Positions 1 to 64,000 of a stretch of DNA of 64,000 nt are shown in pieces (the stretch's first letter is position 1; each line of letters starts with the position of its first letter). This stretch comes from Methylacidiphilales bacterium. GTDB lineage: Bacteria > Verrucomicrobiota > Verrucomicrobiia > Methylacidiphilales > UBA1321. Location of the stretch: positions 1 to 64,000 of the forward strand of contig JAJSLK010000061.1 in NCBI GenBank assembly GCA_021272165.1, read 5' to 3'. The position numbers and the translations under genes were made by a program. The notes beneath the pieces were generated by a model, which was given only the letters and a program-made list of their open reading frames with translations, ran no database searches and was not told the DNA's origin.

Positions 1-2
1 AC

Positions 3-131
3 CTGCGCCAGGCCAAGGCCCGCACCGACGAAGAGCTCCTGACGGCCATCGCGCAAGCCCTGCGCCGGGTCAGCCCCGCCGATGCCCAGGGCTTCTTTCG
101 TCATGCCGGTTACATGTGCACTATATGTTAA
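3..131 (+). mobile_element. IS630-family transposase, 3' end only (cut by window edge)
   Basis: An open frame enters from the left edge and ends at TAA 129-131. Its last 42 residues include LRQAKARTDEELLTAIAQAL and then DAQGFFRHAGY. This looks like the C-terminal tail of IS630-type transposases, where an xxFFRHxGY stretch ends the protein. Only the tail is visible, so the catalytic DDE residues and the left inverted repeat cannot be judged. The element ends just upstream of the Rrf2 gene, so an insertion has reached the promoter side of that gene. I saw no inverted repeat. Confidence 0.6.
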
Positions 132-253
132 AATGATCTAGCCCTTGCTACGTGATGAAGAGAGCGACCCTTGTCTACTTTGGATAAGAGTCCTACCCGA
201 TGAGGCAAGCGGAGAGGACTTGACAATGATACGTAATAATGGTGGTTACAAAC

Positions 254-703
254 ATGCCCGCCAGTTGCCAATTTGCCACCGGAGTCCATCTCCTGGCCCT
301 TCTGGCGCAGAGCCCGGCCGCCTTTCGGACGTCGAACGAGATTGCTGAGAGTACGATGACCCATCCGGTTGTCGTCCGAAGACTCATGGCCAGCCTGCAG
401 GAAGCCGGCATGGCGGAAACGCAGAAGGGGCCCGGAGGCGGCGTGCGACTTTCCCGGCTGCCGCGTCAGATCACGCTGGCGGATGTTTACCGGGCGGTGA
501 AAACGTCGGAACCGCTTCATTTGCCCCATACGCCGCCGAACAAGAAATGTCCCATTGGGCAGGCGATGCATCGCATTCTGGAAGATATCTTTACCGGAGC
601 GGAAGAGGCGATGATCCGCGAACTGGCACGAACCACGCTTAACGATGTGCTCGAAAATGCCATGCACCCGTCATCATCCGCTTGTATCCCGCGCGTGACC
701 TGA
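254..703 (+). CDS. Rrf2-family transcriptional regulator
   Basis: A 149-residue winged-helix regulator. The N-terminal half (SNEIAESTMTHPVVVRRLMA) is the helix-turn-helix of Rrf2 proteins. It is followed by the Rrf2 wing signature GPGGGVRLSR and LADVYRAV. Iron-sulfur members (IscR, NsrR) have three conserved cysteines in the middle; here only the Cys in KKCPIG is present in that region, so a [2Fe-2S] cluster is unlikely and a single-Cys redox or ligand sensor of the YwnA/CymR kind is more plausible. I chose ATG 254 over 239 because a GGTGG box lies 9 nt upstream and the family pattern begins there. The azoreductase gene follows on the same strand and is its likely target. Confidence 0.8.
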   Translation: MPASCQFATGVHLLALLAQSPAAFRTSNEIAESTMTHPVVVRRLMASLQEAGMAETQKGPGGGVRLSRLPRQITLADVYRAVKTSEPLHLPHTPPNKKCPIGQAMHRILEDIFTGAEEAMIRELARTTLNDVLENAMHPSSSACIPRVT

Positions 704-759
704 TAAATCGTAACGACCTTGATTAACCCGTGTAGCAACCCCGAGGAGAAAGAACTGAC

Positions 760-1380
760 ATGTCCAAGATACTAGCCATCACCGCCAGCCCGCGCGGCGA
801 ACGATCTGTTTCGCGCGCCCTCACCACCACCTTTGCCCGGCTCTGGTCGCAGGAGCATCCGCAGGATACCATCCTGCTGCGGGACATCGGCCATCATCCC
901 GTGACGCACGTAACCGAGGCCTGGGTGGTCGGCTCGTTTGCTCCGCCTGAGGCGCAGACACCCGAATCGAAGGCGGCCATCGCCGTTTCGGACCAGCTCG
1001 TGGACGAGTTTCTTTCGGCCGACCGCTATATTTTCGGTGTGCCGATGTACAACCTGAACATCCCCTCGACGTTCAAGGCCTATATCGACCAGATTGTTCG
1101 GGCGGGAAAGACCTTTGCCGTCGGCCCGAATGGCTACGAGGGCTTGGTCAAAAACAAGAAGGCGCTTTTCATCACCAGCAGCGGCGGTTCATTTCCGTCC
1201 GGTTCGCCGATGGGCGCCTATAACTTCCAGGAACCTTACCTGCGGGCGATTTTTGGGTTTATCGGCGTGACCGATGTGACCTTTGTCGTGGCGGACAGCA
1301 TGAATCAGGGAGAAGATGCGGCAAAGGTATCCCGGGAAAAAGCGGAAACGGCCTTGAAGGAACTTGCAACGAAGTGGTAA
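760..1380 (+). CDS. azoR: FMN-dependent NADH-azoreductase
   Basis: A 206-residue flavodoxin-fold quinone/azo reductase (AcpD/AzoR family) that uses NADH and FMN for two-electron reduction of quinones and azo compounds. The N-terminus KILAITASPRGERSVSRAL is the FMN phosphate-binding region. PMYNLNIPSTFKAYID in the middle and SSGGSFPSGSP are typical family stretches. The length is normal. A GAGGAG ribosome site precedes the ATG. With the Rrf2 gene directly upstream, this looks like a redox- or electrophile-induced detoxification pair. Confidence 0.9.
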   Translation: MSKILAITASPRGERSVSRALTTTFARLWSQEHPQDTILLRDIGHHPVTHVTEAWVVGSFAPPEAQTPESKAAIAVSDQLVDEFLSADRYIFGVPMYNLNIPSTFKAYIDQIVRAGKTFAVGPNGYEGLVKNKKALFITSSGGSFPSGSPMGAYNFQEPYLRAIFGFIGVTDVTFVVADSMNQGEDAAKVSREKAETALKELATKW

Positions 1381-1396
1381 TAGGGCAAGTTGAGGG

Positions 1397-1870
1397 ATGA
1401 GTCCTAACATTAACGATAAAGTTAAGTCATTAGCCCCCGATTTGACCAAAACCTATCCGCATAGCCCCCATGCCATGCTTGCCGGCTATGTCCTGGCGAG
1501 ACGTGCCTTGGACAAATGCCGGGCCGAACTGGCGGGGACGATTGGCGACTATCACTTCGATTGTCCGCTCGATAACCTGTTCTTGGGTTTTGCAGGGATC
1601 AAAGGGTCGGATCTTCGGGATTTCGTTGCGACCGGCGCCGACAATAAGGCCGTGGGGAAATGGATCGAGGAGCAGGCGACGAAACGGCCGCGGATCGAGA
1701 TTATCCGCTGGAATAACGACCTGCGGTACAAGCGGATCAGCGAATTGCCGGATAAAATGCAGGAATTCATGGAGGATTACATTCCCAAGAACGTCGCACC
1801 GGAGGTCATTCGCCATATTCGCTACTTCTTCGATATTTTTGATGCCGAAGAAAAGCGGTTCCGGCCCTGA
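1397..1870 (+). CDS. DUF5069 domain protein
   Basis: A 157-residue soluble protein. The N-terminal part has DLTKTYPHSPHAMLAGYVLA, with the DL-x5-PRSP/YPHSP-like motif followed by a GY-x-x-x-R helix, which I recognise as DUF5069. No catalytic residues are known for this family, so no function is assigned. It begins 16 nt after azoR on the same strand and is probably in that transcript, although this does not prove a shared role. There is no signal peptide and no membrane segment. Confidence 0.65.
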   Translation: MSPNINDKVKSLAPDLTKTYPHSPHAMLAGYVLARRALDKCRAELAGTIGDYHFDCPLDNLFLGFAGIKGSDLRDFVATGADNKAVGKWIEEQATKRPRIEIIRWNNDLRYKRISELPDKMQEFMEDYIPKNVAPEVIRHIRYFFDIFDAEEKRFRP

Positions 1871-2029
1871 CCACATCCCGGCCCGCAGTTTTCTGACGAA
1901 GCGTTTTTCTTTGAACTTTTTCGCGGCCCGTGGCGTCTCTAAATGAAAGCAGGGGAACATCCTTTGCGGCAAGCGAAGGGGCGGGGAGAAAGATTTTTGC
2001 CGATTTTAACGATTAGAGTCCTGAAGTCC

Positions 2030-3160
2030 ATGCTTTCAAAATTGACCATTCCACTTGGCGCAGCGGTGGTGCTGCTGGGATTGCCGGTCAAGGCGCAGGA
2101 CGCTGCGGCAACGTCCGTCAATGCGGGTTCGGGGTGGTTGAGCTACGACTGGTTGAAGCCGACCGGGACGGGGACGCCGGAGGTGAAGTTCAGCGCGACG
2201 GCAGGCCAAAATACGACCGATCCATTCGCCGTGGTGTCGACCGATTCGCTCTGGCAGGAGGATTATGGCGTCACTTACACCCGCCAACTGGTCGATACGC
2301 TTTCACTGAACTGTGAGTCGAACGCGGTGATGCGGGAGGATGATTCGGAGGAGCTGTCGCATGGCCAGAAGGTTGCGCTTCAGTTTGAGCCGCTTTCGAC
2401 CCTAACGCTAAGCACGAACCTGCATGAATCGGAATACGACGGGCTGTCGCCGGCGGAGGCGACCGTTACCGATGGCTGCGGGTTTTCCGCGCAGGGGCAT
2501 CTGCCGTTCAATTCCGTGTTAACTTTTGACATCAACACGGACCGGACCGAGACGGTGGCTGCGCCGTGGACCACCACGATTAGCAATGCCTACGACGCGC
2601 AATTCAGCCAGCCGCTGGGTAAGCTCCCGCTGACTGCCATATTGAAGGGGCATTATGACGAATCGAGCTCAGGCGGCGCGACGGCGACGAATTTTCCTTC
2701 CCTGCAACAGTCGCTGGTCTGGAAGCCGGGGCAAAGCACGACCGTGGAAATGGGCCTGCGGCAGCAGCAGTACCAGGAATATCCCGGGATCAGCAATCAG
2801 TTCAACCAGGCCCTCTTTGCCGATTGGTCGCAGAAGGTGGCGGGAGACTTGAGCTGGCACAGCTATGCGGAGGTGCTTAATTCCAAGGGCTTGATCGACC
2901 AGGCACCGGCCGCGCCGATTGCCTCCGGCTCGAACGGAACGCCGCAGGCGACGACACCGGGCACCAACCTCAACCCGGCCAGCTCGCTGCCGATTTCGCT
3001 CGACGACCAGACGGTGACTTTTTCGACCGGGCCTTCGTTCCGTTTGCAGCAGGATCTTTCGGCAAGCCTTGAGTACAGTAATCGCTGGGACAAAAACCCA
3101 GCGCCGGGCGGCCTGGGCGAAGAGCAGCGGGTTTCGGTGTCGCTGAAGGGGACGTTTTAG
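2030..3160 (+). CDS. putative outer-membrane beta-barrel protein
   Basis: About 376 residues from ATG 2030. The upstream in-frame ATG at 1943 would put a charged, non-signal stretch before the signal peptide. From 2030 the N-terminus MLSKLTIPLGAAVVLLGLP followed by VKAQDA is a clear Sec signal with an AQD cleavage region. The rest alternates polar and hydrophobic residues in many short strands and ends in SLKGTF, a terminal Phe preceded by a beta strand, which is the usual C-terminal signature of outer-membrane barrels handled by BamA. I do not recognise a specific family and assign no transport function. Confidence 0.5.
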   Translation: MLSKLTIPLGAAVVLLGLPVKAQDAAATSVNAGSGWLSYDWLKPTGTGTPEVKFSATAGQNTTDPFAVVSTDSLWQEDYGVTYTRQLVDTLSLNCESNAVMREDDSEELSHGQKVALQFEPLSTLTLSTNLHESEYDGLSPAEATVTDGCGFSAQGHLPFNSVLTFDINTDRTETVAAPWTTTISNAYDAQFSQPLGKLPLTAILKGHYDESSSGGATATNFPSLQQSLVWKPGQSTTVEMGLRQQQYQEYPGISNQFNQALFADWSQKVAGDLSWHSYAEVLNSKGLIDQAPAAPIASGSNGTPQATTPGTNLNPASSLPISLDDQTVTFSTGPSFRLQQDLSASLEYSNRWDKNPAPGGLGEEQRVSVSLKGTF

Positions 3161-3165
3161 CGTCT

Positions 3166-3275
3166 GAGGGGCCTTCTTGCATAAAGACAGCTCTGGCATG
3201 GTTAACAGGCCTTGGCGCATTTATATATCCACGCATCAAGATATGTTCATGTTTTTGATTGCTTAGAGGCCCCTT
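3166..3275 (+). promoter_or_regulatory. candidate structured 5' leader of metK
   Basis: Upstream of metK, AGGGGCCT (3167-3174) is complementary to AGGCCCCT (3267-3274), enclosing 92 nt that contain further short complementary stretches (GGCCTT near 3203). The closing strand lies 20 nt before the metK ATG. Genes for S-adenosylmethionine synthetase are often controlled by SAM riboswitches, but I do not recognise any known SAM-riboswitch core here. It could also be chance in GC-rich DNA. Confidence 0.25.
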
Positions 3276-3294
3276 TAACCGTACTTTTTCACCC

Positions 3295-4476
3295 ATGGCC
3301 AAATCCTATATTTTCTCCTCCGAGTCGGTGACGGAGGGTCATCCCGACAAAGTTGCCGATACGATTTCCGATGCGGTGCTGGACGCCTGTCTGGCCCAGG
3401 ACAAGCACAGCCGCGTGGCCTGTGAAACGATGGTAAAGTCGAACCTCGTGGTCGTCGCCGGCGAGATCACGACCAAGGCTGATTTCGATTACAACAAGGT
3501 GGTGCGTGGCGCGATCGAGGAGATCGGCTACACCGACGCGGGCGAGTCGTTCAACGCGAAGGGCGTCCACATCATGAACGCGCTGACGGCGCAGAGTCCC
3601 GACATCGCGCAGGGTGTCGATGACAAGGCGGCCGAAGGCAAGGCGACGGCCGAGCAGGGCGCGGGCGACCAGGGGCTGATGTTCGGTTTCGCCTGCACGG
3701 AAACGCCGAACCTGATGCCGGCGCCGATTTATTATGCGCATGCGCTGGGCGAGCGGCTGACCAGGCTGCGCAAGGGCAAAAAGGTTTCGTGGCTGCGGCC
3801 CGACTGCAAGACGCAGGTATCGCTCCAGTACAACGGCAAAAAGATCGAGCGGATCGACGCGGTTGTGGTTTCGACCCAGCATCGCGATACGGTGAAGCAC
3901 AAGGAGATCGAGGCATTCATCATTGAGAACGTGATCAAGGACGTGCTGCCGAAGGAACTGCTCGACGCGAAGACGCGCTATCTGGTGAATCCGACGGGCC
4001 GTTTTGTCATCGGTGGGCCGGAGGGCGACTCGGGCCTGACGGGACGCAAAATTATTGTTGATACTTACGGCGGCATGGGCCGTCACGGCGGCGGCGCATT
4101 TTCGGGCAAGGACCCGAGCAAGGTTGACCGCAGCGCGGCCTACATGGGCCGATACGTGGCGAAGAATGTCGTTGCGGCGGGGCTGGCCGACCGGTGCGAA
4201 ATCCAGTTCGCCTACGCCATCGGTTATCCCGAGCCGGTGTCGGTGCATATCGATACGTTTGGCACGGGCAAGGTCGATGACGACAAGATCGCCGAGGCGG
4301 TTCGGGCCGTGTTTAGCTTCAAACCGGCGAACATCATCAAGCAGTTGAACCTGCTGCGTCCGATCTACAGCAAGACGACCAATTACGGGCACTTTGGCCG
4401 CGTGGATGATCTCGACTCGCTGACGTGGGAGAAGACTGATAAGGCGGCGGAACTGAAGAAGGCGGCGGGGGTATAA
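3295..4476 (+). CDS. metK: S-adenosylmethionine synthetase
   Basis: 393 residues. Makes S-adenosylmethionine from methionine and ATP in the cytoplasm. The start at ATG 3295 gives the canonical N-terminus [18 protein letters not shown], with the ATP-binding [17 protein letters not shown] (methionine/ATP loop) and [19 protein letters not shown] (P-loop-like phosphate-binding signature) are intact. An in-frame TTG at 3259 is too far upstream. The gene lies 670 bp before ahcY on the same strand, so the enzymes that make and recycle the methyl donor are neighbours. A possible structured leader precedes it. Confidence 0.97.
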
Positions 4477-4510
4477 AAGGGTCTGATGCCGCTACGCTAT
4501 TTTGACTAAA

Positions 4511-4756
4511 ATGGAAATACTAGTCACAACTTTAGCTGTGGCCACATGGGGGTTTTATGCCGTCATGGTTGTCGTTGTCGTCAGGCTTTTCTTTATCCTG
4601 CCGAGGCTGGATCAATTTTTGGGTCGCGCAACAAATTCTGCTTCAGGCACAAAACTGGCGCAGCGTCTTGGCGAGCTAGAGATAGCGCAGCGGGAGCATT
4701 TGGTGACGCCGGAGGAATACGCCGCCAAGCGGCAGGAGATTTTGAAAGATTTATGA
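4511..4756 (+). CDS. small membrane protein with SHOCT-like C-terminus
   Basis: 81 residues from ATG 4511. One hydrophobic segment (roughly residues 5-30, VVVVVRLFFILP) is followed by a short linker and LAQRLGELEIAQREHLVTPE then EYAAKRQEIL, which resembles the SHOCT oligomerisation motif found at the end of many bacterial membrane proteins. It overlaps the next gene by ATGA, so the two are translationally coupled. The position between metK and ahcY suggests co-transcription, but nothing in the protein points to methyl metabolism. Confidence 0.55.
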   Translation: MEILVTTLAVATWGFYAVMVVVVVRLFFILPRLDQFLGRATNSASGTKLAQRLGELEIAQREHLVTPEEYAAKRQEILKDL

Positions 4757-4977
4757 GCAAGCGGACCCGCGAAATCTTCCTGGAGAACAAGGACCTGGCC
4801 TATTGCGGCGTGGTGGTCGGTGTCTTCCTGATCTGCTTCGGCATCGATCTGCATGATCTGGGCGGAGTCGATCTTTATCTGGGTTCGTTGCTCGTGGGCC
4901 TGGGGATTTTTGCCCTGGGGCTCGGCGCGCCGGCGTGGGTCTTGCCGGAACCGAAGCGGGAAATGGTGGAAGATTGA
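4753..4977 (+). CDS. small two-helix membrane protein
   Basis: 74 residues starting at an ATG that overlaps the stop of the previous gene (ATGA). A basic, soluble N-terminus (SKRTREIFLENKDLAY) is followed by two closely spaced hydrophobic helices (CGVVVGVFLICFGIDL and YLGSLLVGLGIFALGLG) and an acidic tail. No family is recognised. The tight coupling to the SHOCT-like protein suggests that the two form a complex or share a function in the inner membrane. Confidence 0.5.
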   Translation: MSKRTREIFLENKDLAYCGVVVGVFLICFGIDLHDLGGVDLYLGSLLVGLGIFALGLGAPAWVLPEPKREMVED

Positions 4978-5003
4978 TACGGAAAACAGCAGACGACGGA
5001 ACT

Positions 5004-5105
5004 GATCCTTCGACAAGCTCGGGATGACGGAAAGAGGCAGGCAGAAATAATAGTGAGAGATCCTTCGACAGCGCCGCGACAAGCGCGGCTTGCTCAGGAT
5101 GACGG
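5004..5105 (+). repeat. two copies of a dispersed intergenic repeat (CCTTCGACA...CTCRGGATGACGG)
   Basis: Copy 1 (5004-5030) reads GATCCTTCGACAAGCTCGGG then ATGACGG. Copy 2 (5051-5105) is longer, with an internal GCGCCGCGACAAGCGCGGC hairpin between the same ends. Related copies lie at 29932-29988, 40631-40683 and, as an inverted pair, at 52287-52375. All are intergenic. Each can fold as a hairpin, so roles in transcript ends or mRNA stability are possible. Confidence 0.75.
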
Positions 5106-5145
5106 GTTAAAAATTTAAAAAGAAAACATAAACGAAAGAAGAAAC

Positions 5146-6450
5146 ATGAGTACGGATTACAAAGTTAAAGACATCTCGCAGGCCGATTTCGGCCGCAAGG
5201 AAATCACCATCGCGGAGACCGAGATGCCGGGCCTGATGGCGCTGCGCGCGGAATACAAAGGCAAGCAGCCGCTCAAGGGTGCGAAGATCGCGGGCTGCCT
5301 CCACATGACGATCCAGACGGCGGTGCTGATTGAAACGCTGGTGGAACTCGGCGCCGAGGTGCGCTGGAGCTCGTGCAATATTTTCTCGACGCAGGACCAC
5401 GCGGCGTCGGCGATTGCGGCGCGCGGCATCCCGGTCTTCGCCTGGAAGGGCATGAACGCCGAGGAATTCGACTGGTGCATCGAGCAGACGCTGAAGTGGC
5501 TCGACGGTTCGCAGCTCAACATGATTCTCGACGACGGCGGCGACCTGACCAACATGGTCCACGACAAATATCCCGAGCTGATTGCCGGCATCCACGGCCT
5601 CTCCGAGGAGACGACGACAGGCGTGCACCGGCTCTATGAGCGGGTGAAAAAAGGCACGCTGAAGATGCCCGCCTTCAACGTCAACGATTCCTGCACCAAG
5701 AGCAAGTTCGACAACCTTTACGGCTGCCGCGAATCGTTCATCGACGCGGTGAAGCGCGCGACCGACGTGATGATCGCGGGCAAGATCGTGGTGGTTTGCG
5801 GTTATGGCGACGTGGGCAAGGGTTGCGTGCAGGCCTCGAAGGGCCTGGGCGCCCGCGTGGTGGTGACGGAGATCGATCCGATCAACGCGCTCCAGGCGGC
5901 GATGGAAGGCTACCAGGTCGTGACCATGGACGACGCCTGCAAGTACGGCGACATCTTCGTGACGACGACGGGCAACATCGACGTGATCACCCGCGAGCAC
6001 ATGGACCAGATGAAGACGCAGGCGATTGTCTGCAATATCGGCCATTTCGATTCCGAAGTGCAGGTCGGCTCGCTCTACCACGACAAGACCCTGAAGAAGG
6101 TCGAGATCAAGCCGCAGGTCGACCAGTTTACATGGCCGAACGGCAAGGTGCTCACGGTGTTGGCGGAAGGCCGTCTGGTCAACCTCGGCTGCGCCACCGG
6201 CCACCCGAGCTTCGTGATGTCGGCGTCATTTACCAATCAGGTCATCGCCCAGATCGAGCTTTGGAGCACGCGCGGCCAGAAGAAGTACAAGAATGAGGTC
6301 TACGTGCTGCCGAAGGTGCTTGATGAGAAGGTGGCGCGTCTGCACCTCGACAAGCTCGGCGTGAAGCTAACCAAGCTGACGCCGAAGCAGGCCGAATATC
6401 TGGGCGTCTTGGTCGAAGGCCCGTACAAGGCCGAGCATTACCGGTATTAA
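5146..6450 (+). CDS. ahcY: adenosylhomocysteinase
   Basis: 434 residues, normal length. Hydrolyses S-adenosylhomocysteine to adenosine and homocysteine, relieving product inhibition of methyltransferases. NAD-binding Rossmann motif [20 protein letters not shown] is intact. Substrate residues are seen in [27 protein letters not shown] and [16 protein letters not shown]. The C-terminus YKAEHYRY is the conserved end that reaches into the NAD site of the neighbouring subunit. A purine-rich GAAAGAAGA precedes the ATG. It lies downstream of metK and separated from it by the two tiny membrane proteins and a repeat pair. Confidence 0.97.
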
Positions 6451-6481
6451 GAGAGGCGGCCCGTCACCACGGAGCGACGGT

Positions 6482-6509
6482 CCGCCGATGGGACATCGGC
6501 GGCTACCCA
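6482..6509 (+). repeat. GGA-centred palindromic repeat, copy 1
   Basis: Perfect hairpin CCGCCGATG (6482-6490), loop GGA, CATCGGCGG (6494-6502), followed by GCTACCCA. It lies between the convergent ahcY and DUF2723 genes. A second, weaker hairpin (CCCGC/GCGGG, 6514-6529) follows. Other copies are at 29901, 31866, 39124 and 40713. No run of T follows the stem, so a simple intrinsic terminator is not clear. Confidence 0.8.
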
Positions 6510-6535
6510 GTAACCCGCTTTGCGGCGGGGATCAC

Positions 6536-9500
6536 TTATTCCGAAGTGTGCTTGGGATGCCCGTGCTTTTTGGGTGTCGCAGGATGCGAGGGGGCTGAAT
6601 TGGTTGCGGGCGCTTGAACCGCCGGGGCATTGGTGGACGGCGGGTTGCTGAGGAGCGCCCGGAAGCGGGGATCATTACGGACGCTGTCAAAACGGGGATC
6701 GATTTGCGCTGAATAAAGCGCATTGGTTCCGCCTACCGTGGCCGATTGCGTCAGGTACTTGATCGCGTCGTCCGCGTGGCCGACGAGGCCGTGGAGCGCG
6801 GCAAGACTATAGACCAACTCGCCTTCCTTGGGCGTGATCTTGGCCCGGGTTTCGAGGAAGGCGATGGCCGCCAGCGGATTGTGCATCTTGTCGACGTAAT
6901 ACTGGACGATTTCGGCCATGACAGGGTGCGACCAGTCGTTGCTCATCGCAGCCGTCATGCGCAGTTGGGCATTCACGTCATTGAACTTGCCTTCATCTTC
7001 GAAGACCCGGGCGAGTTCGAGGTTGAGCAGCACATCGTTGGGAGTCTTTTTAAGCTGGTCTCGAATGTCTGATTCCCGGTTGGCCAGGATTTTGACGGTT
7101 TGGGTCCAATCGAGGAGCGAGGCATAGTCCTGGTTGCGGGGATCATCGATTTCGGCCTGATTGACGACGGCGAGGGCATCGTCATAGCGGAACTGGGAGG
7201 CATAAAGATGAGCCAGGCTGCTGACGGCGCTGGCCAGTTGCGGACAGAGAGCAAGGGACATTTTCAGCCAATACTCCTGTTCCTTATCGAGTTTGCGATA
7301 GCGGTAGAGATCGGCGTGCCAGAAGGCGAGTTTGGCGAAGACGAGCGTGGCGTGGGCATCGGCGCGGAAGCGGGGATCCTGAAGAAGGCGGGTGCTGTAG
7401 GTGGCCCAGAATTTTTTGTCCTCGGCTATGTAAGCGGCGAAATGGGCATCATCGACCGGATCGGGGTTGATTTTGAAAATGAGTCCGGACGGTATGAGAT
7501 AGGGATAAGTCCAGTCCATGGGAATGCTTTGCTCGAGATAAAACGTGCGATCCTTTTTGTTCTTCTCGAAGATTTTCCAGGACACGATGGCATTGACGTC
7601 GAAGACATCATTAGTGCCGCTGCGCAGAAGCGGGCCCCCGGCCCGGAGCCGCGCCTGGACATCGTTGCGATTCCGATATTCGGCCCAGGCTTCCTGAAGC
7701 TCGTCGTCGCTCATGCAAACGACCGGCTTTGTCGGATAAGCCTTGTCGCGGCCGAGCCATTTCTCGAACGGCGTAAATTGATCGGGCCGGAAGCGAGGAT
7801 CGTATTGGTCGCGGATGTATTGGCTGTAGTAGGAATCGCAGAGCGCGTTTTGCGTGATGACGGTGACGTCGCGGCGATCGAAGCCGGATTCGCGCTTCCA
7901 ACGGTTGGATTGCTGGCTTTCGACAAAAGCCATGTAGGTGGGAACGAAGCGGCCGGGATCGGAACCCCCGTAATAAACGGAGTCCTTGTCGAGCGGGCGC
8001 ATGATGTCAGCGCCGAAGTCGTAGCCGAACCAGTGGCCGGCCTGGCAGCAACTGTCGAAGTTGCTCCAGAACGGCAGGAGGGAGAGGAACAGAATGGGTG
8101 CGCCAAAACCGAGCGGGCCTGTTTTGGCGGCGACCTCCGGCATCATGTCATGGAGGTAGGCCATGGCGGCGAGAGCGCCGTAGCTCATGAGGAGGACCAG
8201 GATGCAATGGGACTGGAGATGGAAGACGATGTACTGGAGGTTGCGCTCGAAATCGAAGGCCTCCTGCGGCGCGATAAGCTGGAGCATGAAGGCGAGAAAG
8301 AAGAGGGCGGCGCCGAGGAAAATAAGCCAATTGACCTGGGGCCGGTCGCAGCGGCGGACATAGAGAAGAAAGGCGAGGGTGAGAAAAACCAGAGGGACGG
8401 TGAAATTGTCCAGGAGGTTGGCGATGTAGTAATAGAAGGTCAGGCCCAGCCGGGGAAAATAGTTGGGTAATTCGATGGTGGCGTCGAGTTGCTCGTCGCG
8501 GGGGACGACGCCGATGGCCTTGCCGATGGTTGATTTGATCAGGACAGGAAGGCTTTTCGGATATTGCTCGCGGCTGACGGCATAATAAAAGCCGCTGCGT
8601 TCCGAGGTGTAGCCCCAGTTCATCGGCGGATGGGTGTTGGAGGCGAAAGGCTCATAGGAATAGGGAATGAGCCCGAGCCAGCCGACAACTAAGAAGGCAA
8701 TGATGAGACGGCGGTCGAGATTGGAGGTGTAGAGGAGGCCGAGCGCGAGGGCGGCCAGGCCCAGCATGAAAAGACTGACGCCGGAGAGGGTCTGGAGCCA
8801 GCCGTCGTGGATGTAACTCCCCGTGCGCCAAAGATGGGCCAAGTCGAACGGATAACGCTGGATTTCGAGTTCGTTGGGGCTCAGCAAATAAAAGCCGTAG
8901 GCAAAGATCGCCACCGCGGTGGCCACGCCCAGCAGGAAGAGATGGAGCCGGAACTGTTTGAGGTAAAAGAAGGAGACGAGGGCCGTCATCCCGAGAATCA
9001 GCTTGGCCATCGCCAGGCTGATCGTTTGCAGCTCGCCGTCGCCGGAGAGCCAGCTGATGTAGACCAGGATGGAAAGGCTGAAGAGATTGACGGAAAGGAA
9101 TACGGCCCAGAATTTTCCGGCCCGGATGAGCAGCGCGGCGAGAAGAAAGGCGGGTATGATCTGGACGAGGGTGTGGTGATTGGTGAGGCCGAGGGCGAAG
9201 ACGAAGACGGTCAGGATCAGCCGGTAGGTTTTTTTTGGGTCGAGCATCCACAGGTAGAAGAGGAGCAGCTCGATATTGAGGATGAGGGCCTGGATGGTGC
9301 CGTGAACGGCGGAAATGACGGCCTGGCTCCACATCACATTGCTGAAGCCGATGGTTAGACCGGCGAAAAGGCCCACAAAAAAGACAAAGCGGCGGGCGAC
9401 GGGCTGGGATTCCGAATCGATCCAGCGTTGCAGGAACCAACGGCCCGAATGGCACGTGAGGAGGGTCAGGACGGCATTGGAAGTCGCGCCGAAAAGGGCG

Positions 9501-9811
9501 CAGAGGAGGTTGATGCGCCAGGCGAGATTTCCGAAGGGAAAGATGTGGGAAAGGATGAAACCCGAAATAGTCCAGAGCGGATAGCCGGGAGGATGGCCGA
9601 CGCCGAATTTGGTCGCGGCGGTGATCAGCTCGCCGGAGTCTTCAAGCGTGACGTTGGGCGCGAGCGTGGCGATGTAGACACCGAGGGTGATGAGAAAGAC
9701 GAGCCCGGCGGCGATGAAGTCGGAGCGCAGGAAGCGCTCGGGATGAGAGGGGGGAAGATTGAGCAGGGCGGCGTCGGGCCGGACCGGGGCGGCAACGGTG
9801 GTGAGACTCAT
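6536..9811 (-). CDS. DUF2723 membrane glycosyltransferase-like protein with C-terminal TPR region
   Basis: 1091 residues. The N-terminal half is a polytopic membrane protein with about a dozen hydrophobic helices. It opens with FLITLGVYIATLAPNVTLED, then SGELITAA and GVGHPPGYPLW, the DUF2723 signature; the acidic residue after the first helix is the usual catalytic position in GT-C-fold lipid-linked sugar transferases. The C-terminal half (after about residue 800) is soluble and helical with TPR-like repeats and a Pro/Ala/His-rich tail. The gene starts inside the stop of the DPM1-like gene (ATGA overlap), so the likely donor is polyprenyl-phosphate-mannose or a similar lipid sugar, with proteins or envelope glycans as acceptors. 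The acceptor is not evident. Confidence 0.8.
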   Translation of the reverse strand: MSLTTVAAPVRPDAALLNLPPSHPERFLRSDFIAAGLVFLITLGVYIATLAPNVTLEDSGELITAATKFGVGHPPGYPLWTISGFILSHIFPFGNLAWRINLLCALFGATSNAVLTLLTCHSGRWFLQRWIDSESQPVARRFVFFVGLFAGLTIGFSNVMWSQAVISAVHGTIQALILNIELLLFYLWMLDPKKTYRLILTVFVFALGLTNHHTLVQIIPAFLLAALLIRAGKFWAVFLSVNLFSLSILVYISWLSGDGELQTISLAMAKLILGMTALVSFFYLKQFRLHLFLLGVATAVAIFAYGFYLLSPNELEIQRYPFDLAHLWRTGSYIHDGWLQTLSGVSLFMLGLAALALGLLYTSNLDRRLIIAFLVVGWLGLIPYSYEPFASNTHPPMNWGYTSERSGFYYAVSREQYPKSLPVLIKSTIGKAIGVVPRDEQLDATIELPNYFPRLGLTFYYYIANLLDNFTVPLVFLTLAFLLYVRRCDRPQVNWLIFLGAALFFLAFMLQLIAPQEAFDFERNLQYIVFHLQSHCILVLLMSYGALAAMAYLHDMMPEVAAKTGPLGFGAPILFLSLLPFWSNFDSCCQAGHWFGYDFGADIMRPLDKDSVYYGGSDPGRFVPTYMAFVESQQSNRWKRESGFDRRDVTVITQNALCDSYYSQYIRDQYDPRFRPDQFTPFEKWLGRDKAYPTKPVVCMSDDELQEAWAEYRNRNDVQARLRAGGPLLRSGTNDVFDVNAIVSWKIFEKNKKDRTFYLEQSIPMDWTYPYLIPSGLIFKINPDPVDDAHFAAYIAEDKKFWATYSTRLLQDPRFRADAHATLVFAKLAFWHADLYRYRKLDKEQEYWLKMSLALCPQLASAVSSLAHLYASQFRYDDALAVVNQAEIDDPRNQDYASLLDWTQTVKILANRESDIRDQLKKTPNDVLLNLELARVFEDEGKFNDVNAQLRMTAAMSNDWSHPVMAEIVQYYVDKMHNPLAAIAFLETRAKITPKEGELVYSLAALHGLVGHADDAIKYLTQSATVGGTNALYSAQIDPRFDSVRNDPRFRALLSNPPSTNAPAVQAPATNSAPSHPATPKKHGHPKHTSE

Positions 9812-10572
9812 GGCCGCGGGGCTCCATTGCGTGGGGCCGGATTCCGCGGGGCCACGGTGCCGCGCAGTGCGAGCCAGGGCACGCGCCAGATCGCTTCGCG
9901 GACAATACGTCCCGACATCTTCGAGACGCCGGCCTGGCGATCTTCGAAGACGATGGGAACTTCCTCAATTTTCCAGCCGAGCCGCCAAGCCATGTGGGTC
10001 ACTTCGATCTGGAAGGCATAGCCGTCGGAATGAATCTGGGAGAGATCGAGGGTGGCCAGCTTATCGGGCCGGAAGGCCTTGAAGCCGCCGGTGGGATCGG
10101 TGAAGGGCATTCCCGTGATCCATTTGACATATTGCCCGGCGCCGAGGCTGAGCAGGAGGCGATGAAGGGGCCAGTTGGTGACGCGGACGCCGTCCCGATA
10201 GCGGGTGGCGAGGACGAGATCAGCCCCCGCTTCGAGGGCCCGGAGAAATTCAGGCACGGCATTGGGATCGTGCGAAAGATCGGCATCCATCTGGACGACC
10301 GCGCTGCAAGGTTCGGTGGCATGGCGCTGGACGGCCCACGCAAAGCCGGCGACGTAGGCCGAGCCGAGCCCGAGCTTGCCGGCGCGTTCGAGGAGAAAGA
10401 GGGATTGGTTGTAGCGCGGATGGGCCTTCACCCAGGCGGGCGTGCCATCACCGGAGGCGTCGTCGACCAAAAGAATGCGGGCATTGGGCACGGCCGTCCA
10501 GATCCGCTCGGTGAACCGGGGCAGATTGTCCAGCTCGTGGTAGGTGGGGACGACGATGTAGGGAAACGGCAT
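9808..10572 (-). CDS. polyprenol monophosphomannose synthase (DPM1-like, GT2)
   Basis: 254 residues. A GT-A glycosyltransferase that moves mannose (or a related sugar) from a nucleotide donor to polyprenyl phosphate at the cytoplasmic membrane face. It has VVPTYHELDNLPRF, LLVDDASGDGTP, the metal-binding DADLSHDP, and GGFKAFRP, all as in DPM1. There are no C-terminal membrane helices, as in the soluble catalytic form of the family. It starts 8 nt after dgt and overlaps the DUF2723 gene by 4 nt, so the two glycosylation enzymes are coupled. Confidence 0.88.
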   Translation of the reverse strand: MPFPYIVVPTYHELDNLPRFTERIWTAVPNARILLVDDASGDGTPAWVKAHPRYNQSLFLLERAGKLGLGSAYVAGFAWAVQRHATEPCSAVVQMDADLSHDPNAVPEFLRALEAGADLVLATRYRDGVRVTNWPLHRLLLSLGAGQYVKWITGMPFTDPTGGFKAFRPDKLATLDLSQIHSDGYAFQIEVTHMAWRLGWKIEEVPIVFEDRQAGVSKMSGRIVREAIWRVPWLALRGTVAPRNPAPRNGAPRP

Positions 10573-10580
10573 GGGAAAAA

Positions 10581-11849
10581 TCAGATGAGCTCCGAGATCG
10601 AACCGTAGTCGGGATCGAGGAGCCGTTTGTAACTGCGGACCGCGTAGGCGTCGGTCATGCCGGAGAGATGGTCGCAGAGAAGACGCGCGGCTTCCGTTTT
10701 GTCGCGGGCCTCGAGGACGTTGCGATGCACTTCATCGGGGATGAGGACGGCGGGCCTGGTCCGGGCCTCGAGATAATTCTGGAAGAGCAATTCGCCAAGC
10801 CGGCGCAGGACACGCTCGCCCTTGAATTCGATTTGCTGCAGGGCGCTGGAACCGAAGACGAGTTCGCGGCAGAGTTTTTTATGAAGCCGGATGCGCGCGC
10901 GCGCGCCGGAAGGCAGGGCGACCCGGTAGGCGTGGCGGCGGGTCCGTTGGGTCATAAAGTTTTGGTGGGGTTTCAAGGAAACGCTCTGGATCAGCTGCCC
11001 GATGATCGGGTTCATGCGCGATTGAAGTTTATTTTGTGCCATCATTGCGAGCAGTTCGTCGAGATACTTCCTTTGGATGGCGGTGAGGGAATCGCCCTGA
11101 GCCGACGCCCAGCGCGTAAGGCGGTCGGTGGTGAGGAACCGGGCCTTGGCGGCATCGACCACGTCGAAGCATGAATAGGCGATGTCGTCGGCCAGGTCCA
11201 TGATCTGGCATTCGAGGCTTTGGAAGGCGTTGACGTCGTCGCTGCCAAGCGCGCCGCGAAGGTTGCTGGTCTGGAAGCAGAATTCGAGAATCTCCTCCTG
11301 GTCATCGTAGATGAAATGGTTCGTGTCGGCGCCCCGGTCACGGTGAAGCCGCTTGTATTTGAGGACGCCATCGAGGAGCGCGCGGCTGGGGCTCATGCCG
11401 CCGCGATCTCGCCCTCGTTGGTAAATGGTGCGCGTGAGAATGCGCAGGGTCTGCGCATTGCCCTCGAAACCGCCATGGGATGCCATCAGGCCATGGAGCA
11501 CCCGTTCGCCGGCATGGCCGAAGGGAGGATGGCCGATGTCGTGGGCGAGGCAGGTGGCTTCGAGGAGATCAGTGTCAACCTGGACACTGGGATGGCGGGA
11601 GCGGAGCCAAACGGCGATGGATTGCGCAATGCGGGAGACCTCGAGCGAATGGGTGAGCCGGGTGCGGTAGAAATCATACTCGCCGGCCTGAAAGACCTGG
11701 GTCTTGGCCTGGAGCCGGCGGAAGCTCGGGGTGAACATGATCCGGTCGCGGTCCTGATGAAAGACGCTGCGATAATCAGGCTGCCGCCGTGGATTGAAAT
11801 CATTGCGCAAATATTCTCGGTCGAATGCGCCATAGAAATTCCGCGGCAT
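10581..11849 (-). CDS. dgt: deoxyguanosinetriphosphate triphosphohydrolase-like protein
   Basis: 422 residues. An HD-superfamily metalloenzyme that removes triphosphate from dNTPs. HD motifs are intact: the His in TRLTHSLEVSRIAQSIA, the HD pair in CLAHDIGHPPFGHAGE and the downstream Asp in MDLADDIAYS. The N-terminal RRQPDYRSVFHQDRDRI is typical of the type 2 (non-E. coli) subgroup. It is the first gene of a three-gene minus-strand operon with the two glycosylation genes; this association looks positional rather than functional. Confidence 0.9.
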   Translation of the reverse strand: MPRNFYGAFDREYLRNDFNPRRQPDYRSVFHQDRDRIMFTPSFRRLQAKTQVFQAGEYDFYRTRLTHSLEVSRIAQSIAVWLRSRHPSVQVDTDLLEATCLAHDIGHPPFGHAGERVLHGLMASHGGFEGNAQTLRILTRTIYQRGRDRGGMSPSRALLDGVLKYKRLHRDRGADTNHFIYDDQEEILEFCFQTSNLRGALGSDDVNAFQSLECQIMDLADDIAYSCFDVVDAAKARFLTTDRLTRWASAQGDSLTAIQRKYLDELLAMMAQNKLQSRMNPIIGQLIQSVSLKPHQNFMTQRTRRHAYRVALPSGARARIRLHKKLCRELVFGSSALQQIEFKGERVLRRLGELLFQNYLEARTRPAVLIPDEVHRNVLEARDKTEAARLLCDHLSGMTDAYAVRSYKRLLDPDYGSISELI

Positions 11850-11997
11850 CTTTTTATTTAGGGCTTTTGTGGGTTGAGCGCGATACGGTTTTTGGACTCT
11901 GCGGCGACGTTGCCCAAACGTAAGAAATTCCCAAAAAGGTGTTGATGGCCATGCTAATTGGGTTTACTTAGCGGAGAGCGGTTATTGGATTGTTTTT

Positions 11998-12684
11998 ATG
12001 CTGGCAAAAACGAATTGTGAAAAAGCGACAACAAAGCGCTTCCGGGCAAAGCTGAAGCCCTATCATCATTACTTCAAAAAATGTTCCAAGGCCTTATGCG
12101 TGCACAACGGCCTTTCCCGGGACAAGGTCCGGCTGGGTGAACTGGTCACGATTCCCGACAGCGATCTTCACCATATTATGGAGTTCGAGGCGATGGTGGC
12201 CATCAGCCATGCGATCGAGGACATTGCTTCTGAAGTGGGCAAAGGCGAATTGATTGCGACGTTTCAGGACTTTAAGAATTTTCTTCCCTATAAGGCCAAA
12301 TACATGAGCCTGGCGGATGAGCTCGACGCGGTGCGTGTTTGGGGTTGCGGGCCGGTTCCCAAAAATTGCGGCAATATCGATTTCGTGTCGGCGGAGGAAT
12401 CGCGTTTAAAACGGTACTGGCTGGTGCTCTTTGACAGCGAGAAATCCCGGGCCGTTTTGCTGTGCCGGCAGGTGAACCGTTCCTCCCAGCTCAAGGAAAA
12501 GAAGTTCATTGGCTTCTACAGTTTTAACCCTTATCTCGTCCAATCGATCCGCTGGCGGTTTAATCTGATGAGCTGCGGCCTGAGCCGGGTCATTTCCCAC
12601 TGGGAGCGCTCTTTTCCCTTTCCAGACCTCAAAATGAGGGATATTGACCGCATGATTCACCAACCTGATGTCATTGCAGTTTAG
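11998..12684 (+). CDS. DICT-like sensory domain protein (stand-alone)
   Basis: 228 residues, soluble. The central region (FEAMVAISHAIEDIASEVGK, ATFQDFKNFLPYKAKYMSLA, VRVWGCG, YWLVLFDSEKSRAVLLCRQV, then a FIGFYSFNPYLVQSIRWRFN tail) has the layout of the DICT domain, a small sensor usually attached to diguanylate cyclases or response regulators. Here no output domain is attached. Base composition is lower in GC than its neighbours, and the Lys-rich N-terminus is unusual. No operon partner: dgt is divergent and ilvN lies beyond a strong terminator. The family call is from pattern only. Confidence 0.45.
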   Translation: MLAKTNCEKATTKRFRAKLKPYHHYFKKCSKALCVHNGLSRDKVRLGELVTIPDSDLHHIMEFEAMVAISHAIEDIASEVGKGELIATFQDFKNFLPYKAKYMSLADELDAVRVWGCGPVPKNCGNIDFVSAEESRLKRYWLVLFDSEKSRAVLLCRQVNRSSQLKEKKFIGFYSFNPYLVQSIRWRFNLMSCGLSRVISHWERSFPFPDLKMRDIDRMIHQPDVIAV

Positions 12685-12788
12685 TAGCTTATGTTAACGA
12701 TGTAACTTTTGAATTTTACTTTGAACAAAAGAAACAAGGTTGTGTCTATCTCCTTGTAAGTTTCATTTATTCTCCTCCTTGGTTACAC

Positions 12789-12823
12789 GCGCTGGTCATT
12801 TGATGACCAGCGCCTGTTTTTTT
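12789..12823 (+). terminator. strong intrinsic terminator or attenuator ahead of ilvN
   Basis: Perfect 11-bp stem GCGCTGGTCAT (12789-12799), loop TTG, ATGACCAGCGC (12803-12813), then TGT-free T run 12817-12823 of seven Ts. It lies 105 nt after the DICT-like gene and 90 nt before the ilvN ATG. It could end the upstream transcript, or act as an attenuator, since genes of branched-chain amino acid synthesis are often attenuated. A convincing Leu/Val/Ile-rich leader peptide is not seen. Confidence 0.85.
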
Positions 12824-12912
12824 GTCGAAACGTTAGCCGCGTTTGGCCGGAGGGGCGGGGCGCGATTCTTTCGGCGTGACCAGCATCGAGTTTTTGGACA
12901 GCCTTATTCTCT

Positions 12913-13386
12913 ATGCGTCATACCATTACTGTCCTGGTCGAAAACCGTTTCGGTGTCCTGACGCGCATCGCCGGTCTGTTCAGCGGGCGCGGGTTCAACA
13001 TTGAAACGCTTAATGTCGGCCCTACCAATCGTTCCGATACCTCACGCATGACCATCGTGGTCAAGGGGGACGACCGGGTCCTGGACCAGGTGACGCGGCA
13101 ACTGAACAAACTGGTGGACGTGATCGAGGTGAAGGATTTTCACGAGGGCGAATATGTCGACCGTGAGCTGGTGCTGCTGAAGGTCAAGGTGGACTCGAAA
13201 TCGCGGGCGGATGTGATGCAGATTTGCGACATTTTCCGCGCGAAGATCGTCGACGTGCAGCCGAAGAACCTGACCATCGAAGTGACGGGGAACGAATCGA
13301 AGGTGTCGAAATTCATCACGCTGATGGAGACTTTTGGCATCCTCGACCTGACCCGCACGGGCAAAGTGGCGATTGCCCGGGAATAG
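12913..13386 (+). CDS. ilvN: acetolactate synthase small (regulatory) subunit
   Basis: 157 residues. Binds and activates the catalytic acetolactate synthase subunit and confers feedback control by valine in isoleucine/valine/leucine synthesis. The N-terminal ACT domain (HTITVLVENRFGVLTRIAGL, FSGRGFNIETLNVG) carries the valine-site residues. The C-terminal half has ELVLLKVKV and ALPKNLTIEVTG-type sequence (here QPKNLTIEVTG) ending in GKVAIARE. The catalytic subunit gene ilvB is not beside it in this window, so the pair is split. Only three bases separate its stop from the convergent gene at 13390. Confidence 0.95.
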   Translation: MRHTITVLVENRFGVLTRIAGLFSGRGFNIETLNVGPTNRSDTSRMTIVVKGDDRVLDQVTRQLNKLVDVIEVKDFHEGEYVDRELVLLKVKVDSKSRADVMQICDIFRAKIVDVQPKNLTIEVTGNESKVSKFITLMETFGILDLTRTGKVAIARE

Positions 13387-13389
13387 GGC

Positions 13390-13743
13390 TTAATCTCTGC
13401 CGGGTTTTATCTTCGATCGGACCTTGTCCCGGGCGAAGGTGTAGATCCGGCGCAAAGCGAGAAATAACAGATAGCTTCCTGTGCTGCTGGCCGGAGAGAT
13501 GAGCCACGCATAGGCGAACGAGTCCTGATCATTATTCCAGACGGACCACCACCACATGGCGCCGAAGACGGCTGCCGTGCTCGTGATAAAATAAAGTGCG
13601 GTCCAGATTCTTCCATAATGAGGAACAAAAATGTAGATGAGCAGAAAGACGAGGCCGAGGATGGCGGGCAGCCCGACAATCATCAGCACATAGAGGGTCG
13701 AGACCAGCCGGTTGAGCCCCTCCAGAGGACCGATGTCGCTCAT
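13390..13743 (-). CDS. small membrane protein downstream of cbpM
   Basis: 117 residues with three or four hydrophobic stretches (LYVLMIVGLPAILGLVFLLI, ALYFITSTAAVFGAMWWWSV, AYAWLISPAS, YLLFLALRRIY) and a basic C-terminus. No family is recognised. Its ATG overlaps the cbpM stop by 4 nt (13740-13743), so it is translationally coupled to the CbpA/CbpM co-chaperone pair, an unusual partner for them. Confidence 0.6.
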   Translation of the reverse strand: MSDIGPLEGLNRLVSTLYVLMIVGLPAILGLVFLLIYIFVPHYGRIWTALYFITSTAAVFGAMWWWSVWNNDQDSFAYAWLISPASSTGSYLLFLALRRIYTFARDKVRSKIKPGRD

Positions 13744-14051
13744 GACCGTTCCCGGAGGAAGCGAATTTCCTCGCGCAGCCGTTCGAGTTCGCCCAGGAGG
13801 GAGGCGACCATGCGCAGGCCCTCCGGGTTAAAGTCATATTGCGAGAGGAGATTGGCGATGCGGCGGAGCTGATGGATGGCCTGCTCGTCGAACTGGAGGC
13901 TGGATTCGTCCGCAGCCGCGACCGTTGCGACAAGGCCATATTCGTAATAGAGGACGATCCGTTCCTTCGGAATATGGGTGATCCGCTCCACTGTTTCGAT
14001 GGTGTAGACGGCATCGGCGGGACTGTTCGCGGGGAGTTCGGATTCGCTCAT
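13740..14051 (-). CDS. cbpM: CbpM-like chaperone modulator (MerR-type fold)
   Basis: 103 residues. It has a MerR-like winged-helix start (YTIETVERITHIPKERIVLY then YEYGL) and a C-terminal coiled coil (RMVASLLGELERLREEIRFL). It sits 5 nt after the DnaJ-like gene. CbpM proteins bind the J domain of CbpA and block its stimulation of DnaK; the gene order cbpA-cbpM supports this role here rather than DNA binding. Confidence 0.75.
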   Translation of the reverse strand: MSESELPANSPADAVYTIETVERITHIPKERIVLYYEYGLVATVAAADESSLQFDEQAIHQLRRIANLLSQYDFNPEGLRMVASLLGELERLREEIRFLRERS

Positions 14052-14056
14052 GGGAT

Positions 14057-15022
14057 TTAGCCGCGGGGGTTGAAGTGAGAAGCCTGGCCGAGTTGCTGCC
14101 AGAGCTCTTTTTCAGCGGGGCTGACCTGGTCGGGAAGCTGGAGGTCGACGACGACGTAGAAATCGCCCCGTTCCTCCGATTTGGGCTTGGGCAGGCCGCG
14201 GCCGCGCAGGCGGAGTTTTTGGCCATTGACGGTGCCGGGAGGGATTTTGACGTTGAGATCGCCGTCGATGCCGTGAAGCCGGACGGTGGTGCCGAGGACG
14301 GCTTCCCACGGGGCGAGCGGGAGATCGGCATAGAGATCGGCGCCGAGCGGACGGAAATCGGGATGACTGGCGAGCCGGATGCGGAGGAAAAGATGACCGG
14401 GCTCGCCGCCGTTGAGGCCCGCGCCACCCTTGCCGGGGACGCGGATGACCTGGCCTTCGAGCGCGCCTTTCGGGATGCGAACCTTGAACGATTCGGTGTG
14501 GACCTCGCCGGTAGCGGGATCCTCGGTCTGGAGGGAGAGGGAACGGATGGAGCCGTTCATCGCCTCTTCGAGGGTGACGAGGATGGAGCCTTCGATGTCG
14601 TGGCCGTGACGCGGGCCGGTATCGCGCGGGGCGGCGCGAAAGGTTCCGCCCGAGCCGGAAAAGCCATTGAAACCATGGCCGAAGAACTGTTCGAAGAAGT
14701 CGCTGAAGCCGGTGCCCTCGAAATGGAATTCCTCGGCATGGGCGCCGGGCTGCCGGGGTGGGAAGCCGGCCCCCGGTGGAGGAACACCCTGGGCGTTCCA
14801 GTTTTCGCCGAGCTGGTCATATTTCTTCCGGTTGTCGGGATCGCCGAGGACTTCGTAGGCCTCATTGATTTCCTTGAACTTGGCCTCGCCTGCCTTTTTG
14901 TCGGCGGCAATGTCGGGATGATATTTACGGGCCAGTTTGCGGAAGGCCGACTTGATTTCATCGGCGGTGGCGGTGCGCTTGACGCCGAGGATCTCGTAAT
15001 AGTCCTTAAACGCGGCGGGCAT
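14057..15022 (-). CDS. cbpA: CbpA/DnaJ-type co-chaperone without zinc finger
   Basis: 321 residues. N-terminal J domain (residues 5-70: KDYYEILGVKRTATADEIKS ... HPD motif in KYHPDIAADKK), a Gly/Phe-rich linker (FFEQFFGHGFNGFSGSGG), then the two beta-barrel client-binding domains (IPKGALEGQVIRVPGKGGAG and IDGDLNVKIPPGTVNGQKLR). The CxxCxGxG zinc repeats of DnaJ are absent, which makes it a class B, CbpA-type protein. It works with DnaK to hold and hand over misfolded proteins. First gene of a three-gene unit. Confidence 0.9.
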   Translation of the reverse strand: MPAAFKDYYEILGVKRTATADEIKSAFRKLARKYHPDIAADKKAGEAKFKEINEAYEVLGDPDNRKKYDQLGENWNAQGVPPPGAGFPPRQPGAHAEEFHFEGTGFSDFFEQFFGHGFNGFSGSGGTFRAAPRDTGPRHGHDIEGSILVTLEEAMNGSIRSLSLQTEDPATGEVHTESFKVRIPKGALEGQVIRVPGKGGAGLNGGEPGHLFLRIRLASHPDFRPLGADLYADLPLAPWEAVLGTTVRLHGIDGDLNVKIPPGTVNGQKLRLRGRGLPKPKSEERGDFYVVVDLQLPDQVSPAEKELWQQLGQASHFNPRG

Positions 15023-15106
15023 GAGACAAATTAGGTGATGATCGGACGGAAGAAAAGGGGTGCTTCAAACATGCGGCCATTTCTTCGAAACGCCCGAATA
15101 CCAGAC

Positions 15107-17407
15107 TCAGGGGGTGGTGGGCGGAGAGGCGGGCGTGTACTTGGGCATCTTGCCGTTGCTGACGTCGGGCGCGGGACTGGAAACGGCGGGAACAATGCTG
15201 GAGGGACGGGTCTGGATGATGGTCGTGGTGGTGGTGGCCTGCGGCGCGGCGCCTTCCGGCAGGGAGCCGGTAGCGGCGGCCTCGGCTTCACGGCCGAGGA
15301 TGGTGCGCTGTTTTTCGGCCTCATTGGCGGCAATCTGGTCAACATCGGTTTCGACGACGGTGGGCTGGATCATGATGATGAGCTCGTCGCGTTCCTTGCT
15401 CTTGGTGGTGTCCTTGAAGAGGTAGCCGAGGAGGGGCAGGTCGCTGAGGAGCGGAAAGCCGCTGGTGTCGCGCTTGGTCGTGTCGGAGATCAGGCCGCCG
15501 ATGACGACAGTTGATTTGTCGGGGACGGTGACCTCGGTGTTGATTTCCTGGGTCAGAATGGTGGGAACATCGTTGCCGCTGATGACGTTGTTGGCGCCGA
15601 GGCTGTTGTTGGTCTGGCGGATTTTTAGGGTGACTTCGTGATTGGCATTGATGAGGGGAATGATGTCGAGCTGAAGCAGAACGCCTTCATAGGCGACGCT
15701 GGCGGTGGTGGTAAGGGTGTCGCTGGTCGAGCCGGTGAAGCCGGAGGTGATGTTACTGGGCACCGGGACCTGGCTGCCGGAGGCGATGACGGCGAGCTTG
15801 TTGTTGGTGGTGTAAACGCTGGGACGGGAGATGATCTTGAACCGGTCGGTGGTTTCAAGCGCACGGACGTAGGCGTCGAGCGTGCTGCCGATGGCGCCAT
15901 ACAGGGTCAGGCCGGAGGGGAGGGGAAAACCGGCGGCGCTGGTCAGGCTGGACGGTTCGGGGACTGCCGATGAACCCGCCGTATGGGTCCCAGGCGTGAT
16001 CAGGCTGCTGGCCAGACCGCCTTGGCCGACCTTCTGGAATTTCTGAAGAATGTCGATGCCGAACTCCTCGCCTTCGGAAACGGTCAACTGGCCGATGACG
16101 GTGGCGAGGTAAACCTGGAGGGGCTTGCGGTCGAGCTGATCAATCATGGTGAAGACACGCTCGACTGCATCGGGCGAGCCGAAGACGATAATCGAATTGG
16201 ACCGGTTGTCGGCGAGGATCTTGGTCTTGCCGATAGTGACGACGGTGGGGATGTTGTTTTCGTTGGGGGCGGAGAGCTGCGGCGTGATGGGGGCCGTGGT
16301 GCCTGAAGCGCCGCCAGTCGTTCCCCCGGTGGAAGCGGTGTTGTTATTGGCAGAAGGATTGGTACCAGAGCTTGGCTGATTCTTCTTGATCTGATCCTCC
16401 TCATCCTTGCCCTCGGCGAGAGCGGATTCGATGGCGGGCAGGATGTCATCAGCCGAGACATAGCGGAGGGGGCGGCGCTGGGGCACGGTGTAAATGTCGG
16501 GAGCGTCGAGCTGGGCGATCAGTTGCTTGAGGAAAGGCATGTTAACGGGGCGGGTGACGATGAGGATCTGGTTGGAGCGGGGTACCGGAACGATCTGGGC
16601 GGGGCCGGAGAGGAGATTGTGTTCGTTAGAGAGCGGATAATCGTTGCCAATGCCGGCAGGGACTCCGGCGTTGCCGCCGCCGGGGATGCCGCCAGGAACG
16701 CCTGCGGGAGCACCAGCCTTTTGATCGAGGAGTTTGGTGAGGAGATCGGCGACTTTTTCGGCGTCGGCGCGGTCGAGTTGGACGAATTCGCTGCTGACCT
16801 TGGCCGGCGGGACGTCGACGAGTTCCTTTAGAGCGATCAACTGGCGGATGACGTTGACGTTTTCGGTGACGATGAGTGCCTGGGCGGATGGCGCGGGGAC
16901 ATAGGCGCCGTAATTATGGACGGGATTGTTCTGGGCAAAGATGTTCTGGGCTTCCTGCGGGCTGATGTAACTCAGCGGCATGTAATAGCTGACGATCTGA
17001 TCGTCGGTGGGAAGATCGGCGGCACTGGCGTAGAGCTTGACGCCTTCGCTGCGGGGGTTCTTGTTGGTGGCGACGGTGATGACTTTCAAGGTGTGATCGT
17101 CGACAGGGATGATGGCGACGCCGTTAAGGAGAAGATTGGCCTCGATTAATTTCATGATCTCGGCCTTGCTGACTCCGTTGGCGTTGATCGTGATGGGGGC
17201 AACGCCGTTGAGGTTGGCATCACGGATGAGATGCTTGCCGGAGAGTTGCTCGTAGGTGTCGAGGATGGTGTTGACCTGGGCGTTTTCAAACGAGGTGAAG
17301 CCCTTGTTATCCGCGTCCTGAGCCGAGACTAAAAAGCAGGCGACGGAGGCGGCAAACAGTAGCGCGAGAAGGAGAAACCCTCTCCTGAATGGGGATGGGG
17401 TGGTCAT
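15107..17407 (-). CDS. gspD: type II secretion outer-membrane secretin
   Basis: 766 residues. Forms the outer-membrane channel of the type II secretion system. A signal peptide (RRGFLLLALLFAASVACFLV then SAQDA) is followed by the N0 and N1-N3 periplasmic domains (ALIVTENVNVIRQLIALKEL; repeated ILIVTRPVNMPFLKQLIAQL). An extended Ser/Thr/Gly-rich linker follows, then the secretin core, ending with VPDKSTVVIGGLISDTTKRD and a C-terminal Pro/Thr tail. It is the last gene of the gsp operon. No pilotin gene is recognised nearby. Confidence 0.92.
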   Translation of the reverse strand: MTTPSPFRRGFLLLALLFAASVACFLVSAQDADNKGFTSFENAQVNTILDTYEQLSGKHLIRDANLNGVAPITINANGVSKAEIMKLIEANLLLNGVAIIPVDDHTLKVITVATNKNPRSEGVKLYASAADLPTDDQIVSYYMPLSYISPQEAQNIFAQNNPVHNYGAYVPAPSAQALIVTENVNVIRQLIALKELVDVPPAKVSSEFVQLDRADAEKVADLLTKLLDQKAGAPAGVPGGIPGGGNAGVPAGIGNDYPLSNEHNLLSGPAQIVPVPRSNQILIVTRPVNMPFLKQLIAQLDAPDIYTVPQRRPLRYVSADDILPAIESALAEGKDEEDQIKKNQPSSGTNPSANNNTASTGGTTGGASGTTAPITPQLSAPNENNIPTVVTIGKTKILADNRSNSIIVFGSPDAVERVFTMIDQLDRKPLQVYLATVIGQLTVSEGEEFGIDILQKFQKVGQGGLASSLITPGTHTAGSSAVPEPSSLTSAAGFPLPSGLTLYGAIGSTLDAYVRALETTDRFKIISRPSVYTTNNKLAVIASGSQVPVPSNITSGFTGSTSDTLTTTASVAYEGVLLQLDIIPLINANHEVTLKIRQTNNSLGANNVISGNDVPTILTQEINTEVTVPDKSTVVIGGLISDTTKRDTSGFPLLSDLPLLGYLFKDTTKSKERDELIIMIQPTVVETDVDQIAANEAEKQRTILGREAEAAATGSLPEGAAPQATTTTTIIQTRPSSIVPAVSSPAPDVSNGKMPKYTPASPPTTP

Positions 17408-17482
17408 GGAGATCGATCCAAAGGTGGTTAGAGTGGCAGATATTGAGGGAAGAGGAAAGCCTGTGCTGACGCTGAGAGAGGG

Positions 17483-18085
17483 TTATTGGGAGGGGATGTT
17501 CTCGGGCGGAGGTTGCTGCTGTTGCTGGGGATTGGGTGGCAGGGAAATGGCATGGCGACGGAACCGGGGGAGGGGCATGGGAGCGCCCATGTTGGGCGGC
17601 GACATGGCACCGGGCAGGCTGCCGGGCATGGGAATTTGCTGGGTAAGGCTCCCTGGCATGGGAGGAGCGGCATTGGGTGCAGGGGGAGGGGCGCCGGACG
17701 ATTTATCGAGCTTGAGGGTGATCCACTTGCCGTCCTTTTGCACGACCGCCTGGGTATCGGAACCATCATGGCCGAGAGCGACGGAGACGAGGGTGAGGCC
17801 GCGGGCCGGTTTATCGCTGGAGAGGAGGAAGGAGGAGCCCTGGTTGTTATTGTCGATGAGATTGATATAGGAAATACCGTCAATTTTGACGACGCCCTTG
17901 AGCGCGTAATCGCTTGAGCCCTGGGCCGTTTCAGATGCGGCGACGGCAAAGGGGGATTTGGTCCAGAGGACTTCGTAACGGGAGGCTTCAAAGCCGCTGC
18001 CGGGGAGAGGTTGATCGTCGGCCCGGATCGGGGAGAAGGCGAGAAGGCCGGAAGCGGTGAGAAGCAGAGGAAGAGATTTCATCAC
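17483..18085 (-). CDS. exported Pro/Gln-rich protein, candidate GspC/PilP equivalent
   Basis: 200 residues. A signal peptide (KSLPLLLTASGLLAFSPIRA) is followed by a compact domain with YALKGVVKIDGISYINLIDN and then a Pro/Met/Gln-rich tail. The pattern (short beta domain with LxGVxxxxGxxxAxI) recalls the homology region of GspC and the beta domain of PilP, which contact the secretin N0 domain. The gene sits directly before gspD and overlaps the GspM-like gene by 4 nt, exactly where such a connector is expected, and no other gspC is present. Sequence alone does not prove it. Confidence 0.45.
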   Translation of the reverse strand: MMKSLPLLLTASGLLAFSPIRADDQPLPGSGFEASRYEVLWTKSPFAVAASETAQGSSDYALKGVVKIDGISYINLIDNNNQGSSFLLSSDKPARGLTLVSVALGHDGSDTQAVVQKDGKWITLKLDKSSGAPPPAPNAAPPMPGSLTQQIPMPGSLPGAMSPPNMGAPMPLPRFRRHAISLPPNPQQQQQPPPENIPSQ

Positions 18086-18612
18086 GCGCCTTTCTTATAG
18101 TAGCGGGCAACCTGGAGTTCGCAGTCCATCGATTTCTGGTCCTGATCGGCTTTTAATGAGGTGATGGAAATGGCATAAAAGTTTTCGGGCTTTTGGAGGC
18201 CGGCGAGCCATTTGCAGATTCCTTCCATGCTGCCCTTGACCTTGATGGTGACATTGAGCCGCGTGCCGGCGGCGCCTTCCTGGGAGTTGGCGCCGAGGCC
18301 CTGTTGGAGAATTTCAAGATCGTTGTCGCTGGCGCCTTTTTTCACGTCCTGCGAAAGCTGGGCCTGGGCATAGCCGGCCTCGCCGAGAGGGGGCTGATGT
18401 TGCTTGATCCAGGCGGCGCGTTTGGCCCAGAGGTCGGCTTTTTCGAGATCGATTTCGGCGACGGCCTTGTCGGTCTTAAGGCCGGTGAGTTCCAACTGAA
18501 GCTTTGATTGCCGCTGCGAGAGCCAGCCATAGCCAAAATAATTTCCGCCGAGGAAAATGATCGCGGCCAGGAGCACCAGCAGGCGTTTTTCGTTGGAGGT
18601 TCTAGGGCGCAC
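18082..18612 (-). CDS. GspM-like inner-membrane assembly protein
   Basis: About 176 residues from a GTG at 18612, which lies inside the end of the GspL-like gene. An upstream in-frame ATG at 18834 would add 74 residues that are a shadow of that gene. One membrane helix near the N-terminus (RLLVLLAAIIFLGGNYFGYG) leads to a coiled-coil segment and a ferredoxin-like domain (RLNVTIKVKGSMEGICKWLA then YAISITSLKAD), the layout of GspM/PilO. It likely pairs with the GspL-like protein. Confidence 0.65.
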   Translation of the reverse strand: MRPRTSNEKRLLVLLAAIIFLGGNYFGYGWLSQRQSKLQLELTGLKTDKAVAEIDLEKADLWAKRAAWIKQHQPPLGEAGYAQAQLSQDVKKGASDNDLEILQQGLGANSQEGAAGTRLNVTIKVKGSMEGICKWLAGLQKPENFYAISITSLKADQDQKSMDCELQVARYYKKGA

Positions 18613-19852
18613 GGGTTCCTTCGATTTGGAATTGGGTGAGATCGTTGGCGGCGAGAGTGGGCTGGCTCCGTTCCCAGTGGTAACCGGCGAAACGGTTATC
18701 GTTTTGGAGCTTGTCGAGGAATTGGAAGGCGGCGGGAGCATTCTTGGCCTCACCCTTGATGAGGAGATGGCTGTCATCGGCCTCGAAGAGGGTGAGATGT
18801 AAGTCGTCGGCAGGAATGGCCTCGTTGGTCGCACGAAGGATTTCGAGCGGATAGCCCGATTCGTCGACTACCGGCCGCAGGGCATTCCAGGCGGCCTGGG
18901 TGGCGTGGATCTGGGCGAGGGTGGCCGCATGGGCCGATTGCCATTTGCGGAGGGCGTCGCCCTGCTGGGAGAGAAAATAGAAGCGGATAAGGAGAAATCC
19001 GGCGATGAGAAGATAGGCGGCGAGGCCGAGGAAGATGCCGCGGCGGCGCCAGCGCCAAACTTCCTGTTGGCGTTGCGCCTCGCTGACCGTGCCGGGAGTG
19101 AGTTTCCAGACCGGTGACGGCGCGCGGGGAGGAGGCTTTTGCGGGACGGTAACGGAAAGCTGCAGCGTGGCGCGGAGCGATTCAACTTCGGCAGGGGTGG
19201 CATCGACCCAGAGGACGATTTGCCGGAGGTTGGTGAGAATGCCCTGCATGATGAGGGTGGCGCGGAGGCAGGTGAGGTCCTGCAAAACGCGCGGGGTGAT
19301 GTGCTCATCACCAAGCGCCTGGAAGTAGACGAGATGATTGTCACGGGTGAAAGCGACGACGAGCTGATCCTGCTCGCGCCAGACGGTGATGGCATTTTCC
19401 GGAAGCTCGAGATAGCGGGCAGAGAGGTCGAAACGGCGGTAGGCTTCGACATGGAGTTCGGGATCTTCGGTGGCGGGAAGAACGCCGACGGTGACGAGGG
19501 TGCGGTTTTCTTCCGTGGCGGCAACGGACCAGTCGGCGACGGCAACGCCGTTGCGGGGTTGGAGTCCGCGGAGTTCCAATTGCAGCGGGATCATTTGGCC
19601 GAACTGCTTGGGATCGGTTTCGTTGAGCCAAAGGGGAAGGCAGTAGACCTGTGAGACTGGCAGTGCGAGAGTCGTCTGTTTGCTGAGACGGTTGTCGTTG
19701 GGCGATGAGCAGGCCTGAATGCATTGTGGTTCGGCCTGACCGCCCAGAACCCAAACTTCCCATGGCTCGGCACTGGTGGCGCCGGGAAGCAGGACAGCGC
19801 GTTCGCCTTTATGGAGGGAGCGCGTTGCTTTTGTTTTTACTGCTCGGACCAT
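18602..19852 (-). CDS. GspL-like/PilM-PilN-like secretion ATPase anchor
   Basis: 416 residues. The N-terminal 240 residues form a soluble, actin-like (PilM-type) region (for example TLVTVGVLPATED and LRQIVLWVDATPAEVESLRA). One membrane helix follows (GIFLGLAAYLLIAGFLLIRF), then a coiled coil and a periplasmic domain (LHLTLFEADDSHLLIKGEA, a ferredoxin-like fold). This is the GspL layout: the cytoplasmic part holds the GspE ATPase, the periplasmic part binds GspM. It overlaps gspK by 16 nt. Sequence similarity to classical GspL is low. Confidence 0.65.
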   Translation of the reverse strand: MVRAVKTKATRSLHKGERAVLLPGATSAEPWEVWVLGGQAEPQCIQACSSPNDNRLSKQTTLALPVSQVYCLPLWLNETDPKQFGQMIPLQLELRGLQPRNGVAVADWSVAATEENRTLVTVGVLPATEDPELHVEAYRRFDLSARYLELPENAITVWREQDQLVVAFTRDNHLVYFQALGDEHITPRVLQDLTCLRATLIMQGILTNLRQIVLWVDATPAEVESLRATLQLSVTVPQKPPPRAPSPVWKLTPGTVSEAQRQQEVWRWRRRGIFLGLAAYLLIAGFLLIRFYFLSQQGDALRKWQSAHAATLAQIHATQAAWNALRPVVDESGYPLEILRATNEAIPADDLHLTLFEADDSHLLIKGEAKNAPAAFQFLDKLQNDNRFAGYHWERSQPTLAANDLTQFQIEGTRAP

Positions 19853-20790
19853 AACAAGTATTGGGGAGGATTAGCGTTAAGTCGCGTAACGACTGAAATC
19901 ATGACGCGGACACCTTGCACTTGGCCAACACTTTCGACACGGCGGAAGGGATCCTGGAAGGAAATTTCGGCCCCGAGGGTCTTCATGGCAAGGTCGGAGA
20001 TACCCAAGTCGGCCTGCAAGGCCTGAACGTTGGGCACGGGGACATCGTCGGGAGTACCGGGAATACCGTCACGGCCATTGCGAACGGAGGTGAAAAAAGT
20101 GACGCGGCTGGGATCGATGCCGAAGACGGCGGCAATGAGGTCGGCTGGAGCTTCGTTGACATTGAGGGCCCCGGCGCTCCAGAGTGTGAAGCTGTCGCGC
20201 CAGTTGGGGCGGACTTTTTGGATCAGATCCATGCCCATGACCTGAGTGACTTCGTCGAGTGATGTAAAAGCTTGGTAGGTAGGGCGTTGAGGAAGGCCGG
20301 CGGCCTCGTAATCGCTGGCTTTGGCGCCATTGAGGCTGCGGAGGTCACCCGGGGTGATCCAGTCATAGAGGCAGTCGGCGACATGGTCGGCATCGGCGAG
20401 CTGAAGACCCCATTGGGTGAAGAGATTGACGAGGATTTCGCGATGACCGCTCTGGAGAACGTAGTTGAGGTTGAGGCGAGCGCCTTCACTTTCGATGTTG
20501 ACGTTGAACTGCTGGCCGGGACCGGCTTGCTGGTTTAGGAGGGGATCGTTTTTAAGCAACTGCGGATTGAAGCCGAAGGCGAGGCCGCTGAGGGCGAGGG
20601 CGCGGGCTTGGAGGGCAGTCTGGTTCTGGGCGGAGTGATCGACGGAAAGCTCGACCATATCGACGACACCGAGAACGGCCATGCCGAGGAGAAGCAGGCA
20701 CCAGAGGACCAGAATGAGGGCCGAGCCTTTTTTTCGGTGATCGCGGCGTGGGCGAAAGGCCGGGGGAGTGGATGACGCGGGCGGGTTCAC
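19837..20790 (-). CDS. gspK: type II secretion minor pseudopilin GspK
   Basis: 317 residues from GTG 20790, which overlaps the gspI stop as GTGA; an in-frame ATG at 20847 lies within gspI and is rejected. A prepilin-type helix (KKGSALILVLWCLLLLGMAV) is followed by a large domain typical of GspK, including ARLNLNYVLQSGHREILVNL, LYDWITPGDLRS, and the helix-hairpin-helix-like LNVNEAPADLIAAVFGID. GspK caps the pseudopilus tip with GspI and GspJ. As usual for GspK, the residue after the cleavage Gly is small and the Glu at +5 is absent. Confidence 0.85.
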   Translation of the reverse strand: MNPPASSTPPAFRPRRDHRKKGSALILVLWCLLLLGMAVLGVVDMVELSVDHSAQNQTALQARALALSGLAFGFNPQLLKNDPLLNQQAGPGQQFNVNIESEGARLNLNYVLQSGHREILVNLFTQWGLQLADADHVADCLYDWITPGDLRSLNGAKASDYEAAGLPQRPTYQAFTSLDEVTQVMGMDLIQKVRPNWRDSFTLWSAGALNVNEAPADLIAAVFGIDPSRVTFFTSVRNGRDGIPGTPDDVPVPNVQALQADLGISDLAMKTLGAEISFQDPFRRVESVGQVQGVRVMISVVTRLNANPPQYLLWSEQ

Positions 20791-21191
20791 GGCTGGTAGA
20801 TGAGTTCCGAGACGCTGCGGTCGTCCGGCCCCTCGTCGGTGGTCCATTTCACGGTGATGGTGACGCGGAACATGGAGGCGACGATTTGCTTCTTCTGGTC
20901 CTGGAACTGGGCGGGCTGGATGGTGACGTGATAGGTGAGACCGGAGCCATCATCGGGCAGATCGCGGTCGGTGGCGGAAATCGGGCCGGAATGAAGGAGG
21001 GCCATCTGGTTTTCAAGACCGCGCATGGCGGCGTCGATTTCGAGGCGGGACTTGGCGGCATCGAGAGCGGCATCGAGGGTTTTGACCAAGGAGAAGGCGA
21101 CGAGGGCGAAAATAGTCAGGGCCGCGATGACCTCAACGAGGACCATGCCGCGCTGGCCATGCCGGCGACGATACAGAAGAAAACGGCTCAT
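20787..21191 (-). CDS. gspI: minor pseudopilin GspI-like
   Basis: 134 residues. The prepilin signal is RRHGQRG^MVLVEVIAALTIF, with Glu at +5, cleaved by the prepilin peptidase. The rest is a small beta domain ending in SVSELIYQP. Size and place (between gspH and gspK) fit GspI. ATGA overlap with gspH and GTGA overlap with gspK show tight coupling. Confidence 0.75.
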   Translation of the reverse strand: MSRFLLYRRRHGQRGMVLVEVIAALTIFALVAFSLVKTLDAALDAAKSRLEIDAAMRGLENQMALLHSGPISATDRDLPDDGSGLTYHVTIQPAQFQDQKKQIVASMFRVTITVKWTTDEGPDDRSVSELIYQP

Positions 21192-21766
21192 GGGATGTAG
21201 GCCTCCTCGTCCTCGACGTTCCCGGTGAGCGCGTTGAAGCTCATTTCGATCCAGGCATCGCCGCGGGTGAGGCGGACGCGCTGCGCGGGGCAGAGTTCGC
21301 CGGGGGTGAAAGTCCAGGTGGTGTCCGGCATGTCGACCCAGGCGTGGAGTTTTTTGGGATCGGGGGCGAGAAGCTTGTTGGAACTGTCGAGTTGCTGGGA
21401 GAATTCAGTGGCCTCGAGGCTGGGAGCGGAATCGGATGCGATGGCGGGGTTGGCCGCGGTCGGAGTGGCGTCGGCGAGGGAATGAAGGCTCATCGAGGAG
21501 GCGGTGAGATCGATGACGTAGACGCGTTTTTGTTCGGCACTGCGCAGCATGGCGGTTTTGACCATGAGGGAGAGCTGATGGGCATCCTTGCGCAGACCCT
21601 GTTCAACGAAGGCCGATTTCATGCCGGGCATCATCGCGCCACCGAGGAGGGCGATGATGAAGAGAACGAGGCACATTTCGAGCAGCGTGAAGCCGCTCTG
21701 GCGTGCCGATGACAATGGCCGCCATCCGCCGGGAGCAAAGGCTCGGGGATTGGCGCCTGGTCTCAT
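21188..21766 (-). CDS. gspH: minor pseudopilin GspH-like
   Basis: 192 residues. The prepilin leader (ending RQSG^FTLLEMCLVLFIIA) is unusually long, about 24 residues, rich in Arg/Pro/Gly. The mature part has the alpha helix and a beta domain in which QKRVYVIDLTASSMSLHSLA is GspH-like. It starts 8 nt after gspG. Assignment to GspH rests on the gene order G-H-I-K and fold pattern. Confidence 0.65.
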   Translation of the reverse strand: MRPGANPRAFAPGGWRPLSSARQSGFTLLEMCLVLFIIALLGGAMMPGMKSAFVEQGLRKDAHQLSLMVKTAMLRSAEQKRVYVIDLTASSMSLHSLADATPTAANPAIASDSAPSLEATEFSQQLDSSNKLLAPDPKKLHAWVDMPDTTWTFTPGELCPAQRVRLTRGDAWIEMSFNALTGNVEDEEAYIP

Positions 21767-21774
21767 GTGGCCTT

Positions 21775-22242
21775 TCAGTTGCCGGTTGAAGCCGAGTCGG
21801 GCCAGTTGCCGATATCGTCGGCCGTATCGGGAATGCCGTCAGGGCCCATGGAATAGACGTCGTAACTGTCGGGATTATGCTTGCCCGGATAGGTGTACTG
21901 GTAAAGGTGGCCCCACGGATCTTTTGTTTCCTCGCCTTCGAGCAGCGCGCGGTAGTGGTTCGGGACCGGTTCCGTGCTCGGTTTGGTCCAAAGGACCGAG
22001 AGGCCCTGTTCAGTGGTGGGAAGTGAACCGGTTTCCAGTTGGTAGGCGGCGAGGAGCTGCTTGAAGCCGAGGACGTCGGTCTGCGCTTTTTCGCGTTTAC
22101 CGAATTCGCTGGTGTCGCCGATCTTGTAGATGACCATGCCCATGAGCAGGGCGATGATCGTGAGCACGATCAGCATTTCCATGAGGGTGAAGCCGCGGCG
22201 CAAGGCGCGGTAAATGGGTCGTGAGAAGGAGGGGAATTTCAT
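21775..22242 (-). CDS. gspG: type II secretion major pseudopilin GspG
   Basis: 155 residues. Prepilin signal RRG^FTLMEMLIVLTIIALLMG with Glu +5. The mature domain carries the GspG hallmarks: SLPTTEQGLSVLW, DPWGHLYQYTYPG, DVYSMGPDGIPD and the calcium-site DDIGNW. It builds the pseudopilus shaft that pushes substrates through GspD. It overlaps the preceding 445-residue gene by 4 nt. Confidence 0.95.
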   Translation of the reverse strand: MKFPSFSRPIYRALRRGFTLMEMLIVLTIIALLMGMVIYKIGDTSEFGKREKAQTDVLGFKQLLAAYQLETGSLPTTEQGLSVLWTKPSTEPVPNHYRALLEGEETKDPWGHLYQYTYPGKHNPDSYDVYSMGPDGIPDTADDIGNWPDSASTGN

Positions 22243-23576
22243 GGCTGGATGTCAGTTGAGGTTGAAGAAGGGGAAGCGGGTGCAGGTGTGGGCGTCGGAG
22301 TCGAATCATCCTGCATCGGCCCGGGGTCGGGCGACGAGGTCTGGGACTGGAGCGAACGGGCGGTATCGCCCGGCGTCGAAATGTCGGGAGCAGAGGTGGG
22401 CTCCGGCGATGGCGTGGGCAAGGGGCCGGTGAGTTCATCGTAACTGGTGGCTGAATCGGTCGCGTCCGATGGGGCGGGAGTGGGCGGCGGAGTCGGGATG
22501 GGGGTTGCGGCAGCGTTGGATGTTGAGGCCGGATAGCTGAGCTGTAGGATGAGATCCTTGAGGGCAAGGGGAGCCGTGGTAGCCGGGGTGTCCGCGGCGG
22601 GGGAAGTATCGGATTCGGCGGAGAAGAGAATGGTGTTTTCGCCGGTCTTGAGGAGCGGGGCGGCGACATAGAACGATCCGTTGCGCCAGCCGACATAACC
22701 ATTTGACGAAAGAGCGGAATCGTAGCCGCCGTCGGCGAGGTCGGGAACTGTGGGGGTGACAGTGCCGGCGCGCTGTTCATTGATCCAGACGACGAGATGC
22801 TGCCCGAGGGGCAGGCCGGCTTCCTGGAAATCGAGGCGGCCGGAAAGCGGAACATGGTCGAGTTTCACGCTGAATTCGACGCCCTGCTCAATGCGCTGGG
22901 GCTGGTCGGTGATGGGGACGGTGACCAGCATGCCCTGCCAGGCGCCGTTATCGGACGGATTGGGCTGGCCGTTAAACTTCTGCGCGAGCTGGGTGGGGCC
23001 GGTTTCGGGCGTGACGAGGAGGTCCTGGACTTTGGGCGAGACGGCGCCGTTCTTCGATTCAAGCCATTCCAGTTTGATTTGGGCAATGCCGAGGTCGCTG
23101 CTACCGCATTGGAAGGTGAGGGTGCCATCACCCAAAAGCGTTTCCGGCGAGATGAGAAGGCTGCGTTGATTGCTCATGCCGATACCTTCATAGAAATTTT
23201 CGGAAAGGACCTGCGCGCCCTGGGTTCCCTTCCAGGTGATGCGGAGAAAACCGCCTTCCTTTTCCTGGAAGAAGACGGTGACGAGGAGGGAAGCGTTGGT
23301 CTCAGGGGTGAGGAGGGGAAGATTGAGCGTGGCGAAGGTGGCCGCGGGCATGTCGGGCTGGCCGAGCCAGGAAGGCGTGGTGAGGCCGGACGAAAGAGGG
23401 AAGGTGAGCACGTAGGAAGTCGGAGGGTCCATGGCGCGAAGCAAGGGGCTGGTGGCGAAAATAAAGAACAACCCCATCCAGGCCAAAGGCCGGGAGAAAA
23501 ATGAGGGCGTCGCCGCAAATTGGCTGGAAGGGGAGTTCACGACACGGGAGTCAATCTTATAACGGGAGAGACGCAA
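22239..23576 (-). CDS. exported protein of unknown function inside the gsp operon
   Basis: 445 residues. A hydrophobic segment at residues 30-47 (RPLAWMGLFFIFATSPLLRA) looks like a signal peptide after an unusually long N-terminus; the true start may lie further in. Residues 50-340 are beta-rich with repeated lectin-like or jelly-roll-like patterns (FLRITWKGTQGAQVLSENFY, GRLDFQEAGLPLGQHLVVWI). The last 100 residues are a disordered Pro/Thr/Ser tail. No family is recognised. It lies between gspF and gspG and overlaps gspG by 4 nt, so it is made with the apparatus; it could be an extra periplasmic component or a dedicated substrate. Confidence 0.6.
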   Translation of the reverse strand: MRLSRYKIDSRVVNSPSSQFAATPSFFSRPLAWMGLFFIFATSPLLRAMDPPTSYVLTFPLSSGLTTPSWLGQPDMPAATFATLNLPLLTPETNASLLVTVFFQEKEGGFLRITWKGTQGAQVLSENFYEGIGMSNQRSLLISPETLLGDGTLTFQCGSSDLGIAQIKLEWLESKNGAVSPKVQDLLVTPETGPTQLAQKFNGQPNPSDNGAWQGMLVTVPITDQPQRIEQGVEFSVKLDHVPLSGRLDFQEAGLPLGQHLVVWINEQRAGTVTPTVPDLADGGYDSALSSNGYVGWRNGSFYVAAPLLKTGENTILFSAESDTSPAADTPATTAPLALKDLILQLSYPASTSNAAATPIPTPPPTPAPSDATDSATSYDELTGPLPTPSPEPTSAPDISTPGDTARSLQSQTSSPDPGPMQDDSTPTPTPAPASPSSTSTDIQP

Positions 23577-23581
23577 GATTC

Positions 23582-23611
23582 AAATCGCGATCTTGTAACC
23601 TTTCGCGATTT
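23582..23611 (-). promoter_or_regulatory. inverted repeat between gspF and the next operon gene
   Basis: AAATCGCGA (23582-23590) and TCGCGATTT (23603-23611) form a 9-bp stem with a 12-nt loop directly after the gspF stop codon. No long T run follows on the minus strand, so partial termination or mRNA processing is more likely than a full stop. Confidence 0.5.
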
Positions 23612-24876
23612 TAATGGTGGGTCTGGAGCCCATGCATGGCGTCATAGATGCCGGTAATCATCGACCAGGCGATGAGGAGAACCATGACGCCGAGCACCGC
23701 AATGATGATGAGCGGAACAATGGACATGATGCGGTCAACGCGGAGCTGGATGATTTTGTCGTACCGCTTGCCGATTTTTTCCATGGTTGAGCCGAGATCG
23801 CCGGTCTGCTCGCCGACTTTCATTAAGTCACGCAGATTGGGGGGGAAATGGCCGACCGATTTCATGGCACGGGTGAGCGAGGCGCCCTCGCCGACGAGAT
23901 CGGTGACCCGGAGGACGAGGCCCTGGAAAAAGACATTGCCGGTAGCTCGGCTCATCAGCTTCATCGCGGTGAGGAGCGGCAGGCCGTTCTGGAGCAGGTT
24001 GGCCATGGTCTGGCAGAACTGGGCATAGAACGAGGCGCTGAGCAGCGGCCCGATGAGGGGAAGCTTGAGTTTCGCTTCATCCCACCAGCGGCGGCCATCG
24101 GGCTGGCGGATCATGACGACAAAAAAGGCCACGCCGACGGCGAGGACGGCGCCGACCCACAGGCCATATTCCTGGGTGCCCTTGCTGAGATGGATGAGGA
24201 GGTAGGTGGGCAAGGGCATGGCGCTGCCCGTCTTGGCGAAGAGGCTGGTCATCTGCGGGACGAGATAAGTCATGAAGACGACCATGGCGGCGGTGCCGGC
24301 CAGGACGAGGGCGCCGGGGTAGATGAGCGCGAGCTGAACCCGGCCGCGGAGTTCCTGCATGGCGATCAGATGGGTGGCCTGACGCTCGAGGAGGGGGGCG
24401 AGCGCGCCGCTGACTTCGCCCGCGGCGACGAGGTTGCAATAGAGTTCGCCGAAATTGGGTGAGGCAATCTTGAGCGCTTCGGAGAAGCTGGTGCCATCGC
24501 GAACTTTTTCGCGCAGAAAGGCGGCGACTTGTTTGACCGGCGAGCGTTCCTCCCGGTTTTCCATCAACTGGAGCGCCGGTTCAAGTTGAAGCCCGGAATT
24601 GAGGAAGTCAGAGAGCTCGTCGGTGAAAAGAATGACCTGCGCGTTGGTGAGGCGGATTCCGCCGGTGGTCTGCCGATGGGGCTGGACGATATCCTGCGCG
24701 CGAGCCCCAGATGCCTTGCGGGGAGCCGCCATGGCCTCGGACTTGGCAATGAGGGTGAGGGGCTGAATTTTGTCCGTTGTGAGCCGGCGAAGCGCTTCGG
24801 AGCGGCTGGACGCGACGACCTCGCCCGCGCGGGGTTCACCCCGTTCCCCCGTTCCCTGGTAGGCAAAGACGGCCAT
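23611..24876 (-). CDS. gspF: type II secretion inner-membrane platform protein
   Basis: 421 residues. Two copies of the T2SSF/PilC cytoplasmic helical domain (about residues 80-200 and 285-405: FTDELSDFLNSGLQLEPALQ and FYAQFCQTMANLLQNGLPLL) and three membrane segments (LIYPGALVLAGTAAMVVFMT; GLWVGAVLAVGVAFFVVMI; IVPLIIIAVLGVMVLLIAWS). The first 50 residues are the usual N-terminal GspF region (FAYQGTGERGEPRAGEVVAS). It couples the GspE motor to pseudopilus growth. It starts 11 nt after gspE. Confidence 0.93.
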   Translation of the reverse strand: MAVFAYQGTGERGEPRAGEVVASSRSEALRRLTTDKIQPLTLIAKSEAMAAPRKASGARAQDIVQPHRQTTGGIRLTNAQVILFTDELSDFLNSGLQLEPALQLMENREERSPVKQVAAFLREKVRDGTSFSEALKIASPNFGELYCNLVAAGEVSGALAPLLERQATHLIAMQELRGRVQLALIYPGALVLAGTAAMVVFMTYLVPQMTSLFAKTGSAMPLPTYLLIHLSKGTQEYGLWVGAVLAVGVAFFVVMIRQPDGRRWWDEAKLKLPLIGPLLSASFYAQFCQTMANLLQNGLPLLTAMKLMSRATGNVFFQGLVLRVTDLVGEGASLTRAMKSVGHFPPNLRDLMKVGEQTGDLGSTMEKIGKRYDKIIQLRVDRIMSIVPLIIIAVLGVMVLLIAWSMITGIYDAMHGLQTHH

Positions 24877-24887
24877 AAAAATGGGGC

Positions 24888-26588
24888 TTATTCGTCGAGC
24901 GTTTCGAGATCGGCGGCGGTGACGCGGACGACTTCCTCGACCGTGGTGGTGCCGGCGATGACACGGTTCCAGCCGTCCTGCCGCAACGGAACCATGCCTT
25001 CCTGAAGCGCCTTTGCGCGGAGGGCCTCGCCGGCGGCGCCGCGCGAGATCATTTCCTGCAAGGCGGGAGTGACCATGACGATTTCAAAGAGCGCGGCGCG
25101 GCCCTGGTAGCCGGTCTGGCGGCATTCCTCGCAGCCCTTGGCCTGGAGGATGCGGTCGGCGTGGGCCATGGGAAAACCGATCTGCTCGAGATAAGGCTGC
25201 TTATGGGACGCCGGCGCCTTGCAATGAGGACAGAGGACACGGACGAGGCGCTGGGCGAGAAAGGCGCGGACGGAGGAGGAGACAAGGAAGGGTTGCACGC
25301 CCATGTCGATGAGACGGGTGATGCCGCCGATGGCGTCGTTGGTGTGGAGGGTGCTGAAGACGAGGTGGCCGGTGAGGGCGGCACGGATGGCGATTTCGGC
25401 CGTTTCGAAGTCGCGCATCTCACCGATCATGATGACGTTGGGGTCGCCGCGGAGGATGCTGCGCAGGGCGGTGGCGAAGGTGAGGTTGATTTCGGGTTTG
25501 ATGGCGATCTGCATCACGCCGGGGAGCTTGTGTTCGACGGGGTCCTCGACGGTGACGATGCGGCGTTCCATGGTGTTGAGCATGGAGAGGAAGGTGTAGA
25601 GCGAGGTGCTCTTGCCGCAGCCGGTGGGACCGGTGAGGAGGATGATGCCATTGGGCTGGGCGATGAGCTCGCGGATTTTCCGTTCCGTTTCGGGGGTGAG
25701 GCCGAGGAGGGAGAAGTCGAACCGGTTGCGGGCGAGGAGACGGAGGCTGATGCTTTCGCCGCTGACAGTGGGGATGGTGGCGACGCGAACATCGATAGGC
25801 TGGCCCTCCATCTCCAGGTTGATGCGGCCATCCTGCGGCATGCGGCGCTCGGCGATGTCGAGGTGGGCCATGATCTTGACGCGGGAAATGACGCTGGCCT
25901 GGAGGACCTTGATCCGGGAGGGGACGGGCGCTTCGTGGAGCACGCCGTCAATGCGGTAGCGGATGCGGAGGTCGTTTTCGAGCGGCTCGATGTGAATGTC
26001 GGTTGCGCGTTCGTCGAGGGCCTCGCGCATGATCTGGTTGACGAAACTGACGACGGTGGCCTCGGGATCTTCCTCATCGAGGACGTTGACCTCCTGCTTC
26101 ACATCGAAGGCGGCATCGTCGACGTCGCGGCCCTCGAGGATGGCATCGAAGGTCTCGGCCCCGACGCCATAGCCGGAACGAAGCGCGGCAAGAATATTGC
26201 GTCGGGTGGCGACGCACCAGGTGATCGGTTCCTTCATTTCGCGGGCAACGACCTGCCGCGCGGTGAGGTTGAAGGGGTCGTAGGTGAGAACGTAGAGACC
26301 GTGTTCGTTGAGGCGGACGGGATAGAGGTGGTAGCGGAGGGCGAGACGCGCGGGGAACTGGGAGCGGAGCGTGTCGTCCATGGGCGGCAGCGCGGCGTCC
26401 CACCAGGGAAGGCCGAAGCGGCTGCAGATTTCGCGGAGGAAGGGGTGCTCGGTGACAAGCTGCTTTTCGAACAGGCCGCCGATGAGCGAGAGCTGCTGGG
26501 CGAGGCTCGAGTCGATGGTTTCGTGAATCAGCGCTTCGTCGCCCAGGCGGGATTCGACGGCGAGATTTTTGAGCAACTTGTGTGGCAC
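24888..26588 (-). CDS. gspE: type II secretion ATPase
   Basis: 566 residues. N-terminal GspE-II domains, then the secretion ATPase core: Walker A GPTGCGKSTS, Asp box TVEDPVEHKLPGV, Walker B ILRGDPNVIMIGEMRDFETA, His box GHLVFSTLHTNDAIGGITRL. The C-terminal zinc element is present (LCPHCK and CEECRQTGYQGRAALFEI). It powers pseudopilus extension from the cytoplasmic side. First gene of the minus-strand gsp operon; a 146-bp divergent region separates it from the pseudopilin gene at 26735. Confidence 0.95.
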   Translation of the reverse strand: MPHKLLKNLAVESRLGDEALIHETIDSSLAQQLSLIGGLFEKQLVTEHPFLREICSRFGLPWWDAALPPMDDTLRSQFPARLALRYHLYPVRLNEHGLYVLTYDPFNLTARQVVAREMKEPITWCVATRRNILAALRSGYGVGAETFDAILEGRDVDDAAFDVKQEVNVLDEEDPEATVVSFVNQIMREALDERATDIHIEPLENDLRIRYRIDGVLHEAPVPSRIKVLQASVISRVKIMAHLDIAERRMPQDGRINLEMEGQPIDVRVATIPTVSGESISLRLLARNRFDFSLLGLTPETERKIRELIAQPNGIILLTGPTGCGKSTSLYTFLSMLNTMERRIVTVEDPVEHKLPGVMQIAIKPEINLTFATALRSILRGDPNVIMIGEMRDFETAEIAIRAALTGHLVFSTLHTNDAIGGITRLIDMGVQPFLVSSSVRAFLAQRLVRVLCPHCKAPASHKQPYLEQIGFPMAHADRILQAKGCEECRQTGYQGRAALFEIVMVTPALQEMISRGAAGEALRAKALQEGMVPLRQDGWNRVIAGTTTVEEVVRVTAADLETLDE

Positions 26589-26734
26589 AAGAGATACACT
26601 TTAACCGTAACGGAGACAATAGTCGAGCCGTCAGGCGGTGCCTGGCAGTAGTATAATCTTACAATTCTGTCATCCCCGAGGAACGAGCCGGCGCTTGGAC
26701 AATTGATGGTCGCGAAGCTATCATGGAGTGACCG

Positions 26735-27391
26735 ATGAAGAAGACCGGCGGTTTCACCCTGCTCGAGATGCTGTTCACGCTTTGCATTTTTGTGCTGCTT
26801 TGCGGCGCGGTCTTCGGGCTGATCACGACGGTACTGACAACAACGGCCAGTTTGCAGACGAATCAGAACCGCGCTGACCAGATTTCAGCCTTGAATGCCT
26901 TTTTGACCAAGCATCTGAGCAGCCTGCCCGCCGGCGCCGTCCTGGTTTCGTATCGGCGGGGCGATGGCGATGGTCTGAACAACACGGGCATTATTGTGGG
27001 CGCGGGAAAGAACCTGCTGGCCATCGACGCGAAGCTGCAAGCGAACAGTTATTATACCTTGAGGGTCGTGCGTTTCGGCAGCAGCGATAAGGACATTCAA
27101 ATTTTGTCGTCGCAGGTGAACCCGCTGGTTGCATTCCAGAACGAGGTTCAAAGCAGCAGCGAATCACTCAACTGGACGCCGCTGATTCATGACGTGGTGC
27201 ATGTAGACTGGAAGTTCCAGGCCGCGAACACAACGAAATGGGACGACCAGTGGTTTCTGACGCAGCAGAAGCCGAACCTGGTGGAGATTTCGATTCAGAT
27301 TTCGGGCGACCTGCAACCCTCGGTGATGGATTTTTGGGTGCCGAATTTGACATCTCTGCCGATTTTCATCGCAACGCCTTCCACACCATAA
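26735..27391 (+). CDS. GspJ-like pseudopilin, divergent from the gsp operon
   Basis: 218 residues. Prepilin signal KKTGG^FTLLEMLFTLCIFVLLCG with Glu +5. The mature part is larger than GspH/I, has a beta domain and ends DLQPSVMDFWVPNLTSLPIF. Size and content fit GspJ, the one minor pseudopilin missing from the operon, although the usual place of gspJ is between gspI and gspK. A GGAG ribosome site precedes the ATG. A TATAAT hexamer at 26652-26657 in the divergent region is a possible -10 element without a clear -35. Confidence 0.6.
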   Translation: MKKTGGFTLLEMLFTLCIFVLLCGAVFGLITTVLTTTASLQTNQNRADQISALNAFLTKHLSSLPAGAVLVSYRRGDGDGLNNTGIIVGAGKNLLAIDAKLQANSYYTLRVVRFGSSDKDIQILSSQVNPLVAFQNEVQSSSESLNWTPLIHDVVHVDWKFQAANTTKWDDQWFLTQQKPNLVEISIQISGDLQPSVMDFWVPNLTSLPIFIATPSTP

Positions 27392-27489
27392 TGGGGCTAA
27401 AATTGCATGAAGGATCTTTTCAGACAAAGCAGTTCTATCATGCGCCATGACTTCGCCATTCTTTTATGCGATAGGGGCCCTTGTACTGG

Positions 27490-29184
27490 ATGAAACAGAT
27501 TTCGCTGCTTTTTCTCGCCCTCTTTTTTGGCGCCTTTCTTGTTTATCCATTGGTTGGATTATTGAGCGGCGCATTCTTTCTGATCGACGAAAACGGTCAT
27601 CGGACGTTCACCCTTGGCTTCTTCCGGCTTTTGCTGGAAAACCGGCTTTACCGCGTCTCGGTCATCAACAGTTTTGAGATCGCGGTCCTCTCGACGTTCT
27701 TCACGGCGCTGGTTTCGATTCCACTTGCGGTGGTCTTTACACGATATCGGTTTCCGGGCCGGAACCTGTGGCGGCCCGCGCTGCTGGCGCCGCTCATTTT
27801 GCCGCCATTCATGGGTGCATTGGGAATCAAGCATCTCTTCGCGCGGTATGGGGCGCTGAATCTCCTGCTGGCGAAGCTGGGGGTTCTTTCGCTGGCGCAT
27901 CCGGTTGACTGGCTGGGGGCAAGCGGCTTTGCCGGCATCGTGATCCTGGAAGTACTGCATCTTTTCCCGATCTTTTTCCTCAGCGTAAGCGCAGCGCTGG
28001 GGAATATCGATGGATCGCTGCTCGATGCGGCGGCGAACCTGGGCGCATCGACATGGCGGCGATTCGTGACCGTGACTTTGCCGCTGGCGCGGCCGGGAAT
28101 TTTCGCCGGAGCGTCGATCGTTTTCATCAGCGCGTTCACCGATCTGGGCACGCCGCTGATCCTCAATTTTTCCACGACGATCCCGACGCAGATTTTCAAC
28201 GCGTCGGTCGATGCGAACAGCGAGCAGATCGGCTATGCCTTTGTGGTGGCGACGCTGGCTCTGGTGCTGATCTTCTTTCTGCTCGTGCGGCGATTTGGCG
28301 AGGGTTTGGGAGGGGGGATGGGGAGGGTGGGGCAGGGCCAGGCGGAAGAGCTCCTGTCTCCCGTGTCTGGCTTGTGTGTGACGGCGGCGGTGGGGGCGTT
28401 CCTCTTGCTGGCGATTTTGCCGCACATCGGGGTGATAATGAGCTCGTTCGCGGAGCGGTGGTTTTTCACGATTTTGCCAACGAAGGTTTCGACGGAGTTT
28501 TACCGCGAGGTTTTCAGCAACAGCGTGACGTCGGTCAGCATTACGAATTCGCTTTTCTATTCGGGGCTGAGCGCGGCGGTTGACCTGGTGTTGGGGCTGG
28601 TGATCGCGCACCTGCTGGCGCGGGAGGTGTTTCCGGGGAAATCGGTGCTCGATGCGCTGGCGATGCTGCCGCTGGCATTGCCGGGGCTGGTTTTGGCGTT
28701 TGGGCTGCTGATGAGCTACAACCTGCACGGGGCGTGGGCCTGGATCAATCCGCGGAACAATCCGACGTTCCTGCTGGTGGTCAGTTACGCGTTGCGGCGG
28801 CTGCCCTACATCGTGCGGGCGGCCTATGCGGGTTACCAGCAGACGAGCGTGACGCTGGAGGAGGCATCGTACAACCTGGGGGCGGGGCGGTGGCGGACGT
28901 TCCGGCAGATTACGCTGCCGCTGATCGCGCCGAGCCTGATCGCGGGGACGATCCTGACCTTTTGCTTTGCCATGCTGGAGGTGAGCGATAGCCTGATCCT
29001 CGCCATGGAGTCCCGTTTTGCGCCGATTACGCGCGGTATTTATGAAGTGATGGGCCGGCCGAGTCCCGATTCCGCCGGGCTGGCCTGCGCGCTGGGCGTG
29101 TTGGCGATGGGATTGCTGGGAGGCGGACTTTGGCTCGGCTCGCGGCTGATGGGACAGCGGTTGGGAGGATTTTTCCGCGCATGA
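27490..29184 (+). CDS. two-domain ABC transporter permease (iron/thiamine/phosphonate type)
   Basis: 564 residues from ATG 27490 (TTG 27481 is possible). Two fused binding-protein-dependent permease domains, each with about six membrane helices and an EAA loop: LDAAANLGASTWRRFVTVTL in the first half, LEEASYNLGAGRWRTFRQIT in the second. Fused permeases of this shape serve ferric iron (FbpB), thiamine (ThiP) and 2-aminoethylphosphonate transporters. No ATPase or substrate-binding gene lies next to it, so the substrate is unknown. It overlaps the next gene by ATGA. Confidence 0.85.
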   Translation: MKQISLLFLALFFGAFLVYPLVGLLSGAFFLIDENGHRTFTLGFFRLLLENRLYRVSVINSFEIAVLSTFFTALVSIPLAVVFTRYRFPGRNLWRPALLAPLILPPFMGALGIKHLFARYGALNLLLAKLGVLSLAHPVDWLGASGFAGIVILEVLHLFPIFFLSVSAALGNIDGSLLDAAANLGASTWRRFVTVTLPLARPGIFAGASIVFISAFTDLGTPLILNFSTTIPTQIFNASVDANSEQIGYAFVVATLALVLIFFLLVRRFGEGLGGGMGRVGQGQAEELLSPVSGLCVTAAVGAFLLLAILPHIGVIMSSFAERWFFTILPTKVSTEFYREVFSNSVTSVSITNSLFYSGLSAAVDLVLGLVIAHLLAREVFPGKSVLDALAMLPLALPGLVLAFGLLMSYNLHGAWAWINPRNNPTFLLVVSYALRRLPYIVRAAYAGYQQTSVTLEEASYNLGAGRWRTFRQITLPLIAPSLIAGTILTFCFAMLEVSDSLILAMESRFAPITRGIYEVMGRPSPDSAGLACALGVLAMGLLGGGLWLGSRLMGQRLGGFFRA

Positions 29185-29858
29185 AGCCGGCGATGGTTTT
29201 TGGTTTTTGGGCCGCGACGTTGACTCTGGTTTTGGGCCAGACGAACACGGCGCTGGTTTCGACCGCCGCGCAACCAGCCAAGGCGGCGACCAAGGCTGAT
29301 CCGTTCAGCGATCCGTTGATCCAGCAGGTGCAGGGGCGGCATTTGAAAGCGGTGGCGGGCGATACGCAGGAGACGAAGGCGCTGACGGCGGATCTGGAGA
29401 AGTGGACGAAGGAGCAGCCGCAGAATCATCTGCTCCAGGCTTACCTTGGGAGCGTTTACACGCTGGACAGCCGTGACGCCTGGCCGGGGCCGGGGAAGCT
29501 GACTTATCTGCGGAACGGGGGCAAGGAGCTGGACGCGGCGGTGGCGGCCGATCCGAACAACCCGGCGGTGCGATTCATCCGGGCAATTGATTATTTCGAG
29601 CTGCCGGCGATTTTCGGCAAGCGGCAGACAGCGCGGGACGATTTTCAGATTCTGGTGAAGCAGATCGAGGGAGTGATTCCGACGCCCTACGCGTTGAACC
29701 TCGATACGCGGCAGGCGATTTACTATTATGCGGGGCAGAGCCTGATGCAGCTTTCGGAGCCGGAGCAGGCGAAGGCGGTCTGGGAGCGGGGGATGAAGCT
29801 GGCGCCGGCGTCGGACCTGGGGGTGAAGATTGCGGCGGAATTGACGAAGATGAATTGA
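29181..29858 (+). CDS. exported TPR-like protein
   Basis: 225 residues from ATG 29181, which overlaps the permease stop; an in-frame start at 29130 lies inside the permease and lacks a signal peptide. The signal peptide is KPAMVFGFWAATLTLVLGQ. The mature part is alpha-helical with TPR-like repeats (KALTADLEKWTKEQPQNHLL then QAYLGSVY; PEQAKAVWERGMKLAP). Coupled to the permease, it might be a periplasmic partner, but it does not resemble a solute-binding protein. Confidence 0.6.
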   Translation: MKPAMVFGFWAATLTLVLGQTNTALVSTAAQPAKAATKADPFSDPLIQQVQGRHLKAVAGDTQETKALTADLEKWTKEQPQNHLLQAYLGSVYTLDSRDAWPGPGKLTYLRNGGKELDAAVAADPNNPAVRFIRAIDYFELPAIFGKRQTARDDFQILVKQIEGVIPTPYALNLDTRQAIYYYAGQSLMQLSEPEQAKAVWERGMKLAPASDLGVKIAAELTKMN

Positions 29859-29866
29859 TGGGGTTG

Positions 29867-29889
29867 GTTCCCAAATGGAATTTGGGAAC
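29867..29889 (+). repeat. GGA-loop hairpin GTTCCCAAAT-GGA-ATTTGGGAAC
   Basis: Perfect 10-bp stem with a GGA triloop, directly after the TPR gene. The loop is the same GGA as in the CCGCCGATG repeat family, although the stem sequence differs. It may act as a transcript end together with the two repeats that follow. Confidence 0.7.
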
Positions 29890-29900
29890 GAGGGAGGCAT

Positions 29901-29929
29901 CGCCGGTGGGGGACATCGGCGGCTACCCA
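29901..29929 (+). repeat. GGA-centred palindromic repeat, copy 2 (imperfect left arm)
   Basis: The right arm GGACATCGGCGGCTACCCA is identical to copy 1; the left arm reads CGCCGGTGG. It is one of three stacked hairpin-forming repeats between 29867 and 29988. Confidence 0.7.
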
Positions 29930-29931
29930 GA

Positions 29932-29988
29932 ATAGTTAGAGATCCTTCGACAGCGCCGGGACAGGCCCGGCTTGCTCAGGATGACAGG
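29932..29988 (+). repeat. CCTTCGACA...GGATGACAGG dispersed repeat
   Basis: TAGTTAGAGATCCTTCGACA, then GCGCCGGGACAGGCCCGGC and TTGCTCAGGATGACAGG. The centre GCCGGGACAGGCCCGGC can fold. It is close to the long copy at 5051-5105. It ends 8 nt before the mtnA start codon. Confidence 0.75.
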
Positions 29989-29996
29989 CTTCTAAA

Positions 29997-31088
29997 ATGA
30001 ATTATAAAGGCAAACGGTGGCGGACGATCTGGCGCAACGATGATCCGAAGGGATCGATCGGGGTGATCGACCAGCGTTTCCTGCCACATGAGTTCGAGAC
30101 GCTGACGCTGCGGACGATGGAGGAATGCGCGGAGGCGATCCGGAACATGACGGTGCGGGGTGCGCCATTGATCGGTGCGACGGCGGCTTACGGCCTGTGT
30201 CTGGCGCTACGGGACGATCCAGGTGATGCGTCGCTGGCTTCGGCTTACCGGAGGCTGCATGAGACGCGGCCGACGGCGATCAATTTGAAGTGGGCGCTGG
30301 ACCAGATCGCAACGGCGGTGAAGCAGCTTCCGGCGGCGAAACGGTTGGAAGCTGCTTACGCACGGGCGGCGGAGTTATGTGATGAGGATGTGGCGGTATG
30401 CGAGGCGATCGGGCGGCACGGGCTCAAGATTTTCCGCGAGGTGCTGGCGAAGAAGCCCTCCGGATCGAAGCTGAATGTGCTGACCCATTGCAACGCGGGC
30501 TGGCTGGCGTGCGTGGACTGGGGAACGGCGCTGGCGCCGATTTTCATGGCGCATGACGCGGGGCTTCCCGTGCATGTGTGGGTGGACGAGACGCGGCCGC
30601 GGAACCAGGGGGCGTCGCTGACGGCGTGGGAACTGAACCAGCACGGGGTGCCGCATACGGTAGTGGTGGACAACGCGGGGGGGCATTTGATGCAGCATGG
30701 GCTGGTCGATTTGGTGATCGTGGGGACGGACCGGACGACGGCGCGGGGCGATGTGTGCAACAAGATCGGGACGTACCTGAAGGCCCTTGCGGCGCATGAT
30801 AACGGAGTGCCGTTTTATGTGGCGCTGCCGAGTTCGACCATCGATTGGGCGGTGCAGGATGGGCTGAAGGAGATTCCGATCGAGGAACGGAGCGCGGCGG
30901 AGGTGACGCATCTACGCGGCAAGACGGCGAGCGGCGAACTGGCGGAAATTCAGGTGACTCCGGACGGAACGCCGGCGTGCAATTACGGTTTCGATGTGAC
31001 CCCGGCGCGGCTGGTGACGGCGCTGATTACGGAGAAGGGCGTTTGCGCCGCGAGCGGGGAGGGGTTGAGGGAATTGTTTGGGAAGTGA
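29997..31088 (+). CDS. mtnA: methylthioribose-1-phosphate isomerase
   Basis: 363 residues. Converts 5-methylthioribose-1-phosphate to 5-methylthioribulose-1-phosphate in methionine salvage. Family motifs are intact: [16 protein letters not shown] near the N-terminus, the catalytic-Cys region [20 protein letters not shown], and the catalytic Asp region [20 protein letters not shown]. It ends with the usual [18 protein letters not shown]. No other salvage gene is adjacent; metK and ahcY are 25 kb upstream. Confidence 0.95.
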
Positions 31089-31105
31089 GCCTTTAAAACC
31101 AAATC

Positions 31106-31813
31106 ATGGCTTCCCGCGTTTTGTATCTGCTGGTTCTGGGGGCGTGGATCGCGGCGCTTTGGCTGGGGCTCGATTACGCGGCGAAGGAGAAGCAGCCGCC
31201 GGCGGCGGTGCCGACGACGCAGGTGACCTGGGGCGATTTTTTTGCGGCGAATATCCTGCCGAGTTTGCCGGTGGCGGATGAATTCGATACGCCGCTGCGT
31301 CCGCCGGACGGGGATGGCGTGGTCATCTCGCTGCCATTTTTGGAGGACGAGCACTTGGGCGAGGACTGGACGACGGCGAAGGGCGATGCGGCGCTGGGGG
31401 AGCCGGTCTACAGCGTGGCGGACGGGTGGGTGTCGGTGGCGCATGATTACGAGAACGCGTTCGGGAAGGTGGTTTTCATTTGTTACCGGCTGCCGGAGGG
31501 GCGTTATCCGCCCTATGTGGAGATGATGTATGCGCAGCTGAATTCGCTGGAGGTGACGTCGGGGCAGTTCGTGAAGCGGGGGCAGCGGATCGGGACGGTG
31601 GGGAATGCGAACGGGACCTACAAGGCGCACCTGCATTGGGAGGTGCGGTGGGTGGTGGGGAAGGGGGTCGGGCCGGGGTTCGACACGAACCGGGAGGGAT
31701 GGCTGGGGCCGAGCGAGTTTCTTTCGGCGCACCGGGGGGACCGGTTCAAGTCGCCGCTTTTGCCGAAGGTATTGGATAAGACGCAGAGGGACGGCTGGGG
31801 GAATGATGATTAG
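31106..31813 (+). CDS. M23-type (LytM) peptidase, membrane-anchored
   Basis: 235 residues. An N-terminal membrane anchor or signal (SRVLYLLVLGAWIAALWLGL) is followed by a LytM/M23 domain. Zinc-binding motifs are seen as HLGED (the HxGxD variant of HxxxD) and AHLHWE (HxH), with VYSVADGWV and GQFVKRGQRIGTVGNANG between them, as in the family. This suggests an active endopeptidase acting on cell-wall cross-links, or a carrier-binding domain. It starts 17 nt after mtnA. Confidence 0.75.
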   Translation: MASRVLYLLVLGAWIAALWLGLDYAAKEKQPPAAVPTTQVTWGDFFAANILPSLPVADEFDTPLRPPDGDGVVISLPFLEDEHLGEDWTTAKGDAALGEPVYSVADGWVSVAHDYENAFGKVVFICYRLPEGRYPPYVEMMYAQLNSLEVTSGQFVKRGQRIGTVGNANGTYKAHLHWEVRWVVGKGVGPGFDTNREGWLGPSEFLSAHRGDRFKSPLLPKVLDKTQRDGWGNDD

Positions 31814-31865
31814 GGGAGGTATTTCGCACGGAGAACACAGAGGTCGCGGAGTTTGTTGAAGATGT

Positions 31866-31891
31866 CCGCCGATGGGACATCGGCGGCTACC
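31866..31891 (+). repeat. GGA-centred palindromic repeat, copy 3
   Basis: CCGCCGATG-GGA-CATCGGCGG followed by CTACC; arms identical to copy 1. It lies between the convergent M23 and transglycosylase genes. Confidence 0.8.
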
Positions 31892-31919
31892 AACGGAAGG
31901 TACGACGCTACCGTGTTAA

Positions 31920-32543
31920 CTACGGCGTCAGGGTCATGGCGGGGTTGGCGGCGGCGTAGTCGCGGTACCAGCGGTTGTTGGCGAGGGAGGTGCGGTACTG
32001 GTCGCGCTTGGCGAGGATGACTTCAACGTATTTGCGGGTGCCGGGATAGGTGATGCGCTGGAGGAAGGCGAGGTGGTCCTGCGGATTGGCGGAGTCGACC
32101 CATTTGAGGGCGTTGCTGCGGCCGGCGTTGTATTGGGCGAGGGCGAAGGTGACGGGGTCGTCGGTCTCATTCCACTGGTGGATGGCGCGGTAGAGGTACC
32201 AGGTACCGACGCGGATGTTGGTGGCGGGGTCGTAGAGCTGGTCGGCCTGGAAGTTGGGGGTTTTGGTGGCCTTGGCCCACATTTGGCCGACTTCGGGGGT
32301 GACTTGCATGAGGCCGCGTTCATCGGCGGTGCCGTGGGTCATGGGATTGAACCGGCTTTCGCGCCAGATGAGGGCGCGGATGAGGAAGGGGTCGGCGGCG
32401 GATTCGCGGGCGATGGCGGTGATGATAGGATCGTAGGGATTTTCGCGGGGCTGGTGCTCGAGCCAAAAGAGGTAGGTGCTTTCGCCGATAAGGGCGAAAG
32501 TCAGAAGGACAAGGAGGGTGATGGAGAGCCAGCGGGGTAGCAC
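31920..32543 (-). CDS. lytic transglycosylase (SLT domain)
   Basis: 207 residues. An N-terminal helix (WLSITLLVLLTFALIGESTY) is followed by a goose-lysozyme-like SLT domain: catalytic Glu in LIRALIWRESRFNPMTHG, then ERGLMQVTPEVG, NIRVGTWYL and FALAQYNAGRSNALKW. It cuts peptidoglycan strands in the periplasm to form anhydro-muropeptides. The domain is complete and the protein is short, as in Slt/MltC-type minimal enzymes. It faces the M23 gene across a repeat. Confidence 0.88.
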   Translation of the reverse strand: MLPRWLSITLLVLLTFALIGESTYLFWLEHQPRENPYDPIITAIARESAADPFLIRALIWRESRFNPMTHGTADERGLMQVTPEVGQMWAKATKTPNFQADQLYDPATNIRVGTWYLYRAIHQWNETDDPVTFALAQYNAGRSNALKWVDSANPQDHLAFLQRITYPGTRKYVEVILAKRDQYRTSLANNRWYRDYAAANPAMTLTP

Positions 32544-32551
32544 GGCGGTAA

Positions 32552-32576
32552 ATTTTTCAGAGGCTGTCTGAAAAAT
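32552..32576 (-). repeat. perfect inverted repeat upstream of the transglycosylase gene
   Basis: ATTTTTCAGA (32552-32561), loop of 5, TCTGAAAAAT (32567-32576). It lies 8 nt before the transglycosylase start and after the prepilin peptidase gene on the same strand, so it may end the peptidase transcript or lie in the transglycosylase promoter. Confidence 0.6.
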
Positions 32577-32628
32577 GGAAACGGGTCACGCCGAAAGAGA
32601 GGACTCCGGCATGACGAGATTTGGCGAC

Positions 32629-33504
32629 TCAATGGCCGGAATTGATCAGTCTTTCATCGACCATGGGACTGGAATACATCGTCCAGATATGGGCGACGTT
32701 GTGCCAGTAGCCGTACATGAACTCGGAGCCGCCGAAGAGCCAGAGGATGGCGGCGAGGCCGAGGAAGGGACCAAAGGGAATGCGGGTGCCCCAGGCGCCG
32801 CGGCGCCAGAAGATGAGGACGACGCCGAGGACGGAGCCGACGAGAGAGGAGAGGGGGAGGATCCAGGTGATGGAGACGCTGCCGAGGAAGGAACAGATGG
32901 CGGCGAGGAATTTGACGTCGCCCATGCCCATGGCTTCCTTTTTGAAGAGGAAGGTGCCGATCCAGGCGATGGCGAGGAGGGTGAGGGCGCCGGCGATGGC
33001 GCTGGCGAGGCTCCATGAGAAGGCCTGGAGGGCCGTTTTTTCGCTCATGATGGCGGGATGGAGGGTGGAAGCGACGAAGCCGGCGGCGCATCCGCCGAGG
33101 CTGAAGCGGTCGGGGATGATGTAGTGGTCGAGGTCGATGAGGCAGGCGGCAGTGAGGCCGCTGACCATGACGGCGTAGATGACAGCGGCGATGGGGTCGG
33201 TGGGGCCGTATTTGAGCCAGAGGGCGGCGAAGAGGAAAGCCATGCCGGTTTCGACAAGGCAGTAGCGGGCATCGATGCGGGTGCCGCAACAGGCGGCGCG
33301 GCCGTTAAGAATGAGCCAGCTGAGAATGGGGATATTGTTGTACCAGGGGATGGGAGCGCCGCAGGCGGCGCAATGGGAGCCGGGGTGGATGACGGAGCGG
33401 TTGAGGGGGATGCGATAGACGCAGACGTTGACGAAGGAGCCGATGCAGGCGCCGACGACGAAGGCGAAGATGGCCTGGAGGTAGGGGTTGGAGAGGGAGC
33501 CCAT
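32629..33504 (-). CDS. gspO: prepilin peptidase (type II secretion / type IV pilin)
   Basis: 291 residues from ATG 33504 (an in-frame ATG at 33528 adds 8 residues). A membrane aspartyl protease that cleaves and methylates the pseudopilins encoded upstream. Catalytic Asp residues are in LIDLDHYIIPD and GMGDVKFLAA. The N-terminal cytoplasmic zinc-binding loop is HCAACGAPIPWYNNIPILSW and then GRAACCGTR: the first CxxC is intact but the second has lost one Cys (AACC instead of CxxC). It shows about eight hydrophobic helices. It would process GspG, H, I, K and the GspJ-like protein. Confidence 0.92.
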   Translation of the reverse strand: MGSLSNPYLQAIFAFVVGACIGSFVNVCVYRIPLNRSVIHPGSHCAACGAPIPWYNNIPILSWLILNGRAACCGTRIDARYCLVETGMAFLFAALWLKYGPTDPIAAVIYAVMVSGLTAACLIDLDHYIIPDRFSLGGCAAGFVASTLHPAIMSEKTALQAFSWSLASAIAGALTLLAIAWIGTFLFKKEAMGMGDVKFLAAICSFLGSVSITWILPLSSLVGSVLGVVLIFWRRGAWGTRIPFGPFLGLAAILWLFGGSEFMYGYWHNVAHIWTMYSSPMVDERLINSGH

Positions 33505-33531
33505 GTGAAATGGGGAGAATGCCCGCAAGTT

Positions 33532-34479
33532 TTACCGGCGCGAAGCGGAAAATGCGCTTTCGAGGGCGTCGCGCATGATTTTGAGGGGGGCTTCGCGGGC
33601 CGTCCAGAGGGAGAAGGCGGCAGCGCCCTGGTGGAGGAGCATGCGGAGGCCATCGCTCCAGCGGGCGCCGGCGGTCTGGGCCTCGGCGCGGAATTTGTCG
33701 CAGGCGGAGCCGTAGAGAGTGTCGAAGACGAGGAGATGGCCGGGCATGAGGCGGGCGGGGAGGACGGGCGGGGCTTTGGGGTCGAGTCCGGCGGAGGTGG
33801 CGTTGACGACGAGGTCGGTTTCGCGAAGGGCGGCTTCGAGTTCAGGTTCCTGCCAGCGGACGGAGCGGAGGTTCAGTTGGGTGCGGGAGAAGGGACTGGA
33901 GTGGAACTGGGCGTTGAGCTGGGAGAGGAGGTCTTGGGCGCGGCCGGGGTTGCGGTTGGCGATGATGAGCTCGGGACATTTTTCGAGAATGGCCTGGGTG
34001 GCGATGGCGCGGCCGGCGCCGCCGGCACCGAGGAGGAGGATGCGGAGCTCTCCGGGACGCTTGCCGAAGGCGTCGTAAAGGGCGTGGCTCCAGCCGATAC
34101 CGTCGGTATTATGGCCGATGAGATGGCCCTTTTCATTGACGACGGTGTTGACGGCGTGGAAGAGCTCGGCCGATTCGGAGCGGCGGTCGCAAAGCTGGTA
34201 CATTTTGATTTTGTTGGGGACGGTGCAGTTCCAACCGCCGAAAGGGACCTGGCGCATGCGGTCGACGGCCCTGGGGAGGTCTTCTTCGCCGACTTCGATG
34301 CGGAAATAGCGGGCCTCGATGCCGGAGTGGTCGAAGGCGGCCTGCTGCATGACGGGAGAAAGGGAATGGTTGACCGGGTTGCCGAGGACAGCGTAGGGGA
34401 CGGGACGGGACGGGAGGGTGAAGACGGCGTCGGATTTCACGCAGATGAATTGTAACCGGCGGTTATGGAGACTCGCCAC
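33532..34479 (-). CDS. aroE: shikimate dehydrogenase (NADP)
   Basis: 315 residues from GTG 34479; a second GTG at 34440 would give about 302. Reduces 3-dehydroshikimate to shikimate in aromatic amino acid synthesis. Substrate motif AVLGNPVNHSLSPVMQQAAF, catalytic Lys in NCTVPNKIKMYQLCD, NADP-binding LLLGAGGAGRAIATQAI, and NATSAGLDPKAPPVLPA are present. The catalytic loop usually reads NVTxPxK; here it is NCTVPNK. It is longer than the typical 270-290 residues because of its N-terminus, and the start is uncertain. Confidence 0.9.
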   Translation of the reverse strand: MASLHNRRLQFICVKSDAVFTLPSRPVPYAVLGNPVNHSLSPVMQQAAFDHSGIEARYFRIEVGEEDLPRAVDRMRQVPFGGWNCTVPNKIKMYQLCDRRSESAELFHAVNTVVNEKGHLIGHNTDGIGWSHALYDAFGKRPGELRILLLGAGGAGRAIATQAILEKCPELIIANRNPGRAQDLLSQLNAQFHSSPFSRTQLNLRSVRWQEPELEAALRETDLVVNATSAGLDPKAPPVLPARLMPGHLLVFDTLYGSACDKFRAEAQTAGARWSDGLRMLLHQGAAAFSLWTAREAPLKIMRDALESAFSASRR

Positions 34480-34563
34480 AGAAATCGAGGGGTGACAAAA
34501 ATGCGGCGAAACGGAGGCGAAACGCTTTTCCTTCGGCAGGGATGATGTATAAGTAGGGTGGGC

Positions 34564-36066
34564 ATGAATGTTTCATCAGCGGAACGCTCGATTTTTCAAC
34601 ACCGTCCGAAGGATGAGTGTGGCGTTTTCGCAGTCTTCGGTCATCCCCATGCGGCGGAGATCACGTTTTTCGGTCTCTACGCACTGCAGCATCGCGGGCA
34701 GGAGAGCGCGGGGATCGTGGCTTCGGGCGACAAGGAGCGGAAGTTTAAGAGCCATCACGGGATGGGACTGGTGTCGCAAGTGTTCAACGAGCAGCGGCTG
34801 AAGAGTCTTCCGGGGACGCGGGCAATCGGGCACGTGCGGTATTCGACGACGGGGTCGAGCACGCTGGAGAACGCGCAGCCGATTGTGGTGGATTGTTCGC
34901 GGGGACAGATCGCGGTCGGTCACAACGGGAACCTGGTGAACGCGAACATCCTGCGGGATGAACTGGAGGCGGAAGGGGCGATTTTCAAGACGACGGTGGA
35001 CAGCGAGGTGATCCTGCACCTGATGGCGCAGCCGGCCAACAACCTGGGCGACAGCAGCCTGGTGCAGGCGCTGTGCAAGGTGAAGGGGGCGTTTTCGCTG
35101 GTGCTGTTGAGCGAGCGCGAGGTGATCGGGGTGCGCGATTCGCTGGGGTTCCGTCCGCTCTGCATCGGCAAGGTGGATGACGCGTGGCTGCTGTCGAGCG
35201 AGAGCTGTGCTTTCGACATCATTCCGGGGGCGAAATTCGTGCGCGACGTCGAGCCGGGGGAGATCGTGGTGATCGACGAGGCGGGGTTGCGGTCGCTGAA
35301 GCCGTTCGTGCCGAAGGACCGGCTGGGGTTCTGTATTTTCGAGTATGTTTATTTCGCGCGGCCCGACAGCACGCTGGAGGGCGTGAATGTGAGCGCGGTG
35401 CGGACGGCAATGGGGCGCGAGCTGGCGCGGCTGCATCCAGTGGAGGCCGATTTGGTGATTCCGGTGCCCGACTCAGGCAATTACGCGGCGCTCGGTTTCA
35501 GCGAGGAGTCGGGGATTCCCTACGACCATGCTTTTGTGCGTAACCATTATGTGGGACGGACGTTCCTGAATCCGTCGCAACTGGCGCGGGAATTCGGCGT
35601 GAAGGTGAAGCTGAACATCATCAAGGAGCGGGTGGCGGGGAAACGCATTGTCGTGGTGGACGATTCGATTGTCCGCGGAACGACGGCGCGGGCGCGGGTG
35701 ATGAATCTGCGCAAGGCGGGAGCGAAGGAGGTCCACATCCGGATCAGTTGTCCGCCGCACAAGTTCCCGTGTCATTACGGGATCGATTTCCCGGACCCGA
35801 AGGACCTGATCGCAAACCAGCTTTCCCACGACGAGATCACGAAATATCTGCAGGCCGATTCGCTGGGCTACCTGGATGAGGCAGGGATGGTGCGGGCGAC
35901 GGGCCGGGCGGAGGACCGTTTTTGCATGGCGTGTTTCAACCAGAAATATCCGGTCGAGGTGAACCCCAAGCTCGATAAGATGGTTTTGGAGCGGCGCAAA
36001 GCCCGGGCTGAATCGCTGGTGTTTGCGGAGGAGTCGGCGCCGCGGTTGTTTAACGGGAAGATATAG
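34564..36066 (+). CDS. purF: amidophosphoribosyltransferase
   Basis: 500 residues from ATG 34564. First step of purine synthesis: PRPP plus glutamine to 5-phosphoribosylamine. An 18-residue propeptide precedes the catalytic Cys (RPKDE^CGVFAVFGH). PRPP loop is IVVVDDSIVRGTTARARV. Cysteines in ISCPPHKFPCHYG and DRFCMACFNQKYPVEV match the Fe-S-containing, propeptide-processed Bacillus-type enzyme. A TATAAG at 34548-34553 could be a -10 element, but then the leader would be only a few bases. Confidence 0.96.
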   Translation: MNVSSAERSIFQHRPKDECGVFAVFGHPHAAEITFFGLYALQHRGQESAGIVASGDKERKFKSHHGMGLVSQVFNEQRLKSLPGTRAIGHVRYSTTGSSTLENAQPIVVDCSRGQIAVGHNGNLVNANILRDELEAEGAIFKTTVDSEVILHLMAQPANNLGDSSLVQALCKVKGAFSLVLLSEREVIGVRDSLGFRPLCIGKVDDAWLLSSESCAFDIIPGAKFVRDVEPGEIVVIDEAGLRSLKPFVPKDRLGFCIFEYVYFARPDSTLEGVNVSAVRTAMGRELARLHPVEADLVIPVPDSGNYAALGFSEESGIPYDHAFVRNHYVGRTFLNPSQLAREFGVKVKLNIIKERVAGKRIVVVDDSIVRGTTARARVMNLRKAGAKEVHIRISCPPHKFPCHYGIDFPDPKDLIANQLSHDEITKYLQADSLGYLDEAGMVRATGRAEDRFCMACFNQKYPVEVNPKLDKMVLERRKARAESLVFAEESAPRLFNGKI

Positions 36067-36106
36067 CGGATCCCTTCTGACCGCTGTTCCAGAAAACGGC
36101 CACCAA

Positions 36107-38047
36107 CTATTTGAGTTCCCATCGGAAGGGTAAGGCCGGCAATCCTTCTTTGTTATAAAGATTGCCGATCGGATTATTCGCCCAGGCATAACGGACTTCT
36201 TCAATTTCCGGTAGCTCACGGTTCCAAACCACCATGGTGTTGCCTTGAATTTCCGCCTCGGCCCATAACCAGGGACCGTCGGCGGAGCCACGAACGGCGA
36301 AGCCTCTCAGCGGCTCTTGGTTACACGTCGTCAAACCTGATCCGATATGAGTGAAAACAAGGCGGAGCCGGTTCCCCTCACGCTTGGCAACTTGGAAAGC
36401 CGGGCCGGAATGGACGAGCTTCTGCTGATAAACCAGCGCGCGTGCAGCAAGCGCCAAGCGATGCCCCACGGTTTGCTTGTCTTTGGGATGAATATCCCGG
36501 ACGTCTCCCACATCGATGGCGGAGGCGACTCCGGTATGAGGCAGCTTTAAAGCTTCCAATTGGGCCGCTCGGATTTCTCCCCAGCCCGATTCCACCGCCT
36601 TTTCCTGCCGGGCCCTGTAATTGGCCAGCAGAACAAAAAGAAAAGGCAGGTCGGAATTCCCAAATGCCTTGCGCCAACTTTGGATCAGGCGCGGAAAAAG
36701 AATTTTGTATTGTTCGGGGCGATCATCGTTCGATTCGCCCTGGTACCAGATCACCCCAGAAAAACCGAAAGGCGCCAGCGGGGCGATCATGCCGTTGTAG
36801 AGATTGGATGGAGAATTGTGGCCATTAGGGCCATTAAGCCCTTCCCTGACGCGCGGAGGGATGGTGGCATCGAAGGCATATTCGGCCCGGTATTTCCATG
36901 TTCCCTCCAGACTGAGGTGTGTTTCTATCGGACTATCTTCAGGATAAATGGCCAACGGGCCTCCGCCGGTAAAGCCGCCCTGGTCAAATTCAACAAAGAC
37001 GCGGGTGGCAATCGTGTTGACCTGGCCCGGGCGAACCAGCGCGGCAGGTATTTGATGATATCGAGGAGTGCACCATGCGTCCGGCGTTTCTTTGCCGAGT
37101 CCGCCCACTTTGGTTCCGTTGAAGTACGATGTATCGAAATCGTGGAGCTCGCCGAGAGATAAAATCAAATCGCGATCGGCCCAGTCTTCGGGAATAACCA
37201 CTTTTTTCCGAAACCAAACCGCTCCCTGGTGATGTTGATCCGGTTCCTGCCAAATGGCGGGGGCGGAAAAATCACGCCATTCGGATTCATCGGTTTCCAG
37301 GTCGGCCCAACCCCAGAAATAACCGCGGTTGCCGGGGTCCTGATAGCGTTCAATTTTCTGCCAATCCAGAACCAACTGGGTTTTGCGCTTCCTTTCCTCT
37401 GCTGTTCCCGTGCGTAACATTCTCTGATAGGGTTCGACAAAATCGGCGAAGGCCGGTTCATTCTCCAAGAAACTCCACTCGGTCCACGCTTCCGCAGTCG
37501 TTCCACCCCAGCTGCTGCCAATTAGGCCCACGGGTACGTTGAGATTTTGCTGAATGTCGCGACCGAAATAATAACCAACGGCGGAAAAATTCGCCACGGT
37601 TTGCGGGGAGCAGATTTGCCACGTTGCCTCGACGTCGGGCTGCGGTTTTTCCCGAGCCAGTCGCGGAATGGCCAGGAGCCGGATATGCGGATGATTTCCT
37701 TCTGCAATCTCTTTCTGCGGATGGGCAGATAGAGCAACGGTCCATTCCATATTGCTTTGGCCCGAACAGAGCCAGACTTCACCCGCCAAGACATCTGAAA
37801 GAACAATGGACTCCGATCCGCTGGAGACTTCCAATCGGTAGGGCCCACCAGCGGGGGCCGCGGGTAAATCAAGGCGCCACCGGCCTGATGGATCTGCCGA
37901 GGTTTTTTTGGTCTCATCCTGAAACCGGATAACCACTTGCGCGCCGGAGGCAGCCCAACCCCAGATGGGATTCGAGCGTCCGGCCCGGAGCACCATATGT
38001 TCAGAAAAGATGGCCGGAAGATGGAGGGTCTTCTTTGGCAGGTTCAT
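36107..38047 (-). CDS. sialate O-acetylesterase-family protein
   Basis: 646 residues. SGNH-hydrolase of the sialate O-acetylesterase family: an N-terminal beta domain (LPAIFSEHMVLRAGRSNPIW then GWAA), catalytic Ser block WLCSGQSNMEW, GLIGSSWGGTTAEAW, an inserted jelly-roll region (DFDTSYFNGTKVGGLGKETP), GVIWYQGESN, and the C-terminal Asp/His block GDVRDIHPKDKQTVGHRLAL. It removes O-acetyl groups from sialic acids or plant polysaccharides. No signal peptide is apparent at this start although most relatives are exported. Its composition and codon use look less GC-rich than the genes around it, suggesting acquisition. Confidence 0.9.
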   Translation of the reverse strand: MNLPKKTLHLPAIFSEHMVLRAGRSNPIWGWAASGAQVVIRFQDETKKTSADPSGRWRLDLPAAPAGGPYRLEVSSGSESIVLSDVLAGEVWLCSGQSNMEWTVALSAHPQKEIAEGNHPHIRLLAIPRLAREKPQPDVEATWQICSPQTVANFSAVGYYFGRDIQQNLNVPVGLIGSSWGGTTAEAWTEWSFLENEPAFADFVEPYQRMLRTGTAEERKRKTQLVLDWQKIERYQDPGNRGYFWGWADLETDESEWRDFSAPAIWQEPDQHHQGAVWFRKKVVIPEDWADRDLILSLGELHDFDTSYFNGTKVGGLGKETPDAWCTPRYHQIPAALVRPGQVNTIATRVFVEFDQGGFTGGGPLAIYPEDSPIETHLSLEGTWKYRAEYAFDATIPPRVREGLNGPNGHNSPSNLYNGMIAPLAPFGFSGVIWYQGESNDDRPEQYKILFPRLIQSWRKAFGNSDLPFLFVLLANYRARQEKAVESGWGEIRAAQLEALKLPHTGVASAIDVGDVRDIHPKDKQTVGHRLALAARALVYQQKLVHSGPAFQVAKREGNRLRLVFTHIGSGLTTCNQEPLRGFAVRGSADGPWLWAEAEIQGNTMVVWNRELPEIEEVRYAWANNPIGNLYNKEGLPALPFRWELK

Positions 38048-38168
38048 GGAAACCAGCCTACCGAGGAGGGTTTTGAAGATGCAATTGCTTTGCCAACAGA
38101 ACCGGCATTGATTTTTTGTCTCAACGGTTACGGACGAGATGGACTTTACCCGAGGTGATTCCGGCGGA

Positions 38169-38924
38169 TTAGGTCAGGGCGTTTTCGATTTTTGTGGTTT
38201 CGGTCCGGCAACCGCGGCAGGAGAGGGTCCGGGTATTGAGGCCGTCGAGGAAGTCGATGGCGACCTGGCGGGCGCGGGTGGCGAAATCGGCCCAGGTATG
38301 GCCGAGGACGCGGAGGCAGCGGCCATGATCAAGCCAGGCGATGCGGACAGCCAGGAGAACGAGGGCCTGAAACTGAAGCGACCAGAGGGCGCGCTCGAAG
38401 GGGAGATACGTTTTCCAGCGGAGACGGAGGCGGTCGAGATGGAAGGCGACATGGCGGGCCTCGTCACGGAGCATGAGTCCGAGGGCGTCGTTGAGCGGTG
38501 TATCGTTGGTGCCGGCGTTAACGAGTTCATAATAGGCGGTTCCGACGATTTCGGCGGTGAGGAGCATCTGGATTTCGAAGCGGAATCCACCGGCGCGGCG
38601 GGCGAGCTTGAAGAGGCGGTGAGTCCAATGGCGGCAGATTAAAGCCCCGCCGAGGCGTTGGACCATGCGGGCGAGAAGGCGGGCATGTTCCTGCTCCTCG
38701 CGGACGAAAAGGGTGAGGGCGGCGAGGTCATCGGCATCGGTTTCACGGGCGGCTTCGCAGAGAAGGAAGGTTCCGCCGCCGGTTTCGCCGAGCTGGAAAT
38801 GGGAGAGCGAGAGGGCGATGACTTTGCGGAGGTCATCGGGCACATGGCAGGGAAGCTGCCAGCCGGGTTCGGGACGGTTGAGGCGGTTGGATTCGTAATA
38901 GGAACGCCAGGAGGATGAGTTCAT
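38169..38924 (-). CDS. ferritin-like diiron protein
   Basis: 251 residues from ATG 38924; the longer frame to 39071 begins in non-coding, AT-rich sequence. It is mainly helical with two ExxH motifs separated by about 80 residues: FVREEQEHARLLARMVQRLG and LRDEARHVAFHLDRLRLRW, plus EIVGTAYYELVNAG between them. That is the four-helix diiron carboxylate pattern of ferritin-like oxidases and hydroxylases. The C-terminus has CRGC. The substrate is unknown. Confidence 0.65.
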   Translation of the reverse strand: MNSSSWRSYYESNRLNRPEPGWQLPCHVPDDLRKVIALSLSHFQLGETGGGTFLLCEAARETDADDLAALTLFVREEQEHARLLARMVQRLGGALICRHWTHRLFKLARRAGGFRFEIQMLLTAEIVGTAYYELVNAGTNDTPLNDALGLMLRDEARHVAFHLDRLRLRWKTYLPFERALWSLQFQALVLLAVRIAWLDHGRCLRVLGHTWADFATRARQVAIDFLDGLNTRTLSCRGCRTETTKIENALT

Positions 38925-39123
38925 GCTTTGTATGGAAAAGTATATGGGGTTTGAGTGGTGGTATTCTTTCTTTTGGATAATCGCAGTGTGGTTGCTGAAT
39001 ATTACTTTGTCAAACAAAGTAATGATGAAATGAGCGGAGTTGCGAGAGGCGGACGAAAGAAACGAAAGCATTTAGCCGCGAAAGAACGCAGGGAAATCAA
39101 GGAAGGGAAAACAGGAGGTTTTT

Positions 39124-39151
39124 CCGCCAATAGGACATCGGCGGCTACCCA
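39124..39151 (+). repeat. GGA-centred palindromic repeat, copy 4 (decayed left arm)
   Basis: CCGCCAATA-GGA-CATCGGCGGCTACCCA. The left arm has two changes from copy 1 while the right arm is unchanged. It lies 21 bp beyond the RluA stop codon. Confidence 0.7.
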
Positions 39152-39172
39152 TGGCTGCTTTTGCAATGAGTT

Positions 39173-39922
39173 CTAGCGCACGGCGTGGGCGAGGTCGCCG
39201 GCGATTTCGGCGATGTCGGAGGGGAGGGGAGCGGTGAAGGCGAGGTCGCGGCCATGCCAGTGGAAGCGGATTTCGTGGGCATGAAGCGCGTGGCGGCGAA
39301 GGCCGAGGAGGCGCTGATGTTCGGCGGTCCAGCCTTCGGAGATGAATTTGAGGTAGAGATGGGAATCGGGGCCATAGATTTTATCGCCGATGACGGGGTG
39401 GCCGATATGGGCGAGATGAACGCGGAGCTGGTGGAGGCGTCCGGTGTGGGCCTGGAGGCGGAGGAGGGAGTGGGTATCGTTGGCGGCAAGGAGCCAGAAT
39501 TCGGAGCGGGCGTCGGCGGCCTTGCGGCCCTCGGGATCGCCGGGCGGAATGACGCCGCGGCAGAGCCAGATGGGGTTGGCGTCGGAGATGCCGAGGCGGC
39601 CGATGGGGGCGTCGATGAGGCCGTGATCGTCCCTGACCCGGCCGGAAACAAGGGCGAGGTAGAATTTATGGATTTCGCGGCGCATGGTGAGAGCGCCGAG
39701 GCGGGAGGCGGCATCGGGGGAGCGGGCGGCGAGTATGGTGCCGCTGGTTTCGCGGTCGAGGCGGTTGACGAGGGCGATGAATTCGCCGGGGAATTTTTCC
39801 TGGAGCCAGCCGAGGAGGGAGGGCTGGCCGTCGGGACGCGTAGGGTGCGAGATGAGATGGGGCGGTTTGGAAACGACGAGGAAATCGGGTTCCTCGGCGA
39901 TGAGGAAGGGCTGGGAAGTCAT
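39173..39922 (-). CDS. RluA-family pseudouridine synthase
   Basis: About 249 residues from ATG 39922 (an upstream in-frame start at 39946 is possible). Isomerises uridine to pseudouridine in rRNA or tRNA. The catalytic motif is NRLDRETSGTILAARS, with Asp as nucleophile, although family members usually have HRLD. HLISHPTRPDG and LQAHTGRLHQLRVHLAHIGH then PVIGDKIYG are the other family blocks. There is no S4 domain, as in the TruC/RluA-like short forms. The target base cannot be told from sequence. Confidence 0.88.
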   Translation of the reverse strand: MTSQPFLIAEEPDFLVVSKPPHLISHPTRPDGQPSLLGWLQEKFPGEFIALVNRLDRETSGTILAARSPDAASRLGALTMRREIHKFYLALVSGRVRDDHGLIDAPIGRLGISDANPIWLCRGVIPPGDPEGRKAADARSEFWLLAANDTHSLLRLQAHTGRLHQLRVHLAHIGHPVIGDKIYGPDSHLYLKFISEGWTAEHQRLLGLRRHALHAHEIRFHWHGRDLAFTAPLPSDIAEIAGDLAHAVR

Positions 39923-39981
39923 GGGAAGGAGAGGCCCAGAGGGCAATAGACCTCCGTTGCCCGCCGGTGTAAACTGTTTTC

Positions 39982-40587
39982 ATGAACGAACCGATTGCCG
40001 CGGTAATCGTGGGGCTGTTGCTGAGCGTGTCGGCGGGCGTGCGGATCACGCTGCCGCTGCTGGCGGTGAATTTGCTGGCGATTTATCAGGTGGTGACGCT
40101 GCCGGCAAACGTGGCGTGGCTGGGGAGCGAGCCGACGCTGATTGTGCTGGCGGTGGCGTGCGCGGCGGAGACGGTGATTCATTTCATTCCCGCAGCGGGG
40201 ACTTATCTGAAGGCGATGGCGACGCCGCTGGCGTTTGTGGCGGGCACGCTGCTGATGGCGGTGCCGCTGGGCGATCATAATCCGCTTTATCAATGGACGC
40301 TGGCGGCGGTGTTGGGCGGAGGCATGGCCACACTGACGCATCTGGGCGTGACGGGAGCGCGGGCGGCGTCGGCGCCGGCGAACGTGGCCTCGCTGGGGTT
40401 GTTCGGACTGGTATGGAACGTGGGGGAACTTCTGGTTTCGGCTTTGTTGGTGCTGCTGGGGATTCTTTGCGTGTGGCTGGGGTGGGCGATCGGCCTGGTG
40501 GTGTTGACGATGGTTTTGGTGCTGGCGGCGATCGCGGCGATCAGGGCTTATGGACGCTGGTCGCGGGCGGACGTGACGGCTTCCTGA
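39982..40587 (+). CDS. DUF4126 membrane protein
   Basis: 201 residues with five or six hydrophobic helices. The opening VGLLLSVSAGVRITLPLLAV and FIPAAGTYLKAMATPLAFVA with the following small-residue-rich helices fit DUF4126. Function is unknown for the family. It is divergent from the RluA gene with a 59-bp gap. A good hairpin terminator lies about 110 nt downstream. Confidence 0.7.
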   Translation: MNEPIAAVIVGLLLSVSAGVRITLPLLAVNLLAIYQVVTLPANVAWLGSEPTLIVLAVACAAETVIHFIPAAGTYLKAMATPLAFVAGTLLMAVPLGDHNPLYQWTLAAVLGGGMATLTHLGVTGARAASAPANVASLGLFGLVWNVGELLVSALLVLLGILCVWLGWAIGLVVLTMVLVLAAIAAIRAYGRWSRADVTAS

Positions 40588-40630
40588 TGTAGTCAGGCGG
40601 GTTAGGAAACCGCGTAACGGACCGAGGACT

Positions 40631-40683
40631 AGTGAGAGGTCCTTCGACGACGCCGAGACAAGCTCGGCTGCTCAGGATGACGG
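40631..40683 (+). repeat. CCTTCGAC...GGATGACGG dispersed repeat
   Basis: AGTGAGAGGTCCTTCGACGA, then CGCCGAGACAAGCTCGGC and TGCTCAGGATGACGG. Internal GCCGAGACAAGCTCGGC folds as a stem. It belongs to the same family as 5004-5105 and 29932-29988. Confidence 0.75.
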
Positions 40684-40694
40684 ATTTTATTATA

Positions 40695-40712
40695 GGCGCT
40701 GACGCGCCTTTT
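40695..40712 (+). terminator. intrinsic terminator after the DUF4126 gene
   Basis: GGCGC (40695-40699), loop TGAC, GCGCC (40704-40708), then TTTT. It lies between two dispersed repeats and on the right strand for the DUF4126 transcript. The stem is short but fully GC. Confidence 0.6.
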
Positions 40713-40739
40713 CGCCGATGGGACATCGGCGGCTACCCA
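40713..40739 (+). repeat. GGA-centred palindromic repeat, copy 5
   Basis: CGCCGATG-GGA-CATCGGCGGCTACCCA, almost identical to copy 1. It abuts the terminator and lies 3 bp before the stop of the convergent ABC-2 permease gene. Confidence 0.8.
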
Positions 40740-40742
40740 CAC

Positions 40743-41540
40743 TTACGACGAGGCGCTGCCGTAGCGGCGGAGGCCGGCCTGGAAGACGAGGGTGCTGAGA
40801 AAGAAAAGAATGGCGGTGGCGGCGCCGAGGTGGAGGAGGTCGCGGGCGTTGAGGCCGTGGAGAAGGGTGCTCGCGGGGACGTTGGCGATGAGGAGGAGGG
40901 GAACGGCCCAGGTGAAAAGGACGCGGACGGGGCCGGAGAAGGCTTCGCGTGGCAGGCGGGCGATCTGGAAGACATTGTAGTAGGCATTGATGAAGCCCTG
41001 GGCGCGGGTCATCCAGAACGCGAGGCACATGAGCATGAGAAGTAGGGAGTAGTGGATGAGGACGCCAAAGAGAACGAGGAGAGGAAAGATGATGAGGCCG
41101 GCGAAGCTGAAGCTCGTTTGAAGATGAGCAATGGCGACGCCGCAGACGATGAGGCTGACGAGGGAGTTGATGACGGAGCCGGGCTCGAAATTGCGGGTGC
41201 TGATGAGGAACTGGGCGGGAGCGGGCTGGGCGAGGAAGAAGTCGAGTTTGCCGGTGCGGATGAGCTCGGGAAGCTTGGTGAGATTGATCATGAGCAGCAT
41301 CTGGAAGATCTGCTGGACGAGCATGTTGGTAGTGACGAGGAGAATCATTTCCCATTTGCTCCAGCCGGCGATGGAGCTGACCTGCAGGTAGAGGAACTGG
41401 ATGAAGCTGAGATGGAGGCCGAACCAGGCGAGATCGACGATGATCCAGAGGATGAAGTTGGACTTGAACATCATCTCGCGGACGGTGGAGTAGCGGACCT
41501 GGGCGAGCCAGATGCGGCCGTAACGGAGGAATGGGGCCAT
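40743..41540 (-). CDS. ABC-2 type permease
   Basis: 265 residues, six hydrophobic helices. The N-terminal WLAQVRYSTVREMMFKSNFI then LWIIVDL, the RTGKLDFFLAQPAPAQFLI block and FWMTRAQGFINAYYNVFQIA match the ABC2_membrane_6 family, whose members pair with an ABC ATPase for export. No ATPase gene or second permease is adjacent in the window on either side, so it appears separated from its partners or is the last gene of a remnant. Confidence 0.75.
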   Translation of the reverse strand: MAPFLRYGRIWLAQVRYSTVREMMFKSNFILWIIVDLAWFGLHLSFIQFLYLQVSSIAGWSKWEMILLVTTNMLVQQIFQMLLMINLTKLPELIRTGKLDFFLAQPAPAQFLISTRNFEPGSVINSLVSLIVCGVAIAHLQTSFSFAGLIIFPLLVLFGVLIHYSLLLMLMCLAFWMTRAQGFINAYYNVFQIARLPREAFSGPVRVLFTWAVPLLLIANVPASTLLHGLNARDLLHLGAATAILFFLSTLVFQAGLRRYGSASS

Positions 41541-41599
41541 GTAGATGAATAAGCCGGGCTTGTCGTGCGTGTCAAACGGGGATAAGGGTGGAGGAGGTC

Positions 41600-42310
41600 A
41601 TGGGCAACTATTCCTGGTTGTGGGAAAGCTGGCGGACGCATTGGCCCTCGCCATGGGTCGATGCGGTCCTGGCCCTGATGGCGGTGGCATGCGGAATCAT
41701 CGTGGGCGGAGAAAGGCAGCGGCGGGAGAAGGCGGCGGGGTTGCGGACGCTGTCGCTGGTGTGCCTGGGCTCGGCGGTTTTCACGATGCTGTCGTTCGCG
41801 TTTACGAGCACGACGGGGGACTCCGGGCGCGTGGCGGCGCAGATCGTGACCGGGATCGGATTTTTGGGCGCGGGAGTGATCCTGCACGGGCGGCGGACGA
41901 TCACGGGAATGACCACGGCGGCCACGATCTGGGTGGCGGCGGCGATCGGAATGGCGGTGGGCGCGGGATATGGGGTCGCGGGGCTGGCGCTGAGCATCCT
42001 GGTGAACCGGATGCTGGTCTTGTTTTTTCTCTATGAAACGCAGTGGCATCCCGATCTGCATCGGACGCGCATGGTGCTCGATTTTGCGTTACACGAGGGA
42101 CTGACGCGGGTGCGGCTGGAGCGGGTGCTGGTTGACTACAACCTGGTGGGGGCGCGGGCGGAGTGGTCGGAGCCGGAGCCGGGGATTGGGCGGCTGACGC
42201 TGACGGTGAGGCTGGGACGGGTGCACTTTTACGAGTTGTTGAGCGAGCTGGTCGATGTGCCGGACGTTAAATCGATCCGGGAAATGGAGCTTTCGCTAAA
42301 AAATTTATGA
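41600..42310 (+). CDS. MgtC/SapB-family membrane protein
   Basis: 236 residues from ATG 41600; GTG 41588 is an alternative, since the AGGAGG box is only 2 nt from the ATG. N-terminal four-helix MgtC domain: ACGIIVGGERQRREKAAGLR, GSAVFTMLSFAF, QIVTGIGFLGAGVILHGR, ITGMTTAATIWVAAAIGMAV. The C-terminal 90 residues form a soluble ACT-like domain. The family is tied to growth in low magnesium, phosphate balance and inhibition of F-type ATP synthase. It overlaps ppk2 by ATGA. Confidence 0.88.
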   Translation: MGNYSWLWESWRTHWPSPWVDAVLALMAVACGIIVGGERQRREKAAGLRTLSLVCLGSAVFTMLSFAFTSTTGDSGRVAAQIVTGIGFLGAGVILHGRRTITGMTTAATIWVAAAIGMAVGAGYGVAGLALSILVNRMLVLFFLYETQWHPDLHRTRMVLDFALHEGLTRVRLERVLVDYNLVGARAEWSEPEPGIGRLTLTVRLGRVHFYELLSELVDVPDVKSIREMELSLKNL

Positions 42311-43194
42311 AAACGGATCGAATCAAAATGACGGAAGTGGCCAAGCCTTACCGCGTGAACAAGGGGAGGAAGTTTCATCTGCGGGTGATCGATCCCGGCG
42401 ACACGGGGGAGTTCAAGAACCAGGAGGAGGCGAAAGAGCTGCTGGCGGAGAGCATCCGGATCATGGCGAAGCTGCAGCAGAAACTTTACGCACAAGACCG
42501 GTGGTCACTGCTGCTGATTTTCCAGGCGATGGACGCGGCGGGAAAGGATGGGACGATCAAGCACGTGATGTCGGGGATCAATCCGCAGGGGTGTCACGTG
42601 CGGTCGTTCAAGTCGCCGTCGAGCCTGGAGATCAACCACGATTATCTCTGGCGCGCGAACTTGGCGCTGCCGGAGCGGGGGATGATCGGGATTTTCAACC
42701 GGAGCTATTACGAGGAGACGCTGGTGGTGCGGGTGCATAAGGAGTTTCTGGCGTCGCAACGGCTGCCGGAGTCGCTGGTGACGAAGTCGATCTGGAAGGA
42801 GAGGTTCCAGGACATCAACGCTTATGAGCGGTACCTGGCGCGTAACGGGGTGGTGATACGAAAGTTTTTTCTTTTCCTGTCGAAGTCGGAACAGAAGAAG
42901 CGGTTCCTGGCGCGGCTTGATACGCCGTCGAAGAACTGGAAGTTTTCCGACGCGGACCTGCGGGAACGGACTTTTTGGGACGATTACCAGGATGCCTATG
43001 AAGACACGATCCGGGCGACGGCGACGCAGTACGCGCCTTGGTATGTGGTGCCGGCGGATAACAAATGGTTCACGCATCTCGTGGTGGCCGGGGCGATCAT
43101 CGACGCGATGCTGTCGCTGGATCTGGCGTTTCCGGTGGTGACGGAGGAACAGCGCAAGACGCTGAAGAAGGCGCGGAAGCTGTTGCAGGGCTGA
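42307..43194 (+). CDS. ppk2: polyphosphate kinase 2
   Basis: 295 residues, one PPK2 domain. It transfers phosphate between polyphosphate and nucleotides. Walker A is FQAMDAAGKDGTIKHVMSGI; Walker B-like and lid region follow in GMIGIFNRSYYEETLVVRVH; FFLFLSKSEQKKRFLARL and APWYVVPADNKWFTHLVVAG are family blocks. The single-domain form could phosphorylate AMP or NDP; sequence alone does not decide. Translationally coupled to the MgtC-like gene, which suggests joint control of phosphate or energy state. Confidence 0.93.
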   Translation: MKTDRIKMTEVAKPYRVNKGRKFHLRVIDPGDTGEFKNQEEAKELLAESIRIMAKLQQKLYAQDRWSLLLIFQAMDAAGKDGTIKHVMSGINPQGCHVRSFKSPSSLEINHDYLWRANLALPERGMIGIFNRSYYEETLVVRVHKEFLASQRLPESLVTKSIWKERFQDINAYERYLARNGVVIRKFFLFLSKSEQKKRFLARLDTPSKNWKFSDADLRERTFWDDYQDAYEDTIRATATQYAPWYVVPADNKWFTHLVVAGAIIDAMLSLDLAFPVVTEEQRKTLKKARKLLQG

Positions 43195-43196
43195 CG

Positions 43197-43679
43197 ATGA
43201 TCATTCGCTGGCCCGGGCCTCTTTTTTACGCAGTGATCATCGCGGTGATCGCACTGGACCAACTGACCAAGGCGTGGGCGACGGCGTCGCTGGAGCCGGT
43301 GGGGTCGGTGACGCTGATCCCGGGGATTTTCAACCTGACCTACGTGCGCAATACGGGGATCGCGTTCGGAATGTTCGCGGGCGAAGGGCTGCTGGTGGGG
43401 CTGTTCGTCGCGGTGCTGGCGCTGGTGGCGATCTATCACTTGCGGGGGATGAGCTGGGCGGGCTGGGAGCCGAATGTGGTGGGCGGCGGCCTTTGCGGGG
43501 GTGCTCTGGGCAACATGCTGGACCGGTGGCGGCTGGGGCATGTGGTCGATTTTCTTGATTTCCACGCGGGGCTGCATCACTGGCCGGTGTTCAATCTGGC
43601 TGACAGCGTGATTTGCGTGGCGGTGGGGTGGATTGTGTTCCGGCAACTGACCGAAAGCGGGGGGAAGAAAAGGGGCTAA
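43197..43679 (+). CDS. lspA: lipoprotein signal peptidase (signal peptidase II)
   Basis: 160 residues from ATG 43197, two bases after the ppk2 stop. Membrane aspartyl protease that removes lipoprotein signal peptides after lipid attachment. Four membrane helices; conserved blocks ALDQLTKAW, VRNTGIAFGMF, LGNMLDRWRLGHVVDFLDF (first catalytic Asp) and FNLADSVICVAVGW (second). An in-frame start at 43065 lies within ppk2 and is rejected. Confidence 0.95.
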   Translation: MIIRWPGPLFYAVIIAVIALDQLTKAWATASLEPVGSVTLIPGIFNLTYVRNTGIAFGMFAGEGLLVGLFVAVLALVAIYHLRGMSWAGWEPNVVGGGLCGGALGNMLDRWRLGHVVDFLDFHAGLHHWPVFNLADSVICVAVGWIVFRQLTESGGKKRG

Positions 43680-43694
43680 AGTTCCGGGAATAGA

Positions 43695-44294
43695 TCAGTG
43701 CTTTTGAACGATCATACAGAGATGCTTTTCGGGAAATTGGTCGAATTCGAAATGGCGGCAGGCACAATCGAATTTAGTCACGTGGTCCAACAGGCATGGA
43801 ATGCCCAGAGTGCCATAGGCTAGAGGCACGCCCATGTGACCCGAGTCGCCGTGGTCGCCCGGCTCATCAAAGCCGACAGCAGTGAAGAGATAAACGCCGT
43901 CGGGGGCGAGATTGGCGCAAATCTTCTTGAACACCGGTTCTTGCTGGTTTAGCGGCAGGTGCCAGATGCTATCCCAGGCAATGATGAGGTCGTAGGAGTG
44001 TGGAAAATTCCATTCGCTAATATCGGCAAGATGGAACATGACGCCCGGATGCTGTTGCTTCGCTAGGGCGATCATTTGCTGCGAGATATCGAGACCTTCC
44101 GGCTGGAAGCTCTCCTTCTGAAGCAGAGTAATCATCCGGCCCTGGCTGCCACAGCCGATGTCGAGGGCCCGCCCACGGCTTTTTACGAAGCGGATAGCCC
44201 GCTCGAGTTGGGCGATGCCGTAGGATTGAATCGGCTCGTTCTGCCATTTGACAGCAATCTGATCATAGCTCTTGCCGATGGCGTTGGGATCCAT
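43695..44294 (-). CDS. class I SAM-dependent methyltransferase
   Basis: 199 residues from ATG 44294; the open frame runs upstream through the pilT gene in another frame and is not coding there. Motif I is RALDIGCGSQGRM, followed by EGLDISQQMIALAKQQHPGV, LADISEWNFP and YDLIIAWDSIWHLPL. The C-terminal part has several Cys/His residues (DCACRHFEF). The substrate is unknown. It follows pilT on the same strand after 55 nt holding a fragment of the dispersed repeat (44327-44343). Confidence 0.85.
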   Translation of the reverse strand: MDPNAIGKSYDQIAVKWQNEPIQSYGIAQLERAIRFVKSRGRALDIGCGSQGRMITLLQKESFQPEGLDISQQMIALAKQQHPGVMFHLADISEWNFPHSYDLIIAWDSIWHLPLNQQEPVFKKICANLAPDGVYLFTAVGFDEPGDHGDSGHMGVPLAYGTLGIPCLLDHVTKFDCACRHFEFDQFPEKHLCMIVQKH

Positions 44295-44349
44295 GACCGT
44301 GGTTTGGCAGGATGGTTTTCTGCGGGAAGCTCGGGGATGACGGACTTCC

Positions 44350-45675
44350 TTACGTGAGATAATCTTCGAAGTGCTTTTTCTGCTCGGCGCGGTCGAAGGC
44401 TTCGTGGGGTGAGATGATGCCGTTTTCGACGAGCTCGAGCATCGAGTCGTCCATGAGGCGCATGCCGAGTTTTTTACCGGTCTGGATGATGCCGGGGAGC
44501 ATGAAGGTCTTGGACTCGCGGATGAGGTTGGCGACGGCGGGCGTATTGACCATGATTTCGAGGGCGATGACGCGGCCGCTGCCGTCGACCTTGGGGATGA
44601 GTTGCTGGCTGATGATGCCGCGGAGGGATTCGCTGACCATGGTGCGGATCTGGCCCTGCTGCTCGACAGGGAAGGCATCAAGGATGCGGTCGAGGGTGCG
44701 GGCGGCGTTGCCGGTATGGAGAGTGGCGAGGACAAGGTGGCCGGTTTCGGAAGCGGTGATGGCGAGGCTGATGGTTTCGAGGTCGCGCATTTCCCCCACC
44801 ATGATGACATCGGGATCTTCGCGAAGGCTGGCGCGTAGCGCGGTGCTGAAGGATTCGGTGTGGGAGTGGACTTCGCGCTGGGTGATCTGGCAGCCGGCAG
44901 GGGTGAAGACGTATTCGATGGGGTCTTCCAGGGTAATGATGTGGTCGCGGCGGTGACGGTTGATCTCGTCGACCATGGCGGCGAGGGTGGTCGATTTACC
45001 GCTGCCGACGGCGCCGGTGATGAGAACAAGGCCGTTGTGGTACTGGGTGAGGACTTTGAGCGATTCGGGCAGGCCGAGGTCATCCATGGAGCGGACCTTG
45101 GTGTTGATGATGCGGAAGACGGCGTCATAGCCCTTGCGCTGGCGGATGACGCTGGTGCGGAAGCGGGTCATGCCGGGGACTTCGTAGCTGAAGTCGAGGC
45201 CCTTGTTTTTTTCCAGGGTGGCGAGCTGGAGGGGATTGAGGAAGGAGCGGACGAGGGCCTCGGTCTGCTCGGGTTCGAGGGGGCGGGCATCGTGATAGAG
45301 AGGCTGGAGGACGCCGTGGCGGCGCATGAGGGCGGGGGCGCTGACGCCGAGGTGGACGTCGGACGCGCCGGCGTCGTAGCCGAGGCGGAGGAGCTCGTTG
45401 ATGCCCATACCGTTGGGGAAAAGGGAGGCATCGACCGCGGCGCGGGGGGATTCGTGGACGACGGTGACGGTCGGGGCGGCGACGGCGGCCTGGATGGATT
45501 GGCGGAGGCCATCGGCCTGCTCGGGCGTGATGATGGTCTGCTCGAGGAGGAAGTCGATGGCGGAGAGATGGGGCATCGCCTTTAGGGCGGCGACGGCGGA
45601 ATGGTATTGCTCGAGGGTGATCCAGCCGGAGTGATAGGCGGTGGAAAGAGCGTACTCGTTATACTCGGGCGACAT
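44350..45675 (-). CDS. pilT: PilT/PilU-like twitching ATPase with N-terminal extension
   Basis: 441 residues from ATG 45675 (45699 possible). A PilT core (about residue 95 on: GYDAGASDVHLGVSAPALMR, Walker A ITGAVGSGKSTTLA, Asp box HIITLEDPIEYVF, Walker B LREDPDVIMVGEMRDLETIS, His box GHLVLATLHTGNA) retracts type IV pili or reverses a secretion pseudopilus. The 90 N-terminal residues are extra and helical (TLEQYHSAVAALKAM, TIITPEQADGL) and recall the small N1E-type helical domain of GspE/PilB proteins. No other pilus gene is adjacent. Confidence 0.9.
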   Translation of the reverse strand: MSPEYNEYALSTAYHSGWITLEQYHSAVAALKAMPHLSAIDFLLEQTIITPEQADGLRQSIQAAVAAPTVTVVHESPRAAVDASLFPNGMGINELLRLGYDAGASDVHLGVSAPALMRRHGVLQPLYHDARPLEPEQTEALVRSFLNPLQLATLEKNKGLDFSYEVPGMTRFRTSVIRQRKGYDAVFRIINTKVRSMDDLGLPESLKVLTQYHNGLVLITGAVGSGKSTTLAAMVDEINRHRRDHIITLEDPIEYVFTPAGCQITQREVHSHTESFSTALRASLREDPDVIMVGEMRDLETISLAITASETGHLVLATLHTGNAARTLDRILDAFPVEQQGQIRTMVSESLRGIISQQLIPKVDGSGRVIALEIMVNTPAVANLIRESKTFMLPGIIQTGKKLGMRLMDDSMLELVENGIISPHEAFDRAEQKKHFEDYLT

Positions 45676-45778
45676 GGGAACGAAATGCGGGAAAGGCAAT
45701 CATGGCAAACACCCCGCAGGGTGGCAAGCCGGGGATTGGCGGAAATGGGGAAGACGTCAGGCTATGGGGGGGCGAAGA

Positions 45779-45988
45779 TCAAGGCTTGCCCAGCAAGTCT
45801 TCCCACGAACAGCGAAAGGCAACAGCCAAACGCCTGACAATTTCAACCCTAGGCTCCTTCAGGCGGAAGGACTCAATTTTTTGCAAGGTACGGGAAGTAA
45901 TGGCTGCCCGGCCGGCACATACTTCCTGCGTCCATTTCCGCGCCATCCTTAACCGATAAACGCGTTGCCCAAATTCCTTCGGGTTCAT
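45779..45988 (-). CDS. XRE-family HTH regulator (short)
   Basis: 69 residues from ATG 45988 (46018 adds ten). A single helix-turn-helix domain: FGQRVYRLRMARKWTQEVCA, GRAAITSRTLQKIES, then RVEIVRRLAVAFRCSWEDLL. It stands divergent from two small genes. A perfect 20-bp palindrome lies 31 bp upstream of its ATG, ideal for a dimeric regulator of this size and suggesting self-control of the divergent unit, as in controller proteins of mobile modules. Confidence 0.75.
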   Translation of the reverse strand: MNPKEFGQRVYRLRMARKWTQEVCAGRAAITSRTLQKIESFRLKEPRVEIVRRLAVAFRCSWEDLLGKP

Positions 45989-46019
45989 CGTTAGAGTATC
46001 TGAGGAACCCAGAATCATG

Positions 46020-46039
46020 ACACGAACGATCGTTCGTGT
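46020..46039. promoter_or_regulatory. 20-bp perfect palindrome, candidate operator
   Basis: ACACGAACGATCGTTCGTGT, symmetric about 46029/46030. It lies in the 95-bp divergent region between the XRE gene (starts 45988, leftwards) and the small gene at 46084. TTTT follows on the plus strand, so a terminator hairpin is conceivable, but no plus-strand gene lies upstream to terminate. Confidence 0.65.
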
Positions 46040-46083
46040 TTTTGATTGCTACGGACCAAGCCCTTGTCCTATGCTCGGCCCGC

Positions 46084-46275
46084 ATGAACAGAGCGCAGGC
46101 AGCCCAGTTGGGAGAGGCGTTGATCGCCTGGAGCCGGGGGTACGAGATCGAGGTGTGCGATGGCTCGAAGGGGCACGAATCGTGGCGGCCCTTCGAGCCT
46201 GAAAGCTATGAGGCGCTCAATGTCGACGAGGCGCTGGAATGGCGTGTGGCCGCTTGGTCGCGGATTTTGTCATGA
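46084..46275 (+). CDS. small protein of unknown function
   Basis: 63 residues from ATG 46084. Soluble and acidic, Trp-rich (LIAWSRGYEIEVCDGSKGHE, WRPFEPESYEALN, ALEWRVAAWSRIL). No family is recognised. It overlaps the next small gene by ATGA, so the pair is coupled, and it faces the XRE regulator across the palindrome. Confidence 0.5.
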   Translation: MNRAQAAQLGEALIAWSRGYEIEVCDGSKGHESWRPFEPESYEALNVDEALEWRVAAWSRILS

Positions 46276-46454
46276 ACCGCGCATGGGCCGATAGCCTGAT
46301 ACCCGGCATTCCTTCCATTCAGGGGCTAAGCGTTGATTCCGGGACTCTTTATTTTGCCGGAATTTTGGTCGCGGCTTCGCTGGGAAGCGCCGTGATCGTG
46401 GTTCTTGTTCTGTCCTGGAAAAGAAAGAGCGGCCGAGGGCGTTACCGGAAGTGA
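46272..46454 (+). CDS. small single-helix membrane protein
   Basis: 60 residues. One membrane helix (LYFAGILVAASLGSAVIVVL then VLSW) with a strongly basic C-terminus (KRKSGRGRYRK), so the tail is likely cytoplasmic. Coupled to the previous gene by ATGA. No family is recognised. Size and shape would suit a membrane toxin or holin-like partner, but nothing proves this. Confidence 0.45.
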   Translation: MNRAWADSLIPGIPSIQGLSVDSGTLYFAGILVAASLGSAVIVVLVLSWKRKSGRGRYRK

Positions 46455-46563
46455 TACTGAAAGAATAGCTTCCACGAAGCAAGCTATGCAAACTTGGTCA
46501 CCTAAAGAAATCTGATTCGTGATTGATATCTTTGTATCATGATGTCCGGATAAGTAATCTATT

Positions 46564-46598
46564 TTGACAAAAGGCGGTCTAGACCATACTTTAATCGC
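46564..46598 (+). promoter_or_regulatory. sigma-70-type promoter predicted to give a leaderless transcript
   Basis: TTGACA (46564-46569), 17-bp spacer, TACTTT (46587-46592). The first base of the ATG at 46599 is seven bases beyond the -10, the usual start-site distance. No ribosome site lies between. The consensus -35 and ideal spacing make this one of the clearest promoters in the window. Confidence 0.65.
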
Positions 46599-46820
46599 AT
46601 GGATACGGTAGCTCTACCCCTTATCCGCGGGGGCGAGACGCATACGGCCGCCGCCGCACGAGTAATTCAGACGATTATCCGTGATTATCGCGGGGATACC
46701 AACGCATATTTTAATGCCGTGATCGAGGCACAGAAGAAGCGAAGGGTAAACTCCGAATCTCGGGCAATTTGTTTAAATCAGCTTCAAAAATTCGCTGCAA
46801 ATTCTGCATCAAAGCATTAG
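46599..46820 (+). CDS. small helical protein upstream of the ClpP-like gene
   Basis: 73 residues, soluble, helical and basic (THTAAAARVIQTIIRDYRGD, FNAVIEAQKKRRVNSESRAI). No family is recognised. The stop is 12 nt before the next start, so the two genes form a unit driven by the promoter at 46564. It may be an adaptor, substrate or regulator of the protease-like protein. Confidence 0.55.
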   Translation: MDTVALPLIRGGETHTAAAARVIQTIIRDYRGDTNAYFNAVIEAQKKRRVNSESRAICLNQLQKFAANSASKH

Positions 46821-46832
46821 AGTTCGCACCTG

Positions 46833-48002
46833 ATGCCAGCGAATAAGGACTACAGGGAAAATCCCTCTCGTTGCGTCTATCTCACTGGACCTATCAACCA
46901 AGACTTGGTCAATAGGTTGACGTCGAAGATCAATGAGTTGCGTTGCGCGAGCAGCGATCCAATTACAGTTTACATTGATAGCCCTGGCGGATCGACGTCC
47001 CATGCTCATACCATTCGCAGACTGATCAAAGCACCGAATCCCGATGGCGTAAGGTGCAGATTGATTGCAGTTGTTACTGGCAGCGCTGCGAGCGCTGCGG
47101 CTGATTTTCTGGCCTTGGCCGATTACGCTTATGCGTTTGGTCACACTGATATCCTATTCCACGGAGTCAGACAAGACCCTGATGCTTTTCTAACTGTTGA
47201 GGACGCGCATCTGTTGGCGACCAATTTACAGGAATCCAATGAGTTTTACGCCATGCGCCTCGCGCGCTCAGCTTTCGCACGATTCATCCTAAGAATTTCG
47301 CAGCTCCAAGATGAGTTTCTTAAATATCGAAATACTACCGGTGAGCACAGCGAAGCGCTGGATGGTCTGCTGGGAGCCCTTAGAGCAAAGTTAACGCCTG
47401 CCAATCGAGAAGCTGTTAAATCTGCTCACCAGAAACAAAAAATAATCGAGGAGCTGAATGTATCCGTTAATAAATCCATTAGGAAAAAGAAGAAGTTCCA
47501 AAATTTCTCACAAAGTCAAATGGAAGTCCTCATCTTCGAGGCGATCTTGCGCTATAAGCAGGCCAAGCACGCTAAAGACAGAGTCGAATGGCTTCTAAGT
47601 AAGTACGGAATCGAGGAAATTACCCAGGATTTTCGACTCCTTGCGGATTTCTTTTGGGGAAAACCCAAACGCGATATGGCCGAGCTAATGGACATGTACG
47701 GTGAACTTCTCCTTTCGGATGAATTGCAGAAAGCATACAAGGAATTGAAGGAAACCGAAGAAAACAGAACTAAATGGCTTTATCAGCATTCCAATAAGCC
47801 AATTTTGCCACTCTGGTACTTCATGGTTTCTCTTTGTCGTATTTTGCAAACCGCAGATTTTAGCTTCGATCCCCGCGAAGCTTATTGGCTGGGGTTTGTA
47901 GATGAAGTGCCGGGGAGTAATCTGCCCAACATGCGGCAGATGCTGGAATCAGAAGCTCCTGCTCCCGATGCCTCTGCCACCGGCGCTCCACAGCAGCCTT
48001 AG
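46833..48002 (+). CDS. ClpP-fold serine protease with a large insertion
   Basis: 389 residues. Residues 14-115 follow the ClpP fold: VYLTGPINQDLVNRLTSKIN, ITVYIDSPGGSTSHAHTI (oxyanion loop), VVTGSAASAAADFLALADYA with Ser87 at the nucleophile position, and TDILFHGVR with His110. The end of the fold reappears at residues 340-356 as ADFSFDPREAYWLGFVDEV, where Asp342 fits the third triad residue (compare DxxxxxxEAxxxGLVD of ClpP). Between His and Asp lie about 230 residues instead of about 50: a charged, coiled-coil-prone helical insertion (KQKIIEELNVSVNKSIRKKK). A short disordered tail ends the protein. GC is lower than in flanking genes. Role unknown; signs are of a transferred module. Confidence 0.7.
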   Translation: MPANKDYRENPSRCVYLTGPINQDLVNRLTSKINELRCASSDPITVYIDSPGGSTSHAHTIRRLIKAPNPDGVRCRLIAVVTGSAASAAADFLALADYAYAFGHTDILFHGVRQDPDAFLTVEDAHLLATNLQESNEFYAMRLARSAFARFILRISQLQDEFLKYRNTTGEHSEALDGLLGALRAKLTPANREAVKSAHQKQKIIEELNVSVNKSIRKKKKFQNFSQSQMEVLIFEAILRYKQAKHAKDRVEWLLSKYGIEEITQDFRLLADFFWGKPKRDMAELMDMYGELLLSDELQKAYKELKETEENRTKWLYQHSNKPILPLWYFMVSLCRILQTADFSFDPREAYWLGFVDEVPGSNLPNMRQMLESEAPAPDASATGAPQQP

Positions 48003-48307
48003 CGATCTTTTTCCGTTTTGCGGCGCTTAGGGTTTTGCTCTAGCCTTCCAGCGCCACAGTAGCAGGGTTCTTTCAGGCTCCGTCGAAGATTGGGCAGTAG
48101 TAATTTGGGCGATGTTCGCCGCTGTTTGATTCAGATCTTTCTTCGGCATGGTTGGACGGTATCCAGCTTAAGGACATGGGATTTTCAAACTGTACCACTA
48201 CCCGGTAACGGGCTGGCTTGCCAAGGGGTGGGGGCGGCGATAACTTTAGCATCCCCTTTTCCGTGTTTTCCGATAGGATATGGGGCTCCTCTCCAGTTCT
48301 CCGGCTT
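48003..48307 (+). other. 305-bp non-coding region before secA
   Basis: No gene is recognised. It contains short hairpins, GGCGA-TGT-TCGCC near 48108-48121 and CCCG-GTAA-CGGG near 48202-48213 (a GNRA-type loop). A leader or promoter for secA is expected here, but I see no convincing -35/-10 pair. Confidence 0.5.
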
Positions 48308-51300
48308 ATGATTAAATGGTTTGTTAAAAAAGTTCTCGGTTCCAAGAACCAGCGCGAGCTGAAACGGCTCTGGCCGCTGGTGGATAAGATCAACGCCCTG
48401 GAGCAGGATTACCAGAAGCTGTCGGATGACCAGTTGAAGGGGAAGACGGCGGAGTTCAAGGAGCGGATCGTGAAGGGCGAGACGGTGGACGATCTTCTGC
48501 CCGAGGCGTTCGCGGCGGTGAAGAATGCCTGCCGCCGGATGACCCAGAACAAGCACAGGTGCCTGGTGCGGGGTCAGGAAGTGGTCTGGGAGATGGTGCC
48601 GTTCGACGTGCAGTTGATCGGCGGGATGGTGCTGCATTCGGGCCGGATCGCGGAAATGGCGACGGGCGAAGGCAAGACGCTGGTGGCGACGCTGCCGGCC
48701 TATCTCAACGCACTGAACGGGAAGGGCGTGCACGTGGTGACGGTGAACGATTACCTGGCGGCGCGTGACAGCGAATGGATGGGCGAGGTTTATCGCTACC
48801 TGAATTTGACGGTGGGCTGCATCCAGCACGGACAGACGCCGGACCTGCGGCGGCAGCAGTATTATTGCGACATCGTTTACGGGACGAACTCGGAGATGGG
48901 CTTCGATTACCTGCGGGACAACGGCATGGCGACCTCGAAGGCCGACCAGGTGCAGCGGGGTCATATCTACGCCATCGTGGACGAGGTCGACAGCATTTTG
49001 ATCGACGAGGCGCGGACGCCGCTGATCATCGCGGGCCCGGCGACGGTGAGCTCGCACCAGTACGACAAGTTCAAGGGGCCGATCGAGCGCCTCGTGCAGG
49101 CGCAGATGCTGGAGTCGAACCGGTGGGCGGCAGAGGCGAAGAAGCTGATCGACGAGGGGAACCTGGAGGACGCGGGGCGGTTCATGTTCAAGATCAAGAA
49201 CTCGACGCCGCAGAACAAGCAGCTCCTGAAGCTGGTCGAGGACCCGGCGTACCGGCGCGCGATGGACGACGCGGAACTGATGCTGTACCAGGACCCGCGC
49301 AAGACGGAGCTCTACAAGCTGAAGGAGGAGGGTTATTTCAGCATCGACCCGAAGACGAACGAGGCCGACCTGAGCGAGCGGGGACGTCATTACATGAATC
49401 CGAACGATCCTGATACGTTTGTGCTGCCGGACCTGATCACGCGGTTCCACGATATCGAGACGGATCCGAAGCTGTCGAAGGAGGAGAAACAGCGGGCCAA
49501 GGCGACCGAGCAGCAGAACTATGACCAGTCGAGCGAGCGCATCCATAATATTTCGCAATTGCTGCGGGCCTACTGCGTCTATGAGAAGGACGTCCAGTAC
49601 GTGGTGCAGGACAACAAGGTAGTGATCGTCGACGAATACACGGGCCGGACGATGCCCGGGCGGCGCTGGAGCGACGGACTGCACCAGGCGATCGAGGCGA
49701 AGGAGGGTGTGCAGATCGACCGGGAGACGCAAACGCTGGCGACGATCACGATCCAGAATTATTTCCGGCTTTACCAGAAGCTGGCGGGCATGACCGGCAC
49801 GGCGGAAACGGAAGCGAATGAGTTCCACGACATCTACCGGCTCGACGTGGTGGTGATCCCGACGAACCGGCCCATCGCTCGGGTCGACCTGGACGACTCG
49901 ATCTACAAGACGCGGCGCGAGAAGTACAACGCCATCGTCCGGGAGATCAAGGCGGCGTACGCCAAAGGCCAGCCGGTGCTGGTGGGGACGATCGCGGTGG
50001 AATCGAGCGAGCTGCTTTCGCGCATGCTCAAGCGCGAGGGCATCGTGCACAACGTGCTGAACGCGAAATTTGTCCAGCAGGAGGCGGAGATCGTGGCCAA
50101 CGCGGGCCAGCGCGGTGCGGTGACAATCGCGACGAACATGGCGGGCCGTGGCACCGACATCAAGCTGGGGCCAGGCGTGAAGAGCATCCAGGGGCTTTAC
50201 GTGGCCAACGCGAAGAACCGTGTGGTGGAAGAGCTGAAGGCCGAGACGACGATCAACGAGGCAGAAGGCGAACATGCGACGAGCGGGCTTTACGTCATCG
50301 GCACGGAGCGGCACGAATCGCGGCGCATCGACCGGCAGCTGCGCGGACGTTGCGCGCGTCAGGGCGACCCGGGCATATCGAAATTCTTCATTTCCTTTGA
50401 GGACGACCTGATGCGGAACTTCGGCGATTCGCGCCGGTTGAGCGGCCTGATGACGCGGCTGGGGATGAAGGACGACGAGGAGTTGCAGCATCCGTGGCTG
50501 AACAAGAGCGTCGAGTCGGCGCAACGGCGGGTGGAGGAGCGCAATTATGTTTCGCGCAAATACACGCTGCAGTACGACGACGTGATGAACCAGCAGCGGA
50601 CGGTGATTTATGCGTGGCGCAACGATATCCTGTCGACCGAGACGCCGCGGGAGGAGATTTTCGGCGTGGTGGAGGAGGTCATCAACGACGAGGCGGATGC
50701 GCGGCTGACCGGGGCGGAAGCGAGCCCGGAGGATTTCGTTTCGTGGTTGAACAATACGTTCCCGGTGGGTGTGGCGGAAAAGGATTTCGACTTCAATGCC
50801 GGGGTGGACGCGGTGAAGAAGGTGGCGCTGCAGCGGGTGCGCGACGCGTACGAGATCAAGATCAAGTTCGAGGACCCGAACGCGCTGCAATCGCTGGAGC
50901 GTTACACGCTGTTGGGGTCGATTGACCGTCTCTGGCAGGAACATCTTTACGCCATCGACTCGCTGCGGCACAGCATCAACCTGCGGAGCATCGGGCAGAA
51001 GGACCCGGTTAAGGAATATCAGCTGGAGGCCTACGCGATGTTTTCGGATCTGATGGGGCGGATCAACGCGGAGATCGCGTCGAGCCTGTTCCGGACGAGC
51101 GCGAGCATCACGGCATTTGAGTCGTTCCTGCGCAACCTGCCACAGAAGTTGATCCATGAGACGCCGGTTTCAGGGCTGACGGCGCCGACGGCGGAGCCGG
51201 CCGCGCCCATGGCCCCGCAACATCCGACGGAGACAAACGGGAACGCCGAAGCGCCGCCTGTCGAGCGGAAGCTGCCGATCCGAAAAACGGGACCGACGCC

Positions 51301-51364
51301 GGGCCGGAACGATCCGTGTCCCTGCGGCAGCGGCAAAAAGTACAAGAATTGCTGCGGTCAATGA
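48308..51364 (+). CDS. secA: preprotein translocase ATPase
   Basis: 1018 residues from ATG 48308; an in-frame start at 48218 is in non-coding sequence. Drives proteins through SecYEG. Walker A MATGEGKTLVATLPAYL near residue 120, DEAD-like VDEVDSILIDEARTPLII, and helicase motifs in GLHQAIEAKEG, AGMTGTAETEA, TNMAGRGTDIKLG and LRGRCARQGDPG. The preprotein cross-linking region (about residues 235-420) is expanded compared with E. coli SecA. The C-terminus has the zinc/SecB-binding motif NDPCPCGSGKKYKNCCGQ after a Pro/Ala linker. It overlaps the next gene by ATGA. Confidence 0.97.
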   Translation: MIKWFVKKVLGSKNQRELKRLWPLVDKINALEQDYQKLSDDQLKGKTAEFKERIVKGETVDDLLPEAFAAVKNACRRMTQNKHRCLVRGQEVVWEMVPFDVQLIGGMVLHSGRIAEMATGEGKTLVATLPAYLNALNGKGVHVVTVNDYLAARDSEWMGEVYRYLNLTVGCIQHGQTPDLRRQQYYCDIVYGTNSEMGFDYLRDNGMATSKADQVQRGHIYAIVDEVDSILIDEARTPLIIAGPATVSSHQYDKFKGPIERLVQAQMLESNRWAAEAKKLIDEGNLEDAGRFMFKIKNSTPQNKQLLKLVEDPAYRRAMDDAELMLYQDPRKTELYKLKEEGYFSIDPKTNEADLSERGRHYMNPNDPDTFVLPDLITRFHDIETDPKLSKEEKQRAKATEQQNYDQSSERIHNISQLLRAYCVYEKDVQYVVQDNKVVIVDEYTGRTMPGRRWSDGLHQAIEAKEGVQIDRETQTLATITIQNYFRLYQKLAGMTGTAETEANEFHDIYRLDVVVIPTNRPIARVDLDDSIYKTRREKYNAIVREIKAAYAKGQPVLVGTIAVESSELLSRMLKREGIVHNVLNAKFVQQEAEIVANAGQRGAVTIATNMAGRGTDIKLGPGVKSIQGLYVANAKNRVVEELKAETTINEAEGEHATSGLYVIGTERHESRRIDRQLRGRCARQGDPGISKFFISFEDDLMRNFGDSRRLSGLMTRLGMKDDEELQHPWLNKSVESAQRRVEERNYVSRKYTLQYDDVMNQQRTVIYAWRNDILSTETPREEIFGVVEEVINDEADARLTGAEASPEDFVSWLNNTFPVGVAEKDFDFNAGVDAVKKVALQRVRDAYEIKIKFEDPNALQSLERYTLLGSIDRLWQEHLYAIDSLRHSINLRSIGQKDPVKEYQLEAYAMFSDLMGRINAEIASSLFRTSASITAFESFLRNLPQKLIHETPVSGLTAPTAEPAAPMAPQHPTETNGNAEAPPVERKLPIRKTGPTPGRNDPCPCGSGKKYKNCCGQ

Positions 51365-52278
51365 GCATGAACGAGTCCCTGGAGCCGTTGCGCCATTACG
51401 TTCAGTTTTTGCGCGAGCGTCAGGGAGTTCGGGAGATCAAGCTTTCGCGCGCGGCCCGTCAGGGTTTGGCGCGATTGGCGGCGGCGGTGAAGGCGGCGCC
51501 AACTGCGGTGATGCCGACCTCGACCGCTCGGCAGACGGCAGTGAGCGCCGCGCCGATTTCGCGCAGTCCGGTTTCATCCACAGCAGCGAAGTCACCTGTG
51601 ACGGCTGCGCCGGTCGCGCCTGCAAAGGCAGAGCCGGTGATGGAGATTTCGGGCGCAAATAAGGTTGAGCAGTTAAAGCACCTGAGCGAGCGCGCGGCGG
51701 TTTGCATGAAATGCCCGCATCTTGCGGCCCGGCGGCATACGGTGGTTTTCGGTGTGGGTACGCCCGACGCCCAACTGATGTTCGTGGGCGAGGGGCCGGG
51801 CGAGGACGAGGATTTGAAGGGAGAACCCTTTGTGGGACGCGCGGGGCAATTGCTGACGAAGATGATCGCGGCAATGGGGCTGACGCGAGAGCAGGTTTAC
51901 ATCGGGAACGTGCTGAAGTGCCGCCCTGACATGCCCCCGGGCGCATCGGGCAATCGTAAGCCGACGCGGGAGGAGATGGAGACGTGCCTGCCTTATTTGC
52001 GGGCGCAGATCGACATCATCAAGCCGAAGGTGATCGTGGGGCTGGGGGCAACGGCGCTGGAAGGATTACTGGGAAAAGTGAGTCCGATCAGCCGGCTGCG
52101 CGGGTCGTTCCTCGATTACCGCGGAATTCCACTGATGCCGACGTTTCACCCTTCCTACCTGCTGCGCAACCAGAGCAACACGGAGAAGCGGAAGGTGTGG
52201 GAGGATTTGCTGCAGGTGATGGAGCGACTGGAGATGCCGATCAGCGAGAAGCAGCGGGGCTATTTTTTGGCGAAATAA
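51361..52278 (+). CDS. uracil-DNA glycosylase, family 4-type (Fe-S)
   Basis: 305 residues from ATG 51361, which overlaps the secA stop (ATG 51367 is also possible). The first 110 residues are a low-complexity Ala/Pro/Ser linker after a short helix. The catalytic domain has CMKCPHLAARRHTVVFGVGT, FVGEGPGEDEDLKGEPFVGR then AGQLL, NVLKCRPDMPPG, CLPYLRAQI and the HPSYLLRNQ motif. Four Cys residues fit the Fe-S cluster. It removes uracil from DNA. The first motif is GEGPGEDED, where GEAPGxxED is common. Confidence 0.9.
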   Translation: MSMNESLEPLRHYVQFLRERQGVREIKLSRAARQGLARLAAAVKAAPTAVMPTSTARQTAVSAAPISRSPVSSTAAKSPVTAAPVAPAKAEPVMEISGANKVEQLKHLSERAAVCMKCPHLAARRHTVVFGVGTPDAQLMFVGEGPGEDEDLKGEPFVGRAGQLLTKMIAAMGLTREQVYIGNVLKCRPDMPPGASGNRKPTREEMETCLPYLRAQIDIIKPKVIVGLGATALEGLLGKVSPISRLRGSFLDYRGIPLMPTFHPSYLLRNQSNTEKRKVWEDLLQVMERLEMPISEKQRGYFLAK

Positions 52279-52286
52279 AAAACCGA

Positions 52287-52375
52287 TCATCCCGAGCTTG
52301 TCGAGGGATCTCTCACTATTCCTGGTACACATCTCTGGCCAAATAGTTAGAGATCCCTCGACAAGCTCGGGATGA
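52287..52375. terminator. 34-bp near-perfect inverted pair of the dispersed repeat (bidirectional terminator?)
   Basis: Left arm 52287-52320 (TCATCCCGAGCTTGTCGAGG, then GATCTCTCACTATT) and right arm 52342-52375 are reverse complements except for one base, with a 21-nt loop. Each arm is a copy of the CCTTCGAC...GGATGACGG family (here CCCTCGAC). It lies between the convergent UDG and prcA genes. Confidence 0.85.
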
Positions 52376-52386
52376 CGGAGAGAAAA

Positions 52387-53151
52387 CTAAAGCCCGAGTT
52401 CGTCCGCGGAAGGGACGCGGTACGCGATGGGCTGGCCGAGGAGCGCGCGGTCAAGGAGGGAGAATTCGAGCGCGGTGTCGGGGCCGAGTTTTTCCTTGAG
52501 CGGGGCGATATCGGTCGGGACGGCGGAGAAGTCGACACCCTGGTCTTTGGTGCCGCGGAGCTTGGCCCAGACGAGGAGGCGCAGGGCGGAATAAGCGGCG
52601 GCCTTGAGATCGTGGCGCTCGAGCGAGGGCTTGGGATTTTGCGAGATCCATTCCTTGGTCACGTGGCGCGGGCCGCTGATGACCGTGCCGTGGGTGAGCT
52701 CGGTGCCGGCCTGGGCGGTGAAGGAGCCGTCGTAGTCGAGGCGCCAGAGGGCGTCATCGGCGGGCTTGGGGCCGAGCTCGGCGAGAATGCCGCGGAAGAG
52801 GAGGGGCGCGGCGAAGATCTGCTCGAAGGCGGCCTTGAGGGCGGGAGCGAGGTTGTAGCTGACGAGGCGGCGCGCGCTGACGTCGGCGGGCGAACGGGTG
52901 AAGCCGTCGACATGGGCGGCATCGATGACGGTCTGGCGGACTTTTTCGATATCGGCGGGATGACCGAGGGTGCCGAGGGCGAGGTGATCGTAAATTTCGA
53001 AGAGTTTCGGAGTCGAGGTTTTGATCGTGAGTAGGAGGATGCCGGGCTCGGTGCTGAGGGCGACGACAGGCAGGCCGGGCGAGAGCTGGTCCTCAATGTA
53101 CTCGCGGCGATTGGTGATCGCCTCCAACCAACGATAGGGTTCCTCGGTCAT
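52387..53151 (-). CDS. prcA: proteasome alpha subunit
   Basis: 254 residues. Forms the outer rings of the 20S core and gates entry. Family blocks: an N-terminal helix region, LLLTIKTSTPKLFEIYDHLA then LGTLGHPADIEKVRQTVID (compare the [20 protein letters not shown] of actinobacterial PrcA), VSARRLVSYNLAPALKAAFE, LFRGILAELG and LWRLDYDGSFT. It has no N-terminal Thr, as expected for alpha. It starts 6 nt after ohr and is last in the proteasome operon, followed by the 34-bp inverted repeat. Confidence 0.88.
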   Translation of the reverse strand: MTEEPYRWLEAITNRREYIEDQLSPGLPVVALSTEPGILLLTIKTSTPKLFEIYDHLALGTLGHPADIEKVRQTVIDAAHVDGFTRSPADVSARRLVSYNLAPALKAAFEQIFAAPLLFRGILAELGPKPADDALWRLDYDGSFTAQAGTELTHGTVISGPRHVTKEWISQNPKPSLERHDLKAAAYSALRLLVWAKLRGTKDQGVDFSAVPTDIAPLKEKLGPDTALEFSLLDRALLGQPIAYRVPSADELGL

Positions 53152-53157
53152 GGCGCG

Positions 53158-53574
53158 TCAGGCGACGTTCAGCTTCACCGGCACGTTGCCTTTGATGGCG
53201 CGGGAATAGGGGCAAACGGTATGGGCCGTCTTGATCAGCTCCTCGAGTTGCGCGGGGTCGATGCCGGGGGCCTTGGCGGTCAGCTCGACTTCCAACTGGA
53301 AGTTGTTGTCCTCGGTCTGGCCGATGGCGACCTTGGCGGTGATGCTGAAGTCGGGCGGGAGATGGATTTTCTTGAGGCCGGCGACGTACTGGAGGGCGCT
53401 GCCGAAACAGGCGGAATAGCCTTGGGCGAAGAGGTGCTCAGGGGTAATGCCCTCGCCCTTGCCGCCGAGGGCCTTCATGAGCGAGAACTTGACGTCGAGT
53501 TTGCCGTCGGAGGTCTGGCCCTTGCCGTCGCGGCCGCCGGTGGTGGTTGCGGAAATGGTATCGAGAACTTTCAT
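53158..53574 (-). CDS. ohr: organic hydroperoxide resistance protein (Ohr/OsmC family)
   Basis: 138 residues, normal Ohr length. Thiol peroxidase that reduces organic hydroperoxides using two reactive cysteines: Cys56 in AQGYSACFGSAL and Cys121 in AHTVCPYSRAIKGN, both Ohr rather than OsmC in spacing. It begins 20 nt after prcB and ends 6 nt before prcA, so it is inside the proteasome operon and expressed with it. No OhrR regulator is seen nearby. Confidence 0.9.
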   Translation of the reverse strand: MKVLDTISATTTGGRDGKGQTSDGKLDVKFSLMKALGGKGEGITPEHLFAQGYSACFGSALQYVAGLKKIHLPPDFSITAKVAIGQTEDNNFQLEVELTAKAPGIDPAQLEELIKTAHTVCPYSRAIKGNVPVKLNVA

Positions 53575-53594
53575 GGAATTCCTGGGGTTGAAGG

Positions 53595-54413
53595 TTACTT
53601 GTAAGAGGCTTCGAGGGAGGTAAAGCTTTCGCGGAGAGTCTCGACAGAGACGGAACGAAGGCCGTCACGGGTGAGGAACTTGACCTGCGGAAAAACGTGG
53701 GAGCGGCGATCGACGCCGCCGGTGGCACTGTCGGACTCGGCGGCGACGTCGAGGAGCTGGAGGGCGAGCTGGACGGCTTCCTTTTCGTCGCGCTGCGAGG
53801 TGGGGCGGCCGCTCCAGCGGTTGATCCACTGGAGGACGCTGCGTGCCGCGGGCGAACCGGAACCGGAGACGGCGAAGTCGACGGCCTGGAACTGGGCGCC
53901 GAGGGCGTCGTAGAAATAGAGGCTAGGTTCGGGCTGATGGTGGCTGTCGCGGGCGGTGAGGATAGGGACGACCGCGCCGACGCCCTGGAGGGTCATGGGG
54001 AGGTTGTCCTTGATGAGCTTGCCGAGGGCGCGGACCTTGGCGCTGAGGCTGAGGGGCTGGAGCTGGCTGCGGCGGTAATACTGGAAGGAGGTCTGGAGGG
54101 TGCGGGCCATCTCGAAGGCGACGGCGGGCGAGCCGGCGATGGCGATGATGGTGTCACGGTCGAGCTCGATGACCTTGTCGGCGCGGTCATACATGATGAT
54201 GTTGCCGGCGGTGGCGCGGCGATCGCCGGCGATGAGGACGCCGTCCTTGTAATGGAAGGAGAGGACGGTGGTGGCCTCAGTCTGGGGCGGCAGGGCGCCG
54301 GTGCGGAAAATTTCGGTTGGGACGGGAGAATTCCCGCTACGACGGAGCAGTTCTGTGAAGTCCCCGGTTCCGGTGAATTCCGGCCCGCCGGGGCGAGGTC
54401 CAGAAAAGGTCAT
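53595..54413 (-). CDS. prcB: proteasome beta subunit (catalytic)
   Basis: 272 residues including a 47-residue propeptide removed by autocleavage. Mature start is EA^TTVLSFHYKDGVLIAGDR with Thr48 as the nucleophile; Asp64 (in AGDRR) and Lys80 (in DRADKVIEL) fit the catalytic Asp17 and Lys33. SGSGSPAARSVLQW and AVQLALQLLDVAAESDSATG then GVDRRS are family blocks. Cleavage is after Ala instead of the common Gly. It starts within the ubact stop (ATGA), so the modifier and the protease are translationally coupled. Confidence 0.93.
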   Translation of the reverse strand: MTFSGPRPGGPEFTGTGDFTELLRRSGNSPVPTEIFRTGALPPQTEATTVLSFHYKDGVLIAGDRRATAGNIIMYDRADKVIELDRDTIIAIAGSPAVAFEMARTLQTSFQYYRRSQLQPLSLSAKVRALGKLIKDNLPMTLQGVGAVVPILTARDSHHQPEPSLYFYDALGAQFQAVDFAVSGSGSPAARSVLQWINRWSGRPTSQRDEKEAVQLALQLLDVAAESDSATGGVDRRSHVFPQVKFLTRDGLRSVSVETLRESFTSLEASYK

Positions 54414-54586
54414 TGGCCGGTGCGTTGGCGGTAGCGTTTGGCCTGGTCGGGATCGACCTTGCGCATGCGCTTGAGGAGGTCGTCGACGTTGGGGCGGTCG
54501 ACTTTGGGAGCGGCGGGGCCACCGCCGGGAGCTGGGGACTCGGGACCACCACCGCCAGGGCGCGTCTTTTGGTTTTGATCGGGCAT
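54410..54586 (-). CDS. ubact: UBact, Pup-like protein modifier
   Basis: 58 residues. MPDQNQKTRPGGGG, a Pro/Gly-rich disordered half, then PNVDDLLKRMRKVDPDQAKR and the end YRQRTGQ. The disordered N-terminus, a helix with DLLKRMRKVD, and the C-terminal R-T-G-Q fit UBact, the Pup relative described in Gram-negative bacteria with an R[TS]G[EQ] end. The terminal Gln must be deamidated to Glu by Dop before ligation to lysines. It overlaps prcB by 4 nt. It lies 198 nt after dop, a gap filled by a large repeat structure. Confidence 0.93.
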   Translation of the reverse strand: MPDQNQKTRPGGGGPESPAPGGGPAAPKVDRPNVDDLLKRMRKVDPDQAKRYRQRTGQ

Positions 54587-54658
54587 AGAATTAATTTAGG
54601 TGCTGTTTCGCTTAGTTCAACCGTTGGCAGTCAGGTTGCAAGTTCTATTCCAGGGAGG

Positions 54659-54778
54659 CATGACGGAATGGCCAAATTTTCCAAATTAACGGAATACGCC
54701 AGAGAGTAAGAAAACCACATCTGCTTTCCATTTCCATTCAAATTCCGTCCATTTGGCTCATTTGGTAATTCCGTCATG
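54659..54778 (-). promoter_or_regulatory. large cruciform-like inverted repeat between dop and ubact
   Basis: Arms 54659-54695 and 54742-54778 (37 nt each, 30 positions paired) with a 46-nt loop. Each arm is built from two mirror-ordered units of ACGGAAT and CCAAAT (left: ACGGAAT..CCAAAT..CCAAAT..ACGGAAT). It begins 6 nt after the dop stop. It could be a partial terminator, an RNase site, or a mobile MITE-like repeat. Confidence 0.8.
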
Positions 54779-54784
54779 GTTTCT

Positions 54785-56326
54785 CTAAACCGGCTTCAGA
54801 TTGAGTTCTCGGATGAGGTCGTGGATGGTTTTCGATTTGTCCATGGCGATAATCATTTCCTCGAGGCGCATGCCGGGGAAGGCCTGGCTCATGTCGAGGC
54901 GATACATCTGGTCGCCGACCTTGAAGACAAGGTTGTCCCACTGGGCGGTTTTCATTTCGCGGGCGAATTTGAGGACGCTGCGGCCGCGGAGGTAGGCGCG
55001 GGAGGAGGCGGGCGGATGCTGGACGGCGTGGATGATCTCGGCCTCGCCGATGAGGGTTTTTATCTGGCCCGAGTTTTCGAGCGCGAAGAAGAGGCCCTCA
55101 TCGTGCTTGAGGAGATGGTATTCGAGGTCGAGGCTCTGGAGCCACGAGTTATCCCACTCGAGGTTTTCCTGGACGCGGAAAGCGTCAAGGAGCTGGCGCT
55201 TGGCGGCCCAGTCGAGGCGGTCGTGCAGCGTGAGGGGACGGCTTTCGAGGGCTTCGACGGTTTCCTTCCAGTCGGCCAAGACTTGGCGTTTCTCGGGATG
55301 CTCGAGATCGACGCGCTTTTCGACCCAGCGAATGAATTCGTACTGGAGGTCGACGGCGCGGATCGTTTTGCCATTGGCGAGGGGGACGAGCCATTGAAAG
55401 GTTTCGTCGCGGGAAATCTGGCGGTGGGCTTCGAGCGGGTCGGCGAGCGACCACCAGTCGGGCGCGCCCTCGTGTTCAAGTGACTCGAGCATCAACGCGG
55501 TGGTGCCGATCTTGAGCCAGATGGCGAACTGGGAAAGATTCGAGTCGCCGATGATGACGTGGAAGCGGCGGAAGCGGGTGGGATCGGCGTGCGGCTCGTC
55601 GCGGGTATTGATAAGCGGGCGGCGATTCATCGTGTCGATACTGACGAGTTCGGAGAAGAAATCGGCGCGCTGGGAGATCTGGAAGCCGCCGGTGCCGCCG
55701 GAGGTGTTTTCGCATTCCCAGCCGACCTTGCCAGCACCGGCGTAGAGCTGGCGGGCGACGAGGAACGGCGTCATGGCCTGGACGAGGCGGTCCCAGGGAA
55801 TGATGCGGGGGATGAGGTAATTGTCGTGGCAGCCGTAAGAATGGCCGCGGAAATCGGTGTTGTTCTTGAATAGCTTGACGGTGCGGCTGCCGCGACGGGT
55901 GACCTGACGCGCGCATTCCTCGAGGAGGCGTTCGCCGGCCTTGTCCTGCGAGATGAGGTCGAGGAGCGTGGCGCACTCGGGAGTGGAATATTCGGGATGG
56001 GCGTGGTCGTTGTAGAAACGGGCGCCGTTGCGGAGGACGAGATCGCTCTTGATCTCCTGGAAGGTGAGTTCGCGGGCGCTGTCCTGCGAGTAGTAGCCGG
56101 CCTCGTCGGTGTCCTGAAGGAGTTCGCGAACGCGGAACCCGCGGGCATCGCGATGGGGGTCCTCGGTGGCATAATCCCAGAGATTGGCGACGCCATGCTG
56201 CGCGGCGGAGCGGACAAGGGAGATCGATTCCTCGACGACGTCGGCCTCGGGGTCTTCCATGACCGTGATGCCGAGCTCCGTTTCAAGACCAAAGCAGATT
56301 GGCCAGGGGGGCGGATGGGTATGCAT
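54785..56326 (-). CDS. dop: Dop, deamidase/depupylase for the Pup-like modifier
   Basis: 513 residues, carboxylate-amine/glutamine-synthetase-like fold. FGLETELGITV opens the ATP site. The Dop type, as opposed to the PafA ligase, is shown by RDARGF at 60-65 and NGARFYNDHAHPEYSTPE at 100-117, with Asp107 as the nucleophile-site Asp (PafA has a different block here). KLFKNNTDFRGHSYGCHDNY and LINTRDEPHAD are further family blocks. It converts the RTGQ end to RTGE and cleaves the isopeptide bond from targets. It ends just before the cruciform repeat. PafA is not in the window. Confidence 0.93.
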   Translation of the reverse strand: MHTHPPPWPICFGLETELGITVMEDPEADVVEESISLVRSAAQHGVANLWDYATEDPHRDARGFRVRELLQDTDEAGYYSQDSARELTFQEIKSDLVLRNGARFYNDHAHPEYSTPECATLLDLISQDKAGERLLEECARQVTRRGSRTVKLFKNNTDFRGHSYGCHDNYLIPRIIPWDRLVQAMTPFLVARQLYAGAGKVGWECENTSGGTGGFQISQRADFFSELVSIDTMNRRPLINTRDEPHADPTRFRRFHVIIGDSNLSQFAIWLKIGTTALMLESLEHEGAPDWWSLADPLEAHRQISRDETFQWLVPLANGKTIRAVDLQYEFIRWVEKRVDLEHPEKRQVLADWKETVEALESRPLTLHDRLDWAAKRQLLDAFRVQENLEWDNSWLQSLDLEYHLLKHDEGLFFALENSGQIKTLIGEAEIIHAVQHPPASSRAYLRGRSVLKFAREMKTAQWDNLVFKVGDQMYRLDMSQAFPGMRLEEMIIAMDKSKTIHDLIRELNLKPV

Positions 56327-56452
56327 GGGGAATTTGGACAGGATTAACGAGATTTGCAGGATTCGGGAGAGAAGGGATTAACCGCAAAAAGAAGAATTTT
56401 TTTATGCGAGCCTTCAATCCGGTTAATCATGTGAATCCTGTCAGAAAATCTT

Positions 56453-58189
56453 TCAAATAATGGCGGAGGCCTCGACGCGGCGGGGCTTGACCGGGGAAAG
56501 TTTGACGACGTTTTCGGGATCGTAGTCGACCAGCTTGAGCCAGTCTTCCGTGATGTCGTTCGGGGGGAAGATGTCGTTTTGTTTATACTCGACGTTGAGG
56601 GCGTCGATGAAATCCTTCACGGTCAGGCCGGTGGGCTCGGGCGAGGAGATGGCGCGCTTGATGGCGGTCTCCTTGGCCCGCTCGACGATGCCGGCGATGA
56701 TGGCGCCGCTGACGAGGTCGCCGCGGTGGAGATATTCGTGGCGGCCGCTGCGGAGGGTGACCTCGAGGAAGCGGTTGTCCTCATTCTGGCCGAACTGCTT
56801 CTCGATGATTTTCGAGATGATGTGATCGACGGCCTTCTGGCGGTCCTGGCCGTTTTCCTCCAGGAGCGCGGGATCGAGCGGCAGGTTGGGCGTGAGGTAG
56901 ATGCGGTAAATTTCCTCGGAACCTTTCCGGGTGGGACGCGAGACCTTGATCTTCCGGTCGATGCGGCCTGGGCGGAGGATGGCGGGGTCGATCATGTCGG
57001 CGCGGTTGGAGGCGAGGATGATGACCATCTGCTGGAGTGATTCGATGCCGTCCATCTCGGCGCAGAACATGGGCACGAGGGTATTGAGGATGCCGCTGGT
57101 GCGGCCGGCGCGGCGGACACCGAGGATCGATTCGCATTCGTCGATGAAGATGAAGGGGAGGAAGCCTTCCTTGGCTTTTTCGCGGGCGCGGGCGAAGAGT
57201 TCGCGGACCTGCCGCTCCGATTCGCCGACCCACATGTTGAGGATTTCGGGCCCCTTGACGTGCATGAAGTATTCGCGGTGATCGGAGCCGGTCTTTTCGC
57301 GGAGCTGCCGCGTGAGATTGTAGGCGGTGGCCTTGCCGAGAAGCGTCTTGCCGCAGCCGGGGGGGCCATAGAGGAGAATGCCCTTCGGGCTGGTGTGGTT
57401 GTAGGCCTTGAAGAGATCGGAATGGAGCAGCGGGAGTTCGACGGCATCGCGGACGGCCTGGCGGGCTTCGTCCTGGCCGCCGACTTTTTCCCACGGGAGC
57501 TCGGGCACCTGCTCGAGGAGATGATCGCGGGATTGGGCGCCGGCGACGACCTCGAGGGCGACGCGCTGGGAGGAATCGAGGCGGACTTCGAGGCCGGGCT
57601 TGAGCCGTTCCTTACCCAGGGCGGCGGAGCGAATGACGAGGGTATTGGCAAGGCCACCTTCCTGGCCGACGCGGAGGCGGCCATCGGGCAGGAGGTCCTG
57701 AATCTTCGCGACGGGCCCGCCGTTTTCAAAGCCGAGATCGCCGATGACGACATAGGCTTCGTTGAGGAGGACGCGGGTGCCGATGAGGAGCTTGGACTGG
57801 GCGAGGCGCGGGTCGATGGAGCAATAGAACTCGGCGCCCCCATTGACGATGAGGGCGGTGTCGGGCTTCGGAAGATTGAGAAGGGTGCCGACGCGATTGG
57901 CGGGAGATGTCAGCTTCGTGACGGCGGCGTCCAGTTTCTCGACAGCCTGACGCGCCTGCTCGTTCATGACCTCGAGTTCCTCGATGCGGCGGCGGAGATA
58001 ACCGAGCTCGACGCGGCGGGGTGAATCGAGCGGATAGAACTGGGTCAGAAGATCGACGAGCTGCAGCGCGGAGAGCGTGTCGAGATTTTCGTCAAGAATC
58101 GGTTCGAGTGAGGGATGCGGGCCGTGCGCGGGAGAATGAACAGGCTGGCCAGATTCCTCAGGAGGATTGGATTTATTTTTTCGGGCCAC
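56453..58189 (-). CDS. arc: proteasome-associated AAA ATPase (ARC/Mpa)
   Basis: 578 residues. An N-terminal coiled coil (about 57-100) binds the modifier; two OB domains follow (100-215); then the AAA domain with GPPGCGKT (275-282) and the Walker B Asp350-Glu351 in FIFIDECESILG. YFMHVKGPEILNMWVGESER is the region following the pore loop. It forms a hexamer that unfolds tagged proteins and feeds them to PrcAB. The C-terminus reads RRVEASAII; the penultimate Tyr that Mpa uses to dock on the alpha ring (GQYL) is missing. First gene of the minus-strand proteasome operon, 126 nt before dop. Confidence 0.93.
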   Translation of the reverse strand: MARKNKSNPPEESGQPVHSPAHGPHPSLEPILDENLDTLSALQLVDLLTQFYPLDSPRRVELGYLRRRIEELEVMNEQARQAVEKLDAAVTKLTSPANRVGTLLNLPKPDTALIVNGGAEFYCSIDPRLAQSKLLIGTRVLLNEAYVVIGDLGFENGGPVAKIQDLLPDGRLRVGQEGGLANTLVIRSAALGKERLKPGLEVRLDSSQRVALEVVAGAQSRDHLLEQVPELPWEKVGGQDEARQAVRDAVELPLLHSDLFKAYNHTSPKGILLYGPPGCGKTLLGKATAYNLTRQLREKTGSDHREYFMHVKGPEILNMWVGESERQVRELFARAREKAKEGFLPFIFIDECESILGVRRAGRTSGILNTLVPMFCAEMDGIESLQQMVIILASNRADMIDPAILRPGRIDRKIKVSRPTRKGSEEIYRIYLTPNLPLDPALLEENGQDRQKAVDHIISKIIEKQFGQNEDNRFLEVTLRSGRHEYLHRGDLVSGAIIAGIVERAKETAIKRAISSPEPTGLTVKDFIDALNVEYKQNDIFPPNDITEDWLKLVDYDPENVVKLSPVKPRRVEASAII

Positions 58190-58206
58190 AGGAAAAACTT
58201 AGTAGG

Positions 58207-58221
58207 GCGCGCGACGCGCGC
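58207..58221. promoter_or_regulatory. GC-rich palindrome upstream of arc
   Basis: GCGCGCG-A-CGCGCGC, a perfect 7-bp stem around one base, 17 bp upstream of the arc start codon. It may be an operator or, in the mRNA, a block to translation. Alternating GC is also able to form Z-DNA. Chance in GC-rich DNA cannot be excluded. Confidence 0.35.
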
Positions 58222-58390
58222 AAATGAATTTGGATTACGTTCTGCGCGACACTCGTCGTGAGATGCATGAACCTAATGGAGCACATGGCAGGCCAATTCC
58301 AAGTGGTATATTTTTCCTTTATGTCATGTTGCCGAAGTTGCGGAACAAAATCCCTTGCGCGCATCTGTGCGGGCCGCGAAGCTAAGGGCG

Positions 58391-58903
58391 ATGAGATTGT
58401 CCACCTGGGTCCAGTTTTCCTGGAATTTGAAAGCGTTGCCCGCGGCATCGCCCAAGCTTGATGCCCGTTACCTTGCCGAGTCCGCGTCACTCGACGATCA
58501 GGCTTTACTGAAGGCGGCGGTGACGCGTTCACTGTCGATGGAACCGGCCTGGAGCGACGATCTGGCGTCACGGATGAAACTGGCGGAGGAGATCATCGAC
58601 TCGGCGTTTCCGTCGGGTGAAGTGACATTTATTGCCATCAAGCACGGGGCGCGGATCATCGCCGCGACGGCGATCCGGGATGCGGGCGACAAGGTGAGCA
58701 ACCTGCCGCTGGGGGTGTGCGTGCTGAATGAATATCGCTGTCGGGGACTCGGTTCATTTTTATTGCACGAGGGATTGCGACGCCTGAAGGAGCGGGGGTT
58801 GGAGGAGGCGCGGCTGGTGACGAAAAAAGGTCTGCCGGCGGATCGCTACCTCTACCCGAAGTTCGGCGGAGTGCGGACCGTTTTGTCCGGCGTGCCGGCC
58901 TAA
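58391..58903 (+). CDS. GNAT-family N-acetyltransferase
   Basis: About 170 residues from ATG 58391 with AAGGG upstream (a TTG at 58355 is also in frame). The acetyl-CoA loop is PLGVCVLNEYRCRGLGSFLL, where RGLGS is the R/Q-x-x-G-x-G/A signature; HEGLRRLKERGLEEARLVTK and YPKFGG follow. The N-terminal half is atypical. Substrate unknown. It is divergent from arc. Confidence 0.75.
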   Translation: MRLSTWVQFSWNLKALPAASPKLDARYLAESASLDDQALLKAAVTRSLSMEPAWSDDLASRMKLAEEIIDSAFPSGEVTFIAIKHGARIIAATAIRDAGDKVSNLPLGVCVLNEYRCRGLGSFLLHEGLRRLKERGLEEARLVTKKGLPADRYLYPKFGGVRTVLSGVPA

Positions 58904-58921
58904 ACGGAGGTTTTTGCCGCC

Positions 58922-60445
58922 ATGCCGACGCCACTGCCACGTCATGAAAGCGGAGAAACGGTTTCGCCGCAGTGGCAAAGTCTGAAGCCGGCGGAGCCGG
59001 AATTCGATGTCGCGGTGATCGGCGGCGGCAGCGCAGGTTATGCCGCGGCCCGAACGGCGGCGGGCCTGGGCGCGCGCGTGGTCGTGATCGAGGGAGGCGA
59101 TGAAGTGGGTGGCCTGTGCATCCTGCGCGGCTGTATGCCATCCAAGTCGCTGCTCGAATCGGCGCATCGCTGGCACGACATCCGGCGGGCGCGGGAATTC
59201 GGGCTGGTGGCCAAGGCGGTCGAGGTCAACATGGAATGTGTGCAGGCGCGGAAAAAGCACCTGATTGGGGGCTTCGCGGCCTATCGGCAGAAGCAGTTGA
59301 GGAATGGAAAATTCACCTTTTTGCGGGCGCGCGCGTCGTTCCTCGATGCGAACACGTTGCTGCTGCAGCGGGGACGGAAACAGGAACTGCTGACGGCGTC
59401 GGCTTTCATCATCGCGACGGGTTCGGTCATTACGCGCGTGCCGGTGCCGGGCCTGTGGGAGACGGGTTACCTGACGAGCGACACGGCTTTGAATGCCGAT
59501 TCGATTCCGAAGCGGCTGGCGGTATTGGGCGGAGGCGTGATTGCGGTGGAACTGGGACAGTTTTTCGCGCGGGTGGGAGCGCGGACGACGCTGCTGCAAC
59601 GGAGCAAGCGGATCGTGCGCAATTACGATCCGGACGTGAGCGCGGAACTGGAGCGGGCCTTCAAGGCGGAGGGGATCGATGTGCGGACGGGTGTGAAGCT
59701 GCTCGAAGTACGCAAGACCGGGAAGGGAAAGAAGATCTTTTTTCAGCGGGGACGCAAGCAGGAGGAGATCGTGGTGGATGAAATCCTCTATGCGCTGGGA
59801 CGCGAGCCGGCCCTGGCGGGATTGAATCTCGACCGGGCGGGCGTGATGCTGGAGGAGGGGAAATTGCGGGTGAGCGGGACGATGGCCACATCGGCGCCGC
59901 ATATTTTCGCGGTGGGCGATACGGTCGGGCCCTACGAGGTGGTGCACATCGCGATCCAGCAGGGCGAGGTGGCGGCGCGCAACGCGGTCGATCATGTCCG
60001 GGGCGATCACGAGGTTCCGGAAAAGATCGATTACCGGCTGAAGGCGGTGGTGACATTCACCGATCCGGAGATCGCGATGGTGGGACTGACCGAGACCGAG
60101 GCGGCGGAGCGGAAGATCGACCATCTGACGGCGAGCTATCCCTTTAACGACCATGGCAAGGCGCAGATCGGCGGGCATGAATTTGGTTTTGTGAAGCTGA
60201 TCGCGGAGAAAAGCCGGGGCGAGATCATCGGCGCGGAGATCATTGGGCCGCACGCATCCGATTTGATCCATGAACTGATCGCGGTGATGCGTTATCGCGG
60301 GACGGTGCATGAGCTGGCCGCGATGCCGCATTACCATCCGACGCTGGCGGAAATCATCACCTACCCGGCGGAGGAAATCGCCGAGAAGATTCCGCCCTCG
60401 CCGACCCCTGCGGCCTTTTCCGAATTGATTCCCCGGCAGGGTTGA
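58922..60445 (+). CDS. dihydrolipoamide-dehydrogenase-like pyridine nucleotide-disulfide oxidoreductase
   Basis: 507 residues. FAD-binding DVAVIGGGSAGYAAARTAAG, redox disulfide GGLCILRGCMPSKSLLESAH (two Cys five apart), NAD-binding LAVLGGGVIAVELGQFFARV, the second FAD block APHIFAVGDTVG, and the C-terminal dimer base in MPHYHPTLAEI. This is the full lipoamide dehydrogenase/mercuric reductase fold with an extra 30-residue N-terminus and a 40-residue tail. The active-site block usually reads GGTCxNxGCxPSK, so CILRGC is a variant, as in the less-studied mercuric-reductase-like branch. No lipoyl-enzyme genes are adjacent, so the partner is unknown. Confidence 0.85.
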   Translation: MPTPLPRHESGETVSPQWQSLKPAEPEFDVAVIGGGSAGYAAARTAAGLGARVVVIEGGDEVGGLCILRGCMPSKSLLESAHRWHDIRRAREFGLVAKAVEVNMECVQARKKHLIGGFAAYRQKQLRNGKFTFLRARASFLDANTLLLQRGRKQELLTASAFIIATGSVITRVPVPGLWETGYLTSDTALNADSIPKRLAVLGGGVIAVELGQFFARVGARTTLLQRSKRIVRNYDPDVSAELERAFKAEGIDVRTGVKLLEVRKTGKGKKIFFQRGRKQEEIVVDEILYALGREPALAGLNLDRAGVMLEEGKLRVSGTMATSAPHIFAVGDTVGPYEVVHIAIQQGEVAARNAVDHVRGDHEVPEKIDYRLKAVVTFTDPEIAMVGLTETEAAERKIDHLTASYPFNDHGKAQIGGHEFGFVKLIAEKSRGEIIGAEIIGPHASDLIHELIAVMRYRGTVHELAAMPHYHPTLAEIITYPAEEIAEKIPPSPTPAAFSELIPRQG

Positions 60446-60454
60446 GAAAAGCGG

Positions 60455-61159
60455 TCAGACGTATTCGAGATAACGCTCGCCGCTGGGAAAATGAGGCACG
60501 AGCCGCATGCCGCCGACGAGGGGCGTAACGTTGGTCGCGCCAAGAATCCGGGTGATGGCGCCGCGCGACTGGACGAGTGAATAGCTGACGCCGGCCTGAC
60601 CGAGTTCCGGGATGGTGGGTGAGAGTGTGCCGTTAAGGGAGAGTTGGATGCTGGAATTGGAGGTTTGGGAGAGAAGCAGCGAGAAGAGGGGCGTGCTCAG
60701 GACCTTGGTCGCGACGATATAATTATTTTGCCATTGGTTGGCGGCATGGATGTTAAGGAGGAGGGCCTGGAGGGCGAGGATATTGCCCAGTACGGTTTCG
60801 GTGGCCGCGTCGGCGTACATCATGAAGTCATCCTCGTCGGAGAAAGCGACGGAGATGGCGGCGTTGGCCTGGGGAACGGCGGGAAACTGGGAGTTGGTGG
60901 CACCGCTGGCCTTGGTGTCGAGCTGGACGCCTGCCGTGCTGACGAAATCGATGGGAACAGAGGCGGGATTGGTCAGGACGTTGGCGACGAAGGCTGAGGT
61001 GGGGGCGTAGTTGGCCAGGTTGTCGACGCGGTTGAAGGTGCCGGAGTCGTCGAGTTCGAGGATGTCGCCGACGCGGACCTGTTGCGTGGGGTACCAGACG
61101 GGACGATACTGGCCGAATTTGTCATGGATGGAAGAGGCATAATTTTCCTGGGAGGACAT
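60455..61159 (-). CDS. protein of unknown function, beta-rich
   Basis: 234 residues from ATG 61159. No signal peptide. It opens FGQYRPVWYPTQQVRVGDIL then ELDDSGTFNRVDNLANY, then alternates beta stretches and one long helix (ATETVLGNILALQALLLNIH). Family not recognised. The overall run of a short start domain, YIVATKVLSTPLFSLLLSQ and a late TPLVGGMRLV strand has a faint likeness to bacterial gasdermin N-terminal domains, but no protease gene is adjacent and I would not assign this. Converges on the flavoenzyme gene with a 9-bp gap. Confidence 0.5.
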   Translation of the reverse strand: MSSQENYASSIHDKFGQYRPVWYPTQQVRVGDILELDDSGTFNRVDNLANYAPTSAFVANVLTNPASVPIDFVSTAGVQLDTKASGATNSQFPAVPQANAAISVAFSDEDDFMMYADAATETVLGNILALQALLLNIHAANQWQNNYIVATKVLSTPLFSLLLSQTSNSSIQLSLNGTLSPTIPELGQAGVSYSLVQSRGAITRILGATNVTPLVGGMRLVPHFPSGERYLEYV

Positions 61160-61271
61160 AGATGATTCAAAAAAAGGGTTGAGAGTGTTCAAGGGGTTTC
61201 GACTTCGCTCCGGGGGAATGAAGGTCTTTTTTCCGGGGAGGGGCGACTTTAAGGCGGAAAGACCAGCACCT

Positions 61272-61294
61272 AAATATCAATAGAATTGATATTT
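61272..61294. promoter_or_regulatory. AT-rich palindrome in divergent region, candidate operator
   Basis: AAATATCAAT (61272-61281), AGA, ATTGATATTT (61285-61294): a perfect 10-bp inverted repeat in the 249-bp divergent gap between the unknown gene (61159) and the FecR gene (61409). TTT follows on the plus strand. Either operator or hairpin in the transcript. Confidence 0.5.
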
Positions 61295-61408
61295 TTGCTT
61301 CGATTTTTGTCAAAAGACGCGCAAAGGTCTTAGCAGGCAAGAGTACCGGGCCATCGGGGGATGGGCCGGTGCGCTTCACCCAACCCCAAAAAGGACTTCA
61401 TTCCCGTC

Positions 61409-63283
61409 ATGCACCACGTCATTCGATTCACCCTTATACTTCTTTTCGCCATCGCGTTACGCGACGTTGCCTGGGCCAAAACCTCTCCAACGGCGGCGCC
61501 GAAAGAGGTCGAGTATCGTCGTGCCGACACGAATTTTTATTGGAAGGGCGACGTGCTGAAGGCCGACCCGGAAGCGGTTATTTTCACCGGCAAATATACC
61601 CAGCAGGGCGATTCCTATTTCATCACCCCGAAAGTGAAGGCGCCGAAAGAGCTCTATATCCCGATGACAAACGACTGGATCGAGCCGATTACGCCGTCGA
61701 ACATGCCGGCCTCGCTCAATATTCCGCCGGACGCGATGCAGATTCGCGAACCGCATGGGGATGTGACCGTGGCGCTTCCCACCGCGCCCGCGAATTTCGT
61801 TCCGGTCAATGACGGGATGACGATTCCGAACGGGAGCGTGGTGAAGACCGGCGGCGACGGAACGGCGGCGGTGCTTTTCGGCGGGGTCGATTCGGCCCGG
61901 TTGATTCCCAATTCGGAAGCGGCGGTGCAACAGACGGTGACGGAGGCCTCGCGCAGCACGGAGGTCGACCTGACCAAGGGCGCCGTTTTCTCAAAGGTGG
62001 GCCAGCGCATCGGCGAGAAGGAAGATTATCAGGTGAAGACGGAATTCGGCGTGGCGGCGGCCCGCGGAACCGATTTTGTGACCGTGGCGATGCCGGCCCG
62101 GACGGATGTATGGATTGCCCAGGGCACGGTGCAGTTGAGCCAGCCGGACGGAAAGCTGGTTGGCACGGTGAAATCGGACGGCGGCGGGCCATTGAAGATC
62201 ATCCGTTTCCCGGTCATTGCCGATCCGCATCAGGCGATGTTGGCGAGCGCCGAAACGATGACGGCGGCGTTTAATTTCATTCCGATGGCAAACATCAAGA
62301 TCAAGGCGTTGCGCGACCAGATGGCGCAGGGAGTAAAGCTGACGCCGACCGAGCAGAATTATCTGAGCCGGATCAAGAAAGTGCCGTGCCTGATTCATCT
62401 GGTCCTGGTGCAACCTCCTCCTCCAGCGCCTGCCCCCGCTCCCCTGCCAGTTCCAGCCATGAAGACAGGTCCGGCTCCCGCCCCGGCGCCTGTTCCCGGT
62501 GCGGCCGCTCCGGCTCCGATGCTGAAGCCCATCAATCTTCATCTGCGCGGTGATGGAAAGGTTGGGTTTGAGCGCAATACATTGAATCTGGATGAATTAA
62601 AGCCCAAGCTGGCCGAGATCGCGCAGAAGACGCCCGACCGGCCGCTGACGATCAAGCCGGGCAAGAAAGCGACCCAGGAGCAGATCGACGCGCTGACGAA
62701 GCTGTGCCAAGCCGCCGGATTCAAGTCGGTCACCGTCGCGCCGCAGCCGACACCCAAGCCCGCGACGCCAGCGGTTCCTGCGGCCAAAACGGCTGAGGCC
62801 GCGGCCTTGGTTTCCACCCCGGCGGCTCCGACACCAGCACCTCCGCCCACCCCGACGTCGAAGCCTTTGCCGCCGGCGATGGAATTGCCGCTAAACCTCC
62901 AGCTTCGACCAGACGGTAAAGTTGATTTCCAGAATGCGACGCTGAGCCTGGACGATCTGAAGATCAAGCTGGAGGAACTTTCAGTGATCAGCCCGGGGCA
63001 ATCGATTGTGGTGAATGGGAGTGAGAAGGTGTCGCACAAGGAGTTGAAGAAAGTCCTGGCCCTTTGCCGGGAGGCCAAGCTGAAGAATGTAACGGTGGCG
63101 AAGGCCACTCCGGCTCCGGCGGGATCGGTGCCGACACCAGCCGTGGCGGTGGCTCAGCCGACGACGGTGGCATCGAACCCAATACGGGCGAAGCCCTCGG
63201 CCGCCATGCATGTTTCTTCCGAAAGTCACGCGCCCGTTTATGGGGCGCCGCTCTCAACCGGCCCTGAAGATACCGTTCCCTGA
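61409..63283 (+). CDS. FecR-domain protein with two ExbD/TolR-like periplasmic repeats
   Basis: 624 residues from ATG 61409, giving the signal peptide HHVIRFTLILLFAIALRDVA. Residues ~134-245 are a FecR domain (DGMTIPNGSVVKTGGDGTAA, EVDLTKGAVFSKVG, YQVKTEFGVAAARGTDFVTV). After a Pro/Ala linker come two related ~70-residue units (374-445 and 491-565), each with LxLRxDGKVxFxxxTLxLDxLKxKL and ending VTV, the pattern of the periplasmic domain of ExbD/TolR. A disordered tail closes it. No ExbB or membrane helix accompanies these units. It likely senses or binds something in the periplasm. The next gene is an anti-sigma-K-like protein. Confidence 0.7.
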   Translation: MHHVIRFTLILLFAIALRDVAWAKTSPTAAPKEVEYRRADTNFYWKGDVLKADPEAVIFTGKYTQQGDSYFITPKVKAPKELYIPMTNDWIEPITPSNMPASLNIPPDAMQIREPHGDVTVALPTAPANFVPVNDGMTIPNGSVVKTGGDGTAAVLFGGVDSARLIPNSEAAVQQTVTEASRSTEVDLTKGAVFSKVGQRIGEKEDYQVKTEFGVAAARGTDFVTVAMPARTDVWIAQGTVQLSQPDGKLVGTVKSDGGGPLKIIRFPVIADPHQAMLASAETMTAAFNFIPMANIKIKALRDQMAQGVKLTPTEQNYLSRIKKVPCLIHLVLVQPPPPAPAPAPLPVPAMKTGPAPAPAPVPGAAAPAPMLKPINLHLRGDGKVGFERNTLNLDELKPKLAEIAQKTPDRPLTIKPGKKATQEQIDALTKLCQAAGFKSVTVAPQPTPKPATPAVPAAKTAEAAALVSTPAAPTPAPPPTPTSKPLPPAMELPLNLQLRPDGKVDFQNATLSLDDLKIKLEELSVISPGQSIVVNGSEKVSHKELKKVLALCREAKLKNVTVAKATPAPAGSVPTPAVAVAQPTTVASNPIRAKPSAAMHVSSESHAPVYGAPLSTGPEDTVP

Positions 63284-63310
63284 CGATTAGGGCCGCGCCT
63301 AAAGCCCGCT

Positions 63311-63841
63311 ATGATGGATCGAGCTCCTGCGCAAAATTCAAAAGGCAGGGCCATCCTCTCTTCTCCCTGGATACCTCTCGGTATCGCGACCGTTCTGGTC
63401 ATTTTCGGCATCATTCAATTAAGGCAGATTGTCAGTCTGAAAGCGCAGCTTTCAGAGGCTCGAAAAGAAGTTAACCGCCTGAATGAAAGCAATGCTCTGG
63501 ATGGACTGCGACTCTCAATATTACAGGCGCGCGATCCGGACCCGGCTTATGCCTCGGCCACGGTGCTGGTCGCATGGGATCCGCATCAGAATCGTGGGGT
63601 CCTGACGAGCCAAAACCCGTCCGCACCACCGGAGGGACAGAGTTACCATCTGTGGGTGCTGGATCCGACCGCGGCTGCGCCGATCAACACGGGGGCGATC
63701 ATACAAGCTAATGGATCGGTGCGGTTTGGAGCTGAGATGGTTAATTCGACTTCACCTGGTTTTGCCATTTCGCTGGAACCGGGGACAGGGCCAGCAACGA
63801 CGACGGGAACTGTTCTTTTTGCTATCTCGCCGGGGGAGTGA
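63311..63841 (+). CDS. anti-sigma-K-factor-like (RskA C-terminal domain) membrane protein
   Basis: 176 residues. One membrane helix (WIPLGIATVLVIFGIIQLRQ then IV), a coiled coil (LKAQLSEARKEVNRLNES), then a periplasmic beta domain with VLVAWDPHQNRGVLTSQNPS, GQSYHLWVLDPTA and GFAISLEPGTGPATTTGTVL, as in RskA. The zinc-binding anti-sigma domain expected at the N-terminus is missing: only about 20 residues precede the helix. It may therefore not bind a sigma factor. It follows the FecR-domain gene by 27 nt. Confidence 0.75.
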   Translation: MMDRAPAQNSKGRAILSSPWIPLGIATVLVIFGIIQLRQIVSLKAQLSEARKEVNRLNESNALDGLRLSILQARDPDPAYASATVLVAWDPHQNRGVLTSQNPSAPPEGQSYHLWVLDPTAAAPINTGAIIQANGSVRFGAEMVNSTSPGFAISLEPGTGPATTTGTVLFAISPGE

Positions 63842-63868
63842 AGTGATACGGTAGAGAGAATTAGAGAC

Positions 63869-64000
63869 ATGGCTGAAGTAAAGAACATCTGTCTGGAAGC
63901 GCTCGAGCGCCGCTGTTCCAGTGGCGAGACGGGTCGTCTTGATTTGCGGCGCGGCCCGCATGAGGGCCAGATTTTCACGAAGGAACATTTTCTGATCCAC
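63869..64000 (+). CDS. DUF4388-like protein, N-terminal fragment (cut by window edge)
   Basis: 44 residues are visible from ATG 63869: AEVKNICLEALERRCSSGET then GRLDLRRGPHEGQIFTKEHF. The helix followed by TGxLxLRxGxxxGxIxFxxG-like strands suggests a DUF4388 (PATAN) sensory domain. The rest is outside the window. 27 nt after the anti-sigma-like gene on the same strand. Confidence 0.45.
   Translation, partial: MAEVKNICLEALERRCSSGETGRLDLRRGPHEGQIFTKEHFLIH

Follow-up and report, generated by a model that had tools for sequence, protein, structure and literature searches.

The open reading frame at 46833..48002 on the plus strand of the window (the whole 64-kb stretch of DNA that was analysed) has an ATG start and encodes 389 aa. 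The product is a putative ClpP-fold serine protease, presumably catalytic through Ser87, His110 and an acidic residue at position 342, whose fold is split by an inserted helical domain. Together with a small gene just upstream it forms a conserved two-gene module, and this module is carried as cargo by transposons and phages, a mobility that goes beyond what an earlier note on this DNA had claimed. We put the probability at roughly 0.55 that the pair is a mobile conflict module, toxin-antitoxin-like and/or anti-phage, in which a ClpP-fold effector is regulated by its small partner. Within that reading we infer the protease activity, the binding of the partner, the trigger and the defence or toxin outcome.

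ClpP is the textbook chambered protease, to which an ATPase must feed substrate, and in the E. coli enzyme about 49 residues lie between His and Asp. The proposal that the window protein has a ClpP fold was borne out by Pfam, where CLP_protease (PF00574) matched residues 12-110 (2.2e-10; 41.2 bits against a cut-off of 20.2), by hhalign against ClpP over residues 12-140 (E 3.3e-18), by the PDB, where ClpP gave the best relatives both by sequence and by fold, and by the AlphaFold2 model described below. The protein scored below the curated cut-offs of NCBIfam, both for the ClpP equivalog TIGR00493 (17.7 bits against 308.6) and for the best ClpP subfamily (42.6 against 228). The first part of the core, delimited by Pfam and hhalign, covers residues 12-145 (46866..47267, +) and contains Ser87 (codon 47091-47093, +) and His110 (codon 47160-47162, +), which occupy the ClpP catalytic positions and are unchanged in all ten aligned homologues. 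The second part, placed by hhalign register, covers residues 341-361 (47853..47915, +) and contains Asp342 (codon 47856-47858, +). Profile comparison aligned DFSFDPREAYWLGFVDEV with the ClpP C-terminus and put residue 342 in the register of the catalytic Asp/Asn, a match that is short and weak when taken alone (22 columns; E 0.0045 with residues 300-389 and 0.013 with residues 112-389). The Ser and His of the triad originally suggested (Ser87/His110/Asp342) therefore stand, as does the register of residue 342, but the third member is Asp in five and Glu in the other five of the ten homologues and its register depends on those 22 columns. When the ORF was compared with its orthologue in the same-genus genome G005 (73% identical), the differences at codon positions 1/2/3 were 83/53/242. 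This excess at third positions shows that the ORF is coding and under purifying selection.

The window protein thus resembles ClpP (MEROPS S14, PF00574) in its core fold, its Ser-His-acid positions and its C-terminal EA-x-x-x-G-x-VD block. However, it has no N-terminal axial-loop segment and carries about 180 extra residues between the His and the acid, and its family differs further in having either Asp or Glu at the third position, in being mobile and in having a small partner gene. The core begins at about residue 12, which aligns to residue 52 of the ClpP encoded by a separate gene of the same genome (L002). Without the axial-loop segment the protease may act independently of a Clp ATPase. 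An alternative is that the protein is a housekeeping-type ClpP/ClpR paralogue that joins the host Clp rings and works with ClpX, ClpA or ClpC. The Pfam score above cut-off and the PDB matches in sequence and fold are consistent with that explanation, but the segment that forms the axial loops in ClpP is missing, the handle region is interrupted, the presence of the gene is sporadic and mobile, and the genome has its separate ClpP-like gene. We consider such a paralogue improbable.

All ten homologues have 222-239 residues between His110 and position 342, so the handle is not uninterrupted as it is in ClpP, and this common spacing makes the insertion a family trait. The AlphaFold2 model of the full-length protein, which was built from nine aligned sequences (pLDDT 83.7, pTM 0.82), contains a handle helix (alpha-E, H122-156), eight more helices and then a strand at 343-345, and it places the ClpP strand-helix after residue 342 with a local pLDDT of about 94. 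When the stretch 146-341 was folded alone, the result was all helix (pLDDT 87.1, pTM 0.80), and the inserted domain was accordingly delimited at about residues 146-340 (47268..47852, +; about 195 residues). The insertion had been described as long, helical and charged; its helical nature and its position between His and Asp, following the handle helix, agree with the models, but these predict a domain able to fold by itself and not just a charged linker. A Foldseek search for it gave no PDB fold match (best E 1.1), and it had nothing credible in the PDB by profile, and no Pfam family that was matched by more than one member. It also diverges faster than the rest of the protein, with a mean pairwise identity of 21%, whereas the core reaches 46% and the C-terminal block 52%. 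The earlier note had further suggested that the insertion binds a partner. This idea gains indirect support from the conserved small gene directly upstream and from the faster divergence of the insertion, while the binding itself is presumptive. Large insertion sequences are described for the plastid ClpP1 of Chlamydomonas (Huang et al. 1994; Majeran et al. 2005; both as cited in PMC6681370). That protein is likewise a ClpP with a large translated insertion, but it is a plastid housekeeping protease outside any mobile module, and the likeness considered here is the presence of an insertion.

Full-length homologues with the insertion came from other Verrucomicrobiota genomes and from IMG/VR contigs. 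The search for relatives that share the insertion, and for their neighbours, was fruitful: all ten aligned homologues have the insertion, and most have a small gene upstream. Single-sequence scans of genome and viral contigs returned no homologue and profiles alone succeeded. Among plasmid and phage records, all that turned up was ordinary short ClpPs and partial matches. One natural member of 247 aa in G815 (L084:5831-6574) lacks residues of about 129-270, including the handle helix, and still has the small gene upstream; it may represent a minimal form of the family or a copy in decay.

The small partner gene of the window lies at 46599..46820 (+), encodes 73 aa with the motif RVIQTIIRDYRGDTNAYFNAV and ends 12 nt before the ATG of the ClpP-like gene. 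With a leave-one-out HMM it was the best of 1114 translated window segments (E 1e-7), and the same procedure recovered the small gene significantly in six of the eight seed loci. It was also found out of sample at L072 (1.6e-10), L080 (4.1e-7) and L075 (6.9e-5); three other non-seed loci (L069, L071 and L074) gave it as well, but these are close to a seed. Among the loci outside profile building, the profile missed L070, L079 and L073, although L070 and L079 nevertheless have a small ORF at the expected place. In most family members a short ORF stops a few bases upstream of the protease start. Differences from the G005 orthologue of the small gene fall 22/27/48 over the codon positions, again with a third-position bias. 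The small protein had no match in Pfam, PHROG or NCBIfam. Extra weak matches of its profile in other genomes were rejected as chance or as pieces of unrelated larger proteins. The pair shares with type II toxin-antitoxin systems the layout of a two-gene unit on mobile DNA with the small gene upstream. Against the conflict-module reading, the small gene was unrecognisable in G025, G326 and G872 and weakly recognisable in L029, L030, L070 and L079.

Mobility is seen in three Verrucomicrobiota relatives (G005, G318 and G908), in which intact IS1-family transposons have the order transposase (IS1-type, DDE), small gene, ClpP-like gene and a further gene named KGG, all between inverted repeats. These elements are flanked by exact 8-bp target duplications (TCTTATTC in G005, TCAGCTCG in G318 and CATTTCTG in G908), and their inverted ends begin GGYASTGG (end sequence GGYASTGGNTCAGTTTSAA). 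The transposases are 71-73% identical across the elements, compared with 34-39% for the proteases. For the G005 transposase the NCBIfam IS1 model gave 61 bits, below its cut-off of 100, but the protein passed Pfam DDE_Tnp_IS1 (37.5 against 24.1). The G908 element has an extra gene between the transposase and the end that matches Kinase-PolyVal (8.9e-9; L083:8282-8995). Several family members lie outside any recognisable element, which counts against the conflict-module reading.

KGG was named after its LGGLKGGKARA block. It encodes a small basic protein of about 70-107 aa (LGGLKGGKARA...IA..AA..RW) that belongs to no Pfam or NCBIfam family, and the gene is convergent to the protease gene (e.g. 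L014:9145-9354). In the window a degraded, frameshifted KGG gene occupies 47960..48149 (-) and reads MPKKDLNQTAANIAQITTAQ... then KNPATVALEG*SKTLSAAKRKKIAKAAVERRW, with its 3' end antisense to the 3' end of the ClpP-like gene. When the 64 kb were searched with an HMM built from other loci, its two frames ranked first and second (E 6e-4 and 1e-3). A right terminal inverted repeat, GGTAGTGGTACAGTTTGAA, follows at 48184..48202 (-), in the same position relative to KGG as in the intact elements. It is the sole window match to the end sequence at three or fewer mismatches, and 10 simulated windows gave 0, 0 and 0.1 chance matches at up to 1, 2 and 3 mismatches. Exact searches of the window for the left end and the duplication, and a search for the transposase, found none of them, and the insertion has neither a direct repeat nor a tRNA at its flanks. 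Since the right inverted repeat and the frameshifted KGG are kept while the transposase and left end are missing, the window most likely holds a decayed copy of the transposon in which both cargo genes are intact. The loss of the transposase and left end and the broken KGG would also fit a dying remnant that no longer functions, whatever the rest of the family does. However, both module genes are intact and their substitutions relative to the orthologue are biased to third positions, which makes a functionless remnant very improbable.

Some weaker traces were seen nearby and elsewhere in the genome. At 46439-46465 of the window, at a GC boundary, there is a weak TIR-like stretch (10/19) preceded by GCGTTACC, which is nearly the reverse complement of CGGTAACG, the sequence that follows the right end; an inversion may have left this trace, or it may have arisen by chance. 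The window's own genome has three further single ends of this transposon type (G000:C2:868, G000:C27:18757 and G000:C49:17362), of which the one on C27 adjoins a 248-aa ORF.

The distribution of the module is sporadic: 7 of 384 genomes of the class have it, and in two orders the counts are 9 of 213 genomes and 3 of 240. Its GC content is 48% compared with 60% for the window, a foreign composition. In the window it sits between pilT and secA (both named from sequence alone), and in the same-genus genomes G005 and G006 the pilT-secA gap is about 1.1-1.2 kb and has no module, while G005 has its own copy on another contig. In G007 the gap has a different 3.5-kb filling (L061:2900-6476), so this site looks variable within the genus. 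An XRE-type HTH gene (45779-46018, -; HTH_31, 1.7e-7) lies within the gap in the window, to the left of the module. Farther along, at 52387-56326 (-), genes resembling 20S proteasome subunits and a Pup ligase/Dop-type protein were recognised by eye.

The pair is also found in phages and in a probable prophage. It adjoins phage capsid and baseplate genes in L029 (IMG/VR), and in L037 (IMG/VR), a contig with terminase and portal genes, its neighbours are a CI repressor on one side and a GH46 gene on the other. In G166 it is flanked by replication-type genes and by an endolysin. In L029 a gene with a SocA/Panacea antitoxin domain (L029:5765-6532) adjoins the ClpP-like gene. These contexts raise the possibility that the family derives from a phage prohead (head-maturation) protease: capsid or portal genes are nearby in two phage-type loci, PHROG head-maturation proteases match weakly (6.7e-8), and PF04586 was not found in these phage-type contigs, so that a maturation protease is missing from them. 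However, the L037 gene is between the repressor and the lysis-type GH46 gene, with the terminase following some 5.5 kb later, the gene order in L037 and L067 does not put the gene between portal and capsid, and chromosomal and transposon copies have no head genes beside them. This derivation is disfavoured and seems highly improbable.

The cargo of sister elements bears on function. When the end sequence was used to search 22 genomes, four more complete elements with exact 8-bp duplications were found, three in G318 and one in G007. By PADLOC the G318 elements carry a PD-Lambda-2_B-like gene, RmrA with RmrT, and RmrA with an unassigned protein, and the G007 element carries SoFic. In IMG/VR, where the end sequence was the sole criterion of the scan, 14 elements were recovered. 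The duplications of twelve agree at all 8 bases and those of two at 7 of 8, and a few short elements may have been paired by chance. Among the cargo of these elements are three PD-Lambda-2_B-like genes, a HigB-like toxin, and a PemK toxin together with a HipA-like kinase. KGG was found within 19 of 21 elements and outside in none. KGG-bearing IS1-type elements with GGYASTGGNTCAGTTTSAA ends and 8-bp duplications were seen at L210, L213, L233, L144 and L115-L118. These IS1-type elements, in genomes and IMG/VR contigs alike, often carry defence or toxin-antitoxin genes. Other IMG/VR elements carry KGG or unassigned genes alone, which counts against a defence reading, and transposon cargo need not be defence.

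Known systems provide partial precedents. Like the tIS, which are insertion sequences with passenger genes (PMC7986276), these elements combine a transposase, inverted ends, a short target duplication and passenger genes, but they differ in sharing a near-universal KGG and in repeatedly carrying defence or toxin-antitoxin modules, and no comparable KGG-bearing IS1 group was found in the literature searched. Tn3-family transposons carry toxin-antitoxin pairs (PMC7157771), a precedent for exchangeable two-gene modules within one transposon family; the transposon family is different, and the part of that source covered does not mention a ClpP-fold member. RmrAT, SoFic and PD-Lambda-2 (PADLOC) are on elements with the same ends and a KGG gene, but their effectors are unrelated and the ClpP-like pair has no PADLOC counterpart, PADLOC giving no match for either the window protein or the L037 protein. 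The literature covered, mostly without subscription journals, held no description of the ClpP-like protein or of named defence cargo in such elements.

A different explanation is that the protein is a regulatory protease of the element itself, which would cleave a repressor or the small partner and so switch on transposition or prophage genes, with no toxin or defence role. The equivalent slot of several sister elements holds an HTH-M78 (ImmA/IrrE) protein, and COG2856 proteins have been linked to Xre repressor cleavage, with ImmA regulating ICEBs1 (PMC2701414). The proximity of the gene to the CI-type repressor in phage L037 points the same way. However, no repressor is conserved with the pair, and much of the cargo of sister elements belongs by its matches to named families of defence or toxin-antitoxin genes, so that a purely regulatory role appears unlikely.

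The conflict-module reading is preferred. The order of small gene and then enzyme, on mobile DNA and in a slot otherwise filled by toxin-antitoxin or defence genes, suggests that the partner restrains an effector. Additionally, sister copies carry known anti-phage and toxin-antitoxin genes, which suggests that the pair is probably an unrecognised defence or toxin module. In such a module the small protein would bind the protease, with the fast-evolving inserted domain as the probable contact, and would keep it inactive while bound. Infection, loss of the partner or a similar trigger would then free the protease, which would cut host or phage proteins. The more specific proposal, that this is a new anti-phage or toxin-antitoxin class with a ClpP-fold effector that may work without an AAA+ unfoldase and a small helical partner that acts on the inserted domain, spread by defence-carrying IS1-type transposons, is tentative, and we hold it at somewhat less than even odds.

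If true, this would mean that the ClpP fold has been redeployed as a stand-alone conflict effector, without the docking segment and with an extra domain and a dedicated partner. The transposon ends also offer a route to new defence systems, in that gene pairs lying between GGYASTGGNTCAGTTTSAA ends next to KGG are candidates for them. The wider finding is a mobile ClpP-fold module together with a family of IS1-type elements that bear KGG and carry defence genes.
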